Position numbers and translations under genes: made by a program
Assembly: GCF_003569915.1 (NCBI RefSeq)
Contig: NZ_KZ984440.1
Span: 1-64,000 of the forward strand
Reading direction: 5' to 3'
DNA length: 64,000 nt
Origin: Comamonas testosteroni
Lineage (GTDB): Bacteria > Pseudomonadota > Gammaproteobacteria > Burkholderiales > Burkholderiaceae_C
Notes under the pieces: model-generated
The model's database searches: none
What the model was told of the DNA's origin: nothing
What the model saw: the letters and a program-made list of their open reading frames with translations, nothing else
In this document: piece after piece, positions 1 to 64,000 of the stretch
How positions within the stretch are numbered: the stretch's first letter is position 1
Layout of the letters: every line of letters starts with the position of its first letter

Positions 1-1
1 G

Positions 2-505
2 AGCCGCCGCCAGTGGCGCAAGGTGCATCTGGGTATTGATGCCCAGACACTGCAGATTCGGGCCATCGCAGTAACAACCAATGAAGTGGGCGACTCGCCC
101 ATGGCAGCAGACCTGCTAGGTCAAATTCCAAGCAATGAAGAGATAGCTAGCTTTACCGGTGATGGGGCGTACGACACGCAGGATGTACATAAGGCGTGCT
201 ACCTGCGGGGAGCCATTCCAATCATCCCGCCGCGCAAAGGAGCGAAGCTGCGCAAAGGGCTGGCATTTGCTCACCGCAATGAAGCGGTCAAGGCGTGTAG
301 GCAGTTGGGGCGGGCTATCTGGAAACGCTGGAGCGGCTACCACCGAAGGTCACTGGTGGAGACCAAGATGAATTGCTTCAAGCGACTCGGCGAGAAGGTC
401 ATGGCCAGGACGTTTGAGCGCCAGGTGACCGAGCTGCACATCCGAGCTTCAATCCTCAATCAATTTACCGCTCTGGGCACGCCCCAGACAGTCGCTGCTG
501 CGTAA
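2..505 (+). CDS. IS5-family transposase, C-terminal part (5' end outside window)
   Basis: This is the C-terminal part of a DDE transposase that cuts and joins the ends of its own insertion sequence. The open frame runs from the window edge to TAA at 503-505, so the true start is upstream. The second catalytic Asp is in the stretch FTGDGAYDT. The third catalytic residue is the Glu of SLVETKMNCFK, within a complete Y-(2)-R-(3)-E-(6)-K signature, which is diagnostic for the IS4/IS5 type. The first Asp must lie upstream of the window. No frameshift is seen in the visible part, so the element may still be active. A later in-frame ATG at 23 is internal to the protein and is not its start. Confidence 0.92.
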   Translation, partial: SRRQWRKVHLGIDAQTLQIRAIAVTTNEVGDSPMAADLLGQIPSNEEIASFTGDGAYDTQDVHKACYLRGAIPIIPPRKGAKLRKGLAFAHRNEAVKACRQLGRAIWKRWSGYHRRSLVETKMNCFKRLGEKVMARTFERQVTELHIRASILNQFTALGTPQTVAAA

Positions 506-541
506 ATCTATTTGGGATTGGGGATGCCTTGGCCTATGGCC

Positions 542-559
542 GATTTATGCAACAAAGCC
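542..559 (+). repeat. Right terminal inverted repeat of the IS
   Basis: The 18 bases gatttatgcaacaaagcc are the reverse complement of the GGCTTTGTTG-type tip of IS903-like elements. They lie 37 bp past the transposase stop. Coding sequence of the interrupted dehydrogenase resumes directly after them. Confidence 0.82.
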
Positions 560-560
560 C

Positions 561-2771
561 ATCTTCGTGGCAACGTTGATTTGGGCTTTGTTTGACATTG
601 TCCACTTCACCTATTGGGAACTGCTGCCTCGTCTGGTGGTGCCAGCGCTGATTCTGATGGTCAGTCTGTGGGTGGGCGCAGCCTTCCCCGGCACAGCCAA
701 GGGCACAAGCCGTGCTGCCAATGGCGCAGGCTTTGCCTTCTTTGCCGCGCTGCTGGCGACTTTGGTGGCGGCGTTCTTCCCCCACGGCACGATCTCGAAT
801 CCTGTGGCTGCTTCGGACGCCAAGGATTCGGTTGCATCGTCCACCGACGAGCAAGCGCCTGAGAACTGGGAGTTCTACGGCCGCAGTGCCTCGGGTACGC
901 GCTTTGCGCCTTACACCGACATCACGCCTGAGAATGTGAAGGACCTGCAAGTGGCATGGACCTATCACACAGGCCGCCGCACCACCGGTTCCGCCTTTGG
1001 CGTGGATGAGAACACACCGCTGCAAATCGGCAACGTGCTCTACACCTGCACGCCTGAAAACGTGGTGGCCGCTGTGGACGGCGATTCGGGTAAGGAACTG
1101 TGGAAGTTCGACCCCCATGCCAAGAGTGAAGAACACGTCACCTGCCGTGGCGTGGGCTATCACGACATGGACAAGGACAACAGCCTGAACGCCGAAATCA
1201 AGGCCAAATATGCCAGCGTGCAAGCCTGCCGCCAGCGTATTCTGGTTTCGACCATCGACGCTCGCATGTTCGCCCTGGATGCCCAGACCGGCAAGCCTTG
1301 TGAGGACTTTGGCGAGCATGGCTTTATCGACCTGAAGAAGGGCATGGGTCCCACCGAAGTCAGCAAGCGTTACCACCCCACGGCCGTGCCTGTGGTGATG
1401 GGCCACCTGGCTGTGGTCGGCGGCTGGGTGCGTGACATTGTGGCCGGCGAGCCTTCGGGTGCCGTGCGTGCTTTTGACGTGCTGAGCGGCAAGATCACCT
1501 GGGCCTGGGATGTAGGCGCACCTGAAGGTGCTGACACTACCGCCCCTGACCACCAGTTCACGCTGGAAACACCTAACGTCTGGACGGTTCCTACCTTCGA
1601 CAAGGAACTGAACCTGGTCTATCTGCCTACCGGCAATGGCCCTCCCGACTACTGGGGTGGCGATCGCAATGCGGTCAAGGAAAAGTTTGGCTCCGCCGTG
1701 GTGGCCGTGGATGCGTCCACCGGCAAGTCCAAGTGGGTCTACCAGTTCATCCACCACGACGTGTGGGACTTCGACATGCCTTCGCAGCCTGTGCTGTACA
1801 ACATGAAGGATGAGAAGGGCGAAAAGACTCCGGTGCTGATTCAAACCAGCAAGACCGGCCACATCTTTGTGCTGGACCGCCGCACCGGCAAGCCTTTCAC
1901 CAAGGTGGAAGAGCGCGCTGTGCCTACCGAAAACGCCGCTGTGGGCGAGCATCTGTCGCCTACCCAGCCTTTCTCGTCGGGCATGCCACAAATTGGTGTG
2001 GAGCCTTTGACTGAAAGCGCCATGTGGGGCGTGTCGACCTTCGACCAACTGTATTGCCGCATCAAATTCAAGGATTCGGTCTATGTCGGTCCCTTTACAC
2101 CTCCTAGCGAGAAGCCCTACATCGAATGGCCTAGCCTGCTGGGTGGCATGAACTGGGGCGGTATCTCGGTGGACGAGAAGACCGGCATGATGTTTGTCAA
2201 TGACATGCGTATGCCTTTGCGCATGTCGTTGGTCACGCAGGAAGACGCCAAGAAGTACAAGGTCACGACCGACGAAGTGCCTGGCTTCATGGGCACCATC
2301 CGTCCTCAGATCGCCGGTATCTACGGCGGTGTGAAGATCGACATCATGCAATCGCCCCTGGGTGTGCCTTGCAACACGCCTCCCTTCGGCAGCATGAGCG
2401 GTATCGACCTGAATACCCAAAAGCTGGTCTGGCAAGTGCCTCTGGGCACCGTGCAGGACACAGGCCCTCTGGGCATGAAGACCGGCATGCAAATCCCTCT
2501 GGGTATGCCTACGCTGGGTGGTCCTACCTCGACCGCTTCGGGCCTGGTGTTCTTCGCTGGCACGCAAGACTACTATCTGCGCGCCATGGACTCCAAGACC
2601 GGCAAGGAAGTGTGGAAGGCCCGTATGCCAGTGGGTGCCGTCGCTGCACCGCTGATCTACAAGTCGCCCAAGACGGGTAAGGAATATGTGGTGATCTCGG
2701 CTGGCGGCGCAAGCCACTCGCCTGATCTGGGTGACTACGTGATCGCCTACGCCCTGCCTGACAAGAAGTAA
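561..2771 (+). pseudogene. Membrane-bound PQQ-dependent dehydrogenase (glucose/quinate/shikimate type), 5'-truncated by the IS
   Basis: Enzymes of this family oxidise glucose, quinate or shikimate in the periplasm with pyrroloquinoline quinone and pass electrons to ubiquinone through an N-terminal membrane anchor. The frame runs in register from the IS end to TAA at 2769-2771. The first possible start is GTG at 567, giving 734 residues against about 800 for the family. By comparison with E. coli Gcd roughly the first 65-75 residues are missing, that is two or three of the five anchor helices. The remaining anchor (about residues 15-75) and the whole eight-bladed quinoprotein domain look intact, including HHDVWDFDMP near residue 396, whose Asp aligns with the catalytic Asp466 of E. 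coli Gcd. Native start and promoter are lost. Translation from GTG 567 is possible but unproven. Substrate cannot be decided from sequence, so no symbol is given. Confidence 0.82.
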
Positions 2772-2796
2772 ACCGCAAGGACTTACTTATCTAGCA

Positions 2797-2826
2797 AAGC
2801 CGCGCATGACCTGCGCGGCTTTTTTG
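2797..2826 (+). terminator. Intrinsic terminator after the PQQ dehydrogenase
   Basis: A perfect 10-bp stem (2797-2806 with 2812-2821), a 5-nt loop and a run of six T. It lies 26 bp after the stop codon. Confidence 0.9.
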
Positions 2827-2948
2827 TTGCCGCGTGCTATCGGCGGTGTGTGCCGGTACGAATTGCTTTCAAGATGTTTTAGTGCTCGTTTTTTATGTGG
2901 ACTGCGGCCACACTGGCAGCCATCACCACAGGGACAAGGAGCACATCA

Positions 2949-3827
2949 ATGAAAAACCACACCCATTCATGGCGCCTGCGCTGGTGGCAGTCCCTGCTGG
3001 GGCTGTTGCTGGTTGCAGGTCTGGGGGCTTGCAGCATGCCACCGCCGCCTTCGGCGCGCATGGATGAGCAAAGCGGGGCGATGGAGGTTGCTGCGGCACC
3101 TGCGCCTGTGTCCAGAATGGCTGCCCCTGCACGCGACGCCAAGGCCGCGTCCACACTGGGCACGCAATGGGGCGAGGGGCGCGAGTCCGTCACCAAGGTG
3201 GTTCAGGCCTCGCGCCTGACGCCGGACCGCCCGCGCGCCGTGGGCCAGATGCGCTACTCGGACGAAGACAGCATTCGCCGTGCACTGGGCCCGTATGCGG
3301 AGCGCCAGCTCAATGCCCTGCTGGCCGATGGTGATGTGGAGCTAGCGATTGGCGCAGGGGAAGGACGCCCTGTCTATCGCATCTTCACTTCACGCGGCGC
3401 GCAGGACTATCACGTGGCGGGCCGCAGCGGCGATCGCTACGAGCTGATCTATACCAACCGCAGCAATCGCTATTACGAAGTGGTGGCGACAGTGGATGGT
3501 CTGGATGTGCTCAGCGGCAAGCCGGGCAGCGTCAGAAGCGACGGTTATCTGCTGCGCCCCGGGGAGCGACTGGTGATTGACGGCTTTCGCAAGAATGACC
3601 GCGAAGTTGCGGCTTTTCGTTTTTCCTCCAAGGACCGCGCCTATGCCAACAACACTCCGGCTGGGGATGCCCGCAATGTGGGCGTGATTGGCACCGCGCT
3701 GTTTGAGGTGCGGCTGGACGAGCGTGATCCGGATCTGCCTCGCCGCCCAGCGCCTGGGGCTGATCCGCGTGCCTTCCCGGCAGATGGGGGCCGGTTCGCT
3801 CCGCCGCCGCCGCGCTATAGCCGCTGA
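2949..3827 (+). CDS. Lipoprotein of unknown function
   Basis: A 292-residue predicted lipoprotein. The start ATG 2949 has a strong AAGGAG ribosome site 8 bp upstream. The N-terminus is basic (KNHTHSWRLRWW), followed by a hydrophobic stretch and a lipobox LGAC with Cys28, so export and acylation are expected. The first 90 or so mature residues are rich in Ala/Pro and probably disordered. The C-terminal half (about residues 150-260) is a compact domain containing GYLLRPGERLVIDGFR and NVGVIGTALFEV, a pattern I associate with uncharacterised bacterial proteins that I cannot assign a role. The tail is rich in Pro and Arg. The gene stands alone between two terminators. Nothing links it to the neighbouring toxin-antitoxin pair. 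Confidence 0.75.
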   Translation: MKNHTHSWRLRWWQSLLGLLLVAGLGACSMPPPPSARMDEQSGAMEVAAAPAPVSRMAAPARDAKAASTLGTQWGEGRESVTKVVQASRLTPDRPRAVGQMRYSDEDSIRRALGPYAERQLNALLADGDVELAIGAGEGRPVYRIFTSRGAQDYHVAGRSGDRYELIYTNRSNRYYEVVATVDGLDVLSGKPGSVRSDGYLLRPGERLVIDGFRKNDREVAAFRFSSKDRAYANNTPAGDARNVGVIGTALFEVRLDERDPDLPRRPAPGADPRAFPADGGRFAPPPPRYSR

Positions 3828-3839
3828 CACGCTGAACAC

Positions 3840-3863
3840 AGGCCCGGTTGTCCGGGCCTTTTT
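3840..3863 (+). terminator. Intrinsic terminator after the lipoprotein gene
   Basis: An 8-bp perfect stem (3840-3847 with 3852-3859) around a TTGT loop, followed by a run of T. It ends 25 bp before the toxin-antitoxin operator. Confidence 0.88.
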
Positions 3864-3888
3864 CATGGATGCTGAAGTATTTCAGTTA

Positions 3889-3919
3889 ACACGAATTTCG
3901 TGTTGCACGAATTTCGTGT
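3889..3919 (+). promoter_or_regulatory. Twin palindromic operator of the toxin-antitoxin operon
   Basis: Two copies of the palindrome CACGAA-T-TTCGTG occur, one at 3889-3903 (arms of 7 bp) and one at 3906-3918 (arms of 6 bp), with centres 16 bp apart. They end 13 bp before the antitoxin ATG at 3932. Ribbon-helix-helix antitoxins usually repress their own operon through paired palindromes, so this is very likely the autoregulatory site. That is inference from the repeat and its position. The operator leaves little room for a leader, and no ribosome site is visible. Confidence 0.8.
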
Positions 3920-3931
3920 ACCATGCCAAGC

Positions 3932-4207
3932 ATGAAGAACGTCACCATCACTGTGGAAGACAGCGTGCTGGAATGGGCCCGGGTTGAAGCCGCCCGCCGT
4001 GGCACCAGTGTTTCGCGCATGCTCGGTGACTTCATGGCCGAGATGCAGCGCCGCGAAGATTCGTATGAGCGTGCCTATCTGGCCTGGCGCACCGATGAGC
4101 GCAGCTGGCAGGCCGAGCCTGCAGATACTATAAAATATGTAGCGCGTAGCGTAAGTACTGTCAGGACTAATGCGCCAAAGGACTCCAATTCTGGAGCTGC
4201 GGCATGA
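3932..4207 (+). CDS. Ribbon-helix-helix (CopG-like) antitoxin
   Basis: A 91-residue predicted antitoxin that should bind the operator upstream and neutralise the PIN-domain toxin encoded next. Residues 1-45 fit a ribbon-helix-helix DNA-binding domain: beta strand KNVTITVE, then helix VLEWARVEAARRGTS and a second helix. Start chosen at ATG 3932 because the family begins MKNVTI. An in-frame ATG at 3923 would add three residues. The stop overlaps the toxin start by 4 bp (ATGA), the usual coupling for such pairs. The last 25 or so residues are unlike the rest. They are encoded by AT-richer DNA at 4125-4180 that resembles the dispersed family A intergenic repeat, so the toxin-binding tail may have been altered by a repeat. 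Confidence 0.82.
   Translation: MKNVTITVEDSVLEWARVEAARRGTSVSRMLGDFMAEMQRREDSYERAYLAWRTDERSWQAEPADTIKYVARSVSTVRTNAPKDSNSGAAA
4125..4180 (+). repeat. Family A dispersed repeat, copy within the antitoxin gene
   Basis: By eye this stretch aligns with the intergenic family A copies, most clearly in TAGCGCGTAGCG and TGTCAGGACTAATGCGCC. The latter compares with TCTCAGGACTAGAGGCCG at 14931. It lies inside the antitoxin reading frame and encodes its C-terminal tail. The match is degenerate, so confidence is moderate. Confidence 0.5.
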
Positions 4208-4653
4208 GCGCCATGACCACCGTATTCGTCGATACCTCGGTGCTGATTGCGGCCGAGGATGTGGCCGGTGGCGATCTCTACACCGCCGCGCTGGACTGGC
4301 TCGATGTGCTCTGGCACAGCCGCACGGGCCGCACCAGCAATCAGGCGCTGGTGGAGTTCTACGACCAGGTCACGACCGCAGCGGCCCCCATGCCCCAGGG
4401 CGACGCCCGCGCTGCCATCCGCCGCTACCAGACCTGGACGCCGTGGAAAACCGACGCCGCCACGCTGGAAACCGCCTGGGCCGTGCAAGCCCGCCATGCG
4501 CTGGACTTTGGCGACTGCCTGGCCGTGGCCTGCGCCCAGCACAGCGGTTGCAGCCATATGCTGAGCCTGCACCTGCCCCATGGCGCAGAGTTTGGCGGCG
4601 TCACCGTGGTGCACCCGCTGCAGCAAAGCGTCCCCAAGAATGTGGGGGCTTGA
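4204..4653 (+). CDS. PIN-domain toxin (VapC-like ribonuclease)
   Basis: A 149-residue PIN-fold protein, expected to be the RNA-cleaving toxin of a type II toxin-antitoxin pair. The acidic residues that bind Mg or Mn are present: Asp10 in VFVDTS, Glu51 in QALVEFY, and Asp104 in DFGDCLAVACA. Length is normal for VapC. Start ATG 4204 overlaps the antitoxin stop, and a second ATG at 4213 is possible. The partner is of ribbon-helix-helix rather than AbrB type, which is common among PIN pairs. The module lies just upstream of hisC, and hisC follows after a 57-bp gap without an evident terminator, so read-through into the his genes is possible. Confidence 0.88.
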   Translation: MSAMTTVFVDTSVLIAAEDVAGGDLYTAALDWLDVLWHSRTGRTSNQALVEFYDQVTTAAAPMPQGDARAAIRRYQTWTPWKTDAATLETAWAVQARHALDFGDCLAVACAQHSGCSHMLSLHLPHGAEFGGVTVVHPLQQSVPKNVGA

Positions 4654-4710
4654 GAGCCAGAAGCTTCAATGCATTGGCCAACGCAAGCCCCGTGTGAAAG
4701 AGTGAATCCC

Positions 4711-5829
4711 ATGACTGTTCCGAACAACGCATCCCAAGCCCTGCAACGCATTCGTGCCGATGTCCGCGCCATGCAGGGCTACCATGTGCAGGCCTCGCAA
4801 GGCCTGCTCAAGATGGACACGATGGAGAACCCGTATCGCCTCTCCGCCGATCTGCAAAAGCAGCTGGGCGAGCGTCTCGGCGCACTCGAAATCAACCGCT
4901 ACCCCGGCGAGCGCCTGGAAGTGCTGAAAAAAATGCTGGCCGACTACGCCGGCGCACCCGCAGGCAGCGCCGTGCTGCTGGGCAATGGCTCGGACGAAAT
5001 CATCACCCTGCTGGCGCTGGCCACTGCGCAGCCGCATGAAGCCGGTCGCGCAAAAATGCTGGCCCCCATGCCCGGTTTTGTGATGTACCCGCTCTCGGCC
5101 AAGCTGCAGGGGCTGGACTTTGTGCCCGTCACGTTGACTGCCGACTTTGACCTGGACGTGCCCGCCATGCAGGCTGCAATTGCCGAGCAAAAGCCCGCCA
5201 TCACCTACATCGCCTACCCCAACAACCCTACGGCCACCTTGTGGGCCGAAGACAAGGTGCAGGCCGTGATCGACGCAGTGGCGCAGGTCGGCGGCCTGGT
5301 GGTGATGGACGAGGCCTACCAGCCTTTTGCCAGCCGCAGCTGGATCCACCGCATGAAAGCCGAGCCCGAGCGCAATGCCCATGTGCTGCTGATGCGCACT
5401 TTGAGCAAATTCGGTCTGGCCGGTGCGCGTCTCGGCTATCTGATTGGCCCGGCTGCTATTGTTAATGAGCTGGACAAGGTGCGCCCGCCTTACAACATCA
5501 GCGTGCTCAACTGCGAAACCGCGATTTTTGCGCTGGAGCATGAGTCGCTGTACGCAGAGCAAGCCGCCGCCATCCGCGCCGAACGCCAGCCGCTGATTGA
5601 TGCGCTGACTGCCATCAAGGGCGTGGAAAAAGTCTGGCCGTCCGAAGCCAATATGGTGCTGCTGCGCGTTGTCGATGCCGGCAAGGCGCAGGCCGAGATG
5701 AAAGCCCGTGGCGTGCTGGTCAAGAACGTATCGGCCATGCACCCGCTGCTCAATAATTGCCTGCGTCTGACCGTGGGCACCCGCGAAGAAAACGCCCAGA
5801 TGCTGGCGGCCTTGAAGGAATCCCTATGA
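4711..5829 (+). CDS. hisC: Histidinol-phosphate aminotransferase
   Basis: A 372-residue PLP enzyme of fold type I that converts imidazole-acetol phosphate and glutamate to histidinol phosphate, step seven of histidine synthesis. Family marks are NPYRLS near the N-terminus, [10 protein letters not shown], the PLP-phenolate region VVMDEAYQ, and the Schiff-base Lys233 in [14 protein letters not shown]. Start ATG 4711 is chosen because it follows a GAAAGAG ribosome site. An upstream ATG at 4669 would add an atypical 14 residues. The stop overlaps the hisB start (ATGA). hisC is the first his gene in the window. hisG and hisD, often immediately upstream in this group, are not here. Confidence 0.96.
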
Positions 5830-6449
5830 GCAATATCGTTCCCTCCGTAGCCCAGAACCTGCCGCGCACCGCCGAAGTGCAGCGCAACACGGCCGAAACC
5901 CGCATCGCCGTGCGCGTCAACCTCGACGGCACGGGCAAGGCCAGCCTCAATTCCGGCATTGGTTTTCTGGATCACATGCTGGACCAGATCGCGCGCCACG
6001 GCCTGATTGATCTGGACATCGAATGCGCAGGCGATCTGCACATCGACGGCCACCACACGGTGGAAGACATCGGCATCACGCTGGGCCAGGCTTTTGCCAA
6101 GGCCATTGGCGACAAAAAGGGCATTCGCCGCTACGGCCACGCTTATGTGCCGCTCGATGAAGCGTTGAGCCGCGTGGTGATCGACTTCTCCGGTCGCCCC
6201 GGCCTGCACATGGATGTGAAGTTCACTGCAGGCAGCATTGGTCAGCTCGATACGCAATTGGTCTATGAGTTCTTCCAGGGCTTTGTGAACCATGCCGGTG
6301 TGACTTTGCACATCGACAACCTCAAGGGCTTTAACGCCCACCACCAGTGCGAAACCATCTTCAAAGCCTTTGCGCGCGCTCTGCGTTTTGCGCTGGAGCA
6401 TGATGAGCGCATGGCGGGTGTGATTCCCTCCACCAAGGGTTCTTTGTAA
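5826..6449 (+). CDS. hisB: Imidazoleglycerol-phosphate dehydratase
   Basis: This 207-residue enzyme dehydrates imidazoleglycerol phosphate to imidazole-acetol phosphate, the substrate of HisC. It is the monofunctional form, without the phosphatase domain found in enterobacteria. The metal-binding signatures [28 protein letters not shown] and [13 protein letters not shown] are complete. ATG 5826 overlaps the end of hisC by 4 bp. An earlier in-frame start would lie wholly within hisC and is not favoured. Histidinol phosphate then needs a separate phosphatase, which is not visible in this window. Confidence 0.97.
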
Positions 6450-6500
6450 GCATTTTGGGTCGTAAGTCCAATCAACATAAGCACTGGCTGCTATGAATTT
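6445..6500 (-). repeat. Family A dispersed repeat, copy overlapping the hisH start
   Basis: On the minus strand this reads AAATTCATAGCAGCCAGTGC and continues to TTGGACTTACGACC, closely matching the family A copy at 40500. The hisH start codon at 6493 lies inside it. Alignment by eye only. Confidence 0.6.
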
Positions 6501-7161
6501 GAAGAACAATACCGTGGCTGTGGTCGATTACGGCATGGGCAATCTGCGCTCGGTCTCGCAGGCCGTGCGCACGGCGGCGTCCGATTCGGGCTGGGAGGTG
6601 GTCGTCACCGCCGACCCCGAAGTCGTGCACGCCGCCAACCGCGTGGTGCTGCCGGGGCAGGGCGCCATGCCTGACTGCATGCGTGAGCTGCGTGAGTCCG
6701 GCCTGCAGCAGGCCGTGCTTGACGCCGCAGCCAGCAAGCCACTGTTTGGCGTGTGCGTGGGCATGCAGATGCTGCTGGACCATAGCGACGAGGGCGATGT
6801 GCCCGGCCTGGGCCTGATTCCTGGCGATGTGCGCAAGTTCGATCTGGCGGGCAAGACGCAGGCCGACGGCAGCCGTTTCAAGGTGCCGCAGATGGGCTGG
6901 AACCAGGTGCGCCAGACGGCGCAGGCGGGCAAGCCCCATGCGCTGTGGGCGGGAATTCCCGACAACAGCTTCTACTACTTTGTTCACAGCTTTTATGCGC
7001 TGGTGCAACAAAGCGGGCATTGCGCAGCACAGGCCGACTACGGAGGTCTTTTTGCTTGCGCCATCGCGCGCGATAATATTTTTGCGACCCAGTTCCACCC
7101 CGAGAAAAGCTCGGACCAGGGGCTGGCGCTGTTCCGTAACTTCCTCGGCTGGAAGCCCTAA
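6493..7161 (+). CDS. hisH: Imidazole glycerol phosphate synthase, glutamine amidotransferase subunit
   Basis: A 222-residue class I glutaminase that delivers ammonia to HisF to form imidazoleglycerol phosphate and AICAR. The triad is present: Cys88 in GVCVGMQ, with His202 and Glu204 in FHPEKS. The oxyanion strand is represented by LPGQGAM. The recognisable family start is [11 protein letters not shown]. The preceding MNLKNN is encoded by a family A repeat, and no clear ribosome site precedes ATG 6493. The gene lies 43 bp after hisB and is followed by a large hairpin element before hisA. Confidence 0.95.
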
Positions 7162-7171
7162 GGATCAACAT

Positions 7172-7313
7172 TGAATAAGTCTTTGCGCGCATCGCATCCC
7201 TGGCTTGGGCGGTCTGCGGCGTTGCAAATCCTCGCCGGGCTACCAGCCCGACTGTGGTTTGCGCCTTGCAGCCCATCCCAATCCAGTGCGCGCTGCATCG
7301 CAGGACTTATTCA
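7172..7313. repeat. 142-bp hairpin element between hisH and hisA
   Basis: The element has perfect 10-bp inverted ends (TGAATAAGTC at 7172 and its complement ending at 7313). The arms then pair imperfectly for roughly 50 bp each around a central CGGGCT-ACC-AGCCCG hairpin. It fills most of the 215-bp gap between hisH and hisA. It lacks a coding frame and a T-run, so it is not a simple terminator. It could be a MITE-like miniature element or a processed mRNA structure. No second copy occurs in the window. Confidence 0.65.
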
Positions 7314-7376
7314 CTGTTAACCCGAGTTTTTCAACTGGCCATTTTCGACGGCCAATATTGCTAGCAGACCACCATC

Positions 7377-8120
7377 ATGTTGCTCATCCCCGCTATCGAC
7401 CTCAAGGACGGCCACTGCGTACGCCTCATTCAGGGTGATATGGATCAATCCACCACATTCGGTGAAGACCCCGCTGCCATGGCCGCCAAGTGGCTGGATG
7501 CGGGCGCACGCCGCCTGCATCTGGTGGACCTGAACGGCGCGTTTGCGGGCCAGCCCAAGAACCTGGGCGCCATCAAGAGCATCCTCAAGGAAGTGGACGG
7601 CGAGATTCCCGTGCAGATTGGCGGCGGCATCCGTGATCTGGACACGATTGAGCGCTATATCGATCTGGGCATCGAGTACCTGATCATCGGCACCGCTGCG
7701 GTGAAGAACCCCGGCTTTCTGCAGGACGCCTGCAGCGCCTTCCCCGGCCACATCATCGTGGGCCTGGACGCCAAGGACGGCAAGGTCGCCATCGACGGCT
7801 GGAGCAAGCTCACCGGCCAGGACGTGATCGAGACCGCCAAGCGCTTTGAAGGCTGGGGCGTGGAATCCATCATCTACACCGACATCGGCCGCGACGGCAT
7901 GCTGACCGGCATCAACATCGACGCCACGGTGAAGCTGGCCCAGTCGCTGAAGATTCCGGTCATCGCCTCCGGCGGTCTGGCGGGCATGGCCGATATCGAA
8001 GCCCTGTGCAAGGTGCAGGACGAAGGCGTGGAAGGCGTGATCTGCGGCCGCGCCATCTACACCGGCGATCTGGACTTTGCCGCTGGCCAGGACCGTGCGG
8101 ACGAACTCACCGGTGAATGA
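7377..8120 (+). CDS. hisA: ProFAR isomerase (HisA)
   Basis: A 247-residue TIM-barrel enzyme that opens the ribose of ProFAR to give PRFAR, the substrate of HisH-HisF. Catalytic Asp8 (PAIDLKDG) and Asp131 (VGLDAKDG) are both present, as are the half-barrel phosphate sites GGGIRD and IASGGLAG. Length is normal. ATG 7377 is the only sensible start. The gene lies downstream of the hairpin element, and its end overlaps the probable start of the mutarotase gene. Confidence 0.97.
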
Positions 8121-8970
8121 TGTGACATTTCAAGCCCAAGCCATTGAATGGAATGGGCTGCCTGCTATCACTTTGAAACTGGCGCAAGGCGATTCTGCCC
8201 TGATCAGCCTGCAAGGTGCGCAGGTGCTGTCCTGGGTCAGCCAGGGGCAGGAGCGTCTGTTCCTCAGCCCCAAGGCAGCACATGACGGCCAAACCGCCAT
8301 TCGCGGCGGCATTCCGGTCTGCTTTCCCCAGTTCAACCAGCGCGGTCCGCTGGTCAAGCACGGCTTTGCGCGGGTGATGGAGTGGGCCGCTGATGATGCG
8401 CAGGCATCGGGTGCCGATGGCGCGCAGATCACGTTGCGCCTGACGGATACCGAAGCCACGCGCGCCGTCTGGCCGCAGCAGTTTGAAGCACGGCTGACCG
8501 TGTTTTTGACGCCCGGCGCCCTGCGGGTGGAGCTGGCTGTGCACAACCGTGGCACGCAGAACCTGCCCTTTACCGCCGCGCTGCACAGCTATCTGCGTGT
8601 GCCGGATGTGGAGCAGGTGGCGCTGTATGGGTTGGACGGTCTGGTCTATTGGGATGCGGTGGTTGACACCCATCCGCAGCAGCAAGGCGCAGTGCGCTTT
8701 GGTGTGGAAACCGACCGGGTCTACCCCCGCGCTGATGCCGCGCTGCAACTGCAGGCAGCAGGCCAGCCCTGGCTGCAGATTGCGCAGGATGCGGCGTGGA
8801 AAGAATCCGTGGTCTGGAACCCCGGCCCTGCACTGTGCGCCACGCTCAAGGATATGGAAGCTGACAGCTGGAAGCACATGCTGTGCGTGGAAGCCGCTTC
8901 CATTGACGCCCCGGTGACGGTGGCCCCCGGCCAGACCTGGCAGGCCAGCCAGCATTTGACGGCGCTGTAA
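8113..8970 (+). CDS. D-hexose-6-phosphate mutarotase (YeaD-like aldose epimerase)
   Basis: A 285-residue protein of the galactose mutarotase fold that interconverts the anomers of glucose 6-phosphate. The family signature is clear: [15 protein letters not shown] followed by KHGFAR, where the His is catalytic. A later acidic residue region (WNPGPALC) also fits. No ATG is available at the N-terminus. GTG 8113 overlaps the hisA stop, and GTG 8122 is an alternative that costs three residues. It sits between hisA and hisF and is translationally coupled to hisA. A role in histidine synthesis is not known to me. Confidence 0.85.
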
Positions 8971-9024
8971 CCACCCAGCGCCGCACTGTATTCAACGCTG
9001 TTTTCAACGATCAGAGAGTTCCCC

Positions 9025-9825
9025 ATGCTTGCCAAACGCATCATTCCCTGCCTTGACGTGACCGGTGGCCGCGTGGTCAAGGGCGTCAACTTTCTGGAAC
9101 TGCGCGACGCGGGCGACCCCGTGGAAATCGCCGCGCGCTACAACGCGCAGGGAGCGGACGAGCTGACGTTTCTCGACATCACCGCCACCAGCGATGGCCG
9201 CGACCTGATCCTGCCCATCATCGAGGCCGTGGCTTCGCAGGTCTTTATTCCGCTGACGGTGGGCGGCGGCGTGCGCACGGTGGACGATGTGCGTCGCCTC
9301 TTGAACGCTGGGGCCGACAAGACCAGCTTTAACTCGGCCGCCATTGCCAACCCCGACACCATCAACGCCTGTAGCGACAAATACGGCGCGCAGTGCATTG
9401 TGGTGGCCATCGACGCCAAGCGCCGCACGCCCGAGGACGAGCAGCGCATCGGCCCCGGCGGCACGCCCATGGGTCCGGGTTGGGACGTGTACAGCCATGG
9501 TGGCCGCAAAAATGTGGGTCTGGACGTGGTGCGCTGGGCCGCCGAAATGGCCAGGCGCGGCGCGGGCGAGATTTTGCTCACCAGCATGGACAAGGACGGC
9601 ACCAAGAGCGGCTTTGACCTCAAGCTGACCCGCGCGGTGGCCGACGCCGTGGACGTGCCCGTGATCGCCTCGGGCGGCGTGGGCAACCTCGAAGACCTGG
9701 CCGATGGCGTGACCATCGGCGGTGCGGACGCCGTGCTGGCGGCCAGCATCTTCCATTACGGTGAATACACGGTGCAGCAGGCCAAGGAATGCATGCGCGC
9801 ACGCGGTATTCCGGTTCGACTCTGA
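9025..9825 (+). CDS. hisF: Imidazole glycerol phosphate synthase, cyclase subunit
   Basis: A 266-residue TIM barrel that joins HisH-derived ammonia to PRFAR and splits the product into imidazoleglycerol phosphate and AICAR. Catalytic Asp11 (CLDVTGG) and Asp130 (VAIDAKR) are present, as are both phosphate-binding loops (VGGGVRT and ASGGVGN). The N-terminus [12 protein letters not shown] is typical. AGAGAG at 9014 forms the ribosome site for ATG 9025. A family A repeat separates it from hisI. Confidence 0.97.
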
Positions 9826-9827
9826 TA

Positions 9828-9895
9828 CTTCAAAAACCATAGCTGCCAGCGTATTCATCATCTGGACTAGAGGCCGATCAGGCTTGAAATCGCTG
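9828..9895 (+). repeat. Family A dispersed repeat (hisF-hisI gap)
   Basis: Contains ATAGCTGCCAGCG, a spacer, then TGGACTAGAGGCCGATCAGG, the core pattern shared by the family A copies in this window. It fills the gap between hisF and hisI. Confidence 0.75.
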
Positions 9896-9933
9896 ATGAA
9901 AACCCTCCGCAGCCTTGCAAACAGGATGTGCTT

Positions 9934-10323
9934 ATGAATTGGCTCGATCAGGTCCAGTGGGATGAAAAAGGGCTGGTTCCCGTCATCGCTCAGGAAAAAG
10001 ACACAGGCGACGTGCTCATGTTCGCCTGGATGAACCGCGAAGCCCTGCAAAAAACCGCAGAGCTGGGGCGCGCCGTGTACTTCAGCCGCTCGCGGGGCAA
10101 GCTCTGGTTCAAGGGCGAGGAGTCGGGCCATGTCCAGACCGTGCACGAGCTGCGCGTGGACTGCGACAACGACGTCATCCTCATGAAAGTCACCCAGACC
10201 GGCCACGAGCCCGGCATTGCCTGCCACACGGGCCGCCACAGCTGTTTTTACAGTGTGTTGCGAGATGGCGTCTGGAATCCCGTTGATCCGGTCTTGAAAG
10301 ACCCGGAAAGCATCTATAAGTAA
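9934..10323 (+). CDS. hisI: Phosphoribosyl-AMP cyclohydrolase
   Basis: A 129-residue single-domain enzyme that opens the adenine ring of phosphoribosyl-AMP. The metal ligands are visible in [13 protein letters not shown] and in the downstream [22 protein letters not shown] is the usual substrate loop. ATG 9934 is chosen over GTG 9928 because ACAGGA lies 7 bp upstream. In this genome the cyclohydrolase and the pyrophosphohydrolase are separate genes, unlike the fused HisIE of enterobacteria. hisE follows after 5 bp. Confidence 0.96.
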
Positions 10324-10328
10324 TCGAT

Positions 10329-10709
10329 ATGACTTCTTCTCAAGATTCTCTGGCCCGTCTGGCGGCGGTGATTGAAAGCCGCAAGATCGCCAACGGCGGC
10401 GACCCCGAGAAAAGCTATGTGGCACGCCTGCTGCACAAAGGCCCTGACGCCTTCCTCAAGAAGGTGGGCGAAGAGGCGACCGAAGTCGTCATGGCCGCCA
10501 AGGATGCCGAGTACGGCGGCGACAAGAGCAAAGTCCTCTACGAAGTTGCGGACTTGTGGTTCCACTCCATGATCGCGCTGGCACACTTTGATCTGACGCC
10601 TGCGCAGGTCATCGCCGAGCTGGAGCGCCGCGAAGGCATGAGCGGTCTGGAAGAGAAAGCCCTGCGCAAGGCCGAAGCCCGCGCCGAGCAGGAGAAAGGA
10701 AGCGCCTGA
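10329..10709 (+). CDS. hisE: Phosphoribosyl-ATP pyrophosphatase
   Basis: A 126-residue all-alpha MazG-like hydrolase that removes pyrophosphate from phosphoribosyl-ATP, the second step of histidine synthesis. The family core [16 protein letters not shown] and the later [13 protein letters not shown] supply the acidic metal-binding residues. It starts 5 bp after hisI. Its TGA overlaps the ATG of the next gene by one base, so the membrane protein is coupled to it. Confidence 0.96.
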
Positions 10710-11104
10710 TGAGTGATCGTGACATTGTTGACGTCCACAGCAGCACCTCTGCCGAGCTGGAAGGCCTCAAGGCCTGGGGCTGGGCCAGCTATCTGCTGCA
10801 CCTGATCGTGGCGGTGGCCGCCGTGGTGCCGGGAGCGCAGGTCAGCGTGTTCCTGCTGATCGTGGCCGTCATCATTGACGTGGTCAAACGCGACGACGCG
10901 CGCGGCACCTGGCAGGAAAGCCATTTCTCCTGGCGTCTGCGCAGCGTGCTCTGGGCCATTGTTCTCTACGCTGTCACCTTCCCCTTCTTCCTGCTGGGCC
11001 TGCTGATCTTCAACCCCGCCTGGGTCATCATCTCCATCTGGTTCCTCTACCGCATCGTGCGCGGCATGGTGGCCATGAACAAGAATCAGGCGATTCAGGC
11101 CTGA
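10709..11104 (+). CDS. Small membrane protein, DUF4870-like
   Basis: A 131-residue predicted inner-membrane protein. Three hydrophobic segments are visible: about residues 25-55 (SYLLHLIVAVAAVVPG and the following stretch, possibly two helices), 75-98 (VLWAIVLYAVTFPFFLLGLL) and 100-118. The pattern resembles DUF4870 proteins, whose role is unknown. It is translationally coupled to hisE and closed by a terminator, so it is the last gene of the his transcript. This position may be only a matter of operon history. Confidence 0.75.
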   Translation: MSDRDIVDVHSSTSAELEGLKAWGWASYLLHLIVAVAAVVPGAQVSVFLLIVAVIIDVVKRDDARGTWQESHFSWRLRSVLWAIVLYAVTFPFFLLGLLIFNPAWVIISIWFLYRIVRGMVAMNKNQAIQA

Positions 11105-11122
11105 GTTGGCACACTCCGGACA

Positions 11123-11154
11123 AAGCCTCTGCAGGAAACCGCAGAGGCTTTTTG
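11123..11154 (+). terminator. Terminator of the his operon
   Basis: A perfect 10-bp stem (11123-11132 with 11141-11150), an 8-nt loop and a run of five T. It lies 18 bp after the last stop. Confidence 0.9.
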
Positions 11155-11296
11155 CTTTACGCGGTAAATTTGCTGCACTGCAACAGAAACCGGCTGACAT
11201 GCTGACGCGACCCGCAGGTCTGTGCCATGCTGGCGGCTGTGGCTAAGCTTGTTTCATATCGATCAACAGCGCATCAGCGCCTTACAGGACGGCTTC

Positions 11297-12334
11297 ATGG
11301 CATCAACAACAGCCCACACCATCAATCTGGCTCTACAGGGCGGTGGCTCGCACGGCGCGCTGACCTGGGGTGTGCTCGATGCCTTGCTGGAGGATGAAGG
11401 CCTGGTCTTCGAGGGCATCAGCGGCACCAGCGCTGGAGCCATGAATGCCGTGGTGCTGGCCCATGGCTTTGCCCAGGCGGCGATGCGCGAGAGCGACCCG
11501 CAAGCGGCCCGCCACCTGGGGCGGCGTATGGCCCGCGAAGCGCTGACCGAGCTGTGGGAAGGCGTGGGTGCCATGGGCAGCATGGGCAATGTGTTCTGGG
11601 GCGCGCCGCTGCCGGGGGCGCAGATCATGGGGGTGCTCAACCAGTTTCTCTCGCCCTATCAGACCAACCCGCTCAATATCAACCCGCTGCGCCAGTTGCT
11701 GACGCGGGTGGTGGACTTCAATGCGCTGGTCAGCCCCGCCTATGCCCAGGTCGTGCCCAAGCTGTTCATCTGCGCCACCAATGTGCGCACAGGGCGCGGC
11801 AAGATTTTCAAGGAGGCGCAGGTGACGGCGGACGCCATCATGGCCTCGGCCTGCCTGCCCCAGCTGTTCAAGGCGGTGGAGATCGACGGCGAGCATTACT
11901 GGGATGGCGGTTTTTCGGCCAACCCGGCTTTGTATCCGCTGGTCTACGAGACCCTGAGCCGCGACATTTTGCTGGTGCAGATCAATCCCAGGGTGTCGGA
12001 CAACCTGCCTGACAACGCCAGCGAAATCATGGATCGCATCAACGAAATAACGTTTAATGCCAGCTTGTTGTCTGAGGTTCGTGCTATTGAATTCGTAGTG
12101 CGCCTGCTGGAGCAAAAAAGACTGGATGCCGATCGCTACAAGCATGTGCTGATGCACCGTATCGACGGCGGCGCGGCGCTGGAGTCCTATGGCGCGTCGA
12201 GCAAGGTCCGTGCCGATACCCGGCTGGTGCGCGAGCTGTTCGGTCTGGGCCGCGAGCTGGGTCATGTCTGGCTTGATGAAAATCGCAAGCATCTGGGGGT
12301 TAAACAGACGCTGCGATTCGCCGAAAATATATAG
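11297..12334 (+). CDS. Patatin-like phospholipase
   Basis: A 345-residue serine lipid hydrolase of the patatin family, cytoplasmic or peripheral because no signal peptide is seen. The oxyanion glycines are in LALQGGGSHGALTWG. The nucleophile is Ser45 in GTSAG, and the dyad Asp is Asp203 in WDGGFSANP. ATG 11297 is chosen because AGGA lies about 8 bp upstream and because the family motif begins soon after. An upstream GTG at 11222 would add 25 unlikely residues. Substrate is unknown. The last helix (RKHLGVKQTLRFAENI) is followed directly by a family B repeat. Confidence 0.88.
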   Translation: MASTTAHTINLALQGGGSHGALTWGVLDALLEDEGLVFEGISGTSAGAMNAVVLAHGFAQAAMRESDPQAARHLGRRMAREALTELWEGVGAMGSMGNVFWGAPLPGAQIMGVLNQFLSPYQTNPLNINPLRQLLTRVVDFNALVSPAYAQVVPKLFICATNVRTGRGKIFKEAQVTADAIMASACLPQLFKAVEIDGEHYWDGGFSANPALYPLVYETLSRDILLVQINPRVSDNLPDNASEIMDRINEITFNASLLSEVRAIEFVVRLLEQKRLDADRYKHVLMHRIDGGAALESYGASSKVRADTRLVRELFGLGRELGHVWLDENRKHLGVKQTLRFAENI

Positions 12335-12339
12335 ATGGC

Positions 12340-12432
12340 TCCCCCCTGAGGCGTTACGCGCCTTCCCCCAGGGGGACGGCGCCTTCGCTGCGGGGCGGCC
12401 CTTGCTGGGTGTCTCTGACTTGGGGCATGCCT
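12340..12432 (+). repeat. Family B dispersed repeat after the patatin gene
   Basis: Begins 6 bp after the patatin stop with CCCCCTGAGGCGTTACGCGCC and ends with TGCGGGGCGGCCCTTGC and a short tail. This is a shorter form of the family B unit. It contains small G+C-rich palindromes and no T-run. Confidence 0.8.
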
Positions 12433-12486
12433 GATCGCAGCACAGTTCTGTGCCGACCTTGAGAACACTGAATAGACGAATTGCTT

Positions 12487-12855
12487 ATGCACAACCACAA
12501 CTACGACCCCAACTGCATTTTTTGCCGCATCGCCAAGGGCGAGATTCCTTCCCGCAAGGTGTATGAAGACGAAGAGCTGTTCGCCTTTCATGACATCAAC
12601 CCCGCCGCGCCGGTGCATTTTTTGATGATTCCCAAGAAGCACATTGCTTCTCTGGCTCAGGTCACGGGCGAAGACGCGCCGCTGCTGGGGCGCATGCTGG
12701 CGCTGGCACCGAAGCTGGCGCTGGAGCAGGGCTGCAACCCCTATCCCGATGGCGGCTTCCGCGTGGTAGTGAACACCGGCACTGAAGGCGGGCAGGAAGT
12801 GCACCACCTGCATATCCATGTGATGGGCGGCCCCCGCCCCTGGCTCAAGGGTTGA
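12487..12855 (+). CDS. hinT: HIT-family purine nucleoside phosphoramidase
   Basis: A 122-residue Hint-type nucleotide hydrolase. The histidine triad HHLHIHVMG is at the C-terminus, with the last His of HxHxH as nucleophile. The N-terminal CIFCRIAKGEIPS and the motif VVNTGTEGGQEVHH are also typical. Its substrate in the cell is uncertain, and AMP-lysine and aminoacyl-AMP have been proposed for the family. ATG 12487 is preferred over TTG 12481. The placement between his genes and tatABC is common in this bacterial group. Confidence 0.95.
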   Translation: MHNHNYDPNCIFCRIAKGEIPSRKVYEDEELFAFHDINPAAPVHFLMIPKKHIASLAQVTGEDAPLLGRMLALAPKLALEQGCNPYPDGGFRVVVNTGTEGGQEVHHLHIHVMGGPRPWLKG

Positions 12856-12898
12856 GGCGAAATCGGGCAATTTCTTCCCGCTGCGGCTTGCTTGCACC

Positions 12899-13075
12899 TC
12901 AGTGCAAGCTGCTCCACATCGCTTCGAACTCATCCCGATTGCGCTTCAACCCAGCATCGTGGCGATCGCCAATGCGTTCCTGCCCCCTGGTTGAACGCGT
13001 CTGGACGATGCGCTTGGCGCAGATAGAGCACTGACCGACAGGCTTTTTGGGCTTATTGCAGACAAGTTGACACAA
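12899..13075 (-). CDS. Possible small Cys-rich protein (58 residues)
   Basis: The gap between hinT and tatA holds an open frame on the minus strand from TTG 13075 to TGA. The product is small and basic with four Cys: Cys2 and Cys6 near the start and a CSIC pair at 16-19, which together could bind zinc. The rest includes KRIVQTRSTRGQER and ends DEFEAMWSSLH. Composition is protein-like, with few hydrophobic residues. There is no ATG or GTG and no convincing ribosome site, so this is a candidate only. An 8-bp stem-loop (12890-12909) spans its stop codon. I do not recognise the family. Confidence 0.38.
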   Translation of the reverse strand: MCQLVCNKPKKPVGQCSICAKRIVQTRSTRGQERIGDRHDAGLKRNRDEFEAMWSSLH

Positions 13076-13116
13076 GCGCCGTCTAAAATGGTTCGCAATT
13101 CTTAGGAGAGATTCTC

Positions 13117-13353
13117 ATGGGCTCGTTTTCTATCTGGCACTGGCTGATCGTGCTGCTCATCGTGGTTCTGGTGTTCGGCACCAAGAAGCTCAAGAACATC
13201 GGCAACGACCTGGGCGGTGCCGTCAAGGGCTTCAAGGACGGCATGAAGGAAGGCGGCACTGCGCCTGAAGGCACGGACGCCGCTGCAGGTCAGGTGGCCA
13301 ACAAGGCTGGCGAAAAAGACACCATCGACGTTCAGGCCAAGCAAAAAAGCTGA
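13117..13353 (+). CDS. tatA: Sec-independent translocase subunit TatA
   Basis: A 78-residue protein that polymerises to form the Tat pore for folded proteins. It shows the short N-terminal membrane helix ([19 protein letters not shown]) with the FGTKKLK hinge, an amphipathic helix ([19 protein letters not shown]) and an unstructured acidic tail. An AGGAGA ribosome site lies 9 bp before ATG 13117. First gene of tatABC. Confidence 0.96.
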
Positions 13354-13369
13354 TCTGGCGCGCTGATAC

Positions 13370-13900
13370 ATGTTTGATATTGGCCTGTCCAAAATGGCGC
13401 TGATCGGCGCCGTGGCCCTGGTGGTCATCGGCCCCGAGAAGTTGCCGCGCGTAGCCCGCATGGTGGGCACGTTGCTGGGCCGGGCGCAGCGCTATGTCTC
13501 CGACGTCAAGGCAGAGGTCAACCGCTCCATGGAGCTGGACGAGCTGCGCAAGATGAAGGAGACCGTCGAAGGTGCGGCGCGCGACGTGGAGTCGAGCATT
13601 CGCACCCAGGGCGCTGATCTGGAAAAAGACTGGAAAGACGCAACCCGCGATTTGCGTGACGATGCGAACATGACGTCCGCCTCGTCCTATGACTCCTATG
13701 GCTCGGATGGCGGCTACGGCAGCTATGGCGAGTCGGACACGCAAAGCACCGTGGTTCCCAGCTACAGCCACCCGCGCAAGAACTGGCGTTTGAAGCGGGG
13801 CGCTGTGCCGCAGTGGTACAAGGCTCGCAATGGTGTGCGCACCAAGGTTCAGTCGGGCGCGGCACGTGTGGCGCGCTTTCGGCCCAAGAAGTTCCATTGA
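13370..13900 (+). CDS. tatB: Sec-independent translocase subunit TatB
   Basis: A 176-residue protein of the Tat receptor complex with TatC. The N-terminus [19 protein letters not shown] and the following [10 protein letters not shown] are typical of TatB rather than TatA. A long charged amphipathic helix follows (about residues 30-95). The tail is rich in Ser/Tyr/Gly (about 100-125), then basic ([15 protein letters not shown]). It starts 16 bp after tatA. Confidence 0.95.
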
Positions 13901-14045
13901 GCATGCGCGGACACCGCCTGCTGGCCATCTGGCTGCCCGCCGGGCTTGCAGGTTTGTGTCCGCCTAGCTTGCCCTTTGCCCGTGTCAGCGGGCGTTGTTG
14001 TTTCAAGCGTGCGAAGCTTTTGTAGCTTCGACGCGGTTTTGCACC

Positions 14046-14852
14046 ATGTCCGAACCCTCTAAAGAAGACGAACTGGCCGGCACCGAGCAGCCGTTTGTGC
14101 AGCACCTGATGGAGCTGCGTGATCGCCTGCTGTACTGCATCTACGGCATTCTGGTCGGCATTGCGCTGCTGATGTTCTGGCCCGGGCCCGATGGTCTGAT
14201 TGACTTCATCGCGCACCCCATCAAGGAGCATATGCCGCCCGGCGCCAAGCTGATTGCGGTGGGCGTGTTCTCGCCCTTCTTCGTGCCGTTGAAGGTGCTG
14301 ATGATGGTGGCCGTGCTGCTGGTGCTGCCCTGGCTGATGTACCAGATCTGGGCTTTTGTGGCACCAGGCCTGTACAGCCACGAGAAGAAGTTTGCACTGC
14401 CGCTGATTTTGTTCGGCAGCTTGCTGGCCTATGCGGGCATTGCCTTTGTGCAGTTCTTTGTGCTGGGCAATATGTTCAAGTTCATCCAGCACTTCACGCC
14501 GTCGAGCGTGGCGGCGACGCCGGACATTGCCTCCTACGTGGAAGCCATTTTGTCGCTGTACATCGCGTTCGCGGCGGCCTTCCAGGTGCCCATTGTGGTG
14601 ATGCTGCTGGTGCGCTTTGGCCTGGTGGAGATCGACAAGCTCAAGTCCTTCCGCGGCTATTTTGTGGTGATCGCCTTCATCATCGCCGCCGTGATCACGC
14701 CGCCCGATGTGATCTCGCAGTTGGCGCTGGCCATTCCCATGTGCCTGCTGTATGAGATCGGCATCCTTGGCGCGGGCTGGTTCAGCAAGGTCTCTCGCGC
14801 TCCTGAAGATGCGGAAGCTGCAAGCACTGAAGTGGACAAGCCTGCAGACTGA
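14046..14852 (+). CDS. tatC: Sec-independent translocase subunit TatC
   Basis: A 268-residue six-helix membrane protein that recognises twin-arginine signal peptides with TatB. Family marks include EQPFVQHLMELRDRLLYCI at the N-terminus and the conserved Pro/Glu region FVAPGLYSHEKKFALPL. ATG 14046 is chosen because the conserved HLMELR motif follows at the expected distance. The 145-bp gap after tatB is long for this operon and holds a small GAAGC/GCTTC inverted repeat near 14014-14030, without a T-run. Confidence 0.95.
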   Translation: MSEPSKEDELAGTEQPFVQHLMELRDRLLYCIYGILVGIALLMFWPGPDGLIDFIAHPIKEHMPPGAKLIAVGVFSPFFVPLKVLMMVAVLLVLPWLMYQIWAFVAPGLYSHEKKFALPLILFGSLLAYAGIAFVQFFVLGNMFKFIQHFTPSSVAATPDIASYVEAILSLYIAFAAAFQVPIVVMLLVRFGLVEIDKLKSFRGYFVVIAFIIAAVITPPDVISQLALAIPMCLLYEIGILGAGWFSKVSRAPEDAEAASTEVDKPAD

Positions 14853-14874
14853 ACCTCTGACTCTTCCCATGAAC

Positions 14875-14909
14875 AAAAGCCCTTGAAGCAATTCAAGGGC
14901 TTTTGTTTT
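14875..14909 (+). terminator. Terminator of tatABC
   Basis: A perfect 13-bp stem (14875-14887 with 14892-14904), a 4-nt loop and a T-rich tail. Confidence 0.9.
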
Positions 14910-14957
14910 GATAGCAGCTGGCGCAATACCTCTCAGGACTAGAGGCCGATTTGGCAT
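14905..14957 (+). repeat. Family A dispersed repeat (tatC-degS gap)
   Basis: Contains GATAGCAGCTGGCGC, a spacer, then AGGACTAGAGGCCGATTTGG. It starts on the T-run of the tatC terminator. Confidence 0.75.
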
Positions 14958-14984
14958 AAAAAAGCCAGCGGCAGGCGCTGGCTG
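14957..14984 (-). terminator. Terminator of the DegS-like gene
   Basis: On the minus strand an 8-bp stem (14976-14983 with 14963-14970) is followed by six T. It lies 21 bp past the stop of the protease gene. Confidence 0.82.
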
Positions 14985-15004
14985 GGGGCAGGGGCCAAAG
15001 CTGT

Positions 15005-16162
15005 TTAGCGACGGCGACCTTGCTGCTGCATGGTGTTGGCGGCGGGGCGTGTGCCGGGGGTGATGTCCAGCGTCACTTCACTATTGCCACGGCGCACATC
15101 GAATCTGGCGGCCTCTCCGGGCTTGAGGGCGGCCACGGCGGTCAGCAACTGGGAGACATTGCGGGTTTCGGTCTCGCCCACCTTCACGATCACATCGCCG
15201 GGGCGCATGCCTGCCTGTGCGGCAGGGCCGGCCTGCAGCACGCCGGTGATGATGACGCCGGCATCGGCCTTGACGCCAAAGGTCTCGGCCAGCTCGGGCG
15301 AGAGCTCATTGGGCTCCACGCCGATCCAGCCGCGTGTGACCTTGCCGTCCTTGACGATGCCGTCCAGCACCATCTTGGCGGTGGACACAGGAATCGCAAA
15401 CCCAATGCCCATGCTGCCGCCGGAGCGCGAGTAGATGGCGGTGTTGATGCCCAGCAGGCTGCCATTGGCATCGACCAGCGCGCCGCCCGAGTTGCCGGGG
15501 TTGATGGCGGCATCGGTCTGGATGAAGTTCTCGAAGGTGTTGATGCCCAGCTGGCTGCGGCCCAGCGCGCTGACAATGCCGCTGGTCACGGTCTGGCCCA
15601 CGCCAAAGGGGTTGCCGATGGCCAGCACGCGGTCGCCCACGGCCACCTGGTCGGAATTGCCCAGAACGATGACGGGCAGCTTGTCCAGCTCGATCTTGAG
15701 GATGGCCAGATCGGTCTCGGGGTCGGTGCCGATCACCTTGGCCTTGGCCTGGCGGCTGTCGGTCAGCGTGACCTCGATATCGTCCGCACCTTCGACCACA
15801 TGGTTGTTGGTGAGGATGTAGCCATCTTGGCTGATGATGACACCGCTGCCCAAACCAGATTGTTCCTGCGTGCCCTGGTCGCCAAAGAAGAACTGGAACC
15901 AGGGGTCGTTGGCACGTGGGTGGCGCACGGCCTTGCTGGTGTTGATGCTGACCACGGCGGGCGCGGCCTTGCGGGCGGCGGGAGCGAAGCTGCCGGGCGC
16001 CACTTCACCAGCGGGCATGGCGGGCGCCTGGATCAGCGAAACACCGGCGCTGCTGCGGATGTTTCCGCGCTGAAGCCAAGTGGGCTGTAGGGTAGCCACT
16101 ACAAAATAGATAGCCACCAGCACGGTGACCACCTGCGAAAACAGCAACCAGGTGCGTTTCAT
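15005..16162 (-). CDS. DegS-like serine protease with one PDZ domain
   Basis: A 385-residue HtrA-family protease. The N-terminal hydrophobic segment (about residues 5-25) has no evident cleavage site and probably anchors the protein in the inner membrane facing the periplasm. The catalytic triad is His121 (TNNHVVEG), Asp151 (ETDLAIL) and Ser225 (NPGNSGGALV). One PDZ domain follows (about residues 270-365). A single PDZ plus an anchor is the DegS/AlgW plan. Such proteases cut an anti-sigma factor after envelope stress, but no rseA or rpoE is in view here. It faces tatC, and the two genes end toward each other. Confidence 0.92.
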   Translation of the reverse strand: MKRTWLLFSQVVTVLVAIYFVVATLQPTWLQRGNIRSSAGVSLIQAPAMPAGEVAPGSFAPAARKAAPAVVSINTSKAVRHPRANDPWFQFFFGDQGTQEQSGLGSGVIISQDGYILTNNHVVEGADDIEVTLTDSRQAKAKVIGTDPETDLAILKIELDKLPVIVLGNSDQVAVGDRVLAIGNPFGVGQTVTSGIVSALGRSQLGINTFENFIQTDAAINPGNSGGALVDANGSLLGINTAIYSRSGGSMGIGFAIPVSTAKMVLDGIVKDGKVTRGWIGVEPNELSPELAETFGVKADAGVIITGVLQAGPAAQAGMRPGDVIVKVGETETRNVSQLLTAVAALKPGEAARFDVRRGNSEVTLDITPGTRPAANTMQQQGRRR

Positions 16163-16528
16163 GTAAAGCGTTTGAGCAATGAGAGGAACAGGCCCCCATT
16201 GTGAAGCATGGCTGGCGCTGATGTCGAAGCGAACATTTGCTTGCCGTTATTTGCATAGCGCAATCTTCGCAAGGCTGCACGCAGGCGCTGCATAGGACTG
16301 CGGGCGTCTAAAGTTTTGTACAGACGATAGATATAGGCGTAAACCCTAGAATGATTTTTCGACTGCGCTTACGTCGCCGTTTACTGAAGTGATCGCCCAC
16401 AAGGTGCCCATATTCGGTCGGGCGGGGCTTTGAATCTGAAGCCTGCCTCAATCGGTCTGCTACTGCACGTTGACCCGTGAACAGTGGCCTTAATCCGCGC
16501 TGTCCTGCTGTTCGATCTAGGAAACACC
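16163..16528. other. Divergent intergenic region, protease to transporter
   Basis: This 366-bp stretch separates the DegS-like gene (minus) from the MHS transporter gene (plus), so promoters for both should lie here. I find no convincing coding frame, no repeat of either dispersed family, and no clean -35/-10 pair. A TAGGAAA ribosome site at 16518 serves the transporter. Confidence 0.6.
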
Positions 16529-17851
16529 ATGACTACGCTTGACCACGCTGCACCGGCTACCGCGCCGGCTGCCGCGACAAATCGTCCCCTGAACCGGGAG
16601 GACTACAAGACCCTGGGCTTATCGGCTCTGGGCGGAACGCTGGAGTTTTATGACTTCGTGGTGTTCGTCTTCTTTGCCAATGTGATTGGCGGCCTGTTCT
16701 TCCCGGCCTCCATGCCTGACTGGATGCGCCAGCTGCAGACGCTGGGCATTTTTGCGGCCGGCTATCTGGCTCGCCCCGTGGGTGGCATTCTGATTGCGCA
16801 CTTCGGCGACATTCTGGGTCGCAAGAAGATGTTCACGCTATCGGTCTTCCTGATGGCTGTGCCCACGCTGATCATTGGCGTGCTGCCTACTTATGAAAGC
16901 ATTGGCATTGCCGCGCCTATCCTGCTGCTGCTGATGCGTGTGCTGCAAGGCGCTGCCATTGGTGGTGAAATGCCCGGTGCCTGGGTGTTCGTGGCCGAGC
17001 ACGCTCCAGAGAAACGTTACGGCTTTGCGATTGGTTCGCTGACCTCCGGCATTACCGGCGGCATTTTCCTGGGCTCCATCATTGGTGTGTGGCTCAACAG
17101 CAGCTACAGCCAGGCCGAAATTCACGACTGGGCATGGCGCATTCCCTTCATTCTGGGCGGCGTGTTTGGTCTGGTGTCCGTGTATCTGCGCAAGTTCCTG
17201 CACGAAACGCCCATCTTCCAGGAGATGCAGGCGCGCAAGGCGGTTGACCGTGAACTGCCTTTGAAGACCATCTTGCGTGACCACCGCGAAGCCAGCGTGA
17301 TCGTGGCTCTGATGACCTGGATTCTGTCCACGGCCGTCGTGGTGGTCGTGCTGATGACTCCTGGTTATCTGCAAAAGGTTTTCCATATTGCGCCGGCCAT
17401 GGCCCTGAAGGCCAATGCCGTGGCCACGGTGACGCTGACCATTGGCTGTGTGTTCTGGGGCTGGCTGTCGGACAAGCTCGGCACCAAGCTGGCAATGATC
17501 CTGGGCTGGGGCGGTATGGCAGTCACTGCCTATCTGTTCTATCTGAACTTGCCGGGCACAGAGGCATCACTGGTCTGCACTTATGCCACCGTGGGCTTCT
17601 TTGTTGGCTCTATCTCGTTGCTGCCTGTGGTGGGTGTGCGTGCCTTCCCGCCAGAAGTGCGATTCACCGGTCTGTCCTTTGCCTACAACATGGCTTATGC
17701 CGTGTTTGGTGGCCTGACTCCCATGCTGGTGTCTGTCTGGTTGCAGGTGGATGCGATGGCTCCTGCGCATTACGTGGCTGCCATGGGTGCTCTGGGCGTA
17801 GCCATGGGCTTCTGGCCTTTGGCCTGCAAGGGCTGGCAGCCCAAGCGCTGA
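16529..17851 (+). CDS. MFS transporter, metabolite:H+ symporter (MHS) family
   Basis: A 440-residue inner-membrane carrier with about 12 hydrophobic helices. The N-terminal stretch (GTLEFYDFVVFVFFANVIG), the cytoplasmic loop 2-3 motif DILGRKKMFTLS, and RVLQGAAIGGE with AEHAPEKRYG are typical of the MHS group (ProP, ShiA, KgtP). The substrate is probably an organic acid or zwitterion and cannot be fixed further. ATG 16529 is preferred because TAGGAAA lies just upstream. An in-frame ATG near 16484 has no such site. It is a single gene with its own terminator. Confidence 0.9.
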   Translation: MTTLDHAAPATAPAAATNRPLNREDYKTLGLSALGGTLEFYDFVVFVFFANVIGGLFFPASMPDWMRQLQTLGIFAAGYLARPVGGILIAHFGDILGRKKMFTLSVFLMAVPTLIIGVLPTYESIGIAAPILLLLMRVLQGAAIGGEMPGAWVFVAEHAPEKRYGFAIGSLTSGITGGIFLGSIIGVWLNSSYSQAEIHDWAWRIPFILGGVFGLVSVYLRKFLHETPIFQEMQARKAVDRELPLKTILRDHREASVIVALMTWILSTAVVVVVLMTPGYLQKVFHIAPAMALKANAVATVTLTIGCVFWGWLSDKLGTKLAMILGWGGMAVTAYLFYLNLPGTEASLVCTYATVGFFVGSISLLPVVGVRAFPPEVRFTGLSFAYNMAYAVFGGLTPMLVSVWLQVDAMAPAHYVAAMGALGVAMGFWPLACKGWQPKR

Positions 17852-17868
17852 GGTCTGCAAGCACCATG

Positions 17869-17901
17869 AAAAATGGCTCCTGTCCGGGAGCCATTTTTTT
17901 T
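17869..17901 (+). terminator. Terminator of the MHS transporter gene
   Basis: A stem of about 11-12 bp (17869-17880 with 17887-17898) is followed by a long run of T. Confidence 0.9.
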
Positions 17902-17960
17902 GTTTGGGCCGCAGTTTCAGAGTCGGTTCATGGGTAACAGCCCTCATGCACAATCGAGCC

Positions 17961-18713
17961 ATGAGCATTGAGCGAAACAACCTCCTGTCCATCTTCAACG
18001 GCCTGCTGCAGCCCGAGCGCTTCAAGGACTACGGTCCCAACGGCCTGCAAGTGGAAGGCAAGACCGAAATTCGCCGCATCGTCAGCGGTGTGACGGCCAG
18101 CCGCGCGCTGATCGAGGCCGCGATTGATGCCAAGGCTGACGCCATCTTTGTGCACCACGGCCTGTTCTGGCGCGGCATGGACGGGCGCATCACGGGCTGG
18201 CTCAAGGAGCGCATTCGCCTGCTGCTCGCGCATGACATCAATCTGTTTGCCTATCACCTGCCGCTGGACGCCCATGCCGAACTGGGCAATAACGCGCAGC
18301 TAGGCACTCAGCTGGGTGTGAAGGGCCAGGCCCTGTTTGGTGACCAGAACTTGGGCTGGCTGGCCGATGCCGACTTTGCCAACGCCCAGGAACTGGCCGC
18401 ACATGTGCAAAAAGTGCTGGGCCGCAACGTTACGCTGGCCTGCGCCGATGCGCAAAAGCCCATCCGCAAGCTGGCCTGGTGCACGGGCGGCGCGCAAGGC
18501 TTTTTCGAGGCCGCGATTGCCGCCGGTGCAGACGCCTATATCACCGGCGAAATCTCCGAGCCTCAAACCCATCTGGCGCGGGAAACCGGCGTCAGCTTTA
18601 TCGCGGCGGGCCACCACGCCACCGAACGCTATGGCGCGCCTGCGGTCGCCGCCTATGTGGCAGGCGAATATGGGCTGGAGCACCAGTTCATCGATATCGA
18701 CAATCCGGCTTGA
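17961..18713 (+). CDS. Nif3-like dinuclear metal protein
   Basis: A 250-residue protein of the Nif3/YbgI family, which forms a toroidal hexamer with a two-metal site in each subunit. The metal-binding His/Asp groups are visible: VHHGLFW, YHLPLDAH and, near the C-terminus, GHHATERYG. The family's reaction is unsettled (annotated in places as GTP cyclohydrolase I type 2). ATG 17961 is chosen since MSIERNNLL fits the family. ATG 17946 would add five residues. A family A repeat and pdxA follow. Confidence 0.9.
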   Translation: MSIERNNLLSIFNGLLQPERFKDYGPNGLQVEGKTEIRRIVSGVTASRALIEAAIDAKADAIFVHHGLFWRGMDGRITGWLKERIRLLLAHDINLFAYHLPLDAHAELGNNAQLGTQLGVKGQALFGDQNLGWLADADFANAQELAAHVQKVLGRNVTLACADAQKPIRKLAWCTGGAQGFFEAAIAAGADAYITGEISEPQTHLARETGVSFIAAGHHATERYGAPAVAAYVAGEYGLEHQFIDIDNPA

Positions 18714-18728
18714 ACGGGTTTAACTCAT

Positions 18729-18780
18729 ATTTTGATAGCTACTAGCCTATTTAATATATGGACTAGAGGCTTGTTTGATA
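18729..18780 (+). repeat. Family A dispersed repeat (nif3-pdxA gap)
   Basis: Contains TTGATAGCTACTAGCC, an AT-rich spacer and TGGACTAGAGGCTTGTTTGA. It ends at the pdxA start. Confidence 0.75.
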
Positions 18781-18783
18781 CCT

Positions 18784-19848
18784 ATGTCTGCTTCTGAAGC
18801 CTCCAAGGGCCTGCCCGTCGCCATCACTCAGGGTGACTGCGCCGGCATCGGCCCCGAAATCATTGCCAAGGCTTTTCGCGCTACACCGCAGGCGCTGCGC
18901 GGCTGCTTTGTCGTGGGCGAGCTGCAAACCCTGCGCCGCGCCACGGCGCTGGCCGCCAAGGTCACAGAGGGCGAGCAGGGCATTGCCCAGACCGTCGCCG
19001 TGATCGAGCAGCCGCAGGAAGCGTGGGCGGTGCCTGAGGGCGTCATCCCCGTGCTGAACCTGCCGGGGCTGGCGGGCCCGCAGCCCTACGGCCAAATCTC
19101 TGCACAGGCTGGGCAGGCGGCAGCGCAATGCGTGGTCTGGGCCGCGCAAGCTGCGCTGCGCGGCGAGATTGCGGCGCTGGTTACCGCACCGCTGCACAAA
19201 GAGGCGCTACATCTGGCGGGCGTCACTTTCCCCGGCCACACTGAGCTGCTGCAGGCCGAAGCTGCAGCGCATGAAGGCGTCACTCTGGCGCAGATGCCGG
19301 TGCGCATGATGCTGGCCAATGACGAGCTGCGCACCGTGCTGGTCAGCATCCATGTCTCGCTGCGCGATGCCATCAACGCCGTCACCCAGCCGCAGATTCT
19401 GCAGACGCTGCAAATTACGCACCAAGCGCTGAGCAAAAGCCTGGGTCGCGCGCCGCGCATGGCGGTGGCCGGGCTCAATCCGCATGCGGGTGAGGGCGGC
19501 ATCTTTGGTGTGGAGGAGATTGAAATCATCGCCCCCGCGATCGAGCAGGCCCGGGCGCAAGGCATGGATGTGCAAGGCCCGTTTGCACCGGACACCGTCT
19601 TCATGCGCGCGCGCCACACGGCTGCTCACCCTGGCGAATTTGACGTGGTGTTGGCGATGTACCACGACCAAGGGTTGATCCCAGTCAAATATTTGGGTGT
19701 GGAAAAAGGCGTCAATGTCACGCTGGGTCTGCCTCTGGTGCGCACCAGTCCGGACCACGGAACCGCGTTCGATATCGCAGGGCAGGGCATTGCCGATGCA
19801 GCCAGTCTGCTCGAAGCCATCTACATGGCGCGCAGTCTGGCGGCCTGA
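18784..19848 (+). CDS. pdxA: 4-hydroxythreonine-4-phosphate dehydrogenase
   Basis: A 354-residue NAD-dependent dehydrogenase of the isocitrate dehydrogenase fold, needed for pyridoxal phosphate synthesis by the DXP-dependent route. Conserved parts include LVTAPLHKEAL, FPGHTELLQ, the metal-binding His in LNPHAGEGG, and AMYHDQGLIPVKY with a metal-binding His and Asp. The N-terminal loop reads GDCAGIGPE, where most homologues have Pro for Cys. The start is ATG 18784, directly after a family A repeat. A TTG at 18775 is less likely. Single gene, convergent with mscL. Confidence 0.93.
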   Translation: MSASEASKGLPVAITQGDCAGIGPEIIAKAFRATPQALRGCFVVGELQTLRRATALAAKVTEGEQGIAQTVAVIEQPQEAWAVPEGVIPVLNLPGLAGPQPYGQISAQAGQAAAQCVVWAAQAALRGEIAALVTAPLHKEALHLAGVTFPGHTELLQAEAAAHEGVTLAQMPVRMMLANDELRTVLVSIHVSLRDAINAVTQPQILQTLQITHQALSKSLGRAPRMAVAGLNPHAGEGGIFGVEEIEIIAPAIEQARAQGMDVQGPFAPDTVFMRARHTAAHPGEFDVVLAMYHDQGLIPVKYLGVEKGVNVTLGLPLVRTSPDHGTAFDIAGQGIADAASLLEAIYMARSLAA

Positions 19849-19868
19849 GCACGATTTCCGCGCCTATG

Positions 19869-19902
19869 AAAAAAGCCTGCTGAATCCACAGCAGGCTTTT
19901 TT
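19869..19902. terminator. Bidirectional terminator between pdxA and mscL
   Basis: A perfect 14-bp stem (19869-19882 with 19889-19902) with A-run and T-run on the two sides, so it can serve both converging genes. Confidence 0.92.
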
Positions 19903-19921
19903 GTCGAGATGCAGGAGCCGC

Positions 19922-20356
19922 TTATTGCTTGCGGTTCAGGCTGTCGCGGATTTCGCGCAGCAGCTGAATGTCTTCGGGCGTGGCTGGTGCTTCCTCGGGG
20001 GCCGCAGGCGCTTCGCGCTTGAGACGGTTGATCTGCTTGACCATCATGAAAATGATGAAGGCCAGAATCAGGAAGTTCACGGCCACAGTAATGAAGTTGC
20101 CATAGGCAAAGACAGGAATGCCTGCCTTTTTCACCGCATCCAGCGTGCGCGGAACATCGGCGGGCAGGGTGCCAAGAACGACGAACAGATTCGAGAAATC
20201 GAGCTTGCCAAAGATCAGGCCCACCAGCGGCATGATGAGGTCGGCCACCACCGAATCAACGATTTTGCCGAAGGCGCCACCGATGATCACACCGACGGCC
20301 AAATCCATCACGTTTCCCTTGATTGCGAATTCGCGGAATTCTTGCATCATGCCCAT
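19922..20356 (-). CDS. mscL: Large-conductance mechanosensitive channel
   Basis: A 144-residue channel that opens under membrane tension to release solutes after osmotic downshock. The N-terminal helix [22 protein letters not shown]1 with [16 protein letters not shown], the periplasmic loop and TM2 (about residues 75-100) match the family throughout. The C-terminal part is charged, with a Pro/Ala linker before a final helix. Two starts are possible (20356 and the ATG six bases downstream, at 20350). It ends against pdxA. Confidence 0.96.
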
Positions 20357-20505
20357 AAGCAGTTCCAGTCACTGAGAGTTTGAGATAGCGCAGTATTGCG
20401 TGAGTTTGGCGCTTGTCAACGTCAGACAGAGGCTGGAATAACCATGACTGCGCCGCTAGAATTTGCAGTTGACCCCAAATCAAGCGATGTACTTCGAGGA
20501 AATCC

Positions 20506-21108
20506 ATGAGTGACTCTCCAGTCGACTCCAGCAAGCGCACGTGGATCATCACGTCAGCCTGTGCTGGTGCCGTGGGCGGTGTGGCAACGGCCGTCCCTTT
20601 TGTGAGCTCCTTTCAGCCCTCTGAAAAAGCCAAGGCAGCAGGTGCTGCAGTCGAGGTGGATATCTCCAGCCTCAAGGAGGGCGAGAAGCTCACCGTCGAG
20701 TGGCGAGGCAAGCCCGTGTGGATCATCAAGCGCACGGCGGAGCAGCTCAAGGACCTCCCCTCGCTTGACGGTGAACTGGCCGACCCCAAGTCGCTGCGTC
20801 ACCCCGACGAGTTCACCCCGGCGTACGCGCAGAACGAAGCTCGCTCCATCAAGCCCGAAGTGCTGGTGGTCGTGGGTATCTGCACCCACCTGGGCTGCTC
20901 TCCGACCGACAAATTCCATTCCGGCCCGCAGCCTTCGCTGCCCAACGACTGGAAGGGCGGTTTTCTGTGCCCCTGCCACGGCTCGACCTTCGACATGGCT
21001 GGACGCGTTTTCAAGAACAAGCCCGCGCCCGACAACCTTCAGGTGCCCCCGCACATGTACCTGTCTGAGACCAAGATCCTGATTGGTGAAGACAAGCAGA
21101 CCGCCTGA
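20506..21108 (+). CDS. petA: Cytochrome bc1 complex, Rieske iron-sulfur subunit
   Basis: A 200-residue protein that carries the high-potential [2Fe-2S] cluster between ubiquinol and cytochrome c1. The cluster ligands are in CTHLGCSP and CPCHGSTFD. The N-terminal SSKRTWIITSACAGAVGGVA precedes a single membrane helix and resembles the twin-arginine type signals of this subunit, although only Lys-Arg is visible, not Arg-Arg. A GAGGAAA ribosome site precedes ATG 20506. A GCTAGAATTT box at 20455 may be the -10 region. First gene of petABC. Confidence 0.97.
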   Translation: MSDSPVDSSKRTWIITSACAGAVGGVATAVPFVSSFQPSEKAKAAGAAVEVDISSLKEGEKLTVEWRGKPVWIIKRTAEQLKDLPSLDGELADPKSLRHPDEFTPAYAQNEARSIKPEVLVVVGICTHLGCSPTDKFHSGPQPSLPNDWKGGFLCPCHGSTFDMAGRVFKNKPAPDNLQVPPHMYLSETKILIGEDKQTA

Positions 21109-21122
21109 GGGAGACGATAACA

Positions 21123-22538
21123 ATGGCCCACGAATTCAAGCAAATTGACCCGAACTCCACGACTGGAGCGAAGGCCATGAACTGGTTTGAGAACCGTTTC
21201 CCGACAGCGTTTGATGCCTACCGCGTCCACATGTCGGAGTACTACGCTCCCAAGAACTTCAACTTCTGGTACATCTTCGGCTCGCTGGCGCTGCTGGTGC
21301 TGGTGATCCAGATCGTCACCGGCATTTTCCTGGTGATGCACTACAAGCCTGATGCAGACAAGGCCTTCGCCTCGGTCGAGTACATCATGCGCGACGTCCC
21401 CTGGGGCTGGCTGATTCGCTACATGCACTCCACAGGGGCTTCGGCGTTCTTCGTCGTGGTCTATCTGCACATGTTTCGCGGTCTGCTCTACGGCTCCTAC
21501 CGCAAGCCGCGCGAGCTGGTCTGGATCTTCGGCTGCGCCATCTTCCTGGTGCTGATGGCCGAAGCCTTCATGGGCTACCTGCTGCCATGGGGCCAGATGT
21601 CGTACTGGGGCGCCCAGGTGATCGTGAACCTGTTTGCCGCCATTCCCTTTGTCGGCCCTGATCTGGCTTTGCTGATCCGTGGCGACTATGTGGTGGGCGA
21701 TGCAACACTGAACCGCTTCTTCAGCTTCCACGTGATCGCCGTGCCTCTGGTTCTGCTGGGTCTGGTTGTGGCTCACTTGCTGGCGCTGCATGACGTTGGC
21801 TCCAACAATCCCGACGGTATCGAGATCAAGGGCCCCAAGGCACCCAAGGATGAAAAGGGTCGTCCCCTGGACGGCGTGCCTTTCCACCCCTACTACACCG
21901 TGCACGACATCTTTGGCGTGACCGTGTTCCTGTTCCTGTTCTCGGCCGTGGTGTTCTTTGCGCCTGAGTTCGGTGGCTATTTCCTGGAGTACAACAACTT
22001 CATTCCAGCCGATCCGCTCAAGACGCCCAACCACATCGCTCCGGTCTGGTACTTCACACCCTTCTATTCGATGCTGCGTGCCATCACCAGCGAGATGATG
22101 TATGTGCTGATTGCCTGCGTGGTGCTGGGTGCCGGCTTCGGCATTCTCAAGTCGCGCCTGCCCGGCTTTGCCAAGGGCGCCATCGGCGTGGTGGCACTGG
22201 CAGCGATTGCCATGATGCTGTCCATCGACGCCAAGTTCTGGGGCGTGGTGGTCATGGGTGGTGCGGTCATCATCCTGTTTGCACTGCCATGGCTGGACTG
22301 CAGCCCTGTGAAGTCCATCCGCTACCGTCCAAGCTGGCACAAGTATGTGTACGCCGTGTTCGTGGTGAACTTCGTCATCCTGGGCTATCTGGGTGTGCAG
22401 CCTCCGTCGCCCATTGGTGAAAAGGTGTCGCAGGTCGGAACACTGTTCTACTTCGGCTTCTTCCTGCTGATGCCATGGTGGAGCCGCCTGGGCGAGCCCA
22501 AGCCTGTGCCTGAGCGCGTGACCTTCAAGCCTCACTGA
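21123..22538 (+). CDS. petB: Cytochrome bc1 complex, cytochrome b subunit
   Basis: A 471-residue membrane protein binding haems bL and bH and forming the Qo and Qi sites. Eight hydrophobic helices can be traced. The haem His pairs lie in helix B (RYMHSTGASAFFVVVYLHMFRG) and helix D (FFSFHVIAVPLVLLGLVVAHL). The Qo loop carries the PEWY-like region in altered form, as VWYFTPFYSML. It starts 14 bp after petA with a GGGAGA ribosome site. Confidence 0.96.
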   Translation: MAHEFKQIDPNSTTGAKAMNWFENRFPTAFDAYRVHMSEYYAPKNFNFWYIFGSLALLVLVIQIVTGIFLVMHYKPDADKAFASVEYIMRDVPWGWLIRYMHSTGASAFFVVVYLHMFRGLLYGSYRKPRELVWIFGCAIFLVLMAEAFMGYLLPWGQMSYWGAQVIVNLFAAIPFVGPDLALLIRGDYVVGDATLNRFFSFHVIAVPLVLLGLVVAHLLALHDVGSNNPDGIEIKGPKAPKDEKGRPLDGVPFHPYYTVHDIFGVTVFLFLFSAVVFFAPEFGGYFLEYNNFIPADPLKTPNHIAPVWYFTPFYSMLRAITSEMMYVLIACVVLGAGFGILKSRLPGFAKGAIGVVALAAIAMMLSIDAKFWGVVVMGGAVIILFALPWLDCSPVKSIRYRPSWHKYVYAVFVVNFVILGYLGVQPPSPIGEKVSQVGTLFYFGFFLLMPWWSRLGEPKPVPERVTFKPH

Positions 22539-22555
22539 ACCGGGAGATAACAAGA

Positions 22556-23311
22556 ATGAAGAAACTGATTGTGACCCTGGTTGCGGCTCTGGGTTTCATG
22601 GGGGCTGCGCAGGCCTCCGAAGGTGGCATTCACTGGGACAAGGCTCCGGTCAACACCAGTGACACGGCATCCCTGCAAAACGGTGCCAAGATCTTTGTCA
22701 ACTACTGCCTGAGCTGCCATTCTGCTGCTTTCATGCGCTATAACCGCCTGAAAGACATTGGCCTGAGCGATCAGGACATCAAGGACAACCTGCTGTTCAC
22801 CACCGACAAGGTCGGTGAGACCATGAAGTCCGCCATCAACCCCAAGGAAGCCAAGGAGTGGTTTGGTGCCAACCCGCCGGATCTCACGGTGATCGCACGC
22901 TCGCGTGCGGGCTCGGGCGGGAGTGGTGCAGATTACCTCTATACCTTCTTGCGTACTTTCTACAAGGATGACACCAAGGCCACGGGCTGGAATAATCTGG
23001 CCTTTCCCAGCGTAGGCATGCCGCATGCGCTGTGGGAGCTGCAAGGCGAGCGCCGCGCAATCTTCGAAGAACACGACGATCACGGCACTAAGACCCAGGT
23101 CTTTAAGGGTTGGGAGCAAGTCTCTCCCGGCAAGATGACTGCAGTGCAGTACGATCAGGCCGTTGGCGATCTGGTGAATTACCTGCAATGGATGGGAGAG
23201 CCGGCCCAGAACACCCGCACCCGAGTGGGCGTGGGCGTGTTGATTTTCCTGGCTTTCTTCATCTTTGTGGCCTGGCGCCTGAACGCTGCGTTCTGGAAAA
23301 ACGTCAAGTAA
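22556..23311 (+). CDS. petC: Cytochrome bc1 complex, cytochrome c1
   Basis: A 251-residue haem protein that passes electrons from the Rieske subunit to a soluble cytochrome c. It has a cleavable signal peptide (MKKLIVTLVAALGFMGAAQA), a covalent haem site CLSCH (Cys51, Cys54, His55) and a likely Met ligand in SVGMPHALWE. A C-terminal helix (VGVGVLIFLAFFIFVAWRL) anchors it. It starts 17 bp after petB and closes the operon. Confidence 0.96.
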   Translation: MKKLIVTLVAALGFMGAAQASEGGIHWDKAPVNTSDTASLQNGAKIFVNYCLSCHSAAFMRYNRLKDIGLSDQDIKDNLLFTTDKVGETMKSAINPKEAKEWFGANPPDLTVIARSRAGSGGSGADYLYTFLRTFYKDDTKATGWNNLAFPSVGMPHALWELQGERRAIFEEHDDHGTKTQVFKGWEQVSPGKMTAVQYDQAVGDLVNYLQWMGEPAQNTRTRVGVGVLIFLAFFIFVAWRLNAAFWKNVK

Positions 23312-23357
23312 GCTTGTTGCTGTGCAGATGCCATCTGCAGCCAAACCGTGTTAGTGC

Positions 23358-23391
23358 AGAGTGGGGCGCCGTGGGCGACCCACTCTTTTTG
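23358..23391 (+). terminator. Terminator between petC and sspA
   Basis: An 8-bp stem (23358-23365 with 23379-23386), a 13-nt G+C-rich loop and T-run. It lies 20 bp upstream of sspA, so sspA may have its own promoter or depend on read-through. Confidence 0.75.
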
Positions 23392-23410
23392 ATTTTTAGG
23401 AGCCTCCACC

Positions 23411-24022
23411 ATGATGGTGCTTTATTCGGGAACGACCTGCCCCTTCTCACACCGCTGCCGCTTTGTGCTGTTTGAAAAAGGCATGGACTTCGAGATCCGC
23501 GATGTGGACTTGTTCAGCAAGCCCGAAGAAATCAGCGTGATGAACCCCTATGGTCAGGTGCCTATCCTGGTTGAGCGCGACCTGATCCTGTACGAGTCGA
23601 ATATCATCAACGAGTACATCGACGAGCGCTTCCCCCACCCCCAGCTCATGCCTGGCGACCCCGTGGACCGCGCCCGCGTGCGCCTGTTCCTGCTGAACTT
23701 CGAAAAAGAACTGTTCGTGCACGTCAGCGCTCTGGAAGAGCGTAACGTCAAGGGCAATGAGAAGGCTCTGGAAAAGGCACGTTCGCAAATCCGCGATCGT
23801 CTGACTCAGATGGCCCCCATCTTCCTGAAGAACAAGTACATCATGGGTGAGAACTTCTCCATGCTGGACGTGGCCATCGCTCCCCTGCTGTGGCGCCTGG
23901 ACTACTACGGCATCGAGCTGTCCAAGAACGCGGCTCCTTTGCTCAAGTACGCGGAACGCATCTTCTCGCGCCCTGCCTACATTGAAGCGCTGACCCCTTC
24001 TGAAAAGGTCATGCGCAAGTAA
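23411..24022 (+). CDS. sspA: Stringent starvation protein A
   Basis: A 203-residue protein with a glutathione S-transferase fold that in E. coli binds RNA polymerase and acts in stationary phase and acid stress. The thioredoxin-like part (about residues 1-80) has CPFSHRCRFVLFEKGM and the cis-Pro region YGQVPILV, and the all-alpha domain follows. It need not have transferase activity. The start is either of two tandem ATG codons at 23411 and 23414, preceded by AGGAG. sspB follows, as in most proteobacteria. Confidence 0.93.
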   Translation: MMVLYSGTTCPFSHRCRFVLFEKGMDFEIRDVDLFSKPEEISVMNPYGQVPILVERDLILYESNIINEYIDERFPHPQLMPGDPVDRARVRLFLLNFEKELFVHVSALEERNVKGNEKALEKARSQIRDRLTQMAPIFLKNKYIMGENFSMLDVAIAPLLWRLDYYGIELSKNAAPLLKYAERIFSRPAYIEALTPSEKVMRK

Positions 24023-24038
24023 ACAGCATGCGCAGTCT

Positions 24039-24083
24039 CAAGCGGGCAAGGTGAAGGGATCCTTCGTCTGCCCGCTTTTTTGT
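24039..24083 (+). terminator. Hairpin with T-run between sspA and sspB
   Basis: AGCGGGCA (24039) pairs with TGCCCGCT across a loop that itself holds GAAGGATCCTTC-like complementarity. A run of T follows. It may act as a partial terminator between sspA and sspB. Confidence 0.7.
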
Positions 24084-24117
24084 CTTCGTCATCTTTCGGA
24101 ATGAATCAGGAAACGAA

Positions 24118-24633
24118 ATGACCGCACCTGAAGCAACTTCGACCCGTCCCTACATGTTGCGCGCTCTGCTGGAGTGGTGCACGGACAACGGCTTCACTCC
24201 CCATATTGCAGTGCGCGTAGATCGCAACACCCAGGTTCCCATGGAATTTGTGCGTGACGGGCAGATCGTGCTCAACATCAGCTATGACGCGACCAGCGGT
24301 CTGCTGATTGGCAATGAATATGTGGAATTCAAGGCACGTTTTGGTGGCAAACCGCGCGAAATCATGGTGCCGGTGGCCAATGTCATGGCTATCTATGCCC
24401 GTGAAACAGGTCAGGGCATGGCTTTTCAGCCTGAAGAGGGCGAATTCGATGATGGCGGCGATGAAGCATTGCCATCGCCCACGCCAGAGACTGACGATGC
24501 CGGCGTCGATGCACCCGAAGATCGTGTGGTGCAACTGGTGACTGCCAAGAGTGATGAAGAAGGCTCAGACGACGACAAGCCTCGTACACCACCGCCAGCC
24601 GGTGGTCGCCCCGCACTCAAGCGCGTCAAGTAG
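24118..24633 (+). CDS. sspB: ClpXP specificity-enhancing factor SspB
   Basis: A 171-residue adaptor that binds ssrA-tagged proteins and hands them to ClpXP. The folded N-terminal domain (about residues 1-105) has the family pattern RPYMLRALLEWCTDNGFTPH, then LNISYDATSGL and the beta-rich GKPREIMVPVANVMAIYAR. The acidic, flexible tail ends in RPALKRVK, the short motif that docks on the ClpX zinc domain. All elements look intact. Confidence 0.94.
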   Translation: MTAPEATSTRPYMLRALLEWCTDNGFTPHIAVRVDRNTQVPMEFVRDGQIVLNISYDATSGLLIGNEYVEFKARFGGKPREIMVPVANVMAIYARETGQGMAFQPEEGEFDDGGDEALPSPTPETDDAGVDAPEDRVVQLVTAKSDEEGSDDDKPRTPPPAGGRPALKRVK

Positions 24634-24721
24634 GTCGCCTCAACATCCCGGGGCAGTCAGAGCGCGCACCAAAATCTGCAAAGAAATTGCTGCTTTCCTT
24701 TTTGAGGGTGAAATTCTCGGC

Positions 24722-24727
24722 TAGAAT
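24722..24727 (+). promoter_or_regulatory. Candidate -10 box for tRNA-Thr
   Basis: TAGAAT within GCTAGAATTT lies 10 bp before the tRNA. The same GCTAGAATTT string occurs before petA (20455) and rplU (38545). No good -35 box stands at the usual spacing. Confidence 0.35.
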
Positions 24728-24736
24728 TTGGTCTTC

Positions 24737-24812
24737 GCCGGTTTAGCTCAGTTGGTAGAGCACCCGCCTTGTAAGCGGTAGGTCGTCAGTTCGAATCCGA
24801 CAACCGGCACCA
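24737..24812 (+). tRNA. tRNA-Thr (TGT)
   Basis: 76 nt with a full cloverleaf: acceptor GCCGGTT paired with AACCGGC, D-stem GCTC/GAGC, anticodon loop CTTGTAA giving anticodon TGT, T-loop TTCGAAT, and an encoded CCA end. Position 27-43 of the anticodon stem is a C-T mismatch, the rest pairs. A terminator follows. Confidence 0.97.
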
Positions 24813-24819
24813 AACAAAT

Positions 24820-24842
24820 AGGTCTCTTCGGAGGCCTTTTTT
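24820..24842 (+). terminator. Terminator of tRNA-Thr
   Basis: A 7-bp stem with one G-U pair around a TTCG loop, followed by T-run, 8 bp past the tRNA. Confidence 0.85.
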
Positions 24843-24868
24843 GTATTTCAGGTTTGTAAAAGCGCCTA

Positions 24869-25174
24869 TCAGGCCTGAACTTTGAGACGAATGCTGGCGA
24901 CATCCCAGCCTTTGGTGCGCAGATGGGCTGCCATGGCTGGCAGCAGTTGGCGCACTTTGGCAGCAGCTGCATTGTTTTTGACCAGCAGACACCAACAATC
25001 CCCTTCAATGGGGCCGGCCTGCAGGCTGGCGCGCAGCATGGGAGGCACCAGAGGCAGCACGGTCTTCAGACGCAGGCTCGAATCCTGGGTCAGAGCCGCC
25101 AGTTTTGCCAGCGTGGGCGAGGACTCTACAGCGCTGATGGCAGTAATGGCGTGATGGCGGCGAACAATGGTCAT
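24869..25174 (-). CDS. DUF721 protein, DciA-like
   Basis: A 101-residue protein resembling the DUF721 family, whose member DciA loads or helps the replicative helicase DnaB. The supporting part is the C-terminal half: a Cys-containing beta strand (GDCWCLLVKNNAAAAKVRQL), then LPAMAAHLRTKGWDVASIRLKV, which matches the family ending. The N-terminal half (SPTLAKLAAL, LPLVPPMLRASL) is also in keeping. It is transcribed away from secA, a neighbour often seen for this family. Assignment by eye only, and the protein is short even for the group. Confidence 0.7.
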   Translation of the reverse strand: MTIVRRHHAITAISAVESSPTLAKLAALTQDSSLRLKTVLPLVPPMLRASLQAGPIEGDCWCLLVKNNAAAAKVRQLLPAMAAHLRTKGWDVASIRLKVQA

Positions 25175-25472
25175 GGGCTGGAAGAGGCGGTTGCAGTCCC
25201 TAGCTTATCCCAGTCGGGATTGCATGCCAGTGGCTTGGTTATGCATGCTTGCAGCGCGCAGGCGCAAAAACAGCGAAAAACCAAGTACAGCCCGGGCGGT
25301 TAGAATCTTTTTTTGGTCCGTGTTTCAGCATCAGGCAGATTTGGCTGGCTTTACTTTTGCTGCTGGCTCTTGATTGCCGCTGGGACGGCCCCATTTGAAT
25401 ACCAACAATCAAGGGATTCTGGGCATCGTGTTCCGCGCCTGTGGCGTGATGGAGCAGGGTGCCTTTGCACGC
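25175..25472. other. Divergent intergenic region, DciA-like gene to secA
   Basis: 298 bp that should hold promoters for both genes. A TTAGAAT box occurs at 25300-25306 without a good -35. Frames open here are on the wrong side of plausible starts and look like chance. No repeat of either family is seen. Confidence 0.5.
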
Positions 25473-28232
25473 ATGGCCACCAATTTCCTCACCAAACTGT
25501 TCGGCAGCCGCAATGACCGGTTGCTCAAGCAATACCGCAAGACAGTCGCTCGCATCAATGCGATGGAGCCTGAGTACGAAAAGCTCAGCGATGAGGCATT
25601 ACGCGCCAAGACTCAGGAGTTCAAGGACCGCGTTGCCAAGGGCGAGTCGCTCAATGACTTGCTGCCCGAGGCTTTTGCCGTGGTGCGCGAGGGCTCCAAG
25701 CGCGTCATGAAGATGCGTCACTTTGATGTGCAGATGCTGGGCGCAATGGCCTTGCATGACGGCAAGATCGCCGAAATGCGCACTGGTGAGGGCAAGACGC
25801 TGACCGCCACGCTGCCGGTGTATTTGAATGCCTTGTCTGGCGACGGCGTGCATGTGGTGACCGTCAACGACTATCTGGCACGCCGCGATGCGATGACGAT
25901 GTCGCGTCTGTACAACTTCCTGGGCCTGACGGTCGGCATCAATCTGCCCAATCTGTCGCGTGAGGAAAAACAGGCGGCCTACAACTCCGACATCACCTAC
26001 GGTACGAACAACGAGTACGGCTTCGACTATCTGCGCGACAACATGGTCTACGAACCTGTGGACCGTGTGCAGCGCGTGCTGAACTACGCCATCGTCGACG
26101 AGGTGGACTCGATCCTGATTGACGAGGCGCGTACGCCACTGATCATCTCCGGCCCCGCCGAAGACCACACGGCCATGTATGTGGCCATGAACAAGATCGT
26201 CCCCCATCTGGTGCGCCAGGAAGGGGAAGCGGACCCCCGTACCGGCGAAGGCGTGACCAAGCCCGGCGACTTCACGGTGGATGAAAAGTCGCACCAAGTC
26301 TATCTGACCGACCAGGGCTACGAAGCCGCTGAGCGCCTGCTGTCCCATGCCGGTCTGATTGCCGAAGGCTCGTCGCTGTACGACCCATCGAATATCTCGC
26401 TGGTGCACCATCTGTACGCAGCTCTGCGTGCCAATCAGCTGTATTTCCGCGATCAGCACTATGTGGTGCAAGAAGGTGAAATCGTCATCGTGGACGAGTT
26501 CACGGGCCGTCTGATGGCGGGTCGCCGCTGGAGCGATGGTCTGCACCAGGCTGTGGAAGCCAAGGAAGGCGTGAACATCCAGGCCGAGAACCAGACCATG
26601 GCCTCGATCACCTTCCAGAACTACTTCCGTCTGTACAAGAAGCTGTCGGGCATGACGGGTACGGCGGATACGGAAGCCTACGAATTCCAGGAAATCTACG
26701 GCCTGGAAACCGTGGTGGTTCCTCCCAACAAGCCCAGCAAGCGCCAGGATCAACTGGATCGCGTCTACAAGACTACCAAGGAAAAGTACGACGCCGCCAT
26801 CAAAGATATCCGCGAATGCTATGAGCGCGGCCAGCCCGTGCTGGTGGGTACCACTTCGATCGAGAACTCCGAAATCATCGACGAGCTGCTGACCCGTGAA
26901 GGCCTGCCGCACCAGGTGCTCAACGCCAAGCAGCACGACCGCGAAGCCGACATCATTGCCCAGGCCGGCAGCGAAAGCGTGATCACCATCGCCACCAATA
27001 TGGCGGGCCGTGGTACCGACATCGTGCTGGGTGGCAATATCGACAAGGAAATCGCCGCCATCGAGGCCGATGAGGCGCTGACTCCTTCGCAGCGCGCACA
27101 AAAGATCGAAGAGCTGCGCTCCGACTGGCGCATTGCTCATGACAAGGTGGTGGCTCTGGGCGGTCTGCGCATTATTGCGACCGAGCGTCATGAATCGCGC
27201 CGTATCGACAATCAGCTGCGTGGCCGTTCGGGCCGCCAGGGTGACCCTGGATCTTCGCGCTTCTATCTGAGCCTGGATGACCAGCTGATGCGTATCTTCG
27301 CAGGTGACCGCGTCAAGGCCATTATGGATCGCCTGAAGATGCCTGAGGGTGAAGCGATTGAAGCCGGTATCGTCACACGCTCCATCGAGTCGGCCCAGCG
27401 CAAGGTGGAAGCCCGTAACTTCGACATGCGCAAGCAGCTGCTGGAGTATGACGACGTGGCCAACGACCAGCGCAAGGTCATCTACCAGCAGCGCAATGAC
27501 ATTCTGGATTCCACAGATCTGAGCGGCATGCTGGCCGCCATGCGCGACGATGTGATCACGAGCGTGGTGCAGCAGTACGTGCCTGCCGAGTCCATGGAAG
27601 AGCAGTGGGATGTTCCGGGTCTGGAAAAAGCCCTGACCAGCGAGTGGCAGGTCGATGTGCCGCTGCAGCAGGAAGTGGCGAACTCGGACTCCATCACCGA
27701 CGAAGACATTCTGGAGAAGGTGCTCAAGGCTGCGAACGATATGTTTGAGGCCAAGGTGGCCCTGATTGGTCAGGAAAACTTCACCCAGTTCCAGCGCGCT
27801 GTGCTGCTGCAAAGCTTCGACAGCAACTGGCGTGACCACTTGGCCGCGCTGGACTATCTGCGCCAAGGCATCCACCTGCGTGGCTATGCTCAGAAGCAGC
27901 CCAAGCAGGAATACAAGCGCGAAGCGTTTGAGTTGTTCCGTCAGCTGATCGACCAGGTCAAGACCGAGGTCACCCGCACGCTGATGACGGTGCAGGTGCG
28001 CTCGCGTGAAGAAATGGACGAAGCCGCTGTTGCCATGAACGAACGCGGTGCGCAGAGTCTGGAAAACATGAGCTATGCCTCGCCTTCGGACCTGGGCGGT
28101 CAGGCGGAGGACGGCGATGTGGCCTTGGCTGAACCCTTGAGCATGCCCGAGGGCGTGCATGTCGGTCGCAATGACCCTTGCCCTTGCGGTAGCGGCAAGA
28201 AGTACAAGCAGTGCCACGGGAAGCTTTCCTGA
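25473..28232 (+). CDS. secA: Preprotein translocase ATPase SecA
   Basis: A 919-residue motor that drives unfolded proteins through SecYEG. The first nucleotide-binding domain has the Walker A variant [13 protein letters not shown] and Walker [12 protein letters not shown]. The preprotein cross-linking domain, the second nucleotide domain ([25 protein letters not shown]) and the helical scaffold follow. The C-terminal zinc site [13 protein letters not shown] is present. ATG 25473 ([12 protein letters not shown]) is chosen because it is the family start. In-frame codons back to 25374 give no plausible extension. Single gene, followed directly by a family B repeat. Confidence 0.98.
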
Positions 28233-28233
28233 C

Positions 28234-28352
28234 ACCCCCTGAGGCGCTTCGCGCCTTCCCCCTCTCTCTACGCGCTGCGCGCTAAGGGAGGGGGACGACA
28301 GCTTCGCTGCGGGGCGGCGGGGCCGCCTAGGCCCTTGCTTGCTGTCCCTCAG
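28234..28352 (+). repeat. Family B dispersed repeat after secA
   Basis: Starts within the sequence right after the secA stop: CACCCCCTGAGGCGCTTCGC, then CCCCTCTCTC paired with GGGAGGGGG, then TTCGCTGCGGGGCGG. This is the longest copy in the window. Confidence 0.85.
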
Positions 28353-28370
28353 TGGGCTTGTACCCATCTC

Positions 28371-28404
28371 AAAAGCCGTTGTCTATGCAGCGGCTTTTTG
28401 TTTT
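28371..28404 (+). terminator. Terminator of secA
   Basis: An 11-bp stem with one G-T pair (28371-28381 with 28388-28398) and T-rich tail, placed after the family B repeat. Confidence 0.88.
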
Positions 28405-28485
28405 GGGCAAAGCCAATAAAGGTCATCAAGCACTTGATTGTTCCGATAATGGAGCGCGTTTTTCTCAATCACAAGGACTTTTGAA

Positions 28486-29715
28486 ATGCCCGTGAATCTC
28501 TCCGCCCCTGTAGCTGCTGATCTGCTGGCGATCAACGGCGTTCGCATCGGCATCACCGAAGCCGGTGTGCGCAAGGCCAATCGCAAGGACGTGACGGTGT
28601 TCCTGCTCGATGAAGGCGCTGCCGTGGCGGGTGTGTTCACGCAAAACCGCTTCTGCGCTGCGCCTGTGCAGGTCTGCCGCGAGCATCTGGCAGCATCCAG
28701 CGCCATTCGCGCCATGGTCATCAACACGGGCAATGCCAATGCGGGCACGGGCGCAGCCGGTCTGGCCAATGCGCGCAAGACCTGCGATGCGCTGGCCAAG
28801 GAGCTGAACCTGCAGCCTGCGCAAATCCTGCCTTTTTCCACCGGCGTGATCATGGAAGAGCTGCCTGTGGACCGCATCGTGGCGGGCATGCCCAAGGCGA
28901 TTGCTGCTGCCAAAGCCGATAACTGGGCCACGGCTGCCGAAGGCATCATGACCACCGACACCCTGCCCAAGGCCTTCAGCCGCAGCGTGAGCATTGGCGG
29001 CAAGACCGTCTCTATCACCGGCATCAGCAAGGGTGCGGGCATGATTCTCCCCAATATGGCGACCATGCTGGGTTTTCTGGCTACTGATGCTGTGATTGCG
29101 CCCGAGCTGCTGCAGCCGCTGGTCAAGGAACTGGCCGATGGCTCTTTCAACCGCGTGACGATTGACGGCGATACCTCCACCAATGACTCTTTTGTGCTGA
29201 TTGCCAGCAACAAGGCGGGCAACGAACAAATCACATCGCTGTCCAGCGCCGAAGGTCAGGCATTGAAGGCCGCTTTGCTGGAAGTGGCTCAAAAACTGGC
29301 CCAAGCCATTGTGCGTGATGGGGAAGGTGCTACGAAATTCATCACCGTCACGATCGAAGGCGGCAAGACCGAGGAAGAGTGCCGCCTGGCCGCTTACTCC
29401 ATCGCCCATTCGCCACTGGTCAAGACCGCCTTCTTCGCTTCCGACCCCAACCTGGGCCGCATTCTGGCCGCTGTGGGTTATGCCGGCATTGCTGATCTGG
29501 ATCAGACGAAGATCGATCTGTATCTGGACGATGTGCATGTGGTGGTCGACGGTGGCCGCAACCCTTCATACAAGGAAGAAGACGGTCAGCGCGTGATGAA
29601 GCAGCAGGAAATTCTGGTGCGCGTGGGCCTGGGCCGCGGCACAGCCACGCAGACCGTGTGGACCTGTGATCTGAGTCACGAGTATGTGACGATCAATGCT
29701 GATTATCGGTCTTGA
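28486..29715 (+). CDS. argJ: Ornithine acetyltransferase / N-acetylglutamate synthase
   Basis: A 409-residue enzyme that moves the acetyl group from N-acetylornithine to glutamate and so recycles it in arginine synthesis. It is made as a precursor that cuts itself before the nucleophile Thr in [15 protein letters not shown]. Further family marks are [20 protein letters not shown] and the C-terminal [15 protein letters not shown] and [11 protein letters not shown]. Whether it is also able to use acetyl-CoA cannot be told from sequence. ATG 28486 has AAGGAC upstream. Confidence 0.96.
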
Positions 29716-29721
29716 TCTAGT

Positions 29722-29836
29722 CACCTCCTGAGGCGCTACGCGCCTTCCTCCTCTCTCTACGCGCTGCGCGCTAGGGGAGGAGGACGATGCCCTCGCTGCG
29801 GGGCGGCCCTTGCTTGGCATCTCTTGTCTGGGGTGC
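29722..29836 (+). repeat. Family B dispersed repeat after argJ
   Basis: Begins 6-8 bp after the argJ stop with CACCTCCTGAGGCGCTACGC. It keeps the palindrome CTACGCGCTGCGCGCTAG and the end CTGCGGGGCGGCCCTTGC. The C-run arm reads TCCTCCTCTC and the matching arm GGGGAGGAGG, so both arms changed together and the hairpin is conserved. Confidence 0.85.
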
Positions 29837-29867
29837 GCCAGTTTTATGGAGCGTGGGCAGTTGCTGG

Positions 29868-29942
29868 TTGCTGAATGCTATTTATTTAATAGCTGCAAGC
29901 CTAAATAAATACTGGACGTAAGGCCGATTTGGTCTAAACCTG
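29868..29942 (+). repeat. Family A dispersed repeat (argJ-DUF815 gap)
   Basis: TTTAATAGCTGCAAGCC, a spacer, then TACTGGACGTAAGGCCGATT. Lies between the family B copy and the next gene. Confidence 0.7.
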
Positions 29943-29973
29943 CATCGATAACAACAGATTTGGAGATTCAGCC

Positions 29974-30921
29974 GTGCAAGATGTGATGAACCCCCTGGAA
30001 CGCCTGGTTGAGCGTGCCGAGCAACTGATGCAGCGCATCGAGTCCGTGTTGCCTCAGCCTTTGCAGGCGCCTGCTGACTGGAATGCGGCCATTGCCTGGC
30101 GCTACCGCAAGCGCTCGAACGGCTGCGGCGTGCTGGAGCCTGTGCGCCATGTGGGTGCCATGCAGCTGTCCGACCTGCAGAACATCGACGTGCAAAAGGA
30201 AAAGATTGCGCGCAACACTGAGCAGTTTGTCAACGGTCGCACGGCCAACAACGTGCTGCTGACGGGGGCGCGCGGCACGGGCAAGTCTTCGCTGATCCGG
30301 GCCTGCCTGCACAGCTATGCGCCGCAGGGCCTGCGTCTGATTGAGGTGGACAAAGCCGACCTGACCGATCTGCCCGATATCGTCGATGTGGTGGCAGCTC
30401 GCCCCGAGAAGTTCATCATCTACTGCGACGACCTGAGCTTTGAAGAAGGTGAGCCCGGCTACAAGGCCATGAAGTCCATGCTGGACGGCTCGGTTTCTGC
30501 GGCCACGGCCAATGTCCTCGTCTATGCCACCAGCAACCGCCGCCATCTGCTGCCCGAGTACATGACGGACAACCTGACCCAGTCCAAGGGCGAGAACGGC
30601 GAGATTCACCCCGGCGAGGTGGTAGAAGAGAAGATTTCCCTGTCTGAGCGCTTTGGCCTGTGGGTGAGCTTCTACCCCTTCAGCCAGGATGAATATCTGC
30701 GCGTGGTGGCGCAGTGGCTGTCGGCGCTGGGGCTGGATCAGGCAACGATTGATGCGGCAAGGCCTGAAGCCTTGGTCTGGGCGCTGGAGCGTGGCTCGCG
30801 CAGCGGCCGTGTGGCCCACCAGTTTGCGCGTGACTATGCGGGGCGCAATGAGCGTCCTGCAGCCTCCGGTGCCCGTATTGAAGATGTTCACGGGCTGGCT
30901 GAGGAAGCCGATCTGGAATAA
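29974..30921 (+). CDS. DUF815-family ATPase
   Basis: A 315-residue AAA-type ATPase of a widespread but poorly characterised family. Walker A is GARGTGKSSLI (about residues 94-104) and the Walker B region is KFIIYCDDLSFE. The sequence YATSNRRHLLPEYM carries the sensor-like Asn-Arg. An arginine-rich helix near the C-terminus (GSRSGRVAHQFARDYAGR) completes the pattern. Start GTG 29974 lies 9 bp from GGAG. ATG 29986 is an alternative four residues in. Function is unknown. A mutT gene follows in the same direction, as is common in betaproteobacteria. Confidence 0.85.
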   Translation: MQDVMNPLERLVERAEQLMQRIESVLPQPLQAPADWNAAIAWRYRKRSNGCGVLEPVRHVGAMQLSDLQNIDVQKEKIARNTEQFVNGRTANNVLLTGARGTGKSSLIRACLHSYAPQGLRLIEVDKADLTDLPDIVDVVAARPEKFIIYCDDLSFEEGEPGYKAMKSMLDGSVSAATANVLVYATSNRRHLLPEYMTDNLTQSKGENGEIHPGEVVEEKISLSERFGLWVSFYPFSQDEYLRVVAQWLSALGLDQATIDAARPEALVWALERGSRSGRVAHQFARDYAGRNERPAASGARIEDVHGLAEEADLE

Positions 30922-30923
30922 AT

Positions 30924-30992
30924 GGCACCGCCCTGAGCCACGGTGCGGCTTCCCCGTGAAAAGGGGCACCTTGGCTGCGGGGTATGGGGCAG
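30924..30992 (+). repeat. Diverged family B-like repeat after the DUF815 gene
   Basis: Starts 3-8 bp after the stop with CACCGCCCTGAGCC and holds CTTCCCCGTGAAAAGGGG, then CCTTGGCTGCGGGG. The order matches family B but the sequence is much changed. Confidence 0.5.
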
Positions 30993-31015
30993 TGCTTTGA
31001 GAGAAAGTTTGAACT

Positions 31016-31480
31016 GTGACTGTTGAAAACAAGCCTGCGCGCAAGCACACCGAAGTGGCTGTGGGCGTGCTGCTGCGTGAATCGGATGGTGCGCTGCTGA
31101 TTACCAGCCGCCCGGCGGGCAAGCCTTATGCGGGCTTTTGGGAATTCCCCGGTGGCAAGCTGGAAGAGGGCGAGAGCGTGGAACAGGCCCTGCGCCGCGA
31201 GCTGATCGAAGAGCTGGGCGTGACGATTGGCCAGGCCATCCCCTGGAAGGTGACCGAGCATGACTACCCGCACGCACTGGTGCGCCTGCACTGGTGCAAG
31301 GTCACGCAATGGACGGGCGAGTTTGAGATGCGTGAAAGCCAGCAGATGGCCTGGCAGCAGTTGCCGCTCGAAGTGCATCCGGTACTGCCCGGCTCCTACC
31401 CTGTGCTGCAATGGCTGAGCGAGGAGCGTGGTCTGGTGTTTGACGAGGCCTTCTACGAGGAAAAGCAGCCCAGAAGTTGA
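31016..31480 (+). CDS. mutT: 8-oxo-dGTP diphosphatase (MutT-type Nudix hydrolase)
   Basis: A 154-residue Nudix protein that removes oxidised guanine nucleotides from the pool. The Nudix box is complete from GGKLEEGES through RRELIEELGV (about residues 43-66). The N-terminal VGVLLRESDGALLITSRP and the C-terminal FEMRESQQMAWQQLP fit MutT. The start is GTG 31016, with no better codon. The C-terminal 20 residues extend a little past E. coli MutT. Confidence 0.92.
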   Translation: MTVENKPARKHTEVAVGVLLRESDGALLITSRPAGKPYAGFWEFPGGKLEEGESVEQALRRELIEELGVTIGQAIPWKVTEHDYPHALVRLHWCKVTQWTGEFEMRESQQMAWQQLPLEVHPVLPGSYPVLQWLSEERGLVFDEAFYEEKQPRS

Positions 31481-31500
31481 AGTTGTTCGCTTCCAAAGAA

Positions 31501-31580
31501 AGAGCGCCTTGTGCTGGTTTCTTCAAAGCTTCAGACCATAAAAGGTTTGAAACCTAAGAATCTCCAGGACAAGGCGCTCT
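31501..31580. terminator. Large stem-loop between mutT and yacG
   Basis: A perfect 12-bp stem AGAGCGCCTTGT (31501-31512) and its complement (31569-31580) encloses a 56-nt loop with a smaller GGTTTGAAACC hairpin. A short T-run follows on the plus strand. It lies where mutT and yacG converge, so it is probably a terminator with an unusual loop. Confidence 0.6.
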
Positions 31581-31595
31581 GCTTTTGATGGCAAA

Positions 31596-31805
31596 TCAGG
31601 ATTCGGTGCGGGGATCGCCAAATGGCGCGTCTTCGGGCGGCGTCTGTGCGGGCATACGGAATTCTTCATTGCCCCAGGCGCCGAGGTCGATCAGCTTGCA
31701 GCGCTCGCTGCAGAACGGGCGAAAGCGGTTGCTGGGTGCAAACGATGCATCGCCCCCGCAAGTGGGGCATTTCACCATCGTGGGCGATTGGTTGTCAGTG
31801 CTCAT
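31596..31805 (-). CDS. yacG: Zinc-binding DNA gyrase inhibitor YacG
   Basis: A 69-residue zinc-ribbon protein. The four ligands are in VKCPTCGG and [11 protein letters not shown], and the latter continues into the conserved [12 protein letters not shown]. In E. coli YacG binds GyrB and blocks DNA binding by gyrase. The tail is short and acidic. It lies downstream of zapD in the run coaE-zapD-yacG, the usual order. Confidence 0.94.
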
Positions 31806-31869
31806 GGCGTAGATGTATCACAGCTGGAAAAGCTGAGCCTGTGAAAGCCATTGAGCCGCTGCAGGCGAC

Positions 31870-32625
31870 TCAGGCGCAGAGCGTGAGCTCGAACGCCGCA
31901 TCTTCATTGCTGGGCTGGGGCTTGCAGCCATTTTCCAGCTTGAGCAGGCGCACAGACACCAGCAGGCGGTTGCCGCTGATCTCGGGCACCAGATTCAGGT
32001 GCGGATCGATGCGCAGGCGCAGCAGCTGAAAACTGCGGCCCGCCGGCATGGCTTGCTGGAACACGCCTTGCTCGGCAGCCACGCGCTGGGGAACGCCGGT
32101 CTCGCGCAGCAGTTGAAGAATCAGCTCCAGCGACTGGCCCAGCGGCATCAGCTCTGCGGCCCAGTCTTCCAGATCGCGCTGGCGGTAGCGCGGATCGAGA
32201 TTGAGCCAGGCGTGGTAGGCGGGCAGGTCAAAACCGCAAGTGCCGCCTGGAATGCCCACGCGGCTGCGAATGCCCATCAGCCATTCGTTTTCGGTCAGCG
32301 CCTGACCGGCACGGCCGTTTTGCTCGTTGATGGCCTTGAAGCAATGCTCCACCTGGCGTGCAACCTGGTGCAGCATGTGCTGGGAAATGTCGGGGTTGTC
32401 GCGCAGAACATCGAGCATGTTCTTCTGGCGCTCCAGATCCTTGAGAACATCGGTCTTGAGATCGCTGCGCGATGCCACATCCATGATCTCGAAGATGGTG
32501 ATCAGGGCGAAATGGTGATCCACGGGGTGCGCGCGCGTCAGCAACTCGCTCAGACGGCGATACAGCTGCTCTAGACGCAGATAGGTTCTCAGACGCTCAT
32601 TAAATGGATATTCGTACAGGATCAC
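31870..32625 (-). CDS. zapD: Cell division protein ZapD
   Basis: A 251-residue FtsZ-binding protein that bundles protofilaments at the division site. The N-terminus ILYEYPFNERLRTYLRLEQL is the classic family start. GTG 32625 is used, with AAGGAG about 10 bp upstream. The alpha-helical first part and the beta-rich second part (from about residue 145) are both complete. It sits between coaE and yacG. Confidence 0.95.
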   Translation of the reverse strand: MILYEYPFNERLRTYLRLEQLYRRLSELLTRAHPVDHHFALITIFEIMDVASRSDLKTDVLKDLERQKNMLDVLRDNPDISQHMLHQVARQVEHCFKAINEQNGRAGQALTENEWLMGIRSRVGIPGGTCGFDLPAYHAWLNLDPRYRQRDLEDWAAELMPLGQSLELILQLLRETGVPQRVAAEQGVFQQAMPAGRSFQLLRLRIDPHLNLVPEISGNRLLVSVRLLKLENGCKPQPSNEDAAFELTLCA

Positions 32626-32711
32626 GCTTGCTGGGCTCCTTGGTGCACACAGGAACAGCGGTTAACGTGCACATGCGGCGATCACACGCACAGGCCAAGC
32701 CATGGTGCGCA

Positions 32712-33335
32712 TCATAGCCCGAACCATGCAGCGATTTGATCGGTAAATGCGTTGAGAGCCTCGATCGTCATGCCTTCATCGTTATAGAGCACCCAGTCCG
32801 CAGCTGCCAGACGCTGCGCGCGGCTGGCCTGAGCGGTGATGATGGCCTGCACGGCATCTGCACTCAGCTGGTTGCGGGTCATGACGCGTTCTATCTGCGT
32901 GTTCTCGCGGCAATCCACTACCAGCACGCCGTCCAGCTCCCGTCGCCAGCGGCCGGATTCCACCAGCAGCGGAATATCGTGCACCACCAGCTTGCCACCT
33001 GCGGCAATGGCCGCTTCGTGCTGCTGGCGTGTCCGGTCGGCAATCATGGGGTGAAGAATGCCCTCCAGACGCTGACGGGCCGTGCTATCGGCAAACACCA
33101 GCTCGCGCATGCGTGCACGGTTGAGCGCACCTGCGGCATCAATCAGATCGTCGCCAAACATCCGTGCAATCGCAGGCAGTGCTGCGCCACCTGCTGCGGT
33201 GAGGCTGCGCGAGATGGCATCAGCATCAATCACCGTCGCTCCGCGCTGCGCCAGTCGCTGTGCCACCGTGCTTTTGCCGCTGCCGATGCCGCCCGTGAGA
33301 CCCAGGCGAAACGGTGTTGCCCCTGCCGTATTCAT
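32712..33335 (-). CDS. coaE: Dephospho-CoA kinase
   Basis: A 207-residue P-loop kinase that adds the 3'-phosphate in the last step of coenzyme A synthesis. The P-loop is GLTGGIGSGKST near the N-terminus. Substrate contacts VIDADAISR and a lid region VVDCRENTQIERVMTRN follow. The start ATG 33335 lies 4 bp after the pilD stop, so it is probably read from the same transcript as pilB-pilC-pilD. Confidence 0.95.
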   Translation of the reverse strand: MNTAGATPFRLGLTGGIGSGKSTVAQRLAQRGATVIDADAISRSLTAAGGAALPAIARMFGDDLIDAAGALNRARMRELVFADSTARQRLEGILHPMIADRTRQQHEAAIAAGGKLVVHDIPLLVESGRWRRELDGVLVVDCRENTQIERVMTRNQLSADAVQAIITAQASRAQRLAAADWVLYNDEGMTIEALNAFTDQIAAWFGL

Positions 33336-33339
33336 GGCA

Positions 33340-34209
33340 TCACAGTCCTGCCCAGCCCAGCACGGCTTGCGGACCCCAGATCAGGCTGACAAAGCCGCCG
33401 CCGGCGAGAAAGGGGCCGAACGGCACGTAGCCCCCTTCACGCAGCTTGCTATTGATCTTGAGGGCGATGCCAATCACCGCGCCCACAACCGACGCCATGA
33501 GAATGATGGGCACCAGCGCCTGCCAGCCGAACCAGGCACCCAGCGCTGCAAAGAGCTTGAAGTCGCCATAACCCATGCCTTCCTTACCGGTGGCGAGCTT
33601 GAAAGCCCAGAAGATCAGCCAGAGCGACAGATAGCCTGCAACGGCGCCCCAGAGCGATTGTGTCAACGGCACGCTGGTCCACTGCAGCGCAGAAGCAATC
33701 AGTCCCGCCCAGAGCAAGGGCAGGGTGATGGAGTCCGGTAGAAATGTGGTGTCCCAGTCAATCAGCGCCAGAGCCAGCAGCGCGGCGCTGAAACCGCACC
33801 AGGCAAAGCCCGTGGGCGTCAGCCCGCTGCGCGCCAGGCAAAAGGCAAACAGAGCGCCGCAGACCAGCTCCACCAGTGGATAGCGCAGGCTGATGGGTTT
33901 TTTGCAGTTGGAGCAGCGACCGCGCAGAAACAGATAGCTGAATACGGGCACGTTTTCATACCAGGCAATCTGGTGGCCACAGTGCGGGCAGCGTGAGCGA
34001 GGCTTGCTGAGTGTGATCGGGTCTGCGGCAGGCGGCAGTTGAATTTTTGCGCCTTTTTCCTTTTGCTCTTCAGCCCACTGTGCGCCTTCGGCATTCCACT
34101 CCTGCTCCATCATGCGTGGGAGGCGATGGATGACGACATTCAAAAAACTGCCAATCAGCAGACCCAGCACGCCACCGATGGCGGCGTTTGTTGCAACTTC
34201 GGAAATCAT
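33340..34209 (-). CDS. pilD: Type IV prepilin peptidase / N-methyltransferase
   Basis: A 289-residue inner-membrane aspartic protease that trims type IV prepilins and methylates the new N-terminus. The cytoplasmic loop has the paired Cys motifs CPHCGHQI and CSNCKKPI. The two active Asp are in LIDWDTTFLPD and GYGDFKLFAALGAW. About eight hydrophobic helices are visible. Its ATG overlaps the pilC stop by one base. It should process pilins encoded elsewhere in the genome. Confidence 0.95.
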   Translation of the reverse strand: MISEVATNAAIGGVLGLLIGSFLNVVIHRLPRMMEQEWNAEGAQWAEEQKEKGAKIQLPPAADPITLSKPRSRCPHCGHQIAWYENVPVFSYLFLRGRCSNCKKPISLRYPLVELVCGALFAFCLARSGLTPTGFAWCGFSAALLALALIDWDTTFLPDSITLPLLWAGLIASALQWTSVPLTQSLWGAVAGYLSLWLIFWAFKLATGKEGMGYGDFKLFAALGAWFGWQALVPIILMASVVGAVIGIALKINSKLREGGYVPFGPFLAGGGFVSLIWGPQAVLGWAGL

Positions 34210-35426
34210 CAGACCACTTGACCCAGTTTGAAGATGGGCAGATACATGGACACCACAATGCCGCCAATGAGCGTGCCCAGGAACACGATGATGATGGGCT
34301 CCATCAGGCTGGAAAGACCCGCCACCATATCGTCCACCTCTTCTTCATAGAAGTCGGCTGCCTTGCCCAGCATGTGGTCGATGGAGCCCGATTCTTCGCC
34401 AATCGCACACATCTGAATCACCATGGAAGGGAAGATATTGGCATTGGTCATCGCCACCGTGAGGCTGGTACCCGTGGAGACCTCCTGCTGGATTTTCTCC
34501 GTCGCGGCGCGGTACAGATAGTTGCCCGAGGCACCGCCCACAGAGTCCAGCGCTTCGACCAGGGGCACACCCGCTGCAAACATGGTGGACAAGGTTCTGG
34601 TCCAGCGCGCCACGCAGGACTTTTCAATCAATACACCGAAAATAGGCAGCTTGAGCGTGGTACGGTCCATGAACTGCTGTACACGCTCATTGCGTTTCCA
34701 GGCCTGCATGAAGAAATAGAAGCCGCCACCCAGAACACCAAAGATCAGCCACCAGTACTGGACAAAGTAGTCGCTGATTCCCATGACAAACAAGGTCGGA
34801 GCGGGAAGGTCCGCGCCAAAGGATGTGAACACCTCCTTGAAGGCCGGAATCACAAAGATCATGATGATGGTCACCACCACAAAGGCCACGATCACCACCG
34901 AAATGGGGTACATCAAGGCCGACTTGATCTTGGATTTGATGTTCTCCGTCTTTTCCATGTAGGTGGCAAGACGGTCTAGCAGGGATTCCAGAATACCGGC
35001 GGCTTCACCAGCTTCCACAAGGTTGCAGTAAAGGTTGTTGAAGTACAGGGGGAACTTGCGAAACGCGGCACTTAGCGAGGTTCCGGTTTCGACGTCGGAG
35101 CGAATGTCATTGAGCAGTTTGGTGACGCTGGGGTTGTTGTTGCCCCGGCCCACGATGTCGAAGGCCTGCAGCAATGGCACGCCCGCTTTCATCATGGTGG
35201 CGAGCTGCCGAGTGAACAGGGCAATGTCCTTGGGCTTGATCTTCTTGCCGCTGCGGGTCCTGCGCTTCTTGATCTTGGAAGGTGTGACACCCTGGCGGCG
35301 CAGCATGGCCTGGATCTGGTTTTCACCACCGGCGCGGGTTTCGCCACGCACAATCTTGCCGTGGCGGTCCTTGCCTTCCCATTCAAAGACATATTCCTTG
35401 ATACCGCTGGACGCTGCTGTCGCCAT
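34209..35426 (-). CDS. pilC: Type IV pilus platform protein PilC
   Basis: A 405-residue inner-membrane protein with two GspF domains (about residues 70-195 and 275-400), on which the assembly ATPase acts. The N-terminal EYVFEWEGKDRHGKIVRGE and the repeated motifs (FTRQLATMMKAGVPLLQAFD; WTRTLSTMFAAGVPLVEALD) show the internal duplication. Hydrophobic segments near residues 170-190, 220-240 and 375-395 span the membrane. It lies between pilB and pilD. Confidence 0.95.
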   Translation of the reverse strand: MATAASSGIKEYVFEWEGKDRHGKIVRGETRAGGENQIQAMLRRQGVTPSKIKKRRTRSGKKIKPKDIALFTRQLATMMKAGVPLLQAFDIVGRGNNNPSVTKLLNDIRSDVETGTSLSAAFRKFPLYFNNLYCNLVEAGEAAGILESLLDRLATYMEKTENIKSKIKSALMYPISVVIVAFVVVTIIMIFVIPAFKEVFTSFGADLPAPTLFVMGISDYFVQYWWLIFGVLGGGFYFFMQAWKRNERVQQFMDRTTLKLPIFGVLIEKSCVARWTRTLSTMFAAGVPLVEALDSVGGASGNYLYRAATEKIQQEVSTGTSLTVAMTNANIFPSMVIQMCAIGEESGSIDHMLGKAADFYEEEVDDMVAGLSSLMEPIIIVFLGTLIGGIVVSMYLPIFKLGQVV

Positions 35427-35452
35427 GGCATTCCCTCACTGATTCTGTATTC

Positions 35453-37195
35453 TTACTCGTTGGTAACTGCCAGCACTTCTTCGAGTGAGGTCAGGCCCAG
35501 CTTCACCTTGTGCAGTCCGGATTCGCGCAGGGATCGAACGCCTTCGACTTTGGCCTGAGCCGCAATTTCCAGCGCGCTGCCATCGCGCAAGATAATGCGC
35601 TGCAGCTCTTCACTGATGGGCATAACCTGGTAGATGCCGACCCGGCCTTTGTAGCCATTGTTGCAGGCGGAGCAGCCCACGGGCTTGTAAGTGACCCAGC
35701 TGCCATCCACTTCGCTCTCGTCGTAACCAGCATCCAGCAGGGCTTCACGCGGCACATCGGCAGGCTGCTTGCACTGCGCGCACAGTCGCCGTGCCAGACG
35801 CTGGGCGGTGATCAGGATCACGCTGGAAGCAATGTTGAAGGGGGCGATCCCCATATTGCGCATACGTGTCAGCGTGGTCGGGGCATCGTTGGTGTGCAGG
35901 GTCGACAGCACCAAGTGGCCGGTTTGGGCCGCCTTGATCGAAATGTCGGCGGTTTCCAGATCCCGGATTTCACCCACCATGATGATGTCCGGATCCTGAC
36001 GCAGAAAGGACTTCAGAGCAGCGGCAAAAGTCAGGCCGGCCTTCTCGTTCACATTCACCTGGTTGACACCAGGCATATTGATTTCGGAGGGGTCTTCAGC
36101 GGTGGCGATATTTACACCGGGCTGGTTCAGCAGATTCAGGCAGGTGTAGAGAGACACGGTCTTGCCCGAGCCGGTGGGGCCTGTGACCAGAATCATGCCG
36201 TAAGGGCGGTTGATGGCCTTGAGCAAGCGCTCTTTTTCCTCGGGCTCATAGCCCAGGGCATCAATACCCATCTTGGCCGAGCTCGGGTCCAGAATACGGA
36301 TCACGATCTTCTCGCCAAACAGCGTGGGCAAGGTGCTGACACGGAAGTCGATGACGCGATCCGGGCCGACCTTGAGCTTCATGCGGCCATCCTGGGGTAC
36401 GCGCTTTTCCGAGATATCCAGGCGTGAGATCACCTTGATGCGCGATGCCAGCTTGTCCTTGATGGCGATCGGCGGCGAAGCAATTTCACGCAACTCGCCG
36501 TCAATACGAAAGCGCACGCGATAGTTGTGCTCATAGGGCTCGAAGTGCAAGTCGGATGCGCGCATATTGAATGCATCGAGCAGCATCTTGTGCAGAAACT
36601 TGACGACGGGAGCATCTTCGACATCTGCGCCAATGGCATTGTCTTTTTCTTCGGGTGCATCTTCAATCTTGACATCATCAAAATCGAAGTCGCCGGAGCT
36701 TGAGTAGGTCTCGAGTGATTCGCTGACGCTTTTGCCGGCCTGGTCGATAAGCTTGAGAAGCTTGTCGGCTTCGACCACGACCCAGTCCACAAACAACTGT
36801 GTGGTGAACTTGATCTGCTCGGCGGCTTCCTGCTGCGTAGGATCCGCCGTGGCGATGGTGATGCGGTTGCCCCGCTTGCTCAGGGCCAGCACACGGTAGG
36901 TGCTGCTGATTTTGGGGTCCAGCAGATCACGCGGTAACTGTGATGGGTCGATGGCACCGAGGTCCAGCAAAGGTGTGCTGAACATGGTGGAAATCGTCTC
37001 GGCAATTTCCAGGGCGCTGATTTCACCCGACTGGCTTAGCTCGGAGATAAAGGGCGTACGACTGCTCGTGGCCTTTTTGGCGGCAGCTTCCGCAGCTTGT
37101 TGCGAAACCTTGCCAGCAGAGATCAATGCACGTCCCAAGCCGGGAATAGCGATGGGTGCTGGAGGGTTTTTTTGCAGCGGATCGGCAGCAGCCAT
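35453..37195 (-). CDS. pilB: Type IV pilus assembly ATPase PilB
   Basis: A 580-residue hexameric motor that powers pilus extension. The N-terminal GspE/MshEN domain (about residues 20-160) is followed by a linker, then the ATPase core: Walker A GPTGSGKTVSLY, the Asp box TAEDPSEINMPG, Walker B RQDPDIIMVGEIRD and the His box TGHLVLSTLHTNDAP. A zinc site with CAQCKQ and CSACNNGY is near the C-terminus. ATG 37195 is the first start after the tRNA-Pro gene. Together with pilC and pilD it gives the core of the pilus machine. Confidence 0.96.
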   Translation of the reverse strand: MAAADPLQKNPPAPIAIPGLGRALISAGKVSQQAAEAAAKKATSSRTPFISELSQSGEISALEIAETISTMFSTPLLDLGAIDPSQLPRDLLDPKISSTYRVLALSKRGNRITIATADPTQQEAAEQIKFTTQLFVDWVVVEADKLLKLIDQAGKSVSESLETYSSSGDFDFDDVKIEDAPEEKDNAIGADVEDAPVVKFLHKMLLDAFNMRASDLHFEPYEHNYRVRFRIDGELREIASPPIAIKDKLASRIKVISRLDISEKRVPQDGRMKLKVGPDRVIDFRVSTLPTLFGEKIVIRILDPSSAKMGIDALGYEPEEKERLLKAINRPYGMILVTGPTGSGKTVSLYTCLNLLNQPGVNIATAEDPSEINMPGVNQVNVNEKAGLTFAAALKSFLRQDPDIIMVGEIRDLETADISIKAAQTGHLVLSTLHTNDAPTTLTRMRNMGIAPFNIASSVILITAQRLARRLCAQCKQPADVPREALLDAGYDESEVDGSWVTYKPVGCSACNNGYKGRVGIYQVMPISEELQRIILRDGSALEIAAQAKVEGVRSLRESGLHKVKLGLTSLEEVLAVTNE

Positions 37196-37328
37196 GTATA
37201 CAAGCTCTGTAGGACGAGGAGGCTTATCCTACCATTGCTGCAGGGGGTCATGTACGTGTAAGCGCCCGTGACTGGCGTCAATGCAACGGCATTGAATTGG
37301 CTCAATAAACAGAGGAAAAGACCAAGAT

Positions 37329-37405
37329 TGGTCGGGGTGAGAGGATTCGAACCTCCGGCCTCTACGTCCCGAACGTAGCGCTCTACCAGGCTAAGCTACA
37401 CCCCG
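37329..37405 (-). tRNA. tRNA-Pro (CGG)
   Basis: 77 nt on the minus strand. The acceptor CGGGGTG pairs with CACCCCG, the anticodon loop TTCGGGA gives anticodon CGG, the T-loop is TTCGAAT, and CCA is encoded. The gene lies between pilB and ispB, both on the same strand. Confidence 0.97.
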
Positions 37406-37443
37406 CAGGCCTTGTTGCTGAGCACTTTTGTGCATCTGGCGAT

Positions 37444-38424
37444 TCAGGTGCGGCGCTCCAAAAGCTGAGAGGCCAATTGTAGCAAACTTGCACTGTGCTC
37501 GTTGTCTGGCAGGGCGGCTAAAGCATCAATGGCGCGCTGGGCTTCTGCATGTGCGGCGGCGCGCGCGACCTCCAGGGCGCCAGTGCTGCGCACGATCTCC
37601 ACCACGGCATTCAGTTGCTCGGTCGAGCCCTGCTCAATGGCATTGCGAACAATGCTTGCTTGCTCGGCCGTGCCGCGCTGCATGGCGGCAATCAACGGCA
37701 AAGTGCATTTGCCTTCGCGCAGGTCATCGCCCAGGTTTTTGCCCATTTCTTCGGCATTGCCGGTGTAGTCGAGCACATCATCAATGATCTGGAATGCCGT
37801 ACCCAGGGCCTGGCCATAGGTGGCGCAGGCCTGCTCCACTTCAGGGCGGGCGCCTGCCAGCACTGCGGCGAGCTGAGCGCTGGCCTCAAACAGCTGGGCC
37901 GTCTTGGAGCGGATGACGTGCAGGTAGCCAGCTTCGTCCAGAGAGGCGTCGTGCGTGTTGATGAGTTGCTGCACCTCGCCTTCGGCGATCACATTGGTGG
38001 CGTCCGACAGAATTTGCAGCACGCGCATGCTGCCCACTTCCACCATCATCTGGAAGGAGCGGGTGTGCAGAAAGTCGCCGACCAGCACGCTGGCGGGGTT
38101 GCCGAAAGTCTCGTTGGCGGTAGGGCGGCCACGGCGCAGGGTGGACTCGTCCACCACGTCGTCATGCAGCAGTGTTGCGGTGTGGATCAGTTCCACCACG
38201 GCCGCGAGCATGTATTTGTTGTGGCCCTTGTAGCCGAGGGCGCCGCAAATCAGCAGCAGCAATGCGGGGCGCAGGCGCTTGCCGCCAGCAGCAATGATGT
38301 ACTGGGAGATCTGGGCAATCAGGGGAACGCTGGTTGTCAGTCGCTGAGCAATGACAGCATCCACTTCGCGCATGTCATCTGCGATCAGGGCAAGCGGATT
38401 GGATGTGGAAATTTCTGTAGTCAA
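37444..38424 (-). CDS. ispB: Octaprenyl (polyprenyl) diphosphate synthase
   Basis: A 326-residue trans-prenyltransferase that makes the side chain of ubiquinone. The two Asp-rich motifs that bind Mg-diphosphate are LLHDDVVDES and QIIDDVLDYTG. Also present are GGKRLRPAL and an FTR-like TRSFQMMVEVG. The start is TTG 38424 if the family-like N-terminus ALIADDMREVDAVI is kept. The first ATG is 17 residues in and would cut it short. It is divergent from rplU. Confidence 0.93.
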   Translation of the reverse strand: MTTEISTSNPLALIADDMREVDAVIAQRLTTSVPLIAQISQYIIAAGGKRLRPALLLLICGALGYKGHNKYMLAAVVELIHTATLLHDDVVDESTLRRGRPTANETFGNPASVLVGDFLHTRSFQMMVEVGSMRVLQILSDATNVIAEGEVQQLINTHDASLDEAGYLHVIRSKTAQLFEASAQLAAVLAGARPEVEQACATYGQALGTAFQIIDDVLDYTGNAEEMGKNLGDDLREGKCTLPLIAAMQRGTAEQASIVRNAIEQGSTEQLNAVVEIVRSTGALEVARAAAHAEAQRAIDALAALPDNEHSASLLQLASQLLERRT

Positions 38425-38544
38425 GGTGATGAACCGCCAAGTGGACTCATGATTATAGAAAGATGCTGCAGCGGTTTAACCGGTCTGCTCTGGTGGGGGA
38501 TTTGGGAAGGCGTAGGGGTATGAGAGCACAAAATTTGCATGCGT

Positions 38545-38554
38545 GCTAGAATTT
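38545..38554 (+). promoter_or_regulatory. Candidate -10 region for rplU-rpmA
   Basis: GCTAGAATTT, with TAGAAT at 38547, lies 51 bp before the rplU start. It is the same string as found before petA and tRNA-Thr. A -35 box is not clear. Confidence 0.35.
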
Positions 38555-38604
38555 ACGGCTCTGTGGAAATCATTCCTCAGAACTCTCAAACTTTAGAGGT
38601 TTTC

Positions 38605-38916
38605 ATGTACGCAGTCATAAAAACCGGCGGCAAGCAGTATCGCGTTGCAGCTGGCGAAAAGATCAAGGTAGAACAGATTGCTGCGGACGTAGGCCAGGAA
38701 ATCGTAATCGACCAAGTTTTGGCCGTCGGCAACGGCGCTGAAATCAAGGTTGGTGCTCCCCTGGTGTCCGGCGCATCTGTGAAGGCAACGGTTGTTGCTC
38801 ACGGTAAGCACGACAAGGTGCACATCTTCAAGATGCGTCGCCGTAAGCACTATCAGAAGCGTCAAGGCCATCGTCAGCAGTTCACCGAACTGCAAATCGT
38901 GGCGATTGCTGCTTAA
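38605..38916 (+). CDS. rplU: 50S ribosomal protein L21
   Basis: A 103-residue protein of the large ribosomal subunit that binds 23S rRNA near L20. The start [14 protein letters not shown] and the ending [20 protein letters not shown] are classic. ATG 38605 is chosen for this reason. An in-frame start at 38539 would add an unlikely 22 residues. TTTAGAGG is the ribosome site. It heads rplU-rpmA-obgE. Confidence 0.98.
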
Positions 38917-38931
38917 TTTTAGGAGCTAGAC

Positions 38932-39189
38932 ATGGCACAGAAAAAAGGCGGCGGCTCTACGCGCAACGGACGTGATTCCAAGCCAAAAATGCTGGGCGTG
39001 AAGGCCTTTGGTGGCGAGCTGGTGACAGCTGGTTCCATCATCGTGCGTCAGCGCGGCACCAAGTTCCACCCCGGTGAGAACGTGGGCGTGGGCAAGGATC
39101 ACACCCTGTTTGCACTGGTTGACGGCCACGTGTCGTTCGGTGTGAAGGGCGCTCTGTCCAAGCAAACCGTCAACATTACGGCTGCTTAA
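38932..39189 (+). CDS. rpmA: 50S ribosomal protein L27
   Basis: An 85-residue protein near the peptidyl transferase centre. [16 protein letters not shown] is the expected N-terminus, with the flexible tail reaching toward the P-site tRNA. It follows rplU by 15 bp with an AGGAG ribosome site and is closed by a strong terminator before obgE. Confidence 0.98.
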
Positions 39190-39206
39190 GTCGTCGTTGA
39201 CTCAAA

Positions 39207-39235
39207 CAAAGCCCCGACTTGTCGGGGCTTTGTTG
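39207..39235 (+). terminator. Terminator after rpmA
   Basis: A perfect 11-bp stem (39207-39217 with 39222-39232) around CTTG, with a T-rich tail. Confidence 0.88.
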
Positions 39236-39326
39236 CTTGAGAAAGCTCCAATTTCTAGCAGATGGGGCATGGTATAGACCACGTAAAAGTGTGGCCCGAG
39301 GCTTCAGGTGCACACTGATTTTGTAG

Positions 39327-40454
<1,128 letters not shown>

Positions 40455-40499
40455 GCTAGGCGGTGTCACCCAGCAGCGCACCCTGTGCGCTGTTTTGCT

Positions 40500-40560
40500 T
40501 TGAAATTCATAGCTGAATGTGCTTAAGTTGTAAGCACTAGAGGCCTAAAACGCTAAAAAT
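40500..40560 (+). repeat. Family A dispersed repeat (obgE-proB gap)
   Basis: TGAAATTCATAGCTGAATGT, a spacer, then AAGCACTAGAGGCCTAAAA. It ends 4 bp before proB. Confidence 0.75.
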
Positions 40561-40564
40561 CCTC

Positions 40565-41704
40565 ATGTCTTCCAATGTCTTGCGTGATGCACACCGCATC
40601 GTTGTCAAAGTCGGCTCCAGCCTGGTGACCAATGAAGGCCGTGGGCTGGACGAGGCGGCCATCCAGGAGTGGAGCCGTCAGTTGGCCGCTTTGGTGCATG
40701 GCGAGGACGGCATCAAGCGTGAAGTCATCATGGTCTCCAGCGGTGCCATTGCGGAAGGCATGAAACGCCTGGGTTGGGCCACCCGCCCTACAGAAGTGCA
40801 TGAGCTGCAGGCTGCAGCCGCAGTCGGTCAGATGGGCCTGGCCCAAATGTACGAGACCAAGCTGCGCGAGGAAAACGTGGCCAGCGCCCAGGTGCTGCTC
40901 ACCCACGCCGACCTGGCCGACCGTGAGCGCTATCTGAATGCCCGCACCACGCTGCTGACGCTGCTGCGACTGGGCGTGGTGCCCGTCATCAATGAAAACG
41001 ACACCGTCGTCATCGACGAAATCAAGTTCGGCGACAACGACACTCTGGGTGCGCTGGTGGCCAATCTGGTCGAGGCCGACGCACTGGTGATCCTGACCGA
41101 TCAGCGCGGCCTCTACAGCGCCGACCCACGTAAGAACCCCGATGCCAGGTTTATCGATGTGGCAGAGGCTGGCGACCCCGCTCTGGAGGCCATGGCGGGC
41201 GGTGCAGGTCTGTCCATCGGCACGGGCGGCATGATCACCAAGATTCTGGCCGCCAAGCGTGCTGCGGGCTCGGGCGCCTCCACAGTGATCGCCTGGGGGC
41301 GTGAGAAAGACGTGCTGCTGCGCCTGACGCGTGGCGAATCCATTGGCACCCTGCTGGTGGCTGATACGCACAAGACCCAGGCGCGCAAGCAGTGGATTGC
41401 CGACCACCTCAAGCTGCGTGGTTCGGTCACCGTGGATGCGGGCGCCGTCGCCAAGCTGCGTGACGAAGGCAAAAGCCTGCTGCCCATCGGCATGATTGCC
41501 GTGGAAGGTGATTTCTCACGCGGTGAAGTGATTGCCGTGCGGGATGAAAACGGCGTGGAGATTGCGCGCGGCCTGGCCAGTTATGCGGGGGCCGAGGCCC
41601 GTTTGCTGTGCCGCAAGAGCTCATCCGAGATCGAAAGCCTGCTGGGCTACTCGGCAGGGCCCGAAATGGTGCACCGCGACAATATGGTGGTCGCAGGGCA
41701 CTGA
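40565..41704 (+). CDS. proB: Glutamate 5-kinase
   Basis: A 379-residue enzyme that phosphorylates glutamate in the first step of proline synthesis. The amino-acid kinase domain (about residues 5-265) has [54 protein letters not shown] and [11 protein letters not shown]-terminal PUA domain follows (about residues 285-370). The domain set is that of E. coli ProB. Feedback control by proline is expected from the family. proA is not in the window. Confidence 0.96.
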
Positions 41705-41719
41705 GCCGGTTTCCCAAAC

Positions 41720-41757
41720 AAAAAGCCGTAATGCGGATGAGGCATTACGGCTTTTTT
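41720..41757. terminator. Bidirectional terminator between proB and rppH
   Basis: A perfect 15-bp stem (41720-41734 with 41742-41756) with A-run and T-run flanks. It touches the rppH stop, so it serves both converging genes. Confidence 0.92.
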
Positions 41758-42455
41758 CATTGCAAAGGCTTGTTGTCCTGGGGACTGAAGCCGGTTTGCG
41801 GATCCGGATCGAAGCTGGCCCCGGGGGGCAACTCCATACCTGGATTGATGCGAAAGCTGCCTGTGCGAGCCGGGTACAGAGCCGGCATCTGGTGCGCCGA
41901 GTGAAGGGGTGCTCCACTGCCGCTGGCTTCCTGCTCGCGTGGCCGCATGCCACTGCGCAGATAGCGGTTTCTCTGTTGCTCACTGCGTGGCACAAAGCGT
42001 GCCAACTCAGTCAGCGCCATCTCATAGACACCGCGTTTAAACTCCACGACAACATCCAGCGGAACCCAGTAATCGTTCCAGCGCCAGGCATCGAACTCAG
42101 GGTGATCCGTCGCGCGCAGGTTTAGATCCCAGTCGTGACCGACCAATTGAAGCAAAAACCATATCTGCTTCTGGCCTTTGTAATGCCCGCGAGCGTCGCG
42201 GCGGATAAACCGGTCTGGCACCTCGTAGCGCAACCAGTCCCTGGTGCGGGCAACCACGCGGACGTGGTTGGGCTTCAGACCCACTTCTTCGTGCAGTTCG
42301 CGGAACATGGCTTGTTCGGGTGTCTCCCCCCGGTCAATGCCACCTTGCGGAAACTGCCAGCTGTGGGTGCGAATGCGTTTTCCCCAGAACACCTGGTTTC
42401 TTTGGTTGAGCAGGATGATGCCGACGTTCGGGCGAAATCCGTCCCGGTCAAGCAT
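41757..42455 (-). CDS. rppH: RNA pyrophosphohydrolase (RppH/NudH)
   Basis: A 232-residue Nudix enzyme that removes pyrophosphate from the 5' end of mRNA and so starts decay. The family start [15 protein letters not shown] gives ATG 42455. An upstream ATG at 42494 would add 13 residues without support. The Nudix box is complete from [17 protein letters not shown] through HEEVGL. The domain runs to about residue 165. The remaining tail is rich in Pro and Arg, as in other Burkholderiales, and probably disordered. Divergent from proS. Confidence 0.93.
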
Positions 42456-42549
42456 AATCGAACCCCAAATTTTTGAATTGTGTTCATTATGCATGGCCCC
42501 TTGTGATCGGCAAGCGGGCCATGCCTATTTCCACTGAATTGCCAGTTCC

Positions 42550-44292
42550 ATGAAAGCCTCCCAATTTCTCATCTCCACCCTCAAGGAAGCTCCGGCCGAC
42601 GCCGAAGTGGTCAGCCACAAGCTCATGACACGGGCTGGCATGATCAAAAAGCTGGGTGCCGGCATCTACAACTACATGCCCATGGGCCTGCGCGTGATTC
42701 GCAAGGTCGAGGCCATCGTGCGCGAAGAAATGAACCGCGCAGGGGCCATTGAAGTGACCATGCCCGTGGTCCAGCCTGCCGAGCTGTGGCAAGAGACGGG
42801 CCGCTTCGAGAAGATGGGCCCCGAGCTGCTGCGCATTCAAGACCGCCATGGCCGTGATTTCGTGATCCAGCCCACTTCCGAAGAAGTGGTGACCGATATC
42901 GCGCGCCAGGAGTTCAAGAGCTACAAGCAGTTGCCCAAGAACCTCTACCAGATTCAGACCAAGTTCCGCGACGAGCGTCGCCCCCGCTTTGGCCTGATGC
43001 GTGGCCGCGAGTTCATCATGAAGGACGCTTACTCCTTCGACAAGGACCGCGACGCCGCCCAGATCAGCTACCAGACCATGCGCGAAGCCTACAAGCGCAT
43101 CTTTGACCGCTTTGGCCTGCAATACCGTGCCGTGCGCGCCGACTCTGGCGCCATTGGCGGCGATTTGAGCGAAGAATTCCAGGTGATCGCATCTACCGGT
43201 GAAGATGCCATCGTCTATTGCCCGAACAGCGATTACGCCGCCAACATCGAAAAGGCCGAAAGCCTGGCTCCGACCCAAGCCCGCCCTGCCGCTGGCAAGG
43301 CCCTGGAAAAGGTCGCCACGCCCGGCAATAGCACTTGCGAAGCCGTGGCAGCCCAGTTGGGCTTGCCGCTGGCACAGACCGTGAAGTCGCTGGTGTTGGC
43401 TACTGACGAGTTGGACGACAAGGGCATCATCGTCAAGACCCAGGTCTGGCTGCTGCTGCTGCGCGGTGACCATGAGATGAACGAGATCAAGGTGGGCAAG
43501 GTCGAAGGCCTGGCCAACTTCCGTTTTGCCTCCGTGCCCGAGATTGAAGAGCACTTTGGTTGCCAGCCCGGCTACCTGGGCCCCATCAATCTGAAAAAGC
43601 CTGTGAACATCGTGGTGGACCGCGAAGTCGCCGTGATGGCCGACTGGGTTTGCGGCGCCAACGAGGTAGATTTCCACATCACCGGCGTGAACTTTGGCCG
43701 TGACCTGCCCGAACCCTCCGTGATTGCCGACCTGCGCAACGTGGTCGCCGGCGACAAGTCACCCGACGGCGCAGGCGAGCTGGCGATTGAGCGCGGCATT
43801 GAAATTGGCCATGTGTTCTACCTGGGCACTAAGTACTCCAAGGCCATGGAAGCCACTTTCCTGGGCGACAACGGCAAGCCCCAGCACTTTGAAATGGGTT
43901 GCTACGGCATTGGCGTGACGCGCCTGCCTGCCGCTGCCATCGAGCAGAACCACGACGAGCGCGGCATCATCTGGCCCGACGCGATTGCGCCGTTCACCGT
44001 GGTGATCTGCCCCATCGGCATGGGCCGCAGCGAGCTGGTCAAGACCGAAGCCGAAAAGCTCTACAGCGAGTTGCTGGCGCTGGGCGTGGACGTGATTCTG
44101 GACGACCGCGACGAGCGCCCCGGCGCCATGCTGGCCGACTGGGAGCTGATTGGCGTGCCCCACCGCGTGGTGCTGGGTGATCGTGGACTGAAGGACGGCC
44201 AGGTGGAATACCAGCAGCGCCGTGACACAGAAGCGACAAAGCTGGCGGTTGGAGAGGTGCTGAATCACCTCAAAAGCCGCTTGGGCTTGTAA
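42550..44292 (+). CDS. proS: Prolyl-tRNA synthetase
   Basis: A 580-residue class II synthetase that charges tRNA-Pro. The catalytic core has motif 2 ([26 protein letters not shown] in its order) and motif 3 ([12 protein letters not shown]). The editing insertion domain that clears Ala-tRNA-Pro lies between them (about residues 225-400), so this is the long bacterial form. The anticodon-binding domain is C-terminal. ATG 42550 fits the family start [10 protein letters not shown]. Confidence 0.98.
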
Positions 44293-44303
44293 GCTTCTGT
44301 TTC

Positions 44304-44957
44304 ATGTCCACAGCAATCTTTAACCGGCGCACTTGTCTGAGCGCAGTGGCCTCGCTGGCCTTGCCGTCAGCGGGCTGGCTGCTGCCTCGGGCTGCATGGG
44401 CTGGAGGGCAGCTGGAGGAGCCTTTGGCGGACTCTGTGCGCACCGCCATGAGTGCGGCCGTCGCGGGTTCGGGCGCGCCGCCCGAGCTGGAGTTCACCTC
44501 CACCGAGGCGCGCATGAGCTATCTGCGCTGGCTGGTGGCCAGCAGCGACAAGCTGGTCAAGCGCAAGCCCGACCCGCAGGCGCGACGCGAGTTTTTGCAG
44601 ACCGTCTGGTACGAGGCCAAGCGCGCGGGCCTGGATGTGTCCATGGTCATGGGCCTGATTCAGGTGGAGAGCGGCTTTCGCAAGTACGCGATCTCCAGCG
44701 TCGGCGCGCGCGGCTATATGCAGATCATGCCGTTCTGGATGCGCCTGATTGGCGATGGTGATTCAGGCAAGCTCTTTCATATGCAGACCAATCTGCGCTT
44801 TGGCTGCGTGATCCTGCGCCACTATCTGGACCGTGAAAAAGGCGATGCCTATATGGCGCTGGGTCGCTACAACGGCAGCCGTGGTCAGCCCCAGTACCCG
44901 AATGCGGTGTTTGGCGCGCAGCGGCGCTGGCTGATTGAAGAGCCCAAATCGGTCTGA
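44304..44957 (+). CDS. Lytic transglycosylase (SLT domain)
   Basis: A 217-residue exported muramidase-type enzyme that cleaves peptidoglycan without water, leaving 1,6-anhydro ends. The N-terminus NRRTCLSAVASLALPSAGWL is a signal peptide with a twin Arg, and cleavage is likely after AWA near residue 33. The SLT fold begins about residue 105. The catalytic Glu is in LIQVESGF, followed by GARGYMQIMPFW and ALGRYNGS. It starts 11 bp after proS, so it is probably cotranscribed. Whether it travels by Sec or Tat is not clear. Confidence 0.9.
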   Translation: MSTAIFNRRTCLSAVASLALPSAGWLLPRAAWAGGQLEEPLADSVRTAMSAAVAGSGAPPELEFTSTEARMSYLRWLVASSDKLVKRKPDPQARREFLQTVWYEAKRAGLDVSMVMGLIQVESGFRKYAISSVGARGYMQIMPFWMRLIGDGDSGKLFHMQTNLRFGCVILRHYLDREKGDAYMALGRYNGSRGQPQYPNAVFGAQRRWLIEEPKSV

Positions 44958-44974
44958 ACACAGATTCAAAAATC

Positions 44975-45003
44975 AAAAAGCGAGCCTTCAAGCTCGCTTT
45001 TTT
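44975..45003. terminator. Bidirectional terminator between the transglycosylase and the CBS protein
   Basis: An 11-bp stem (44975-44985 with 44992-45002), a 6-nt loop, and A-run and T-run flanks. Confidence 0.9.
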
Positions 45004-45004
45004 A

Positions 45005-45056
45005 TGCCTTATTGGCCTCTAGTCCTTATGTTGTTTAGGCGAGTAGCTATTATTTC
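45005..45056 (-). repeat. Family A dispersed repeat after the CBS-domain gene
   Basis: On the minus strand it reads AATAATAGCTACTCGCC, a spacer, then AAGGACTAGAGGCCAATAAG. It starts at the stop codon of the CBS protein and runs to the terminator. Confidence 0.75.
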
Positions 45057-46422
45057 AGGAGTCCTTGCTGCTCGTCGCTGAGCCCTGCACCTTGGCTGCT
45101 GCCGCGGCGGCAGGGGCGGCGGATTCGATGGGCGTCACGGGCAGTCGGGTGACCATGACCTGGTCGATGCGGTAGCTGTCCACGTCCAGCACCTCGAACT
45201 TGTAGTGCTTCCAGTTCACCGAATCCGTGCGCCTGGGCACGCGGCGCAGCATGACCATGAGGAAGCCGCCCAGCGTCTCGTACTCATCGACATGCGGCAT
45301 CTCGTCGAGCTGCAGCACGCGCATCACGTCTTCAATGGGCGTGATGCCGTCGATCAGCCACGAGTTCTCATCGCGCTGAATGATCTGCTCCTCGTCGGCG
45401 GGGCCAACCAGATCGCCCATCACCGTGCTCATCACGTCGTTCAGTGTCACCACACCCACGACCAGGCTGTATTCGTTGACGATGACGGCAAAGTCTTCAT
45501 GCACCTGGCGGAACTGCTCCAGCACCTCGGCCAGCGTCAGCCGGTCGGGCACGATCAGCACCTTGTGCACCAGATTGCCGTCCATCAGCGACAGCGGCTG
45601 GTTGTTGAGCGCGCGCTGGAACAGATCCTTGGCGTCCACATAGCCGATGACGTGGTCGATATCGCCATCGCAGACCGGGTAGGTGGAAAACGGCTCCTCG
45701 GCAATGCGGGCGCGGATGATGTCGTCGCTGTCGTCGCGCAGAAAATAGGCCACGCTGTCGCGCTGGGTCATGGCCGAGGCCACGGTGCGCGAGTCCAGCT
45801 CAAACACATTGGCAATCACCTGTTGCTCACGCACGGCCAGCACCCCGGCCTTGGTGCCGGCCTCGGTCATGGCCAGAATGTCTTCGGAAGTGATGCGCTC
45901 ATCGCGCGTGGTGGGCAGGCCCAGCAGCTTGAACAAAGCCTCCGTGGCGCGGTTGTAGAACCAGGTGATGGGCTTGAACACCACCACGCACCAGCGCATG
46001 GGCGCGAGCACCTTGACCACATAGTGCTCGGGCTCGTTCATGCTCAGCCTGCGCGGCAGCAGGTCGGCCAGCAGGATAAAGGCCGAGGTGACTATGAAAA
46101 ACGAGAGCAGAAAGCCCAATGTTCCCGCTAGACTGGGCGATACCCAGAGCGCAAACATCTCGGTCAGTGCAGGGCTGAAAGCACCTTCGCCCACGATACC
46201 ACCCAGAATGGCGACCGCGTTCTGACCCACTTGCACGACGGTGAAATACTCGCCCGGCTGCTCCTGCACGCGCAGGGCACGCTCCGCACGGCCATCGCCG
46301 TCATCGGCCATCTGGCGCAGGCGCAGTCGGCGTGATGCGGCCAGGGCAATCTCGGCCACAGAGAAAAAGGCGCTGAGCAGAATCAGCAGGCAAATCACCA
46401 GAAGGCTTTGGGTCAAACTCAT
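45055..46422 (-). CDS. Hemolysin C / CorC-type CBS-domain membrane protein
   Basis: A 455-residue inner-membrane protein with an N-terminal CNNM/DUF21 domain of about four helices (residues 1-190), a CBS pair (about 215-335) and a CorC_HlyC domain (about 350-430). Relatives are linked to magnesium or cobalt export. The hemolysin name is historical. ATG 46422 (MSLTQSLLVICLLILL) is chosen because the first membrane helix follows at once. An upstream in-frame ATG at 46524 would place 34 polar residues before it. The tail is rich in Ala and Ser. Substrate not known. Confidence 0.88.
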   Translation of the reverse strand: MSLTQSLLVICLLILLSAFFSVAEIALAASRRLRLRQMADDGDGRAERALRVQEQPGEYFTVVQVGQNAVAILGGIVGEGAFSPALTEMFALWVSPSLAGTLGFLLSFFIVTSAFILLADLLPRRLSMNEPEHYVVKVLAPMRWCVVVFKPITWFYNRATEALFKLLGLPTTRDERITSEDILAMTEAGTKAGVLAVREQQVIANVFELDSRTVASAMTQRDSVAYFLRDDSDDIIRARIAEEPFSTYPVCDGDIDHVIGYVDAKDLFQRALNNQPLSLMDGNLVHKVLIVPDRLTLAEVLEQFRQVHEDFAVIVNEYSLVVGVVTLNDVMSTVMGDLVGPADEEQIIQRDENSWLIDGITPIEDVMRVLQLDEMPHVDEYETLGGFLMVMLRRVPRRTDSVNWKHYKFEVLDVDSYRIDQVMVTRLPVTPIESAAPAAAAAAKVQGSATSSKDS

Positions 46423-46581
46423 AGGCAGGGCTGCTGCGGCACGGCATGTGCCTGCAACCGATGGTTGATCAGCCCCTATTCGACCACATAAAGCTGTTGT
46501 ATCGGAGTTGGAGCTTCTATGCACCTGTAGCCAGCACTAACTTGGCTGTGATACACCTTGGGCCAAGCAGTGGGAGCAATC

Positions 46582-47693
46582 ATGCAGATGCATTCAATGG
46601 CGCCTGAAATCGTCAGCAGCCTTTATGAGGGCGTGCTGGACCCTGACTCCTGGTTTCAGGGCATGGAGCGGCTGACCGCGGCCATTGATAGCTGCCTTTT
46701 TCACAGCGCGGGCGTGCACAAGGCCACGGGGCAGGTCTTTGGCGGTCTGTCCAACAGCACGCGGCCCATAGAAAAAGTGCGCGAGTATGAGCTGTATTAC
46801 ACACCGACCCAAGAGCCTCCATCTTGATGGACTTGCCTCTGGGCAAATTCAGCTTTGATCACGACCATTTCTCGAACAAAGAAATGTCCCGAATGCCCAT
46901 CTACGCGGATTGGCTCAGTTCCTGTGACATGCGCTATTCGGTGCTTTTGCCTCTGCAGGAAGATGAGGAAAGCCGGGAGGTGCTGGCGCTTTTGAGAGAG
47001 CGAGACCAGCAGCCCTTTGGCGATGATGTCCGAAGCCTGTTTGAGCATCTTCTGCCCGATCTGTGCCGCGCCGCCAAGCTGCGTGCCCGGGTCTCGGATC
47101 TGGCGGTTCTGGTCTCTCAGCACAGCGCTGCGCTGGATGCCTTGCCGCAGGCAGTGGCGCTGCTGGCTGCGGACGAGCGCCTGGCCTATCTGAACGCGGC
47201 ATCGCGCAAATTTCTGGCGCAGTCGCAGTCTCTTCATGTGCAAAACGGCAAGCTGGTCGCCAAAGGCAGCTTGCAGCAAACCCAGCTCAGCAAGGCGGTG
47301 GCAAGCGCCTGCGCAAGCAGGTCCAGCCGGGCGGAGTCTTTGCTGGTTCCGCCCAGCGCCAAAGGCAAGGCATTTGTTCTGCATGTGATGCCCTTGCTGC
47401 CCAGCCATCCGCTGGCGGTGTTGCACAAAGGCCAGCCCTATGCATTGCTGAACTGGAGTGTGGAGCCGCAGGTGGATTTTGTGACGCGGCTCAGCGAGCA
47501 GCTGCGCATCACGATCACGGAGGCAGAGCTGGCGATTTGCCTGAGTCAGGGGCGTACGGTCAAAGAGTTTGCGCTGGAGCATGGCTGCAGCTGGCATACC
47601 GCACGCACACATCTGAAAAATCTGATGCTGAAAACCGGTACGCACAGGCAGGCGGAGCTGGTGCAACTGGTCAGCATGCTGTGCATGATGTGA
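46582..47693 (+). pseudogene. LuxR-family transcriptional regulator, split by a frameshift
   Basis: Two frames together make one LuxR-type regulator. The first (46582 to TGA at 46825-46827) encodes the N-terminus, ending YELYYTPTQEPPS. The second, open from before 46809 to TGA 47691-47693, continues as DPRASILMDLPLGKF. Joined at about 46806 the reading would be YTPTDPRASILMDLP, the usual pattern in this type of protein. One missing GACC unit in a tandem GACCGACC would explain it. The C-terminal helix-turn-helix is intact (ITEAELAICLSQGRTVKEFA to HTARTHLKNLML). The N-terminal part resembles a PAS-like sensing domain, ligand unknown. A real inactivation, a reversible slip or a sequence error are all possible. 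Confidence 0.78.
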
Positions 47694-47735
47694 AAAGGCC
47701 CGGCCACGCCTTAAAAGCATGACCGGGCCTTTTTA
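47693..47735. terminator. Bidirectional terminator after the LuxR gene
   Basis: An 11-bp stem (47693-47703 with 47723-47733) with a 19-nt loop. A-run and T-run flanks let it serve the converging lipoprotein gene too. Confidence 0.85.
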
Positions 47736-47749
47736 TCGCGCCTGGCGCA

Positions 47750-49831
47750 TCAGTGGTCGTACTCGACGTTGGTGCTGAACGACAGATCAAAGGGGTCAGA
47801 CCAGCTCAGATTGGCAAACGAGTAGTCCGACGAGCCCGTTGAGCCAAGAACTGCCGGGAATGAGGCTTTGGCAGCGCCTGCCACCTGCGTGCTCATTGCG
47901 GTATTGACCGCAACTGGCTTGATCATGGCGGCGCCAGTGACAAAGCTGGTCTGAGCGCCAATGGTCGAGCGAATCTGCACGCTGGTTTTCTTGACAAACG
48001 GGACATCGGCTGCCGAAGTCCAGCTCACAGGGAAGTTCAGCCCGCCCGTGAAGGCTGTGCTGGAAGTCGGGGTCAGCAAGTCCTTGGTGGCCTGGCTCAG
48101 GCTTTGCCATGCATATTTGCGCAGCAGCTCAGGCTGAGGCGGCATGCTGCGTACCCGAACCGTGTAGCTGTAAGCTGGCGTGGAAGTATTGCCGTTTTGA
48201 TAGACTTGAATGGTGTAGGCACTCAGGGGGTGCAGCGTTGCCATCTCGGACGTGCTCAGTGCCGGGTTGGAGTAAGCGGTATTAGTAGTTGACCACTTGA
48301 ATTGAGACTGCTCGCTGGCGTTTTGAGCCACACCAGTCAGTTTGAAGCTGGTGCGGCAGGCATTCATCTTTCCTGGATACTTGCTGGCGACCGAGCTTGC
48401 GGTGTCCCCGGCAGCCAGCTGGGCATGAATATTCAGATATTCACAGACGCCAGAGCTGGGCTTGAGCAGCACGCCATTGCGCAGGCCAGGGCCGGTGACA
48501 ATGGCAAAGTCCGTCAGCACATTCTGGTCATCAATCACGCCGATCTGCAGCGAGATGGAGTTGATGAAGGCGCTTACGCCAGTGGATGATTTGGGTGGGT
48601 TGAGCCAGTCCCAGCGCTGGGCGGTGGCAAGCACCTTGCTCAGGATATGGCGCTGGTTGCCGATCAGGCGCCAGCCCTTGTCCGTGCTGGTCGGCTTGAC
48701 TGCAACCTGCGCAATGTTTTGCATGCCGTCGCGAAGGCCGTCGGTGCGCGTCCAGTTCAGCTTGATCCAGACCTTGTCGCTGCCCTGCACACGAATGATC
48801 TCGGGCAGACCGAAGACGGCTCCATTCATGCCTTCATCGGCAATCACCGGTGAGCCCAGGTCCATCTCTGCATTCTGTCCATTGCTCAGATACTTCGACG
48901 GCACATTGGGTAGCAGTGAGCCTGAAGCGGCATCGTCCACCACAATGTTTTTACAGGCTGCGACACTGCCTTGAAGGCGTGTGGAGCCTGTGGAGGGGCT
49001 GGCAAAGCACTGGTTCAGCGCAGTCTGCAGGGCCGAAAGATCACTGGGCGTGGGCAGTTGGGACACGGTCTGTCCGTCGATCACCACGGTGCTGGGCAGG
49101 CTGCTCTTGTCCGCAGCGGTAGGAACTGCGCCGGGAGCCAGTTGCAGCACGGCAGGAGTGCTTTGCGAGGCACCGGCGACGGAGGAGAGCTGAACGCTGC
49201 CATCGGGCAGCACATTGACCTTGATCTGATCGAGCAGTCGGTCCAGCCCGGGCGCGCCAGCGGTCAGCGGGGCCGAAATCAGGTTGGCTCCTGCGTTGCC
49301 AGTGGCGCTCATGACATCGGCCAAAGCGGTTGTGTAGGCCTGAACGGCACTGCTGACGGAGCTGCTGGTGATCTTGGATTTGAGCAGGCTGGCGTCGCTT
49401 GACATCAGCTTGCGGGGATCGTCGCCCACGACGGAGGCGATGATGGCATTGGTCAGCGAGGTGATATTGACCACCTGGGTGCCCGAGCTGGCGCTGGCAC
49501 TCATCAGCGTGGTCTGGGAGTCTGCTACGTTTCCTGTAGCGGATAGCGCAAATGGGGCGGTGGCTTTGGTCACATCACAGCTAAAAGCGCCGCTTGTTGC
49601 ATCGGTGGGGCACTTGATGCTTTGCCCACTGGCGTCCATCAGCGTAACGACGGCGTTCTGCATGGCGGCACCGGTGGCGGCCACGCCACTGACTGTCAGG
49701 GCGCTGCTGCCGCTGGGGTTGCCATTGGCGTTGCCGTTGCTGCTGGTGGAGGAAGAGTCTCCACCCCCTCCGCAACCGGCAAGCACGCTGATTGTTGTAG
49801 CCACTGCCAGAGCGACTTTGGTTTTGCGCAT
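47750..49831 (-). CDS. Large lipoprotein of unknown function
   Basis: A 693-residue predicted lipoprotein. The signal peptide ends in the lipobox LAGC with Cys20, followed by GGGGDSSS and a Ser/Asn/Gly linker to about residue 45. Residues 45-105 (VSGVAATGAAMQNAVVTLMD, then CPTDATSGAFSC) resemble a carboxypeptidase-regulatory-like beta domain. The middle is rich in Ser/Ala/Thr. The C-terminal 350 residues look like a secreted beta-rich domain with paired Cys. I do not recognise a family for it. It is a single gene with a terminator shared with the LuxR regulator that faces it. Confidence 0.78.
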   Translation of the reverse strand: MRKTKVALAVATTISVLAGCGGGGDSSSTSSNGNANGNPSGSSALTVSGVAATGAAMQNAVVTLMDASGQSIKCPTDATSGAFSCDVTKATAPFALSATGNVADSQTTLMSASASSGTQVVNITSLTNAIIASVVGDDPRKLMSSDASLLKSKITSSSVSSAVQAYTTALADVMSATGNAGANLISAPLTAGAPGLDRLLDQIKVNVLPDGSVQLSSVAGASQSTPAVLQLAPGAVPTAADKSSLPSTVVIDGQTVSQLPTPSDLSALQTALNQCFASPSTGSTRLQGSVAACKNIVVDDAASGSLLPNVPSKYLSNGQNAEMDLGSPVIADEGMNGAVFGLPEIIRVQGSDKVWIKLNWTRTDGLRDGMQNIAQVAVKPTSTDKGWRLIGNQRHILSKVLATAQRWDWLNPPKSSTGVSAFINSISLQIGVIDDQNVLTDFAIVTGPGLRNGVLLKPSSGVCEYLNIHAQLAAGDTASSVASKYPGKMNACRTSFKLTGVAQNASEQSQFKWSTTNTAYSNPALSTSEMATLHPLSAYTIQVYQNGNTSTPAYSYTVRVRSMPPQPELLRKYAWQSLSQATKDLLTPTSSTAFTGGLNFPVSWTSAADVPFVKKTSVQIRSTIGAQTSFVTGAAMIKPVAVNTAMSTQVAGAAKASFPAVLGSTGSSDYSFANLSWSDPFDLSFSTNVEYDH

Positions 49832-49963
49832 GATTTGCTCCTTGAAAACGGGAATTCCGTGAGTTCGGAGCGCTCATTGCAACGCTGAAAAAGCCGCAAA
49901 CCAATACCACAAGTGAGGTATAGACGGCTGATGTTTGTAATTGCTAGCTACTTGGCTACCTTG

Positions 49964-50407
49964 CTATTGCTCAAGTTCTTTGGTGCGCGCCGCTCTGGCC
50001 AGCGCATCGGCCTGTGCATTGCGGTGGCGCGGCACCCACTGCAGCACCAGTTCGTCAAAGTGTTGCATGCGTGCTCTGGCTTCGTCGAAAAGATGGCTCA
50101 GGCGCGCGATGGGCCTGGCGGGCTTGGACATGGGGGGGCCGAGCTGCTCCAGCAGCACATGGGAGTCTGTGCGCACGGTCAGGCAGCGCGCGCCAAGGCT
50201 TTGCGCCAGATCGAGCGCGGCCATCAGCGCCAGCAGCTCGGCTTCGTTGTTGCAGCCGCTGCGGTGCAGGTCTTGTGAGAGCGTGTGCAGCATGCCGTCC
50301 GGCATTTGCAGCACGGCACCCAGGCTCATGGGGCCGGGGTTGGGCAGGGAGCTGCCGTCAATATGGATGCAGCAGTGGTGAGAGGGGGGAGGGGGCAGTG
50401 CGGGCAT
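49964..50407 (-). CDS. RNase H-fold protein (RNase HI-like)
   Basis: A 147-residue protein of the RNase H fold. The acidic residues expected at the active site are seen: Asp in IHIDGSSLPNPG, Glu in NNEAELLALMAAL, Asp in VRTDSHVLLEQL, and Asp in NAQADALARAA. This layout fits the RVT_3 or RNase HI-like group rather than the main rnhA type, so activity on RNA:DNA hybrids is possible but not assured. The start is uncertain. ATG 50407 directly follows the T-run of the grxD terminator, and ATG 50425 lies within the hairpin itself. Confidence 0.75.
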   Translation of the reverse strand: MPALPPPPSHHCCIHIDGSSLPNPGPMSLGAVLQMPDGMLHTLSQDLHRSGCNNEAELLALMAALDLAQSLGARCLTVRTDSHVLLEQLGPPMSKPARPIARLSHLFDEARARMQHFDELVLQWVPRHRNAQADALARAARTKELEQ

Positions 50408-50434
50408 GAAAAAAGCCACCGGCAAGGGTGGCTT
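50408..50434 (-). terminator. Terminator of grxD
   Basis: On the minus strand AAGCCACC pairs with GGTGGCTT (50427-50434 with 50413-50420) and a T-run follows. It lies 16 bp past the grxD stop and abuts the start of the RNase H-like gene. Confidence 0.8.
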
Positions 50435-50449
50435 GTGGGCTGGGGCGGC

Positions 50450-50770
50450 TTACTTGGCGGCCAGCACTTGCTGCAGCTCGCCCGACTCGTACATTTCCAT
50501 CATGATGTCCGAACCACCGATGAATTCGCCCTTGATGTAGAGCTGAGGGATGGTGGGCCACTGGCTGTAGTCCTTGATGCCCTGGCGGATTTCCTGATCT
50601 TCCAGCACGTTCACGGTGGCAATGGACTTGGCGTCCACACCGCAGGCCTTGAGGATCTGGATGGCACGGCCAGAGAAGCCGCACTGAGGGAAGCTGGCGT
50701 TGCCCTTCATGAACAGCAGGATGTCGTTGTTCTTGACCAGGTCGTCGATGCGTTGTTGGGTGTTGCTCAT
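50450..50770 (-). CDS. grxD: Monothiol glutaredoxin (Grx4 type)
   Basis: A 106-residue glutaredoxin that carries [2Fe-2S] clusters with glutathione. The monothiol motif is CGFS, with Cys30 as cluster ligand. Glutathione contacts WPTIPQLY and GGSDIMMEM follow, as in all members. ATG 50770 (MSNTQQRIDDLV) is chosen because the family begins there. An in-frame upstream start would add 14 odd residues. It is the last gene of the hemA-prfA-prmC-grxD group. Confidence 0.96.
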   Translation of the reverse strand: MSNTQQRIDDLVKNNDILLFMKGNASFPQCGFSGRAIQILKACGVDAKSIATVNVLEDQEIRQGIKDYSQWPTIPQLYIKGEFIGGSDIMMEMYESGELQQVLAAK

Positions 50771-50908
50771 AGTGGGCTCCGGATTCAATGAATGGCGGCC
50801 TGAGAGCCGCAATGGCTGTGATTATTTCACTGTCCGCATGAGACGCGAAACTGTGAGGAAATCCTGTGCGGTGGTAGATGGGGCGCGCAAGTTGGAAGTC
50901 AAGCCTTT

Positions 50909-51772
50909 TCAGGCCTTGTCCGGCCACTGCCCGCCTGTGCAGCGTTCGATGCCCGCCAGGTCCTGGCGATGCTGCACCTGCACAAAACCGGCGGTCTGCA
51001 TCAGTTGCGCGACATCGGCGGCCTGATCCCAGCCATGCTCGAAGATGAGCCAGCCACCAGCCTTGAGCCGCGCCGGGGCCTGCGCAATGATGCTGCGAAT
51101 ATCTTCCAGCCCATCTGCGCCGCTGGCCAGGGCCGACAAAGGCTCATGCGTCAGAGCTGCCAGATGCGGGTCATCGGCACGGATATAGGGTGGGTTGCTG
51201 ACGATCAGGTCCACGGCGGGCAGCTCGCTCAAAGGCTCCAGCCAGCTGCCATGGGCAAACTGCACGGGCAGATTCAAGGCGCGGGCATTGCTTTGGGCCA
51301 CGGCCAGTGCATCAGCGCTGGCGTCCACAGCTATCACCTTTGCAGCAGGGCGCTGGTTTTGCAGGGCCAGCGCAATCGCGCCGCTGCCTGTGCCCAGGTC
51401 CACAACGCGAATAGCGACTCCTTCAGGGATCAGCTCCAGCGCCCAGTCCACCAGAGTTTCGGTATCGGGGCGCGGGTCGAGAACGCGGGCATCGACGGCC
51501 AGATTGAGGCCGTAGAACTCCTTGTGGCCCGTCAGATAAGCCACGGGCGCGCCTTGCTGGCGCTGGGTGCAGAGGTCGTGCCAGCGCTGCAACTGCTCGG
51601 CACTCAGAATATCAGTGTCATGGGTGATCAGCCAGGCTCTTGCATGGGCTGGCTGCTGCATAAGTGATAGCAACAGCATTTGCGCATCCAAGCGCGCCAT
51701 GCCTTGCTGGGCAGCCTGTTGCAGGGCCTGGGCAACGGTGGCGGTGGATGAATGGGAAACAGGTTCAGTCAT
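50909..51772 (-). CDS. prmC: Release factor glutamine methyltransferase
   Basis: A 287-residue S-adenosylmethionine enzyme that methylates the Gln of the GGQ motif in release factors RF1 and RF2. The catalytic NPPY is in IVSNPPYIR, and the cofactor loop is VVDLGTGSGAIALAL. The helical N-terminal domain (about residues 1-90) binds the release factor. ATG 51772 is chosen as the family-length start. Its substrate gene prfA lies upstream, but another gene lies between them. Confidence 0.95.
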   Translation of the reverse strand: MTEPVSHSSTATVAQALQQAAQQGMARLDAQMLLLSLMQQPAHARAWLITHDTDILSAEQLQRWHDLCTQRQQGAPVAYLTGHKEFYGLNLAVDARVLDPRPDTETLVDWALELIPEGVAIRVVDLGTGSGAIALALQNQRPAAKVIAVDASADALAVAQSNARALNLPVQFAHGSWLEPLSELPAVDLIVSNPPYIRADDPHLAALTHEPLSALASGADGLEDIRSIIAQAPARLKAGGWLIFEHGWDQAADVAQLMQTAGFVQVQHRQDLAGIERCTGGQWPDKA

Positions 51773-51783
51773 GGGTTTGGGAT

Positions 51784-53769
51784 TCAACGCCCCGGCGCAG
51801 AGATAAACGGGCGCGACTGCAGGATGATGACCTGATCGCCTTGCACGGCCCATTCGATGTCCTGGTCCTTGCTGCCAAAGCGCTGCTTGATGCCAGCACC
51901 AGCGCGGGCCAGTCGCTGCACCAGCGCATCGCTGAGCACGGCGCGGCCAGCGGCTACGGAGACTTCGCGCACGCCGCCCTTGCTGTCTAGCTGCAGGGCC
52001 ACATCGTCGTCGGAGCGGTTGAGCACCTGCACGGCCTTGCTGCGGCTGTTGTAGAGAATTTGCTCTGCGACTCGCTTGCCTTCCACCACGCGGATGCCAA
52101 TGCCGCGCTTGGCCGCGATATAGGTGGCGTAGCGGCGGTTGGCGTCAAACGGGTCGCGCGTGATCATCACGCCCGAGGCGGTGGAGTCCACGGCTTTTTG
52201 TACAAAGACGGACATGACGACCTGCTGGTCATCAATGCCCGCAGCCTGGCGCGCTTCCCAGGCCTCGAAGTTATAGACCGAGGCCCAGACCTTGCGCACG
52301 GCGGCTGCCAGATCGGCACTGCTGCGCACATTGGGCACGGTGGTGTACAGGCCCGCGCCGCTGAAGTTGGGCAGGTCTTCGGAGCTGGACGAGCTGCGCA
52401 CAAACACGCCCTGACTGCCGAGCTGGCTGGCCCAGCGCTGGGCCCAGGCGTCTGCGGCGGCCTGATTCACCGGCCATTGTTCGATTTCGGCCTGTAGTCC
52501 GGACAGTGCTTGCCTGCGGACTCCTGAATCTGTAGCAAACCCGGGCAACTGGCGCATGCGGGCGACCCGCTCCGCAAGGCCGTTGCCGCGCATGAAGTCG
52601 GCATAGGCGGCGAACGGAATGCAAAAACCGTCGGGCACGATGACATCGGCCAGACGGGCCGATTGAATCTCGCCCAGATTGGCGGCCTTGGCCCCGCAGC
52701 GCTTGCGGTCTGCGCCGCGCAGGCTGGCCAGCGACACCAGATCGGCGCGGGCAAGGTCTGGCTTGATCAGCACGCGGTTGCCGTTGGCGGGTTTACGCTG
52801 GGCTTTTTGTTCAGCGGCCTGGCGCTCGGCGTCGGTGGCGGCACGCAGTTGCACACCGCTGGCCTGCACCTGCATCTGCACCCACTGGCCGTTGAAGGCG
52901 GCGTACTGCTCGGCCGCTTTTTGCACATAGGCATTGGGCACGCCCCAGCCGCGCGCCAGCAGATTGACGTGGGAGAGCACGGTGGAGGGGCGCTCCGTCA
53001 GCACACCGGCCACGGGCGGCAGGCTGATGGGTACTTCGCGCAGCAGCACAATGTCCTGTGGCTTGAGGTCATTGACGGCATCGACGGAATTCACAATGCG
53101 CAGCCGCCCCACAGCCTGCCCCAGATTGAGCGGCAAAAAGGTCTGCGAGCCCAGCAACTGCGCCTGCGTGACAGCATCAATGCCCGCTGCCCCTGCAACC
53201 GCTTCTTGTGCTGTGGAGTTGGCTTTGAAGCGCACCGGCGCAAAGAATCCGCTCTTGAGCGCATTGGCCGTGGTCTGCAGCAGCTCGGGCGTGATGCGGT
53301 CACCTTCCCAGAACTCATAGCTATAGTCCTTGAGCGTGGGCTGCCAGCTCACGGTGCCAAGGATAAAGCGCCGGTCCGGCTCGCGGTAATTGCGGTTCAG
53401 AGCCTGCTTGCCGCCGCGCAGCAGGCCTTTGGCTTGCAGAAAGTCTTCATGAAACACATAGCGCGGCGTGTTGATGAAGTAGAGGCGAGCGGGTTTGGCC
53501 TGGCGGTCAATCGCAAACAGCACATGCGGCATGGCGCTGGCGCTGCCGGGGTCATAGACGCGGGCCAGCCGGTCAAAGTCCGCACGGCTGCCCAGAGCGG
53601 CCAGACTGGCAGGCGCAACGCGGTTGCCGCTGGAGTCGACGGGGCTGCCCGCACCCGAGTCATATGCCGATGGTTTGCGCACCATCTGCGCTTGGGCGGG
53701 GCTGATGGATGCTGCCAGCAAGGCGCTGGAAAGCAAGATGGATCCCAGTGGTGGCAGCAGTTTTTTCAT
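51784..53769 (-). CDS. Exported PEP-synthase-type protein: phosphohistidine domain then ATP-grasp (GWD-like order)
   Basis: A 661-residue protein. Residues 1-27 are a clear signal peptide ending AQA, so export is predicted. The next 200 residues are unassigned. At 250-281 stands a phosphohistidine swivel motif with His267 (GVLTERPSTVLSHVNLLARG). From about 358 to 655 comes the ATP-grasp domain of the pyruvate phosphate dikinase N-terminal type: CGAKAANLGEI, VRSSSSSEDLPNFSGAGLY, a KVWAS-type helix, SGVMITRDPF and DIEWAVQGDQVIILQSRPF. The PEP/pyruvate TIM barrel is missing. In PEP synthase the ATP domain comes first. His first is the order of plant alpha-glucan water dikinase, whose LSHV motif this resembles. 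ATG 53769 lies 1 bp past prfA. Substrate and phosphate source are unknown. Confidence 0.85.
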   Translation of the reverse strand: MKKLLPPLGSILLSSALLAASISPAQAQMVRKPSAYDSGAGSPVDSSGNRVAPASLAALGSRADFDRLARVYDPGSASAMPHVLFAIDRQAKPARLYFINTPRYVFHEDFLQAKGLLRGGKQALNRNYREPDRRFILGTVSWQPTLKDYSYEFWEGDRITPELLQTTANALKSGFFAPVRFKANSTAQEAVAGAAGIDAVTQAQLLGSQTFLPLNLGQAVGRLRIVNSVDAVNDLKPQDIVLLREVPISLPPVAGVLTERPSTVLSHVNLLARGWGVPNAYVQKAAEQYAAFNGQWVQMQVQASGVQLRAATDAERQAAEQKAQRKPANGNRVLIKPDLARADLVSLASLRGADRKRCGAKAANLGEIQSARLADVIVPDGFCIPFAAYADFMRGNGLAERVARMRQLPGFATDSGVRRQALSGLQAEIEQWPVNQAAADAWAQRWASQLGSQGVFVRSSSSSEDLPNFSGAGLYTTVPNVRSSADLAAAVRKVWASVYNFEAWEARQAAGIDDQQVVMSVFVQKAVDSTASGVMITRDPFDANRRYATYIAAKRGIGIRVVEGKRVAEQILYNSRSKAVQVLNRSDDDVALQLDSKGGVREVSVAAGRAVLSDALVQRLARAGAGIKQRFGSKDQDIEWAVQGDQVIILQSRPFISAPGR

Positions 53770-53770
53770 A

Positions 53771-54850
53771 TCAATTGGTTTCGAGTTCGGCCAGCAATTC
53801 TGCTTCACGCGCGTGCTTCAGGGCTTCGATCACATCGCCCATATCGCCTTCCATCACCGCCAGCAGCTTGTAGAGCGTGAGGTTGATGCGGTGGTCGGTC
53901 AGTCGCCCCTGCGGGAAGTTATAGGTGCGGATGCGGTCGCTGCGGTCACCAGAGCCTATCAAACCCTTGCGCAGAGCGGCTTCCTTGGCTGCGCGCTCGC
54001 TGCGCTCTTTTTCCTGAATGCGGGCCTGCAGCACCTGCAGCGCCTTGGCCTTGTTGCTGTGCTGACTGCGGCCATCCTGGCATTCGGCCACGATGCCCGT
54101 GGGCAAGTGCACCACGCGCACGGCGGAGTCGGTCTTGTTGATGTGCTGACCGCCAGCGCCTGATGCGCGGAAGGTGTCGATGCGCAGGTCTGCCGGGTTG
54201 AGCGTGATGGCTTCGGCCTCATCGGGCTCGGGCATCACGGCCACGGTGCAGGCGCTGGTGTGGATGCGGCCTTGGGTCTCGGTCGCGGGCACGCGCTGCA
54301 CGCGGTGGCCGCCCGATTCAAAGCGCAGCGCGCCATAGGTGTTGTCGCCTTCAATGCGCAGCACCACTTCCTTGTAGCCGCCAATCTCGTTCTCGTTGGA
54401 GCTCATGACCTCGACCTTCCAGCCCACGTTCGCGGCATAGCGCGTGTACATGCGGGCCAGATCGCCGGCAAACAGCGCCGACTCATCGCCGCCCGTACCA
54501 GCGCGGATTTCCACAAATGCTGGGCGTGCGTCGTCGGGGTCCTTGGGCAGCAGCATGCGCTGCAGCTCGGCTTCGAGCTTGATCAGCTCTTCTTCGCCGT
54601 TGCTGATTTCTTCCTGCGCCATCTCGGCCATGTCAGGGTCGTCCAGCATTTCACGCGCGGCCGCAATGTCGGCTTCGGTCTGCTGGTAACGGCTGTAGCG
54701 GCTGGCAACAGCCGTCACATCGGCGTGCTCGCGCGAGATGTTCCGGTACTGCTTCATGTCCGCCATGATGTCTTCGCGCGAGAGCAGAAAGTCCAGCTCC
54801 TGCAGGCGTTGGGCATAGCGTTCGAGCTGGGTGCGCAAAAAGTCTTGCAT
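53771..54850 (-). CDS. prfA: Peptide chain release factor 1
   Basis: A 359-residue class I release factor that reads UAA and UAG. The GGQ motif that triggers peptide release is in [15 protein letters not shown]. The stop-codon recognition loop of the PxT type should lie in [14 protein letters not shown], which has PAT. The N-terminus is coiled and acidic. ATG 54850. It lies between hemA and the exported dikinase-like gene, and its TGA is 1 bp from the start of the latter. Confidence 0.97.
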
Positions 54851-54971
54851 GGTGTTTACCGTGGGCTAGAAACAGCCAATTCGGGCTTGTTTCTTGAAAA
54901 GAGGAGAGGATTTGGGCCGCAGATGGGCCATGCGCTGCACGAGTGGCAGCGCCCTTGGCGGGCGAGCGCCG

Positions 54972-56276
54972 CTAAAGCTTGCTGGAGTTGCGGCTGGCGC
55001 GCAGGAAGAGGCGGGAGATGGCGTCGGCCGTCTGGGCGCGCTCATCGGCGTTGCCCTTGTGCAGCTCGGCCATGGTGCCGTGCAGCATTTTTTGTGTCAG
55101 GCCGCGCGAGAGCGCTTCCAGCACGGAATCAATGTCTTCGCCCTTGGCCAGCAGCTTCTTGGCGCGGGCAATTTCCATGGCGCGCCATTCGTCGGCCTGG
55201 GCATTGACCTGCTGAATCAGCGAGACCGAGCCGCCCACGGGGCTGCGCTGGTCCATCCACTGCATGAAGCTCTGCACGCCGGTGTCGATGATGACTTCGG
55301 CCTGCTGCACTGCGGCTTGACGCTGGGCCTGACCGGTGCGCACCACAGTGGCCAGATCGTCCACGGTGTAGAGATACACGTCGTTGAGGTTCTTGACCTC
55401 GGACTCGATATCGCGGGGCACGGCCAGGTCCACCATGAAGATGGGGCGGCGTTTACGCTTTTTGAGAGCAGACTCCACAGCACCCAGGCCGATGATGGGC
55501 AGGCTCGACGCTGTGCAGCTGATGATGGCGTCGTACTCGTGCAGATGCTCGGGCAGATCGGCCAGTCGCATGGTGCCAGCGCCGAACTGGGCAGCCAGCT
55601 TTTCGCCGCGCTCCATGGTGCGGTTGGCAATGGTGATCTGCTTGGGGTTTCTGGCTGCAAAGTGTGTGGAGACCAGCTCGATCATCTCGCCCGCGCCCAC
55701 AAACAGAATGCGGATCTTGGACAGGTCTTCAAACAGCTGACCGGCCAGACGCACGGCGGCAGCGGCCATGGAGATGCTGTGCGCGCCGATCTCGGTGGAC
55801 GAGCGCACTTCCTTGGCCACGGCAAAGCTGCGTTGAAACAGCTGGTTGAGCGTGGTGCCCAGCGCGCCAGCCGTTTCAGCGGCGCGCACGGCGTTCTTCA
55901 TCTGACCCAGGATCTGGGCTTCACCCAGCACCATGGAATCCAGACCCGAAGCAACACGGAAAGCGTGGCGGGCGACGGAGCCGTCCTGCAGCAGATACGA
56001 ATGCTGGCGCAGCAGCTCAGGGGCCACGCCGCCGCTGTTGGCAAGCCAGCGCACGGTGTGCTCCATGGCGGGCGCCTCGGCAGCGCAGTAGATTTCGGTG
56101 CGGTTGCAGGTGGAGAGAATGGCGGTTTCCACAGCGGCATGGCTGTGGGCAGAGGTGCTCAGCGAGCTGCGCAGGCCTTGCAGCGTCGGCGCGATCTGAT
56201 CGAGCGCGAACGCAAAACGGCCCCGCATATCGAGCGGCGCCGTGTGGTGATTGATACCTAAAGCCCAGACTGCCAT
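54972..56276 (-). CDS. hemA: Glutamyl-tRNA reductase
   Basis: A 434-residue NADPH enzyme that reduces glutamyl-tRNA to glutamate-1-semialdehyde, the first committed step of haem synthesis. The catalytic Cys57 is in ILSTCNRTE. The NADPH fold has ILFVGAGEMIEL, and the dimerisation helices fill the C-terminus. The start MAVWALGINHHTAPLD is typical, giving ATG 56276. A TATAAT box ends only 8 bp before that ATG, so the mRNA may be leaderless. It heads the run hemA-prfA-(dikinase)-prmC-grxD. Confidence 0.96.
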   Translation of the reverse strand: MAVWALGINHHTAPLDMRGRFAFALDQIAPTLQGLRSSLSTSAHSHAAVETAILSTCNRTEIYCAAEAPAMEHTVRWLANSGGVAPELLRQHSYLLQDGSVARHAFRVASGLDSMVLGEAQILGQMKNAVRAAETAGALGTTLNQLFQRSFAVAKEVRSSTEIGAHSISMAAAAVRLAGQLFEDLSKIRILFVGAGEMIELVSTHFAARNPKQITIANRTMERGEKLAAQFGAGTMRLADLPEHLHEYDAIISCTASSLPIIGLGAVESALKKRKRRPIFMVDLAVPRDIESEVKNLNDVYLYTVDDLATVVRTGQAQRQAAVQQAEVIIDTGVQSFMQWMDQRSPVGGSVSLIQQVNAQADEWRAMEIARAKKLLAKGEDIDSVLEALSRGLTQKMLHGTMAELHKGNADERAQTADAISRLFLRASRNSSKL

Positions 56277-56284
56277 AAGCCGTG

Positions 56285-56290
56285 ATTATA
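56285..56290 (-). promoter_or_regulatory. Perfect -10 box 8 bp upstream of hemA
   Basis: On the minus strand TATAAT is followed by eight bases and the hemA ATG. A usual start point 6-8 bp after the box would place the mRNA 5' end at the ATG. No good -35 box is seen at 16-18 bp. Confidence 0.45.
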
Positions 56291-56348
56291 AAATTTCGTA
56301 CCGATTCGGGCATCACCCGAGTTCAAAGCCTTGGAATCGATTGCTGTC

Positions 56349-56624
56349 ATGGGTCTTGTTGCGAGCGTTAATCATTTACTGAACTTCATGGCCCCGGCAT
56401 TCTTCATGGCGCTGGGGTTGGCGCTGTGCGCTCGAATCTTCAAGCAAAACAAGGCGGGAGCCTATTCATTCATTGCGCAGGTAGCTATCAATTTCATACT
56501 GGGCTGCGGCGTGCTGCTGGCCGGTCTGTGGCTGTTTTCGCGCGATGGAAAGATGGCGACCTATGCCGCACTGGTGGGCCTAAGTGCCTTTTGCCAGTGG
56601 GTTCTTTCCCGCGGCTGGCGCTGA
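56349..56624 (+). CDS. Small membrane protein of unknown function
   Basis: A 91-residue protein with about three hydrophobic segments (around residues 10-30, 42-62 and 72-88 from ATG 56349), joined by short charged turns (RIFKQNKAG, SRDGK). A TTG at 56331 would add six residues. It is divergent from hemA. I do not recognise the family. Its hydrophobic pattern and codon use suggest a real gene. Confidence 0.6.
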   Translation: MGLVASVNHLLNFMAPAFFMALGLALCARIFKQNKAGAYSFIAQVAINFILGCGVLLAGLWLFSRDGKMATYAALVGLSAFCQWVLSRGWR

Positions 56625-56694
56625 TTGTTGTGTTGTGCGTGAAGCTGTTTTGCGCACACTCTTGATCTGACTCAAGGCGATTGTTGTATTTGTG

Positions 56695-57606
56695 TCAGGC
56701 TGGCAGCGTCACGGCGCGGGGCGCAGCCTGCACCTGAATCCATGCGCGGAACTGCTCCAGCGCCTCGGAAGGCGCCCGGTTGACGGGGTGGCACAGAAAA
56801 TAGCCGCGCTCGATATTGACGGGTGCCTCCAGCGCCAGTGCCACCCGGCCTGAAGCCAGGTCTTCCTCCACCAGACAGCGCTGCACCATGGCCACCCCCA
56901 TGCCGGCAGCCACGGCCTGCACCAGCAAGGCCACGGTTTCAAAGTCGGCGGTTGGGGCCGGGCAGGGCTGTGTCATGCCGCGCGCCTGCATCCAGCGGGC
57001 CCAGTTGCCCGGGTAGTTGGTATGAAACAGCAAAGGGCGGGCGAGCAGATCCTGCGCGTTGCGAATAGCCCTGGGGCCTTGCAGCTCTCTGGGGTGGCAG
57101 ATGGGGATCAGGTCGCGGCCAATCACGTATTCGGCTTCAATGCCGGCGGGCCACTGCTGGCTGCCCACGCGAATCCAGGCGTCGATTTCCGGGGCCGTGA
57201 GCGGGTCGTCACGCCGGTAGGGCGAAAACGAGAGCAGCACTTGCGGATGGCGTGCGTTGAAATCCGGCAGGCGCGGAATCAGCCAGTGGCTGAACAGTGT
57301 GGGCGTGACGGACAGGCGCAATTGCGGGCCATGGCGGCGCCTGCGCGCGGCGGCAGATGCAGCTTCGATCGCCATGACGGCGGGCTCCACGGCCTGCAGA
57401 TAGTCCTGCCCGGCGGGCGTGAGCGTGTTGCGCCGGCCCTGGCGCTCGAACAGCGCAAAGCCCAGGTGCTCTTCCAGTCTGGCAATGGCGCGGCTGATAC
57501 CGCCTTGCGTCACATACAGCTCCTGCGCGGCAAGAGAAAAGCTGCCCAGCCGGGCGGCAGCGGCAAAAGCATGAAGTTCAGACAGAGAGGGCGAGTGCAT
57601 GCGCAT
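56695..57606 (-). CDS. LysR-family transcriptional regulator
   Basis: A 303-residue regulator. The winged helix-turn-helix is at residues 1-65 (LSELHAFAAAARLGSFSLAA, then TQGGISRAIARLEEHLG) and the effector-binding domain of two alpha/beta lobes follows (about 95-300). ATG 57606 and ATG 57600 are both possible. The N-terminus resembles the GcvA-like branch. It is divergent from the Bug/amidohydrolase pair, the usual place for a LysR regulator of the neighbouring genes. The inducer is not known. Confidence 0.92.
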   Translation of the reverse strand: MRMHSPSLSELHAFAAAARLGSFSLAAQELYVTQGGISRAIARLEEHLGFALFERQGRRNTLTPAGQDYLQAVEPAVMAIEAASAAARRRRHGPQLRLSVTPTLFSHWLIPRLPDFNARHPQVLLSFSPYRRDDPLTAPEIDAWIRVGSQQWPAGIEAEYVIGRDLIPICHPRELQGPRAIRNAQDLLARPLLFHTNYPGNWARWMQARGMTQPCPAPTADFETVALLVQAVAAGMGVAMVQRCLVEEDLASGRVALALEAPVNIERGYFLCHPVNRAPSEALEQFRAWIQVQAAPRAVTLPA

Positions 57607-57616
57607 GACGCTCTGA

Positions 57617-57634
57617 ATTATGACGGCTGGTAAT
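57617..57634. promoter_or_regulatory. Possible LysR-type operator
   Basis: ATTA and TAAT are placed symmetrically 10 bp apart in the gap between the LysR gene and the Bug gene. This fits the interrupted palindromes LysR proteins use, but short AT palindromes are common by chance. Confidence 0.3.
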
Positions 57635-57740
57635 ACTTGAATGCCTTCTTGTCGCTTTTCGTGATGTGGGCCGGGGCACAGAATGCGTGGCACAAGAGGC
57701 GGATCGCCTCAGTTTTCAAGAATTTCCAAGGAGAAGCCGC

Positions 57741-58739
57741 ATGGCTATGCATCGCCTTCGTCGCACCGTTCTGTCTTCCATCGCCGCCTGCATGGCAACT
57801 GCCGCTTTGGCTCCGGCCTTTGCGGCCGATGCCGTGGCTGACTACCCCAGCCGCCCCATTCGCCTGGTCGTGCCTTTCGGCGCCGGCGGCTCCACCGACA
57901 TGGTGGCGCGCCTGCTGGCCGAGAAGATGAGCACGGTGCTGGGCAAATCCGTGGTGGTGGACAACAAGGGCGGCGCAGGCGGCTCCATCGGCGCCTCCGA
58001 AGTGGCCAAGGCGGCTGCCGACGGCTACACGATTGGCATGGCAACCGTCTCCACTCATGGCTCCAACCCTGCCATCTTCCGCAAGCTGCCTTATGACGCG
58101 ATCAAGGACTTCGCGCCTATTACCAATGTGATGGCCGTTCCCAGCGTGTTTGTGGTCAATGCCAGCGTGCCTGCCAAGACCATGAAGGAATTCATCGCCT
58201 TGGCCAAGGCCAACCCCGGCAAGTACAGCTTTGCCTCGCCCGGCACGGGCTCGCTGGGCCACGCGAATATCGAGAATTTCATGAATCTGGCCGGTATCGA
58301 CCTGCTGCACATCCCCTACAAGGGCGCGGGTCAGGCCATTACCGATGCGCTGGGCGGTCAGGTCAACGCCATGACGGACAACCTGCCCTCCACACTACCG
58401 CATATCAAGAACGGTCAGCTGCGCCCGCTGGCGGTGCTGGCCTTCAAGCGCGCCGAGGTGCTGCCCGATGTGCCGACCTATACCGAGCTGGGCTTTCCCC
58501 AGATGGGTGACGGCGGCTGGTTTGGTCTGGTCGCGCCTGCAGGCACACCCAAGCCCATCATCGACAAGCTCAATGCCGCAGCGCACAAGGCCATGGCCAT
58601 GCCGGACTATCTGGAAAAGCAGAAGTCCATCTCGGGTGAGTCCATGGGCAATACGCCCGAGCAGTTTGCCAAGCAGATCAAGACAGCGATTGACCGCTAC
58701 ACCGCAGTGGCCAAGCGCGCCAACATCAAGCTGGACTGA
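57741..58739 (+). CDS. Bug-family tripartite tricarboxylate transporter binding protein
   Basis: A 332-residue periplasmic binding protein. The signal peptide (residues 1-30 or so, ending AFAAD) follows a basic start MAMHRLRRT. The mature part has the Bug pattern: YPSRPIRLVVPFGAGGSTD, GAGGSIGASEVAKAAADGYT, LLHIPYKGAG and the ending NIKLD. Ligands of this family are often carboxylates or amides. AAGGAG precedes ATG 57741. No membrane partners (TctA/TctB) are in view. It overlaps hutG-like gene by one base, which suggests a shared substrate, possibly an N-formyl amino acid. Confidence 0.9.
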   Translation: MAMHRLRRTVLSSIAACMATAALAPAFAADAVADYPSRPIRLVVPFGAGGSTDMVARLLAEKMSTVLGKSVVVDNKGGAGGSIGASEVAKAAADGYTIGMATVSTHGSNPAIFRKLPYDAIKDFAPITNVMAVPSVFVVNASVPAKTMKEFIALAKANPGKYSFASPGTGSLGHANIENFMNLAGIDLLHIPYKGAGQAITDALGGQVNAMTDNLPSTLPHIKNGQLRPLAVLAFKRAEVLPDVPTYTELGFPQMGDGGWFGLVAPAGTPKPIIDKLNAAAHKAMAMPDYLEKQKSISGESMGNTPEQFAKQIKTAIDRYTAVAKRANIKLD

Positions 58740-59629
58740 TGAGTACAGACTTTCTGAAAGCCAGACCGGCCGAGCCGGTGCTGGTGCACTTGCCCCAGGC
58801 CGAGGTGTTGCCCATCGTCTGTGACTCGCCCCACAGCGGCACGGCCTACCCCGAGGACTTTGGCGCCGTGGTGCCCATGAGCCTGCTGCGCCGCGGCGAG
58901 GATACGCATGTGGCGGCGCTTTGGGATCGCTGGCCGCAGTTCGGCGCCACGTTGATCGAGGCCACGTTTCCGCGCACCTATATCGATCCGAACCGCAACG
59001 AGTCTGACCTGGATCCGGCGCAGATCGAGGGCGAGTGGCCACATCCGCTGGCACCCAGCATCAAGACCCAGCAGGGGCTGGGCCTGATCTGGCAGCGCAT
59101 CAGCAAGGCTGGCGTCGCCACGCCGCTGTATGAGTGCAAGCGCACGGTGGCCGAGGTGCAGCATCGCATCGAGAGCTACTGGCGTCCTTACCACGCAGCG
59201 CTGGCGCAAGCCATTGATGACACGGTGGCGCGCTTCGGGGCCGTCTGGCATCTGAATCTGCACTCCATGCCCAATGATGTGTACCAGCGACTGGGCCGCA
59301 CCGATGCTCCGCCGCTGGCCGACTTTGTGCTGGGCGACCGCGATGGCACGACCTGCGCGCCGGAATTCATTCACCTGATCGGCGACACCCTCAAGAGTTT
59401 TGGCTACAGCGTGGCCTATAACGAGCCGTACAAGGGCGTGGAGCTGATAGGCCGCATCGGCCAGCCTCAACTTCATCGCCATTCCATGCAGATCGAGATT
59501 CGCCGCCCTATCTATATGGATGAAGATACGCGCGAGCCCAACGCTGGCTTTGAGCCGCTGCGCGGGCATTTTGCACAGCTCATGCAGGTGATTGCGGATT
59601 ACGTGAGGCAACAGCGCCAAGCTCTTTAA
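58739..59629 (+). CDS. N-formylglutamate amidohydrolase family protein
   Basis: A 296-residue zinc hydrolase of the N-formylglutamate amidohydrolase (HutG-type) family. Metal-binding residues are likely in CDSPHSGTAYPED, and in LNLHSMPND. Family motifs IDPNRNE, the Arg-rich RIGQPQLHRHSMQIEIRR and the ending EPLRGHFAQLMQ are present. ATG 58739 overlaps the stop of the Bug gene by one base. hutH, hutU and hutI are not near, so the enzyme may serve in the use of a formylated or amide compound brought in by the Bug protein rather than in histidine breakdown. Confidence 0.88.
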   Translation: MSTDFLKARPAEPVLVHLPQAEVLPIVCDSPHSGTAYPEDFGAVVPMSLLRRGEDTHVAALWDRWPQFGATLIEATFPRTYIDPNRNESDLDPAQIEGEWPHPLAPSIKTQQGLGLIWQRISKAGVATPLYECKRTVAEVQHRIESYWRPYHAALAQAIDDTVARFGAVWHLNLHSMPNDVYQRLGRTDAPPLADFVLGDRDGTTCAPEFIHLIGDTLKSFGYSVAYNEPYKGVELIGRIGQPQLHRHSMQIEIRRPIYMDEDTREPNAGFEPLRGHFAQLMQVIADYVRQQRQAL

Positions 59630-59651
59630 TCATTGACTGGTTACCCCTCAT

Positions 59652-59673
59652 GCCCGGTTCGCCGGGCTTTTTT
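59652..59673 (+). terminator. Terminator after the amidohydrolase
   Basis: A 6-bp G+C stem (59652-59657 with 59662-59667) with a stable TTCG loop, followed by six T. Confidence 0.85.
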
Positions 59674-59870
59674 ATGTCAGCTTCAAATGTCAAAAAACTG
59701 TGGCAAGGAAGCTGCGAATCAGGAATTCCTTATCGAACCTGCTATCAGAATCAGTTACGCTCGCAGGTAAGTGTCATCGTATGTCTGATGTAATCACGTG
59801 TTTCCTTTCTGGCTTGGGGCCGGGAAGAGGGTCAACGCGTCGAAACAACGAGTCTAGGAATCGTACCGGA

Positions 59871-61499
59871 ATGAAGTTCACTCCCATCGCAGCGCTGGTT
59901 ATGACGAGTCTGGCGGCTTTTGCCCAGAGCGCATCTGCGCAGTCCGGTGCGGAAGGTCGCATGAATTTCCTGCGCGATGCCCGTGCGACGACCTCGGGGC
60001 CGCAGTTCGAGTTCAGCCGTCTGCAATATGGGCCGCTGCCCATCGCCGGCACGCGCGTGGCTTCCACCGCCGGCCCGCTGCAGGCCGCCGAGCGTGGCGA
60101 CGCCAAGGCCCAGAATCAGCTGGGCGAGATGTATATGCACGGCCAGGGCGTGCCGCAGAACGCAGCCACCGCTGCGCAGTGGTTCCGCAAGGCTGCGGCG
60201 CAAAACCATGTGGGTGCGCAAAACAGTCTGGGCACTCTGTACGCCAGCGGCCAAGGTGTGCCGCAGAACTATCGCGAAGCCGCGCAGTGGTATGGACGCT
60301 CGGCCCAGCAAGGCAATGCCGTGGCCCAGTACAACCTGGCTCACCTCTATCAGGAAGGTCTGGGCGTGCCCCAGAGCTTCAGCACTGCCGCCCAGTGGCT
60401 GGAAAAAGCTGCCTCTCAAGGTCATGTGACGGCGCAGTTCGAGCTGGGTCAGCGTTACATCAAGGGCAATGGCGTGGCCATTGACTTCATGAAGGCGGCT
60501 GACTGGTTCAAGAAAGCGGCCGATCAAGGTCATGCCGAGGCGCAGAACCAGCTGGGCTCCATGCTGTCTGACGGCGTGGGCGTGAAGCTGGACCCCGTGC
60601 AGGCCGCCCAGTGGCTGCAGCGCGCGGCAGAGCAAGGCGATGCGCGTGCGCAAAACAGCCTGGGCCGCATGTATATGGATGGCGTGGGTGTGACGCGCAA
60701 CTACCAGACCGCAGCGGGCTGGTTCCAGAAGAGTGCCGAGCAGTGGAATGCCGATGGCCAGAACAATCTGGGCCGTCTGTATCTGTATGGTCTGGGTGTG
60801 GAGCAAAGCCCGGCCTATGCGGCGCAATGGTTCCAGCGCGCGGCGGACCAGAATCATGCCGATGCCCAGTACAACCTGGGTACCGTCTATGCCGAAGGTC
60901 TGGGTACGCCCCAGAACTACGGCACAGCGCTGCAGTGGTACCAGAAGGCGGCAGAGCAGGGTCATGCTGCCGCCATCAACAACGTGGGTACGCTGTATGC
61001 CGAAGGCCGTGGCGTGCCGCAAAGCTATGCCAACGCCATGCAGTGGTTCCGCCGCGCAGCGGACAAGGGTGATGCATCGGCCCAATTCAATCTGGCGCGT
61101 CTGTATGCCGATGGTCAGGGTGGCGCAGCCAGCCCGGCTCAGGCTCTGAAGTGGTATCTGGCAGCGGCTGAGCAAGGTCACTCCGGTGCGCAAAACCGTC
61201 TGGGCGTGATGTACGCCGAAGGTCAGGGCACGCCGCGTGACTACGGCAAGGCCGTGCAGTGGTACCAGCGCTCTGCCGAGCAGGGCGATGCAGCGGCCCA
61301 GTTCAATCTGGGCATGGTCTATGCACAGGGCCAGGGCGTGCCGCGTGACAATGCCAAGGCCTACTTCTGGTACAACCTGGCCGCGATGGAGCTCGGTGGC
61401 GAAGCCGCCAAGCGCCGTGATGAAGCGGCGCAAAAGCTCTCCATCGCTCAGGTGGCCGAGCAGCAGAACAAGGCTCTGGCCTGGCAGCCCAAGCGCTGA
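59871..61499 (+). CDS. Exported Sel1-repeat protein (12 repeats)
   Basis: A 542-residue protein with a signal peptide (MKFTPIAALVMTSLAAFAQS, ending SASAQ) and then a short region to about residue 75. From there twelve 36-residue Sel1/TPR-like repeats run to near the end. The unit is of the type AQNxLGxxYxxGxGVPQNY with AAQWFxKAAEQG. The DNA has a matching 108-bp period but the units are diverged, so this is old duplication. Such proteins usually bind other proteins. No partner is suggested by neighbours. ATG 59871 is chosen because the signal peptide starts there. The frame is open 170 bp further upstream without a credible start. Confidence 0.87.
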   Translation: MKFTPIAALVMTSLAAFAQSASAQSGAEGRMNFLRDARATTSGPQFEFSRLQYGPLPIAGTRVASTAGPLQAAERGDAKAQNQLGEMYMHGQGVPQNAATAAQWFRKAAAQNHVGAQNSLGTLYASGQGVPQNYREAAQWYGRSAQQGNAVAQYNLAHLYQEGLGVPQSFSTAAQWLEKAASQGHVTAQFELGQRYIKGNGVAIDFMKAADWFKKAADQGHAEAQNQLGSMLSDGVGVKLDPVQAAQWLQRAAEQGDARAQNSLGRMYMDGVGVTRNYQTAAGWFQKSAEQWNADGQNNLGRLYLYGLGVEQSPAYAAQWFQRAADQNHADAQYNLGTVYAEGLGTPQNYGTALQWYQKAAEQGHAAAINNVGTLYAEGRGVPQSYANAMQWFRRAADKGDASAQFNLARLYADGQGGAASPAQALKWYLAAAEQGHSGAQNRLGVMYAEGQGTPRDYGKAVQWYQRSAEQGDAAAQFNLGMVYAQGQGVPRDNAKAYFWYNLAAMELGGEAAKRRDEAAQKLSIAQVAEQQNKALAWQPKR

Positions 61500-61514
61500 T
61501 CGCCCAAAACTTCT

Positions 61515-61544
61515 AAAAAGCGCTTCCATCGCGAAGCGCTTTTT
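61515..61544 (+). terminator. Terminator of the Sel1 gene
   Basis: A 12-bp stem (61515-61526 with 61533-61544), a 6-nt loop, and T-run. Confidence 0.9.
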
Positions 61545-61680
61545 CTATGGGTATTTGCGGATATTTCACCTCTGAATCAACGATGCCGCGCAGAACTTGC
61601 GCCGCTAAACTGCACGCTTTGCGGCATGGAGCGCGCGTTTGCGCTTCGGCCAGGATTTCAATCGACCAAGGAAGACAACA

Positions 61681-62664
61681 ATGAAAAAAATCGTTCGCAC
61701 ATGCATGGCCAGCCTGCTGGCTGGCGCAGGGCTGCTCATGTCCGTGGGGGCTCAGGCTTCGGATGCTTTCCCCACCAAGCCCATTCGCATTGTGGTTGGC
61801 TTCCCCGCAGGCGGCCCGCTGGACCAGCATGCCCGTTTGCTGACCGACAAGCTGCAAGGCGTGCTGGGCCAGCCTCTGGTGGTGGATTACAAGCCGGGCG
61901 CTGGCGGCTCCGTGGGCGCGCAGGATGTGATGCGCTCGCCCGCTGACGGCTACACGCTGATGCTGGCCAACACCGGCGTGATGGTGATCAACCCCGCGCT
62001 CTACAGCAAGCTGCCCTACAACACGCTCAAGGACTTCACGCCCATCGCGCGCACCGCCATGCAGCCGCTGGCGCTGCTGGTCAACAACAAGGTTGCCGCC
62101 AAGACCCTGCCCGAGTTCATCAGCTACGCCAAGGCCAACCCTGGCCGCGTGAACTTTGGCTCGGCAGGCAATGGCGGCATCAGCCATCTGGTGCCCGAGA
62201 TGCTCAAGAGCGCCGCAGGCATTGATCTGGTGCACATCCCCTACAAGGGCAGCGCCCCGGCGTTTACCGATCTGATCGGCGGCCAGGTGCAGTTCATGGC
62301 CGAGAGTATTCCGCAGGCAGCCGCCTATCACAAGCAAGGCAAGGTGCGCGCTCTAGCCGTGACCAGCAAGGAGCGCAACCCCGCGCTGCCCGAAGTGCCT
62401 ACCGCGATCGAGTCCGGCCTCAAGGGTTTTGAAGTGGTGGGCTTCTACGGTTTTCTGGCCCCCGCTGGCACGCCCAAGGATGTGGTGGCCAAGCTCAGCG
62501 GCGCTTTCCAGCAGGTCATGAACATGCCTGATGTGAAGAGCCGCATGGTGGAGCAGGGCGCTGATCCGGCCTTCCTGGGCTCGGAAGCTTTTGGCAAGTT
62601 CCTGGCGGCGGAAACGCCGCGTTGGGCGGCTGCGGTGAAGGCTTCCGGAACAAAGCTGGACTGA
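61681..62664 (+). CDS. Bug-family tripartite tricarboxylate transporter binding protein
   Basis: A 327-residue periplasmic binding protein, the second of its family in the window. The signal peptide MKKIVRTCMASLLAGAGLLM ends near GAQAS. The mature part has FPTKPIRIVVGFPAGGPLDQ, PGAGGSVGAQDVMRSPADGY, LVHIPYKGSAP and the usual ending GTKLD. AAGGAAG precedes ATG 61681. It is a single gene with no transporter or enzyme partner beside it, like many Bug genes in Burkholderiales. Its ligand is unknown. Confidence 0.9.
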   Translation: MKKIVRTCMASLLAGAGLLMSVGAQASDAFPTKPIRIVVGFPAGGPLDQHARLLTDKLQGVLGQPLVVDYKPGAGGSVGAQDVMRSPADGYTLMLANTGVMVINPALYSKLPYNTLKDFTPIARTAMQPLALLVNNKVAAKTLPEFISYAKANPGRVNFGSAGNGGISHLVPEMLKSAAGIDLVHIPYKGSAPAFTDLIGGQVQFMAESIPQAAAYHKQGKVRALAVTSKERNPALPEVPTAIESGLKGFEVVGFYGFLAPAGTPKDVVAKLSGAFQQVMNMPDVKSRMVEQGADPAFLGSEAFGKFLAAETPRWAAAVKASGTKLD

Positions 62665-62776
62665 CACCCCCTGAGGCGCTGCGCGCCTTCCCCCTCTCTG
62701 CTTCGCGGAGGGGGACGACAGCCTCGGTGCGGGGCGGCCCTTCCTCGCTGTCCCTTTGCTGGGACAGGCCAGTGTT
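62664..62776 (+). repeat. Family B dispersed repeat after the second Bug gene
   Basis: Starts at the stop codon: ACACCCCCTGAGGCGCTGCG, then CCCCCTCTCTGCTTCGCGGA, the second arm GGAGGGGGACG, and CGGTGCGGGGCGGCCC. The middle hairpin is shorter than in the secA copy. Confidence 0.85.
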
Positions 62777-62781
62777 TAATC

Positions 62782-62817
62782 AAAAAGCCCGGAAGCTCTT
62801 TGCTTGCCGGGCTTTTT
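62782..62817. terminator. Bidirectional terminator after the second Bug gene
   Basis: An 11-bp stem (62782-62792 with 62807-62817) with A-run and T-run flanks and further pairing inside the loop. Confidence 0.88.
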
Positions 62818-62824
62818 GTTGTGT

Positions 62825-62892
62825 TGATTGCTATGCTTTATATAGCTATCAGCCTATTTGATATATGGATTATCGGGCTGTTTGGTTCAAAA
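62825..62892 (+). repeat. Family A dispersed repeat before ugpQ end
   Basis: TATATAGCTATCAGCC, an AT-rich spacer, then TATGGATTATCGGGCTGTTT. The right part is diverged from the CTAGAGGCC core. It lies between the terminator and the ugpQ stop. Confidence 0.6.
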
Positions 62893-63675
62893 TTACAGCG
62901 AAGCACCTGTCTGAGCGGGGCTGAACATGTCCACGCGGTCGGTGATGATGCCGTCGGTGCCCAGGTCAATCAGGCGCTGTGCGGCCCATTCGTCATCGAC
63001 CGTATAGCTGCTGCAGCGCAGGCCTGCGCCATGCACCTTGGCCACCAGCGCTGGGTTCCACAGTGCGTGGTTGAGCACCAGAACGCTACAGTCTTGTTCG
63101 AGGGCAATCTTCAGGTCAGCATCGCCCGTGCCATCGGCAAACTTGTCCACCAGCAGGCCACGCGGGATATGCGGGTCCACGTCGCGTGCACCTTTGAGTG
63201 AATCAGGCTTGAACGAGGTGAACAGCGGCTGGACGATGTCCTTGGGCCAGATGCGGTTCATCAGCTCGCCGCAGGCGCGGCCGGTTTCTTCTTCCTGGCC
63301 GGGCGTGGGCTTGATTTCCACATTCAGGTGCAGATGGTTGGCCAGACACCAGCGGGCCAGCGCTTCCAGCGTGGGCAGTTGTTCGCCCGCGTAGGTGCGG
63401 GAGTGCCAGCTGCCAGCGTCTAGCTGGGCAATCTCGCCCATGGTCTTTTCACCGCCAATGCCGTGGCCGTTGGTGGTGCGCTCAAGCGTGGCGTCGTGCA
63501 TGAGAAACAGCACGCCATCCTTGCTGAGCTTGGCATCGCATTCAAAGAAGCGGTAGCCGTGATGCGCGCCCAGGCGGAAGGCGCTCAGGGTGTTTTCGGG
63601 TGCCAGCTTGCCAGCGCCGCGGTGGGCTACCCAACGTGGGTAGGGCCAGGGTTTCAGTGCAGTAGTCATGACCAT
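62893..63675 (-). CDS. ugpQ: Glycerophosphodiester phosphodiesterase
   Basis: A 260-residue TIM-barrel phosphodiesterase that frees glycerol 3-phosphate from deacylated phospholipids. The catalytic region has AHRGAGKLAPENT with the first His, ECDAKLSKDGVLFLMHD with the metal-binding Glu/Asp and second His, and NVEIKPTPGQE. There is no signal peptide, so it should act in the cytoplasm like E. coli UgpQ rather than periplasmic GlpQ. ATG 63675 and ATG 63669 are both possible. No ugp transporter is near. Confidence 0.9.
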   Translation of the reverse strand: MVMTTALKPWPYPRWVAHRGAGKLAPENTLSAFRLGAHHGYRFFECDAKLSKDGVLFLMHDATLERTTNGHGIGGEKTMGEIAQLDAGSWHSRTYAGEQLPTLEALARWCLANHLHLNVEIKPTPGQEEETGRACGELMNRIWPKDIVQPLFTSFKPDSLKGARDVDPHIPRGLLVDKFADGTGDADLKIALEQDCSVLVLNHALWNPALVAKVHGAGLRCSSYTVDDEWAAQRLIDLGTDGIITDRVDMFSPAQTGASL

Positions 63676-63843
63676 CTTGCGCCCCGGCAGTCAGTGCCGC
63701 CAGAGCATTGGTAAACAGTGGCTCAATGGTACTGCTGCGGCTGATCTGGCGCGGCTTTGGGGACGTATTCCATTACTTCATTTAAACGATGAATGCAGGG
63801 CTGGTGCGCCGGACGATGGCCGCCTGATTAGAAGGGGATGGGA

Positions 63844-64000
63844 ATGAACCAACGCGTTTTGCCGGATTCTCTGGAGGAGAGCCTGATTGCCGATCAGCTG
63901 CAGCGCCAGAAAGCAGCGTTTATTGCAGAGGGCCCGGTATCCGCCGCGCTGCGCGAGGACCGGCTGCAGCGCGCGGTGGACTTGCTCAAGACCCATGCGG
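63844..64000 (+). CDS. Aldehyde dehydrogenase, probably coniferyl aldehyde type (N-terminus only)
   Basis: The last 157 bp encode the first 52 residues of a protein that continues past the window. The pattern RQKAAFIAEGPVSAALREDR followed by LQRAVDLLKTHA matches the first helices of NAD(P)-dependent aldehyde dehydrogenases of the coniferyl aldehyde dehydrogenase branch. The catalytic part is not in view. ATG 63844 is used. ATG 63838 is two codons earlier, and AAGGGG overlaps the latter's usual spacing, so the exact start is open. Confidence 0.65.
   Translation, partial: MNQRVLPDSLEESLIADQLQRQKAAFIAEGPVSAALREDRLQRAVDLLKTHA

Follow-up and report, generated by a model that had tools for sequence, protein, structure and literature searches.

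A predicted exported phosphohistidine dikinase encoded between prfA and prmC in Comamonas testosteroni

Enzymes that run on ATP are normally cytoplasmic. The window analysed here, a 64,000-nucleotide stretch of Comamonas testosteroni DNA, holds a gene that combines a dikinase active site with an export signal, a combination conserved in two phyla, and thus raises the question of what such an enzyme might phosphorylate and with which ATP. The presence of an exported-type dikinase gene at 51784-53769 was confirmed, and its parts and immediate neighbours are as follows.

51784..53769, (-) strand: whole gene, His-before-ATP dikinase with predicted export; 661 aa plus stop, from ATG
53689..53769, (-) strand: predicted signal peptide, residues 1-27, called from sequence; character kept among homologues
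53155..53589, (-) strand: N-terminal domain, residues ~61-205; nothing in Pfam above cut-off
52810..53154, (-) strand: putative phosphohistidine swivel domain, residues ~206-320, from profile, Pfam and fold search
52969..52971, (-) strand: codon of His267, predicted phosphate-carrying His (LSH267VNLLARG); invariant in 42/42, aligned on the PpsA His
51805..52701, (-) strand: ATP-grasp domain, residues 357-655 (K361, R458, E639, Q651, R653), from PPDK_N
53771..54850, (-) strand: prfA, upstream neighbour, 1 bp from the dikinase gene
50909..51772, (-) strand: prmC, downstream neighbour, 11 bp away, likely start at 51772

Domain layout and conservation of the active site

The first-pass annotation had described a signal peptide, His267 within LSHVNLLARG and a pyruvate phosphate dikinase-type ATP-grasp domain without a PEP-binding barrel, and had suggested a profile search of the protein; Pfam, profiles and homologues bore out all three features. 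Pfam placed PPDK_N on residues 357-655 of the whole protein (E = 5.7e-53), and since this match ends six residues before the C-terminus there is no PEP barrel, nor did the scan find one elsewhere in the protein. The sole other PPDK_N match in the genome is an 801-aa PEP synthase-like frame (PpsA) on another contig. By sequence, the closest PDB chains were rifampin phosphotransferase (RPH; 5hv1, E = 3.5e-23, over the ATP-grasp domain) and PEP synthases, and over that domain a fold search likewise gave rifampin phosphotransferases and PEP synthases as the closest solved chains. NCBIfam returned 14 matches at E ≤ 1, each confined to the ATP-grasp part.

The swivel stayed below cut-off in the whole-protein Pfam scan (PEP-utilizers E = 0.053, GWD1_pHisD E = 0.072). 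Trimming to residues 47-333 gave E = 0.020 for GWD1_pHisD and 0.029 for PEP-utilizers, and the 27-bit cut-off of GWD1_pHisD was reached neither by the whole protein (13.1 bits) nor by the trimmed one (14.9 bits). When 13 family members were scanned, PEP-utilizers matched 12 at E ≤ 1 (best 0.0018) and GWD1_pHisD matched four (best 0.02). A profile of residues 205-325 aligned on the swivel of the genome's own PpsA at E = 1.7e-4 (probability 49%, score 35.9, with a template of two sequences only) and set His267 on the catalytic His of GGRTCHAA; the best of 60 profile controls, one reversed and 59 column-shuffled, reached E = 0.077 and a score of 19.2. Foldseek with a second structure model, of residues 47-333 (pLDDT 78, pTM 0.69), gave weak matches (best E = 2.3e-3, none <1e-3) with aconitase X, AF0055, PPDK and MccF at the top and Enzyme I in 14th place, all of which we take to share the swivelling beta-beta-alpha fold. 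Because the 13-member Pfam scan, the PpsA profile match and Foldseek agree, we take the swivel as real: profile and conservation argue for an invariant-His swivel domain, with weaker support from the fold search. In the full-length model (pLDDT 70, pTM 0.56) the His loop, residues 263-274, has pLDDT <50 and is too loose to judge whether His267 can reach ATP. Together, a PPDK_N domain that has the Lys, Arg, Glu and Gln of the ATP site and the predicted swivel His place the protein in the PPDK-type dikinase superfamily.

Residues ~61-205 matched no Pfam family over cut-off in either the whole or the trimmed scan, and the N-terminal plus swivel part had 0 PDB sequence matches. The N-terminal domain nevertheless carries many residues that are invariant across the 13 members. 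It is probably the acceptor-binding part, and would then best be called an acceptor domain of a kind so far undescribed.

Conservation was counted over 42 chosen homologues (17 Burkholderiales, 21 acidobacterial, two long-form proteobacterial and two from Streptomyces plasmids), near-identical loci having been removed beforehand. Outside this set lie L034, which a contig end cuts off before the His region, L047 and L054, which miss most of the ATP-grasp domain, and L157-L163, among which L159 and L160 retain the motifs. Invariant in all 42 rows are S266, H267, L271, P278 and N279 of the swivel part, as well as K361, G366, R458, E464, D465, L466, D637, E639, Q651 and R653. By motif, K361 and R458 likely correspond to Lys22 and Arg117 of RPH-Lm, which are reported to be required for rifampin resistance (PMC4844700). 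Glu297 of that enzyme is described as dispensable (PMC4844700), so that the invariance of E639, if it is the counterpart, is a weaker argument. In five pairs from the genus sample the mature part had dN/dS values of 0.10-0.35, with one pair reaching 0.53 for the swivel part, ratios that are rough because dS is high; in every pair, dN of the signal region exceeded that of the mature part. The mature part is thus under purifying selection in these pairs. Since no row differs at His267 or at the Lys, Arg, Glu and Gln of the ATP site, the degenerate binder that had been offered as one option at first annotation is unlikely. A homologue in G517 (L054:3616-4656 and 4425-4532) has lost the ATP-grasp body, keeps the N-terminal and His parts and shows a frame change; it is apparently a decayed copy.

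Export signal, distribution and gene neighbourhoods

The N-terminus is signal-like, reading MKKLLPPLGSILLSSALLAASISPAQA followed by Q, and we infer Sec-type cleavage after AQA and before this Q, at residue 27. Homologues were scored with a hydrophobicity-based rule (a hydrophobic segment of ≥1.5 preceded by K or R), their starts being chosen with a preference for hydrophobic segments. The rule was passed by 35 of the 38 Burkholderiales and acidobacterial homologues (33 reach 2.0; lowest score 1.49), compared with 4 of 51 cytosolic controls (prfA, prmC and hemA) given the same freedom of start. Unrelated neighbouring ORFs, also with free choice of start, passed in 79 of 189 cases, truly exported proteins being among them. 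All 38 homologues passed a small-x-small test, which is loose. The sequence of the segment drifts among homologues while its character stays, and in a relative from another family of the order (L160:5404-7443) the leader ends in a lipobox, LLSAC, making it a probable lipoprotein. The two Streptomyces relatives score 1.33, lack the segment and look cytosolic. The earlier claim of export therefore stands as a prediction from sequence, with an apparent Sec export signal conserved among the orthologues.

All genome counts in the samples searched include the centre genomes. The gene was found in 17 of 61 genomes of a genus and order sample at E ≤ 1e-40, all within the genus; in 10 of 250 of the family at 1e-80, one being a broken copy; in 3 of 250 of the order at 1e-60; and in 3 of 398 of the phylum at 1e-60, namely the own genome and two with a distant long form. 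In the phylum of the acidobacterial genome G690 there were 19 of 199 genomes at 1e-60, and the long form occurred in 19 of 78 genomes of the order of G218, all from one genus. Plasmid records matched in 155 cases, two of them over 80% of the protein, both from Streptomyces. Carriage as phage cargo was rejected, as the seven matching phage records all cover the ATP-grasp half and none reaches 80% of the protein; a defence system was likewise rejected, with no PADLOC match, and a viral fold library gave nothing under E 0.001. In the tree it is not certain that the Burkholderiales rows form one clade, nor that the acidobacterial ones do (two changes each); the branches of the long form and of Streptomyces, at 3.96 and 4.19, are so long that their placement is unsure.

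That the gene splits the prfA-prmC pair, as first annotated, proved real. We surveyed 41 genomes of the genus, of which 11 gave no locus; at the remaining 30 loci, the dikinase gene follows prfA in 13, prmC directly follows prfA in 15 (gap 1-192 nt), and neither holds in two. Among the 15 members with adjoining prfA and prmC, the gene is absent from the 13 that were searched (G893 and G894 lay outside that search). The prfA-gene-prmC order recurs in two further genera of the family (L057 and L058), and ten loci of other genera (L029, L030, L048-L053, L159 and L160; 4-17 kb each) contain no prfA or prmC. The placement is limited to Comamonas and some near relatives; a functional link to prfA-prmC was rejected on the basis of the ten other-genera loci, and the site looks like a lineage accident that offers no functional clue. 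The Comamonas neighbours hemA, prfA and prmC carry no envelope information. In several Comamonas relatives an additional ~0.6 kb separates the dikinase gene from the prmC match (L021:7945-8514, L023:7969-8608, L027:7912-8504); the window lacks it. A little downstream in the window, a 693-residue probable lipoprotein with an LAGCGGGG start is encoded at 47750-49831 on the (-) strand.

Neighbours in other lineages are of different kinds. Of 18 acidobacterial stretches, nine have near the gene a waaA-like Kdo transferase, efp and a GT28/EryCIII-like glycosyltransferase, domains having been scanned in L104 as their one representative; in another acidobacterial group the gene is at or near a PLP decarboxylase (scanned in L033). 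The long proteobacterial form is directly followed, in 5 of 5 stretches, by a gene whose product has a hydrophobic leader and contains the motifs SxxK, SSN and KSG, which we take to be of the beta-lactamase/DD-peptidase type; the two genes overlap by 4 bp in four of the five. Pfam Beta-lactamase2 was just over cut-off in one of the two partners scanned and just under in the other. The units are:

L161:4431-8653, L162:4056-8275, L056:2876-7086, L055:6121-10482, L163:3796-8306: two-gene unit, long dikinase plus serine DD-peptidase-like protein

On the Streptomyces plasmids (L073:2535-7362 and L074:2541-7221) the gene has an ATP-grasp protein on one side and an MFS transporter on the other, a cassette like a small biosynthetic unit and pointing to small-molecule work. 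Neighbours thus vary between lineages, and each of the two envelope links comes from one lineage.

A proposed reaction outside the cytoplasm and the alternatives

Our preferred reading, to which we assign a probability of about 0.5, is that the protein is an exported phosphohistidine dikinase, putative in its catalysis, direction, location and acceptor. In RPH and GWD, the beta-phosphate of ATP is reported to pass to His and the gamma-phosphate to water, after which His phosphorylates the acceptor (PMC4844700, PMC7569903). Here the C-terminal ATP-grasp domain would bind Mg-ATP, and His267 of the swivel would take the beta-phosphate while the gamma-phosphate leaves as Pi; the swivel would then swing to the N-terminal domain and hand the phosphate to an acceptor bound there (ATP + acceptor + H2O -> AMP + acceptor-P + Pi). 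Low-micromolar ATP outside the cytoplasm would fuel the dikinase, whose acceptor would most likely be part of the cell envelope, such as peptidoglycan, LPS or another surface glycan. The case for an envelope acceptor is circumstantial, drawn from the DD-peptidase-like partner in one group and from waaA and the glycosyltransferase in another.

The first-pass annotation had considered export odd, the periplasm not being known to hold ATP. That was too strong: with ATP supplied outside, the E. coli periplasm holds a steady 24 ± 3 µM per 10^10 bacteria according to a review (PMC7432876), although the same review puts the ATP that growing bacteria release at low nanomolar in one study, by a route that is unknown. 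The related dikinase RPH-Lm has a reported ATP Km of 8.4 µM (PMC4844700), so that an exported dikinase is plausible if a pool like that of E. coli exists in Comamonas. Counted against it are the scarcity of periplasmic ATP, the unlike neighbours between lineages and the two cytosolic-looking Streptomyces relatives. The wider proposition, that this is a widespread new family of extracytoplasmic phosphohistidine dikinases phosphorylating an envelope component with periplasmic ATP, we put forward only tentatively.

Phosphate bound to the histidine might instead go to water. An exported ATP scavenger of this kind would turn ATP into AMP and 2 Pi for nucleotide or phosphate salvage, with a regulatory N-terminal domain; Arg117 and Thr136 variants of RPH-Lm are described as making no product while retaining ATP pyrophosphatase activity (PMC4844700), and breakdown of periplasmic ATP is documented (PMC7432876). 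Yet the many invariant residues of the N-terminal domain exceed the needs of a plain hydrolase, and no nucleotide or phosphate salvage gene appeared among those neighbours that were scanned with Pfam (part of the total), so this reading seems unlikely. Nor need the phosphate be kept if it activates a small molecule for condensation, as in the ligase-type dikinases PigC and RedH. Their NCBIfam models match the ATP-grasp part (E = 2.1e-37 and 3.7e-34), and the Streptomyces relatives adjoin an ATP-grasp protein and an MFS transporter; but the match is unspecific, because PEP synthase and RPH models fit the same region better, and no recurring biosynthetic partner was found across the exported lineages, which leaves a ligase-type role distinctly unlikely.

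The location itself could be misread. If the signal-like N-terminus went unused, the protein would be an ordinary cytoplasmic small-molecule dikinase where ATP is plentiful, as the Streptomyces relatives without a signal segment would suggest, and the picking of homologue starts did favour hydrophobic segments. The excess over cytosolic controls, a segment that drifts but keeps its character and the lipobox that replaces it in L160 make this improbable. The His-then-ATP order would fit a genuine bacterial alpha-glucan water dikinase whose substrate is exported or environmental alpha-glucan, and in the trimmed window protein GWD1_pHisD ranks slightly above PEP-utilizers, both matches being weak; against it, PEP-utilizers matched more of the 13 members and matched them better, Pfam scans showed no starch-binding module, and no glucan gene was seen among the neighbours scanned with Pfam (again part of them all). 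We regard it as highly improbable. A non-catalytic ATP-binding sensor or binder would, we infer, account for export without much ATP, but its chances are slighter still, since none of the 42 rows departs from His267 or the ATP-site residues.

If the wider proposition of such a family held, ATP-driven covalent modification outside the inner membrane would be ordinary in parts of Comamonadaceae and Acidobacteriota, a suggestion that is well motivated but unproven. Whether the periplasm holds ATP that enzymes can use is debated, and the family makes this testable with one enzyme and one histidine.

Comparison with known dikinases

PEP synthase and PPDK have homologous ATP-grasp and swivel domains, and the genome also has its own PpsA. 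In those enzymes, however, the order is ATP, His, barrel, whereas the window protein reverses it, has no PEP/pyruvate barrel and is predicted to be exported, and its family carries LSH[VI]N in place of their GGxT[SC]HAA-type motif. Identity with them was rejected on the order, the missing barrel and scores far below the NCBIfam cut-offs (for example, 156.7 of 598 bits). RPH and other 'small-molecule dikinases' supply the best PDB matches to the ATP-grasp domain by sequence and fold and also lack a PEP barrel, but RPH runs ATP-grasp, RIF-binding domain, His and shares no predicted export; it too was rejected as an identity, at 152.7 bits against an NCBIfam cut-off of 999 and with residues 346-655 alone matching. 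Among the phenolic dikinases HpeHI, CreHI and PpsAB, HpeI (9goj) matches the ATP-grasp domain by sequence and fold, and HpeH is reported to bear the swivel and acceptor-binding parts (PMC12167813). These systems divide the work between two polypeptides and act on phenols, whereas the window protein is one chain, predicted exported, with another acceptor domain. No paper on an exported or periplasmic GWD or PPDK was recognisable by title or start of abstract among the literature matches listed.

The plant enzymes GWD and PWD, which phosphorylate alpha-glucan at C6 or C3, place the His domain before the ATP-grasp domain, and PWD carries another starch-binding module than GWD1. For GWD1 this is a tandem CBM45 (PMC7569903). 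The 'GWD plan' first proposed for the window protein holds for the domain order only: without a starch-binding module and with the GWD1_pHisD cut-off unreached, the protein is not filed as a GWD, and no Pfam family reaches its cut-off on residues ~61-205. A 2026 review notes that plant GWD and PWD lack high-resolution structures (PMC12892837), and short bacterial proteins in the His-before-ATP order are now on offer. Like GWD1 and PWD, the window protein has a predicted phosphohistidine domain ahead of a C-terminal PPDK-type ATP-grasp domain and a weak GWD1_pHisD match. Its LSHV presumably resembles the plant GWD motif. Unlike them, it is bacterial, about half as long and predicted to be exported, and Pfam finds in it neither CBM45 nor any other starch-binding module but a different N-terminal domain in front of the swivel.
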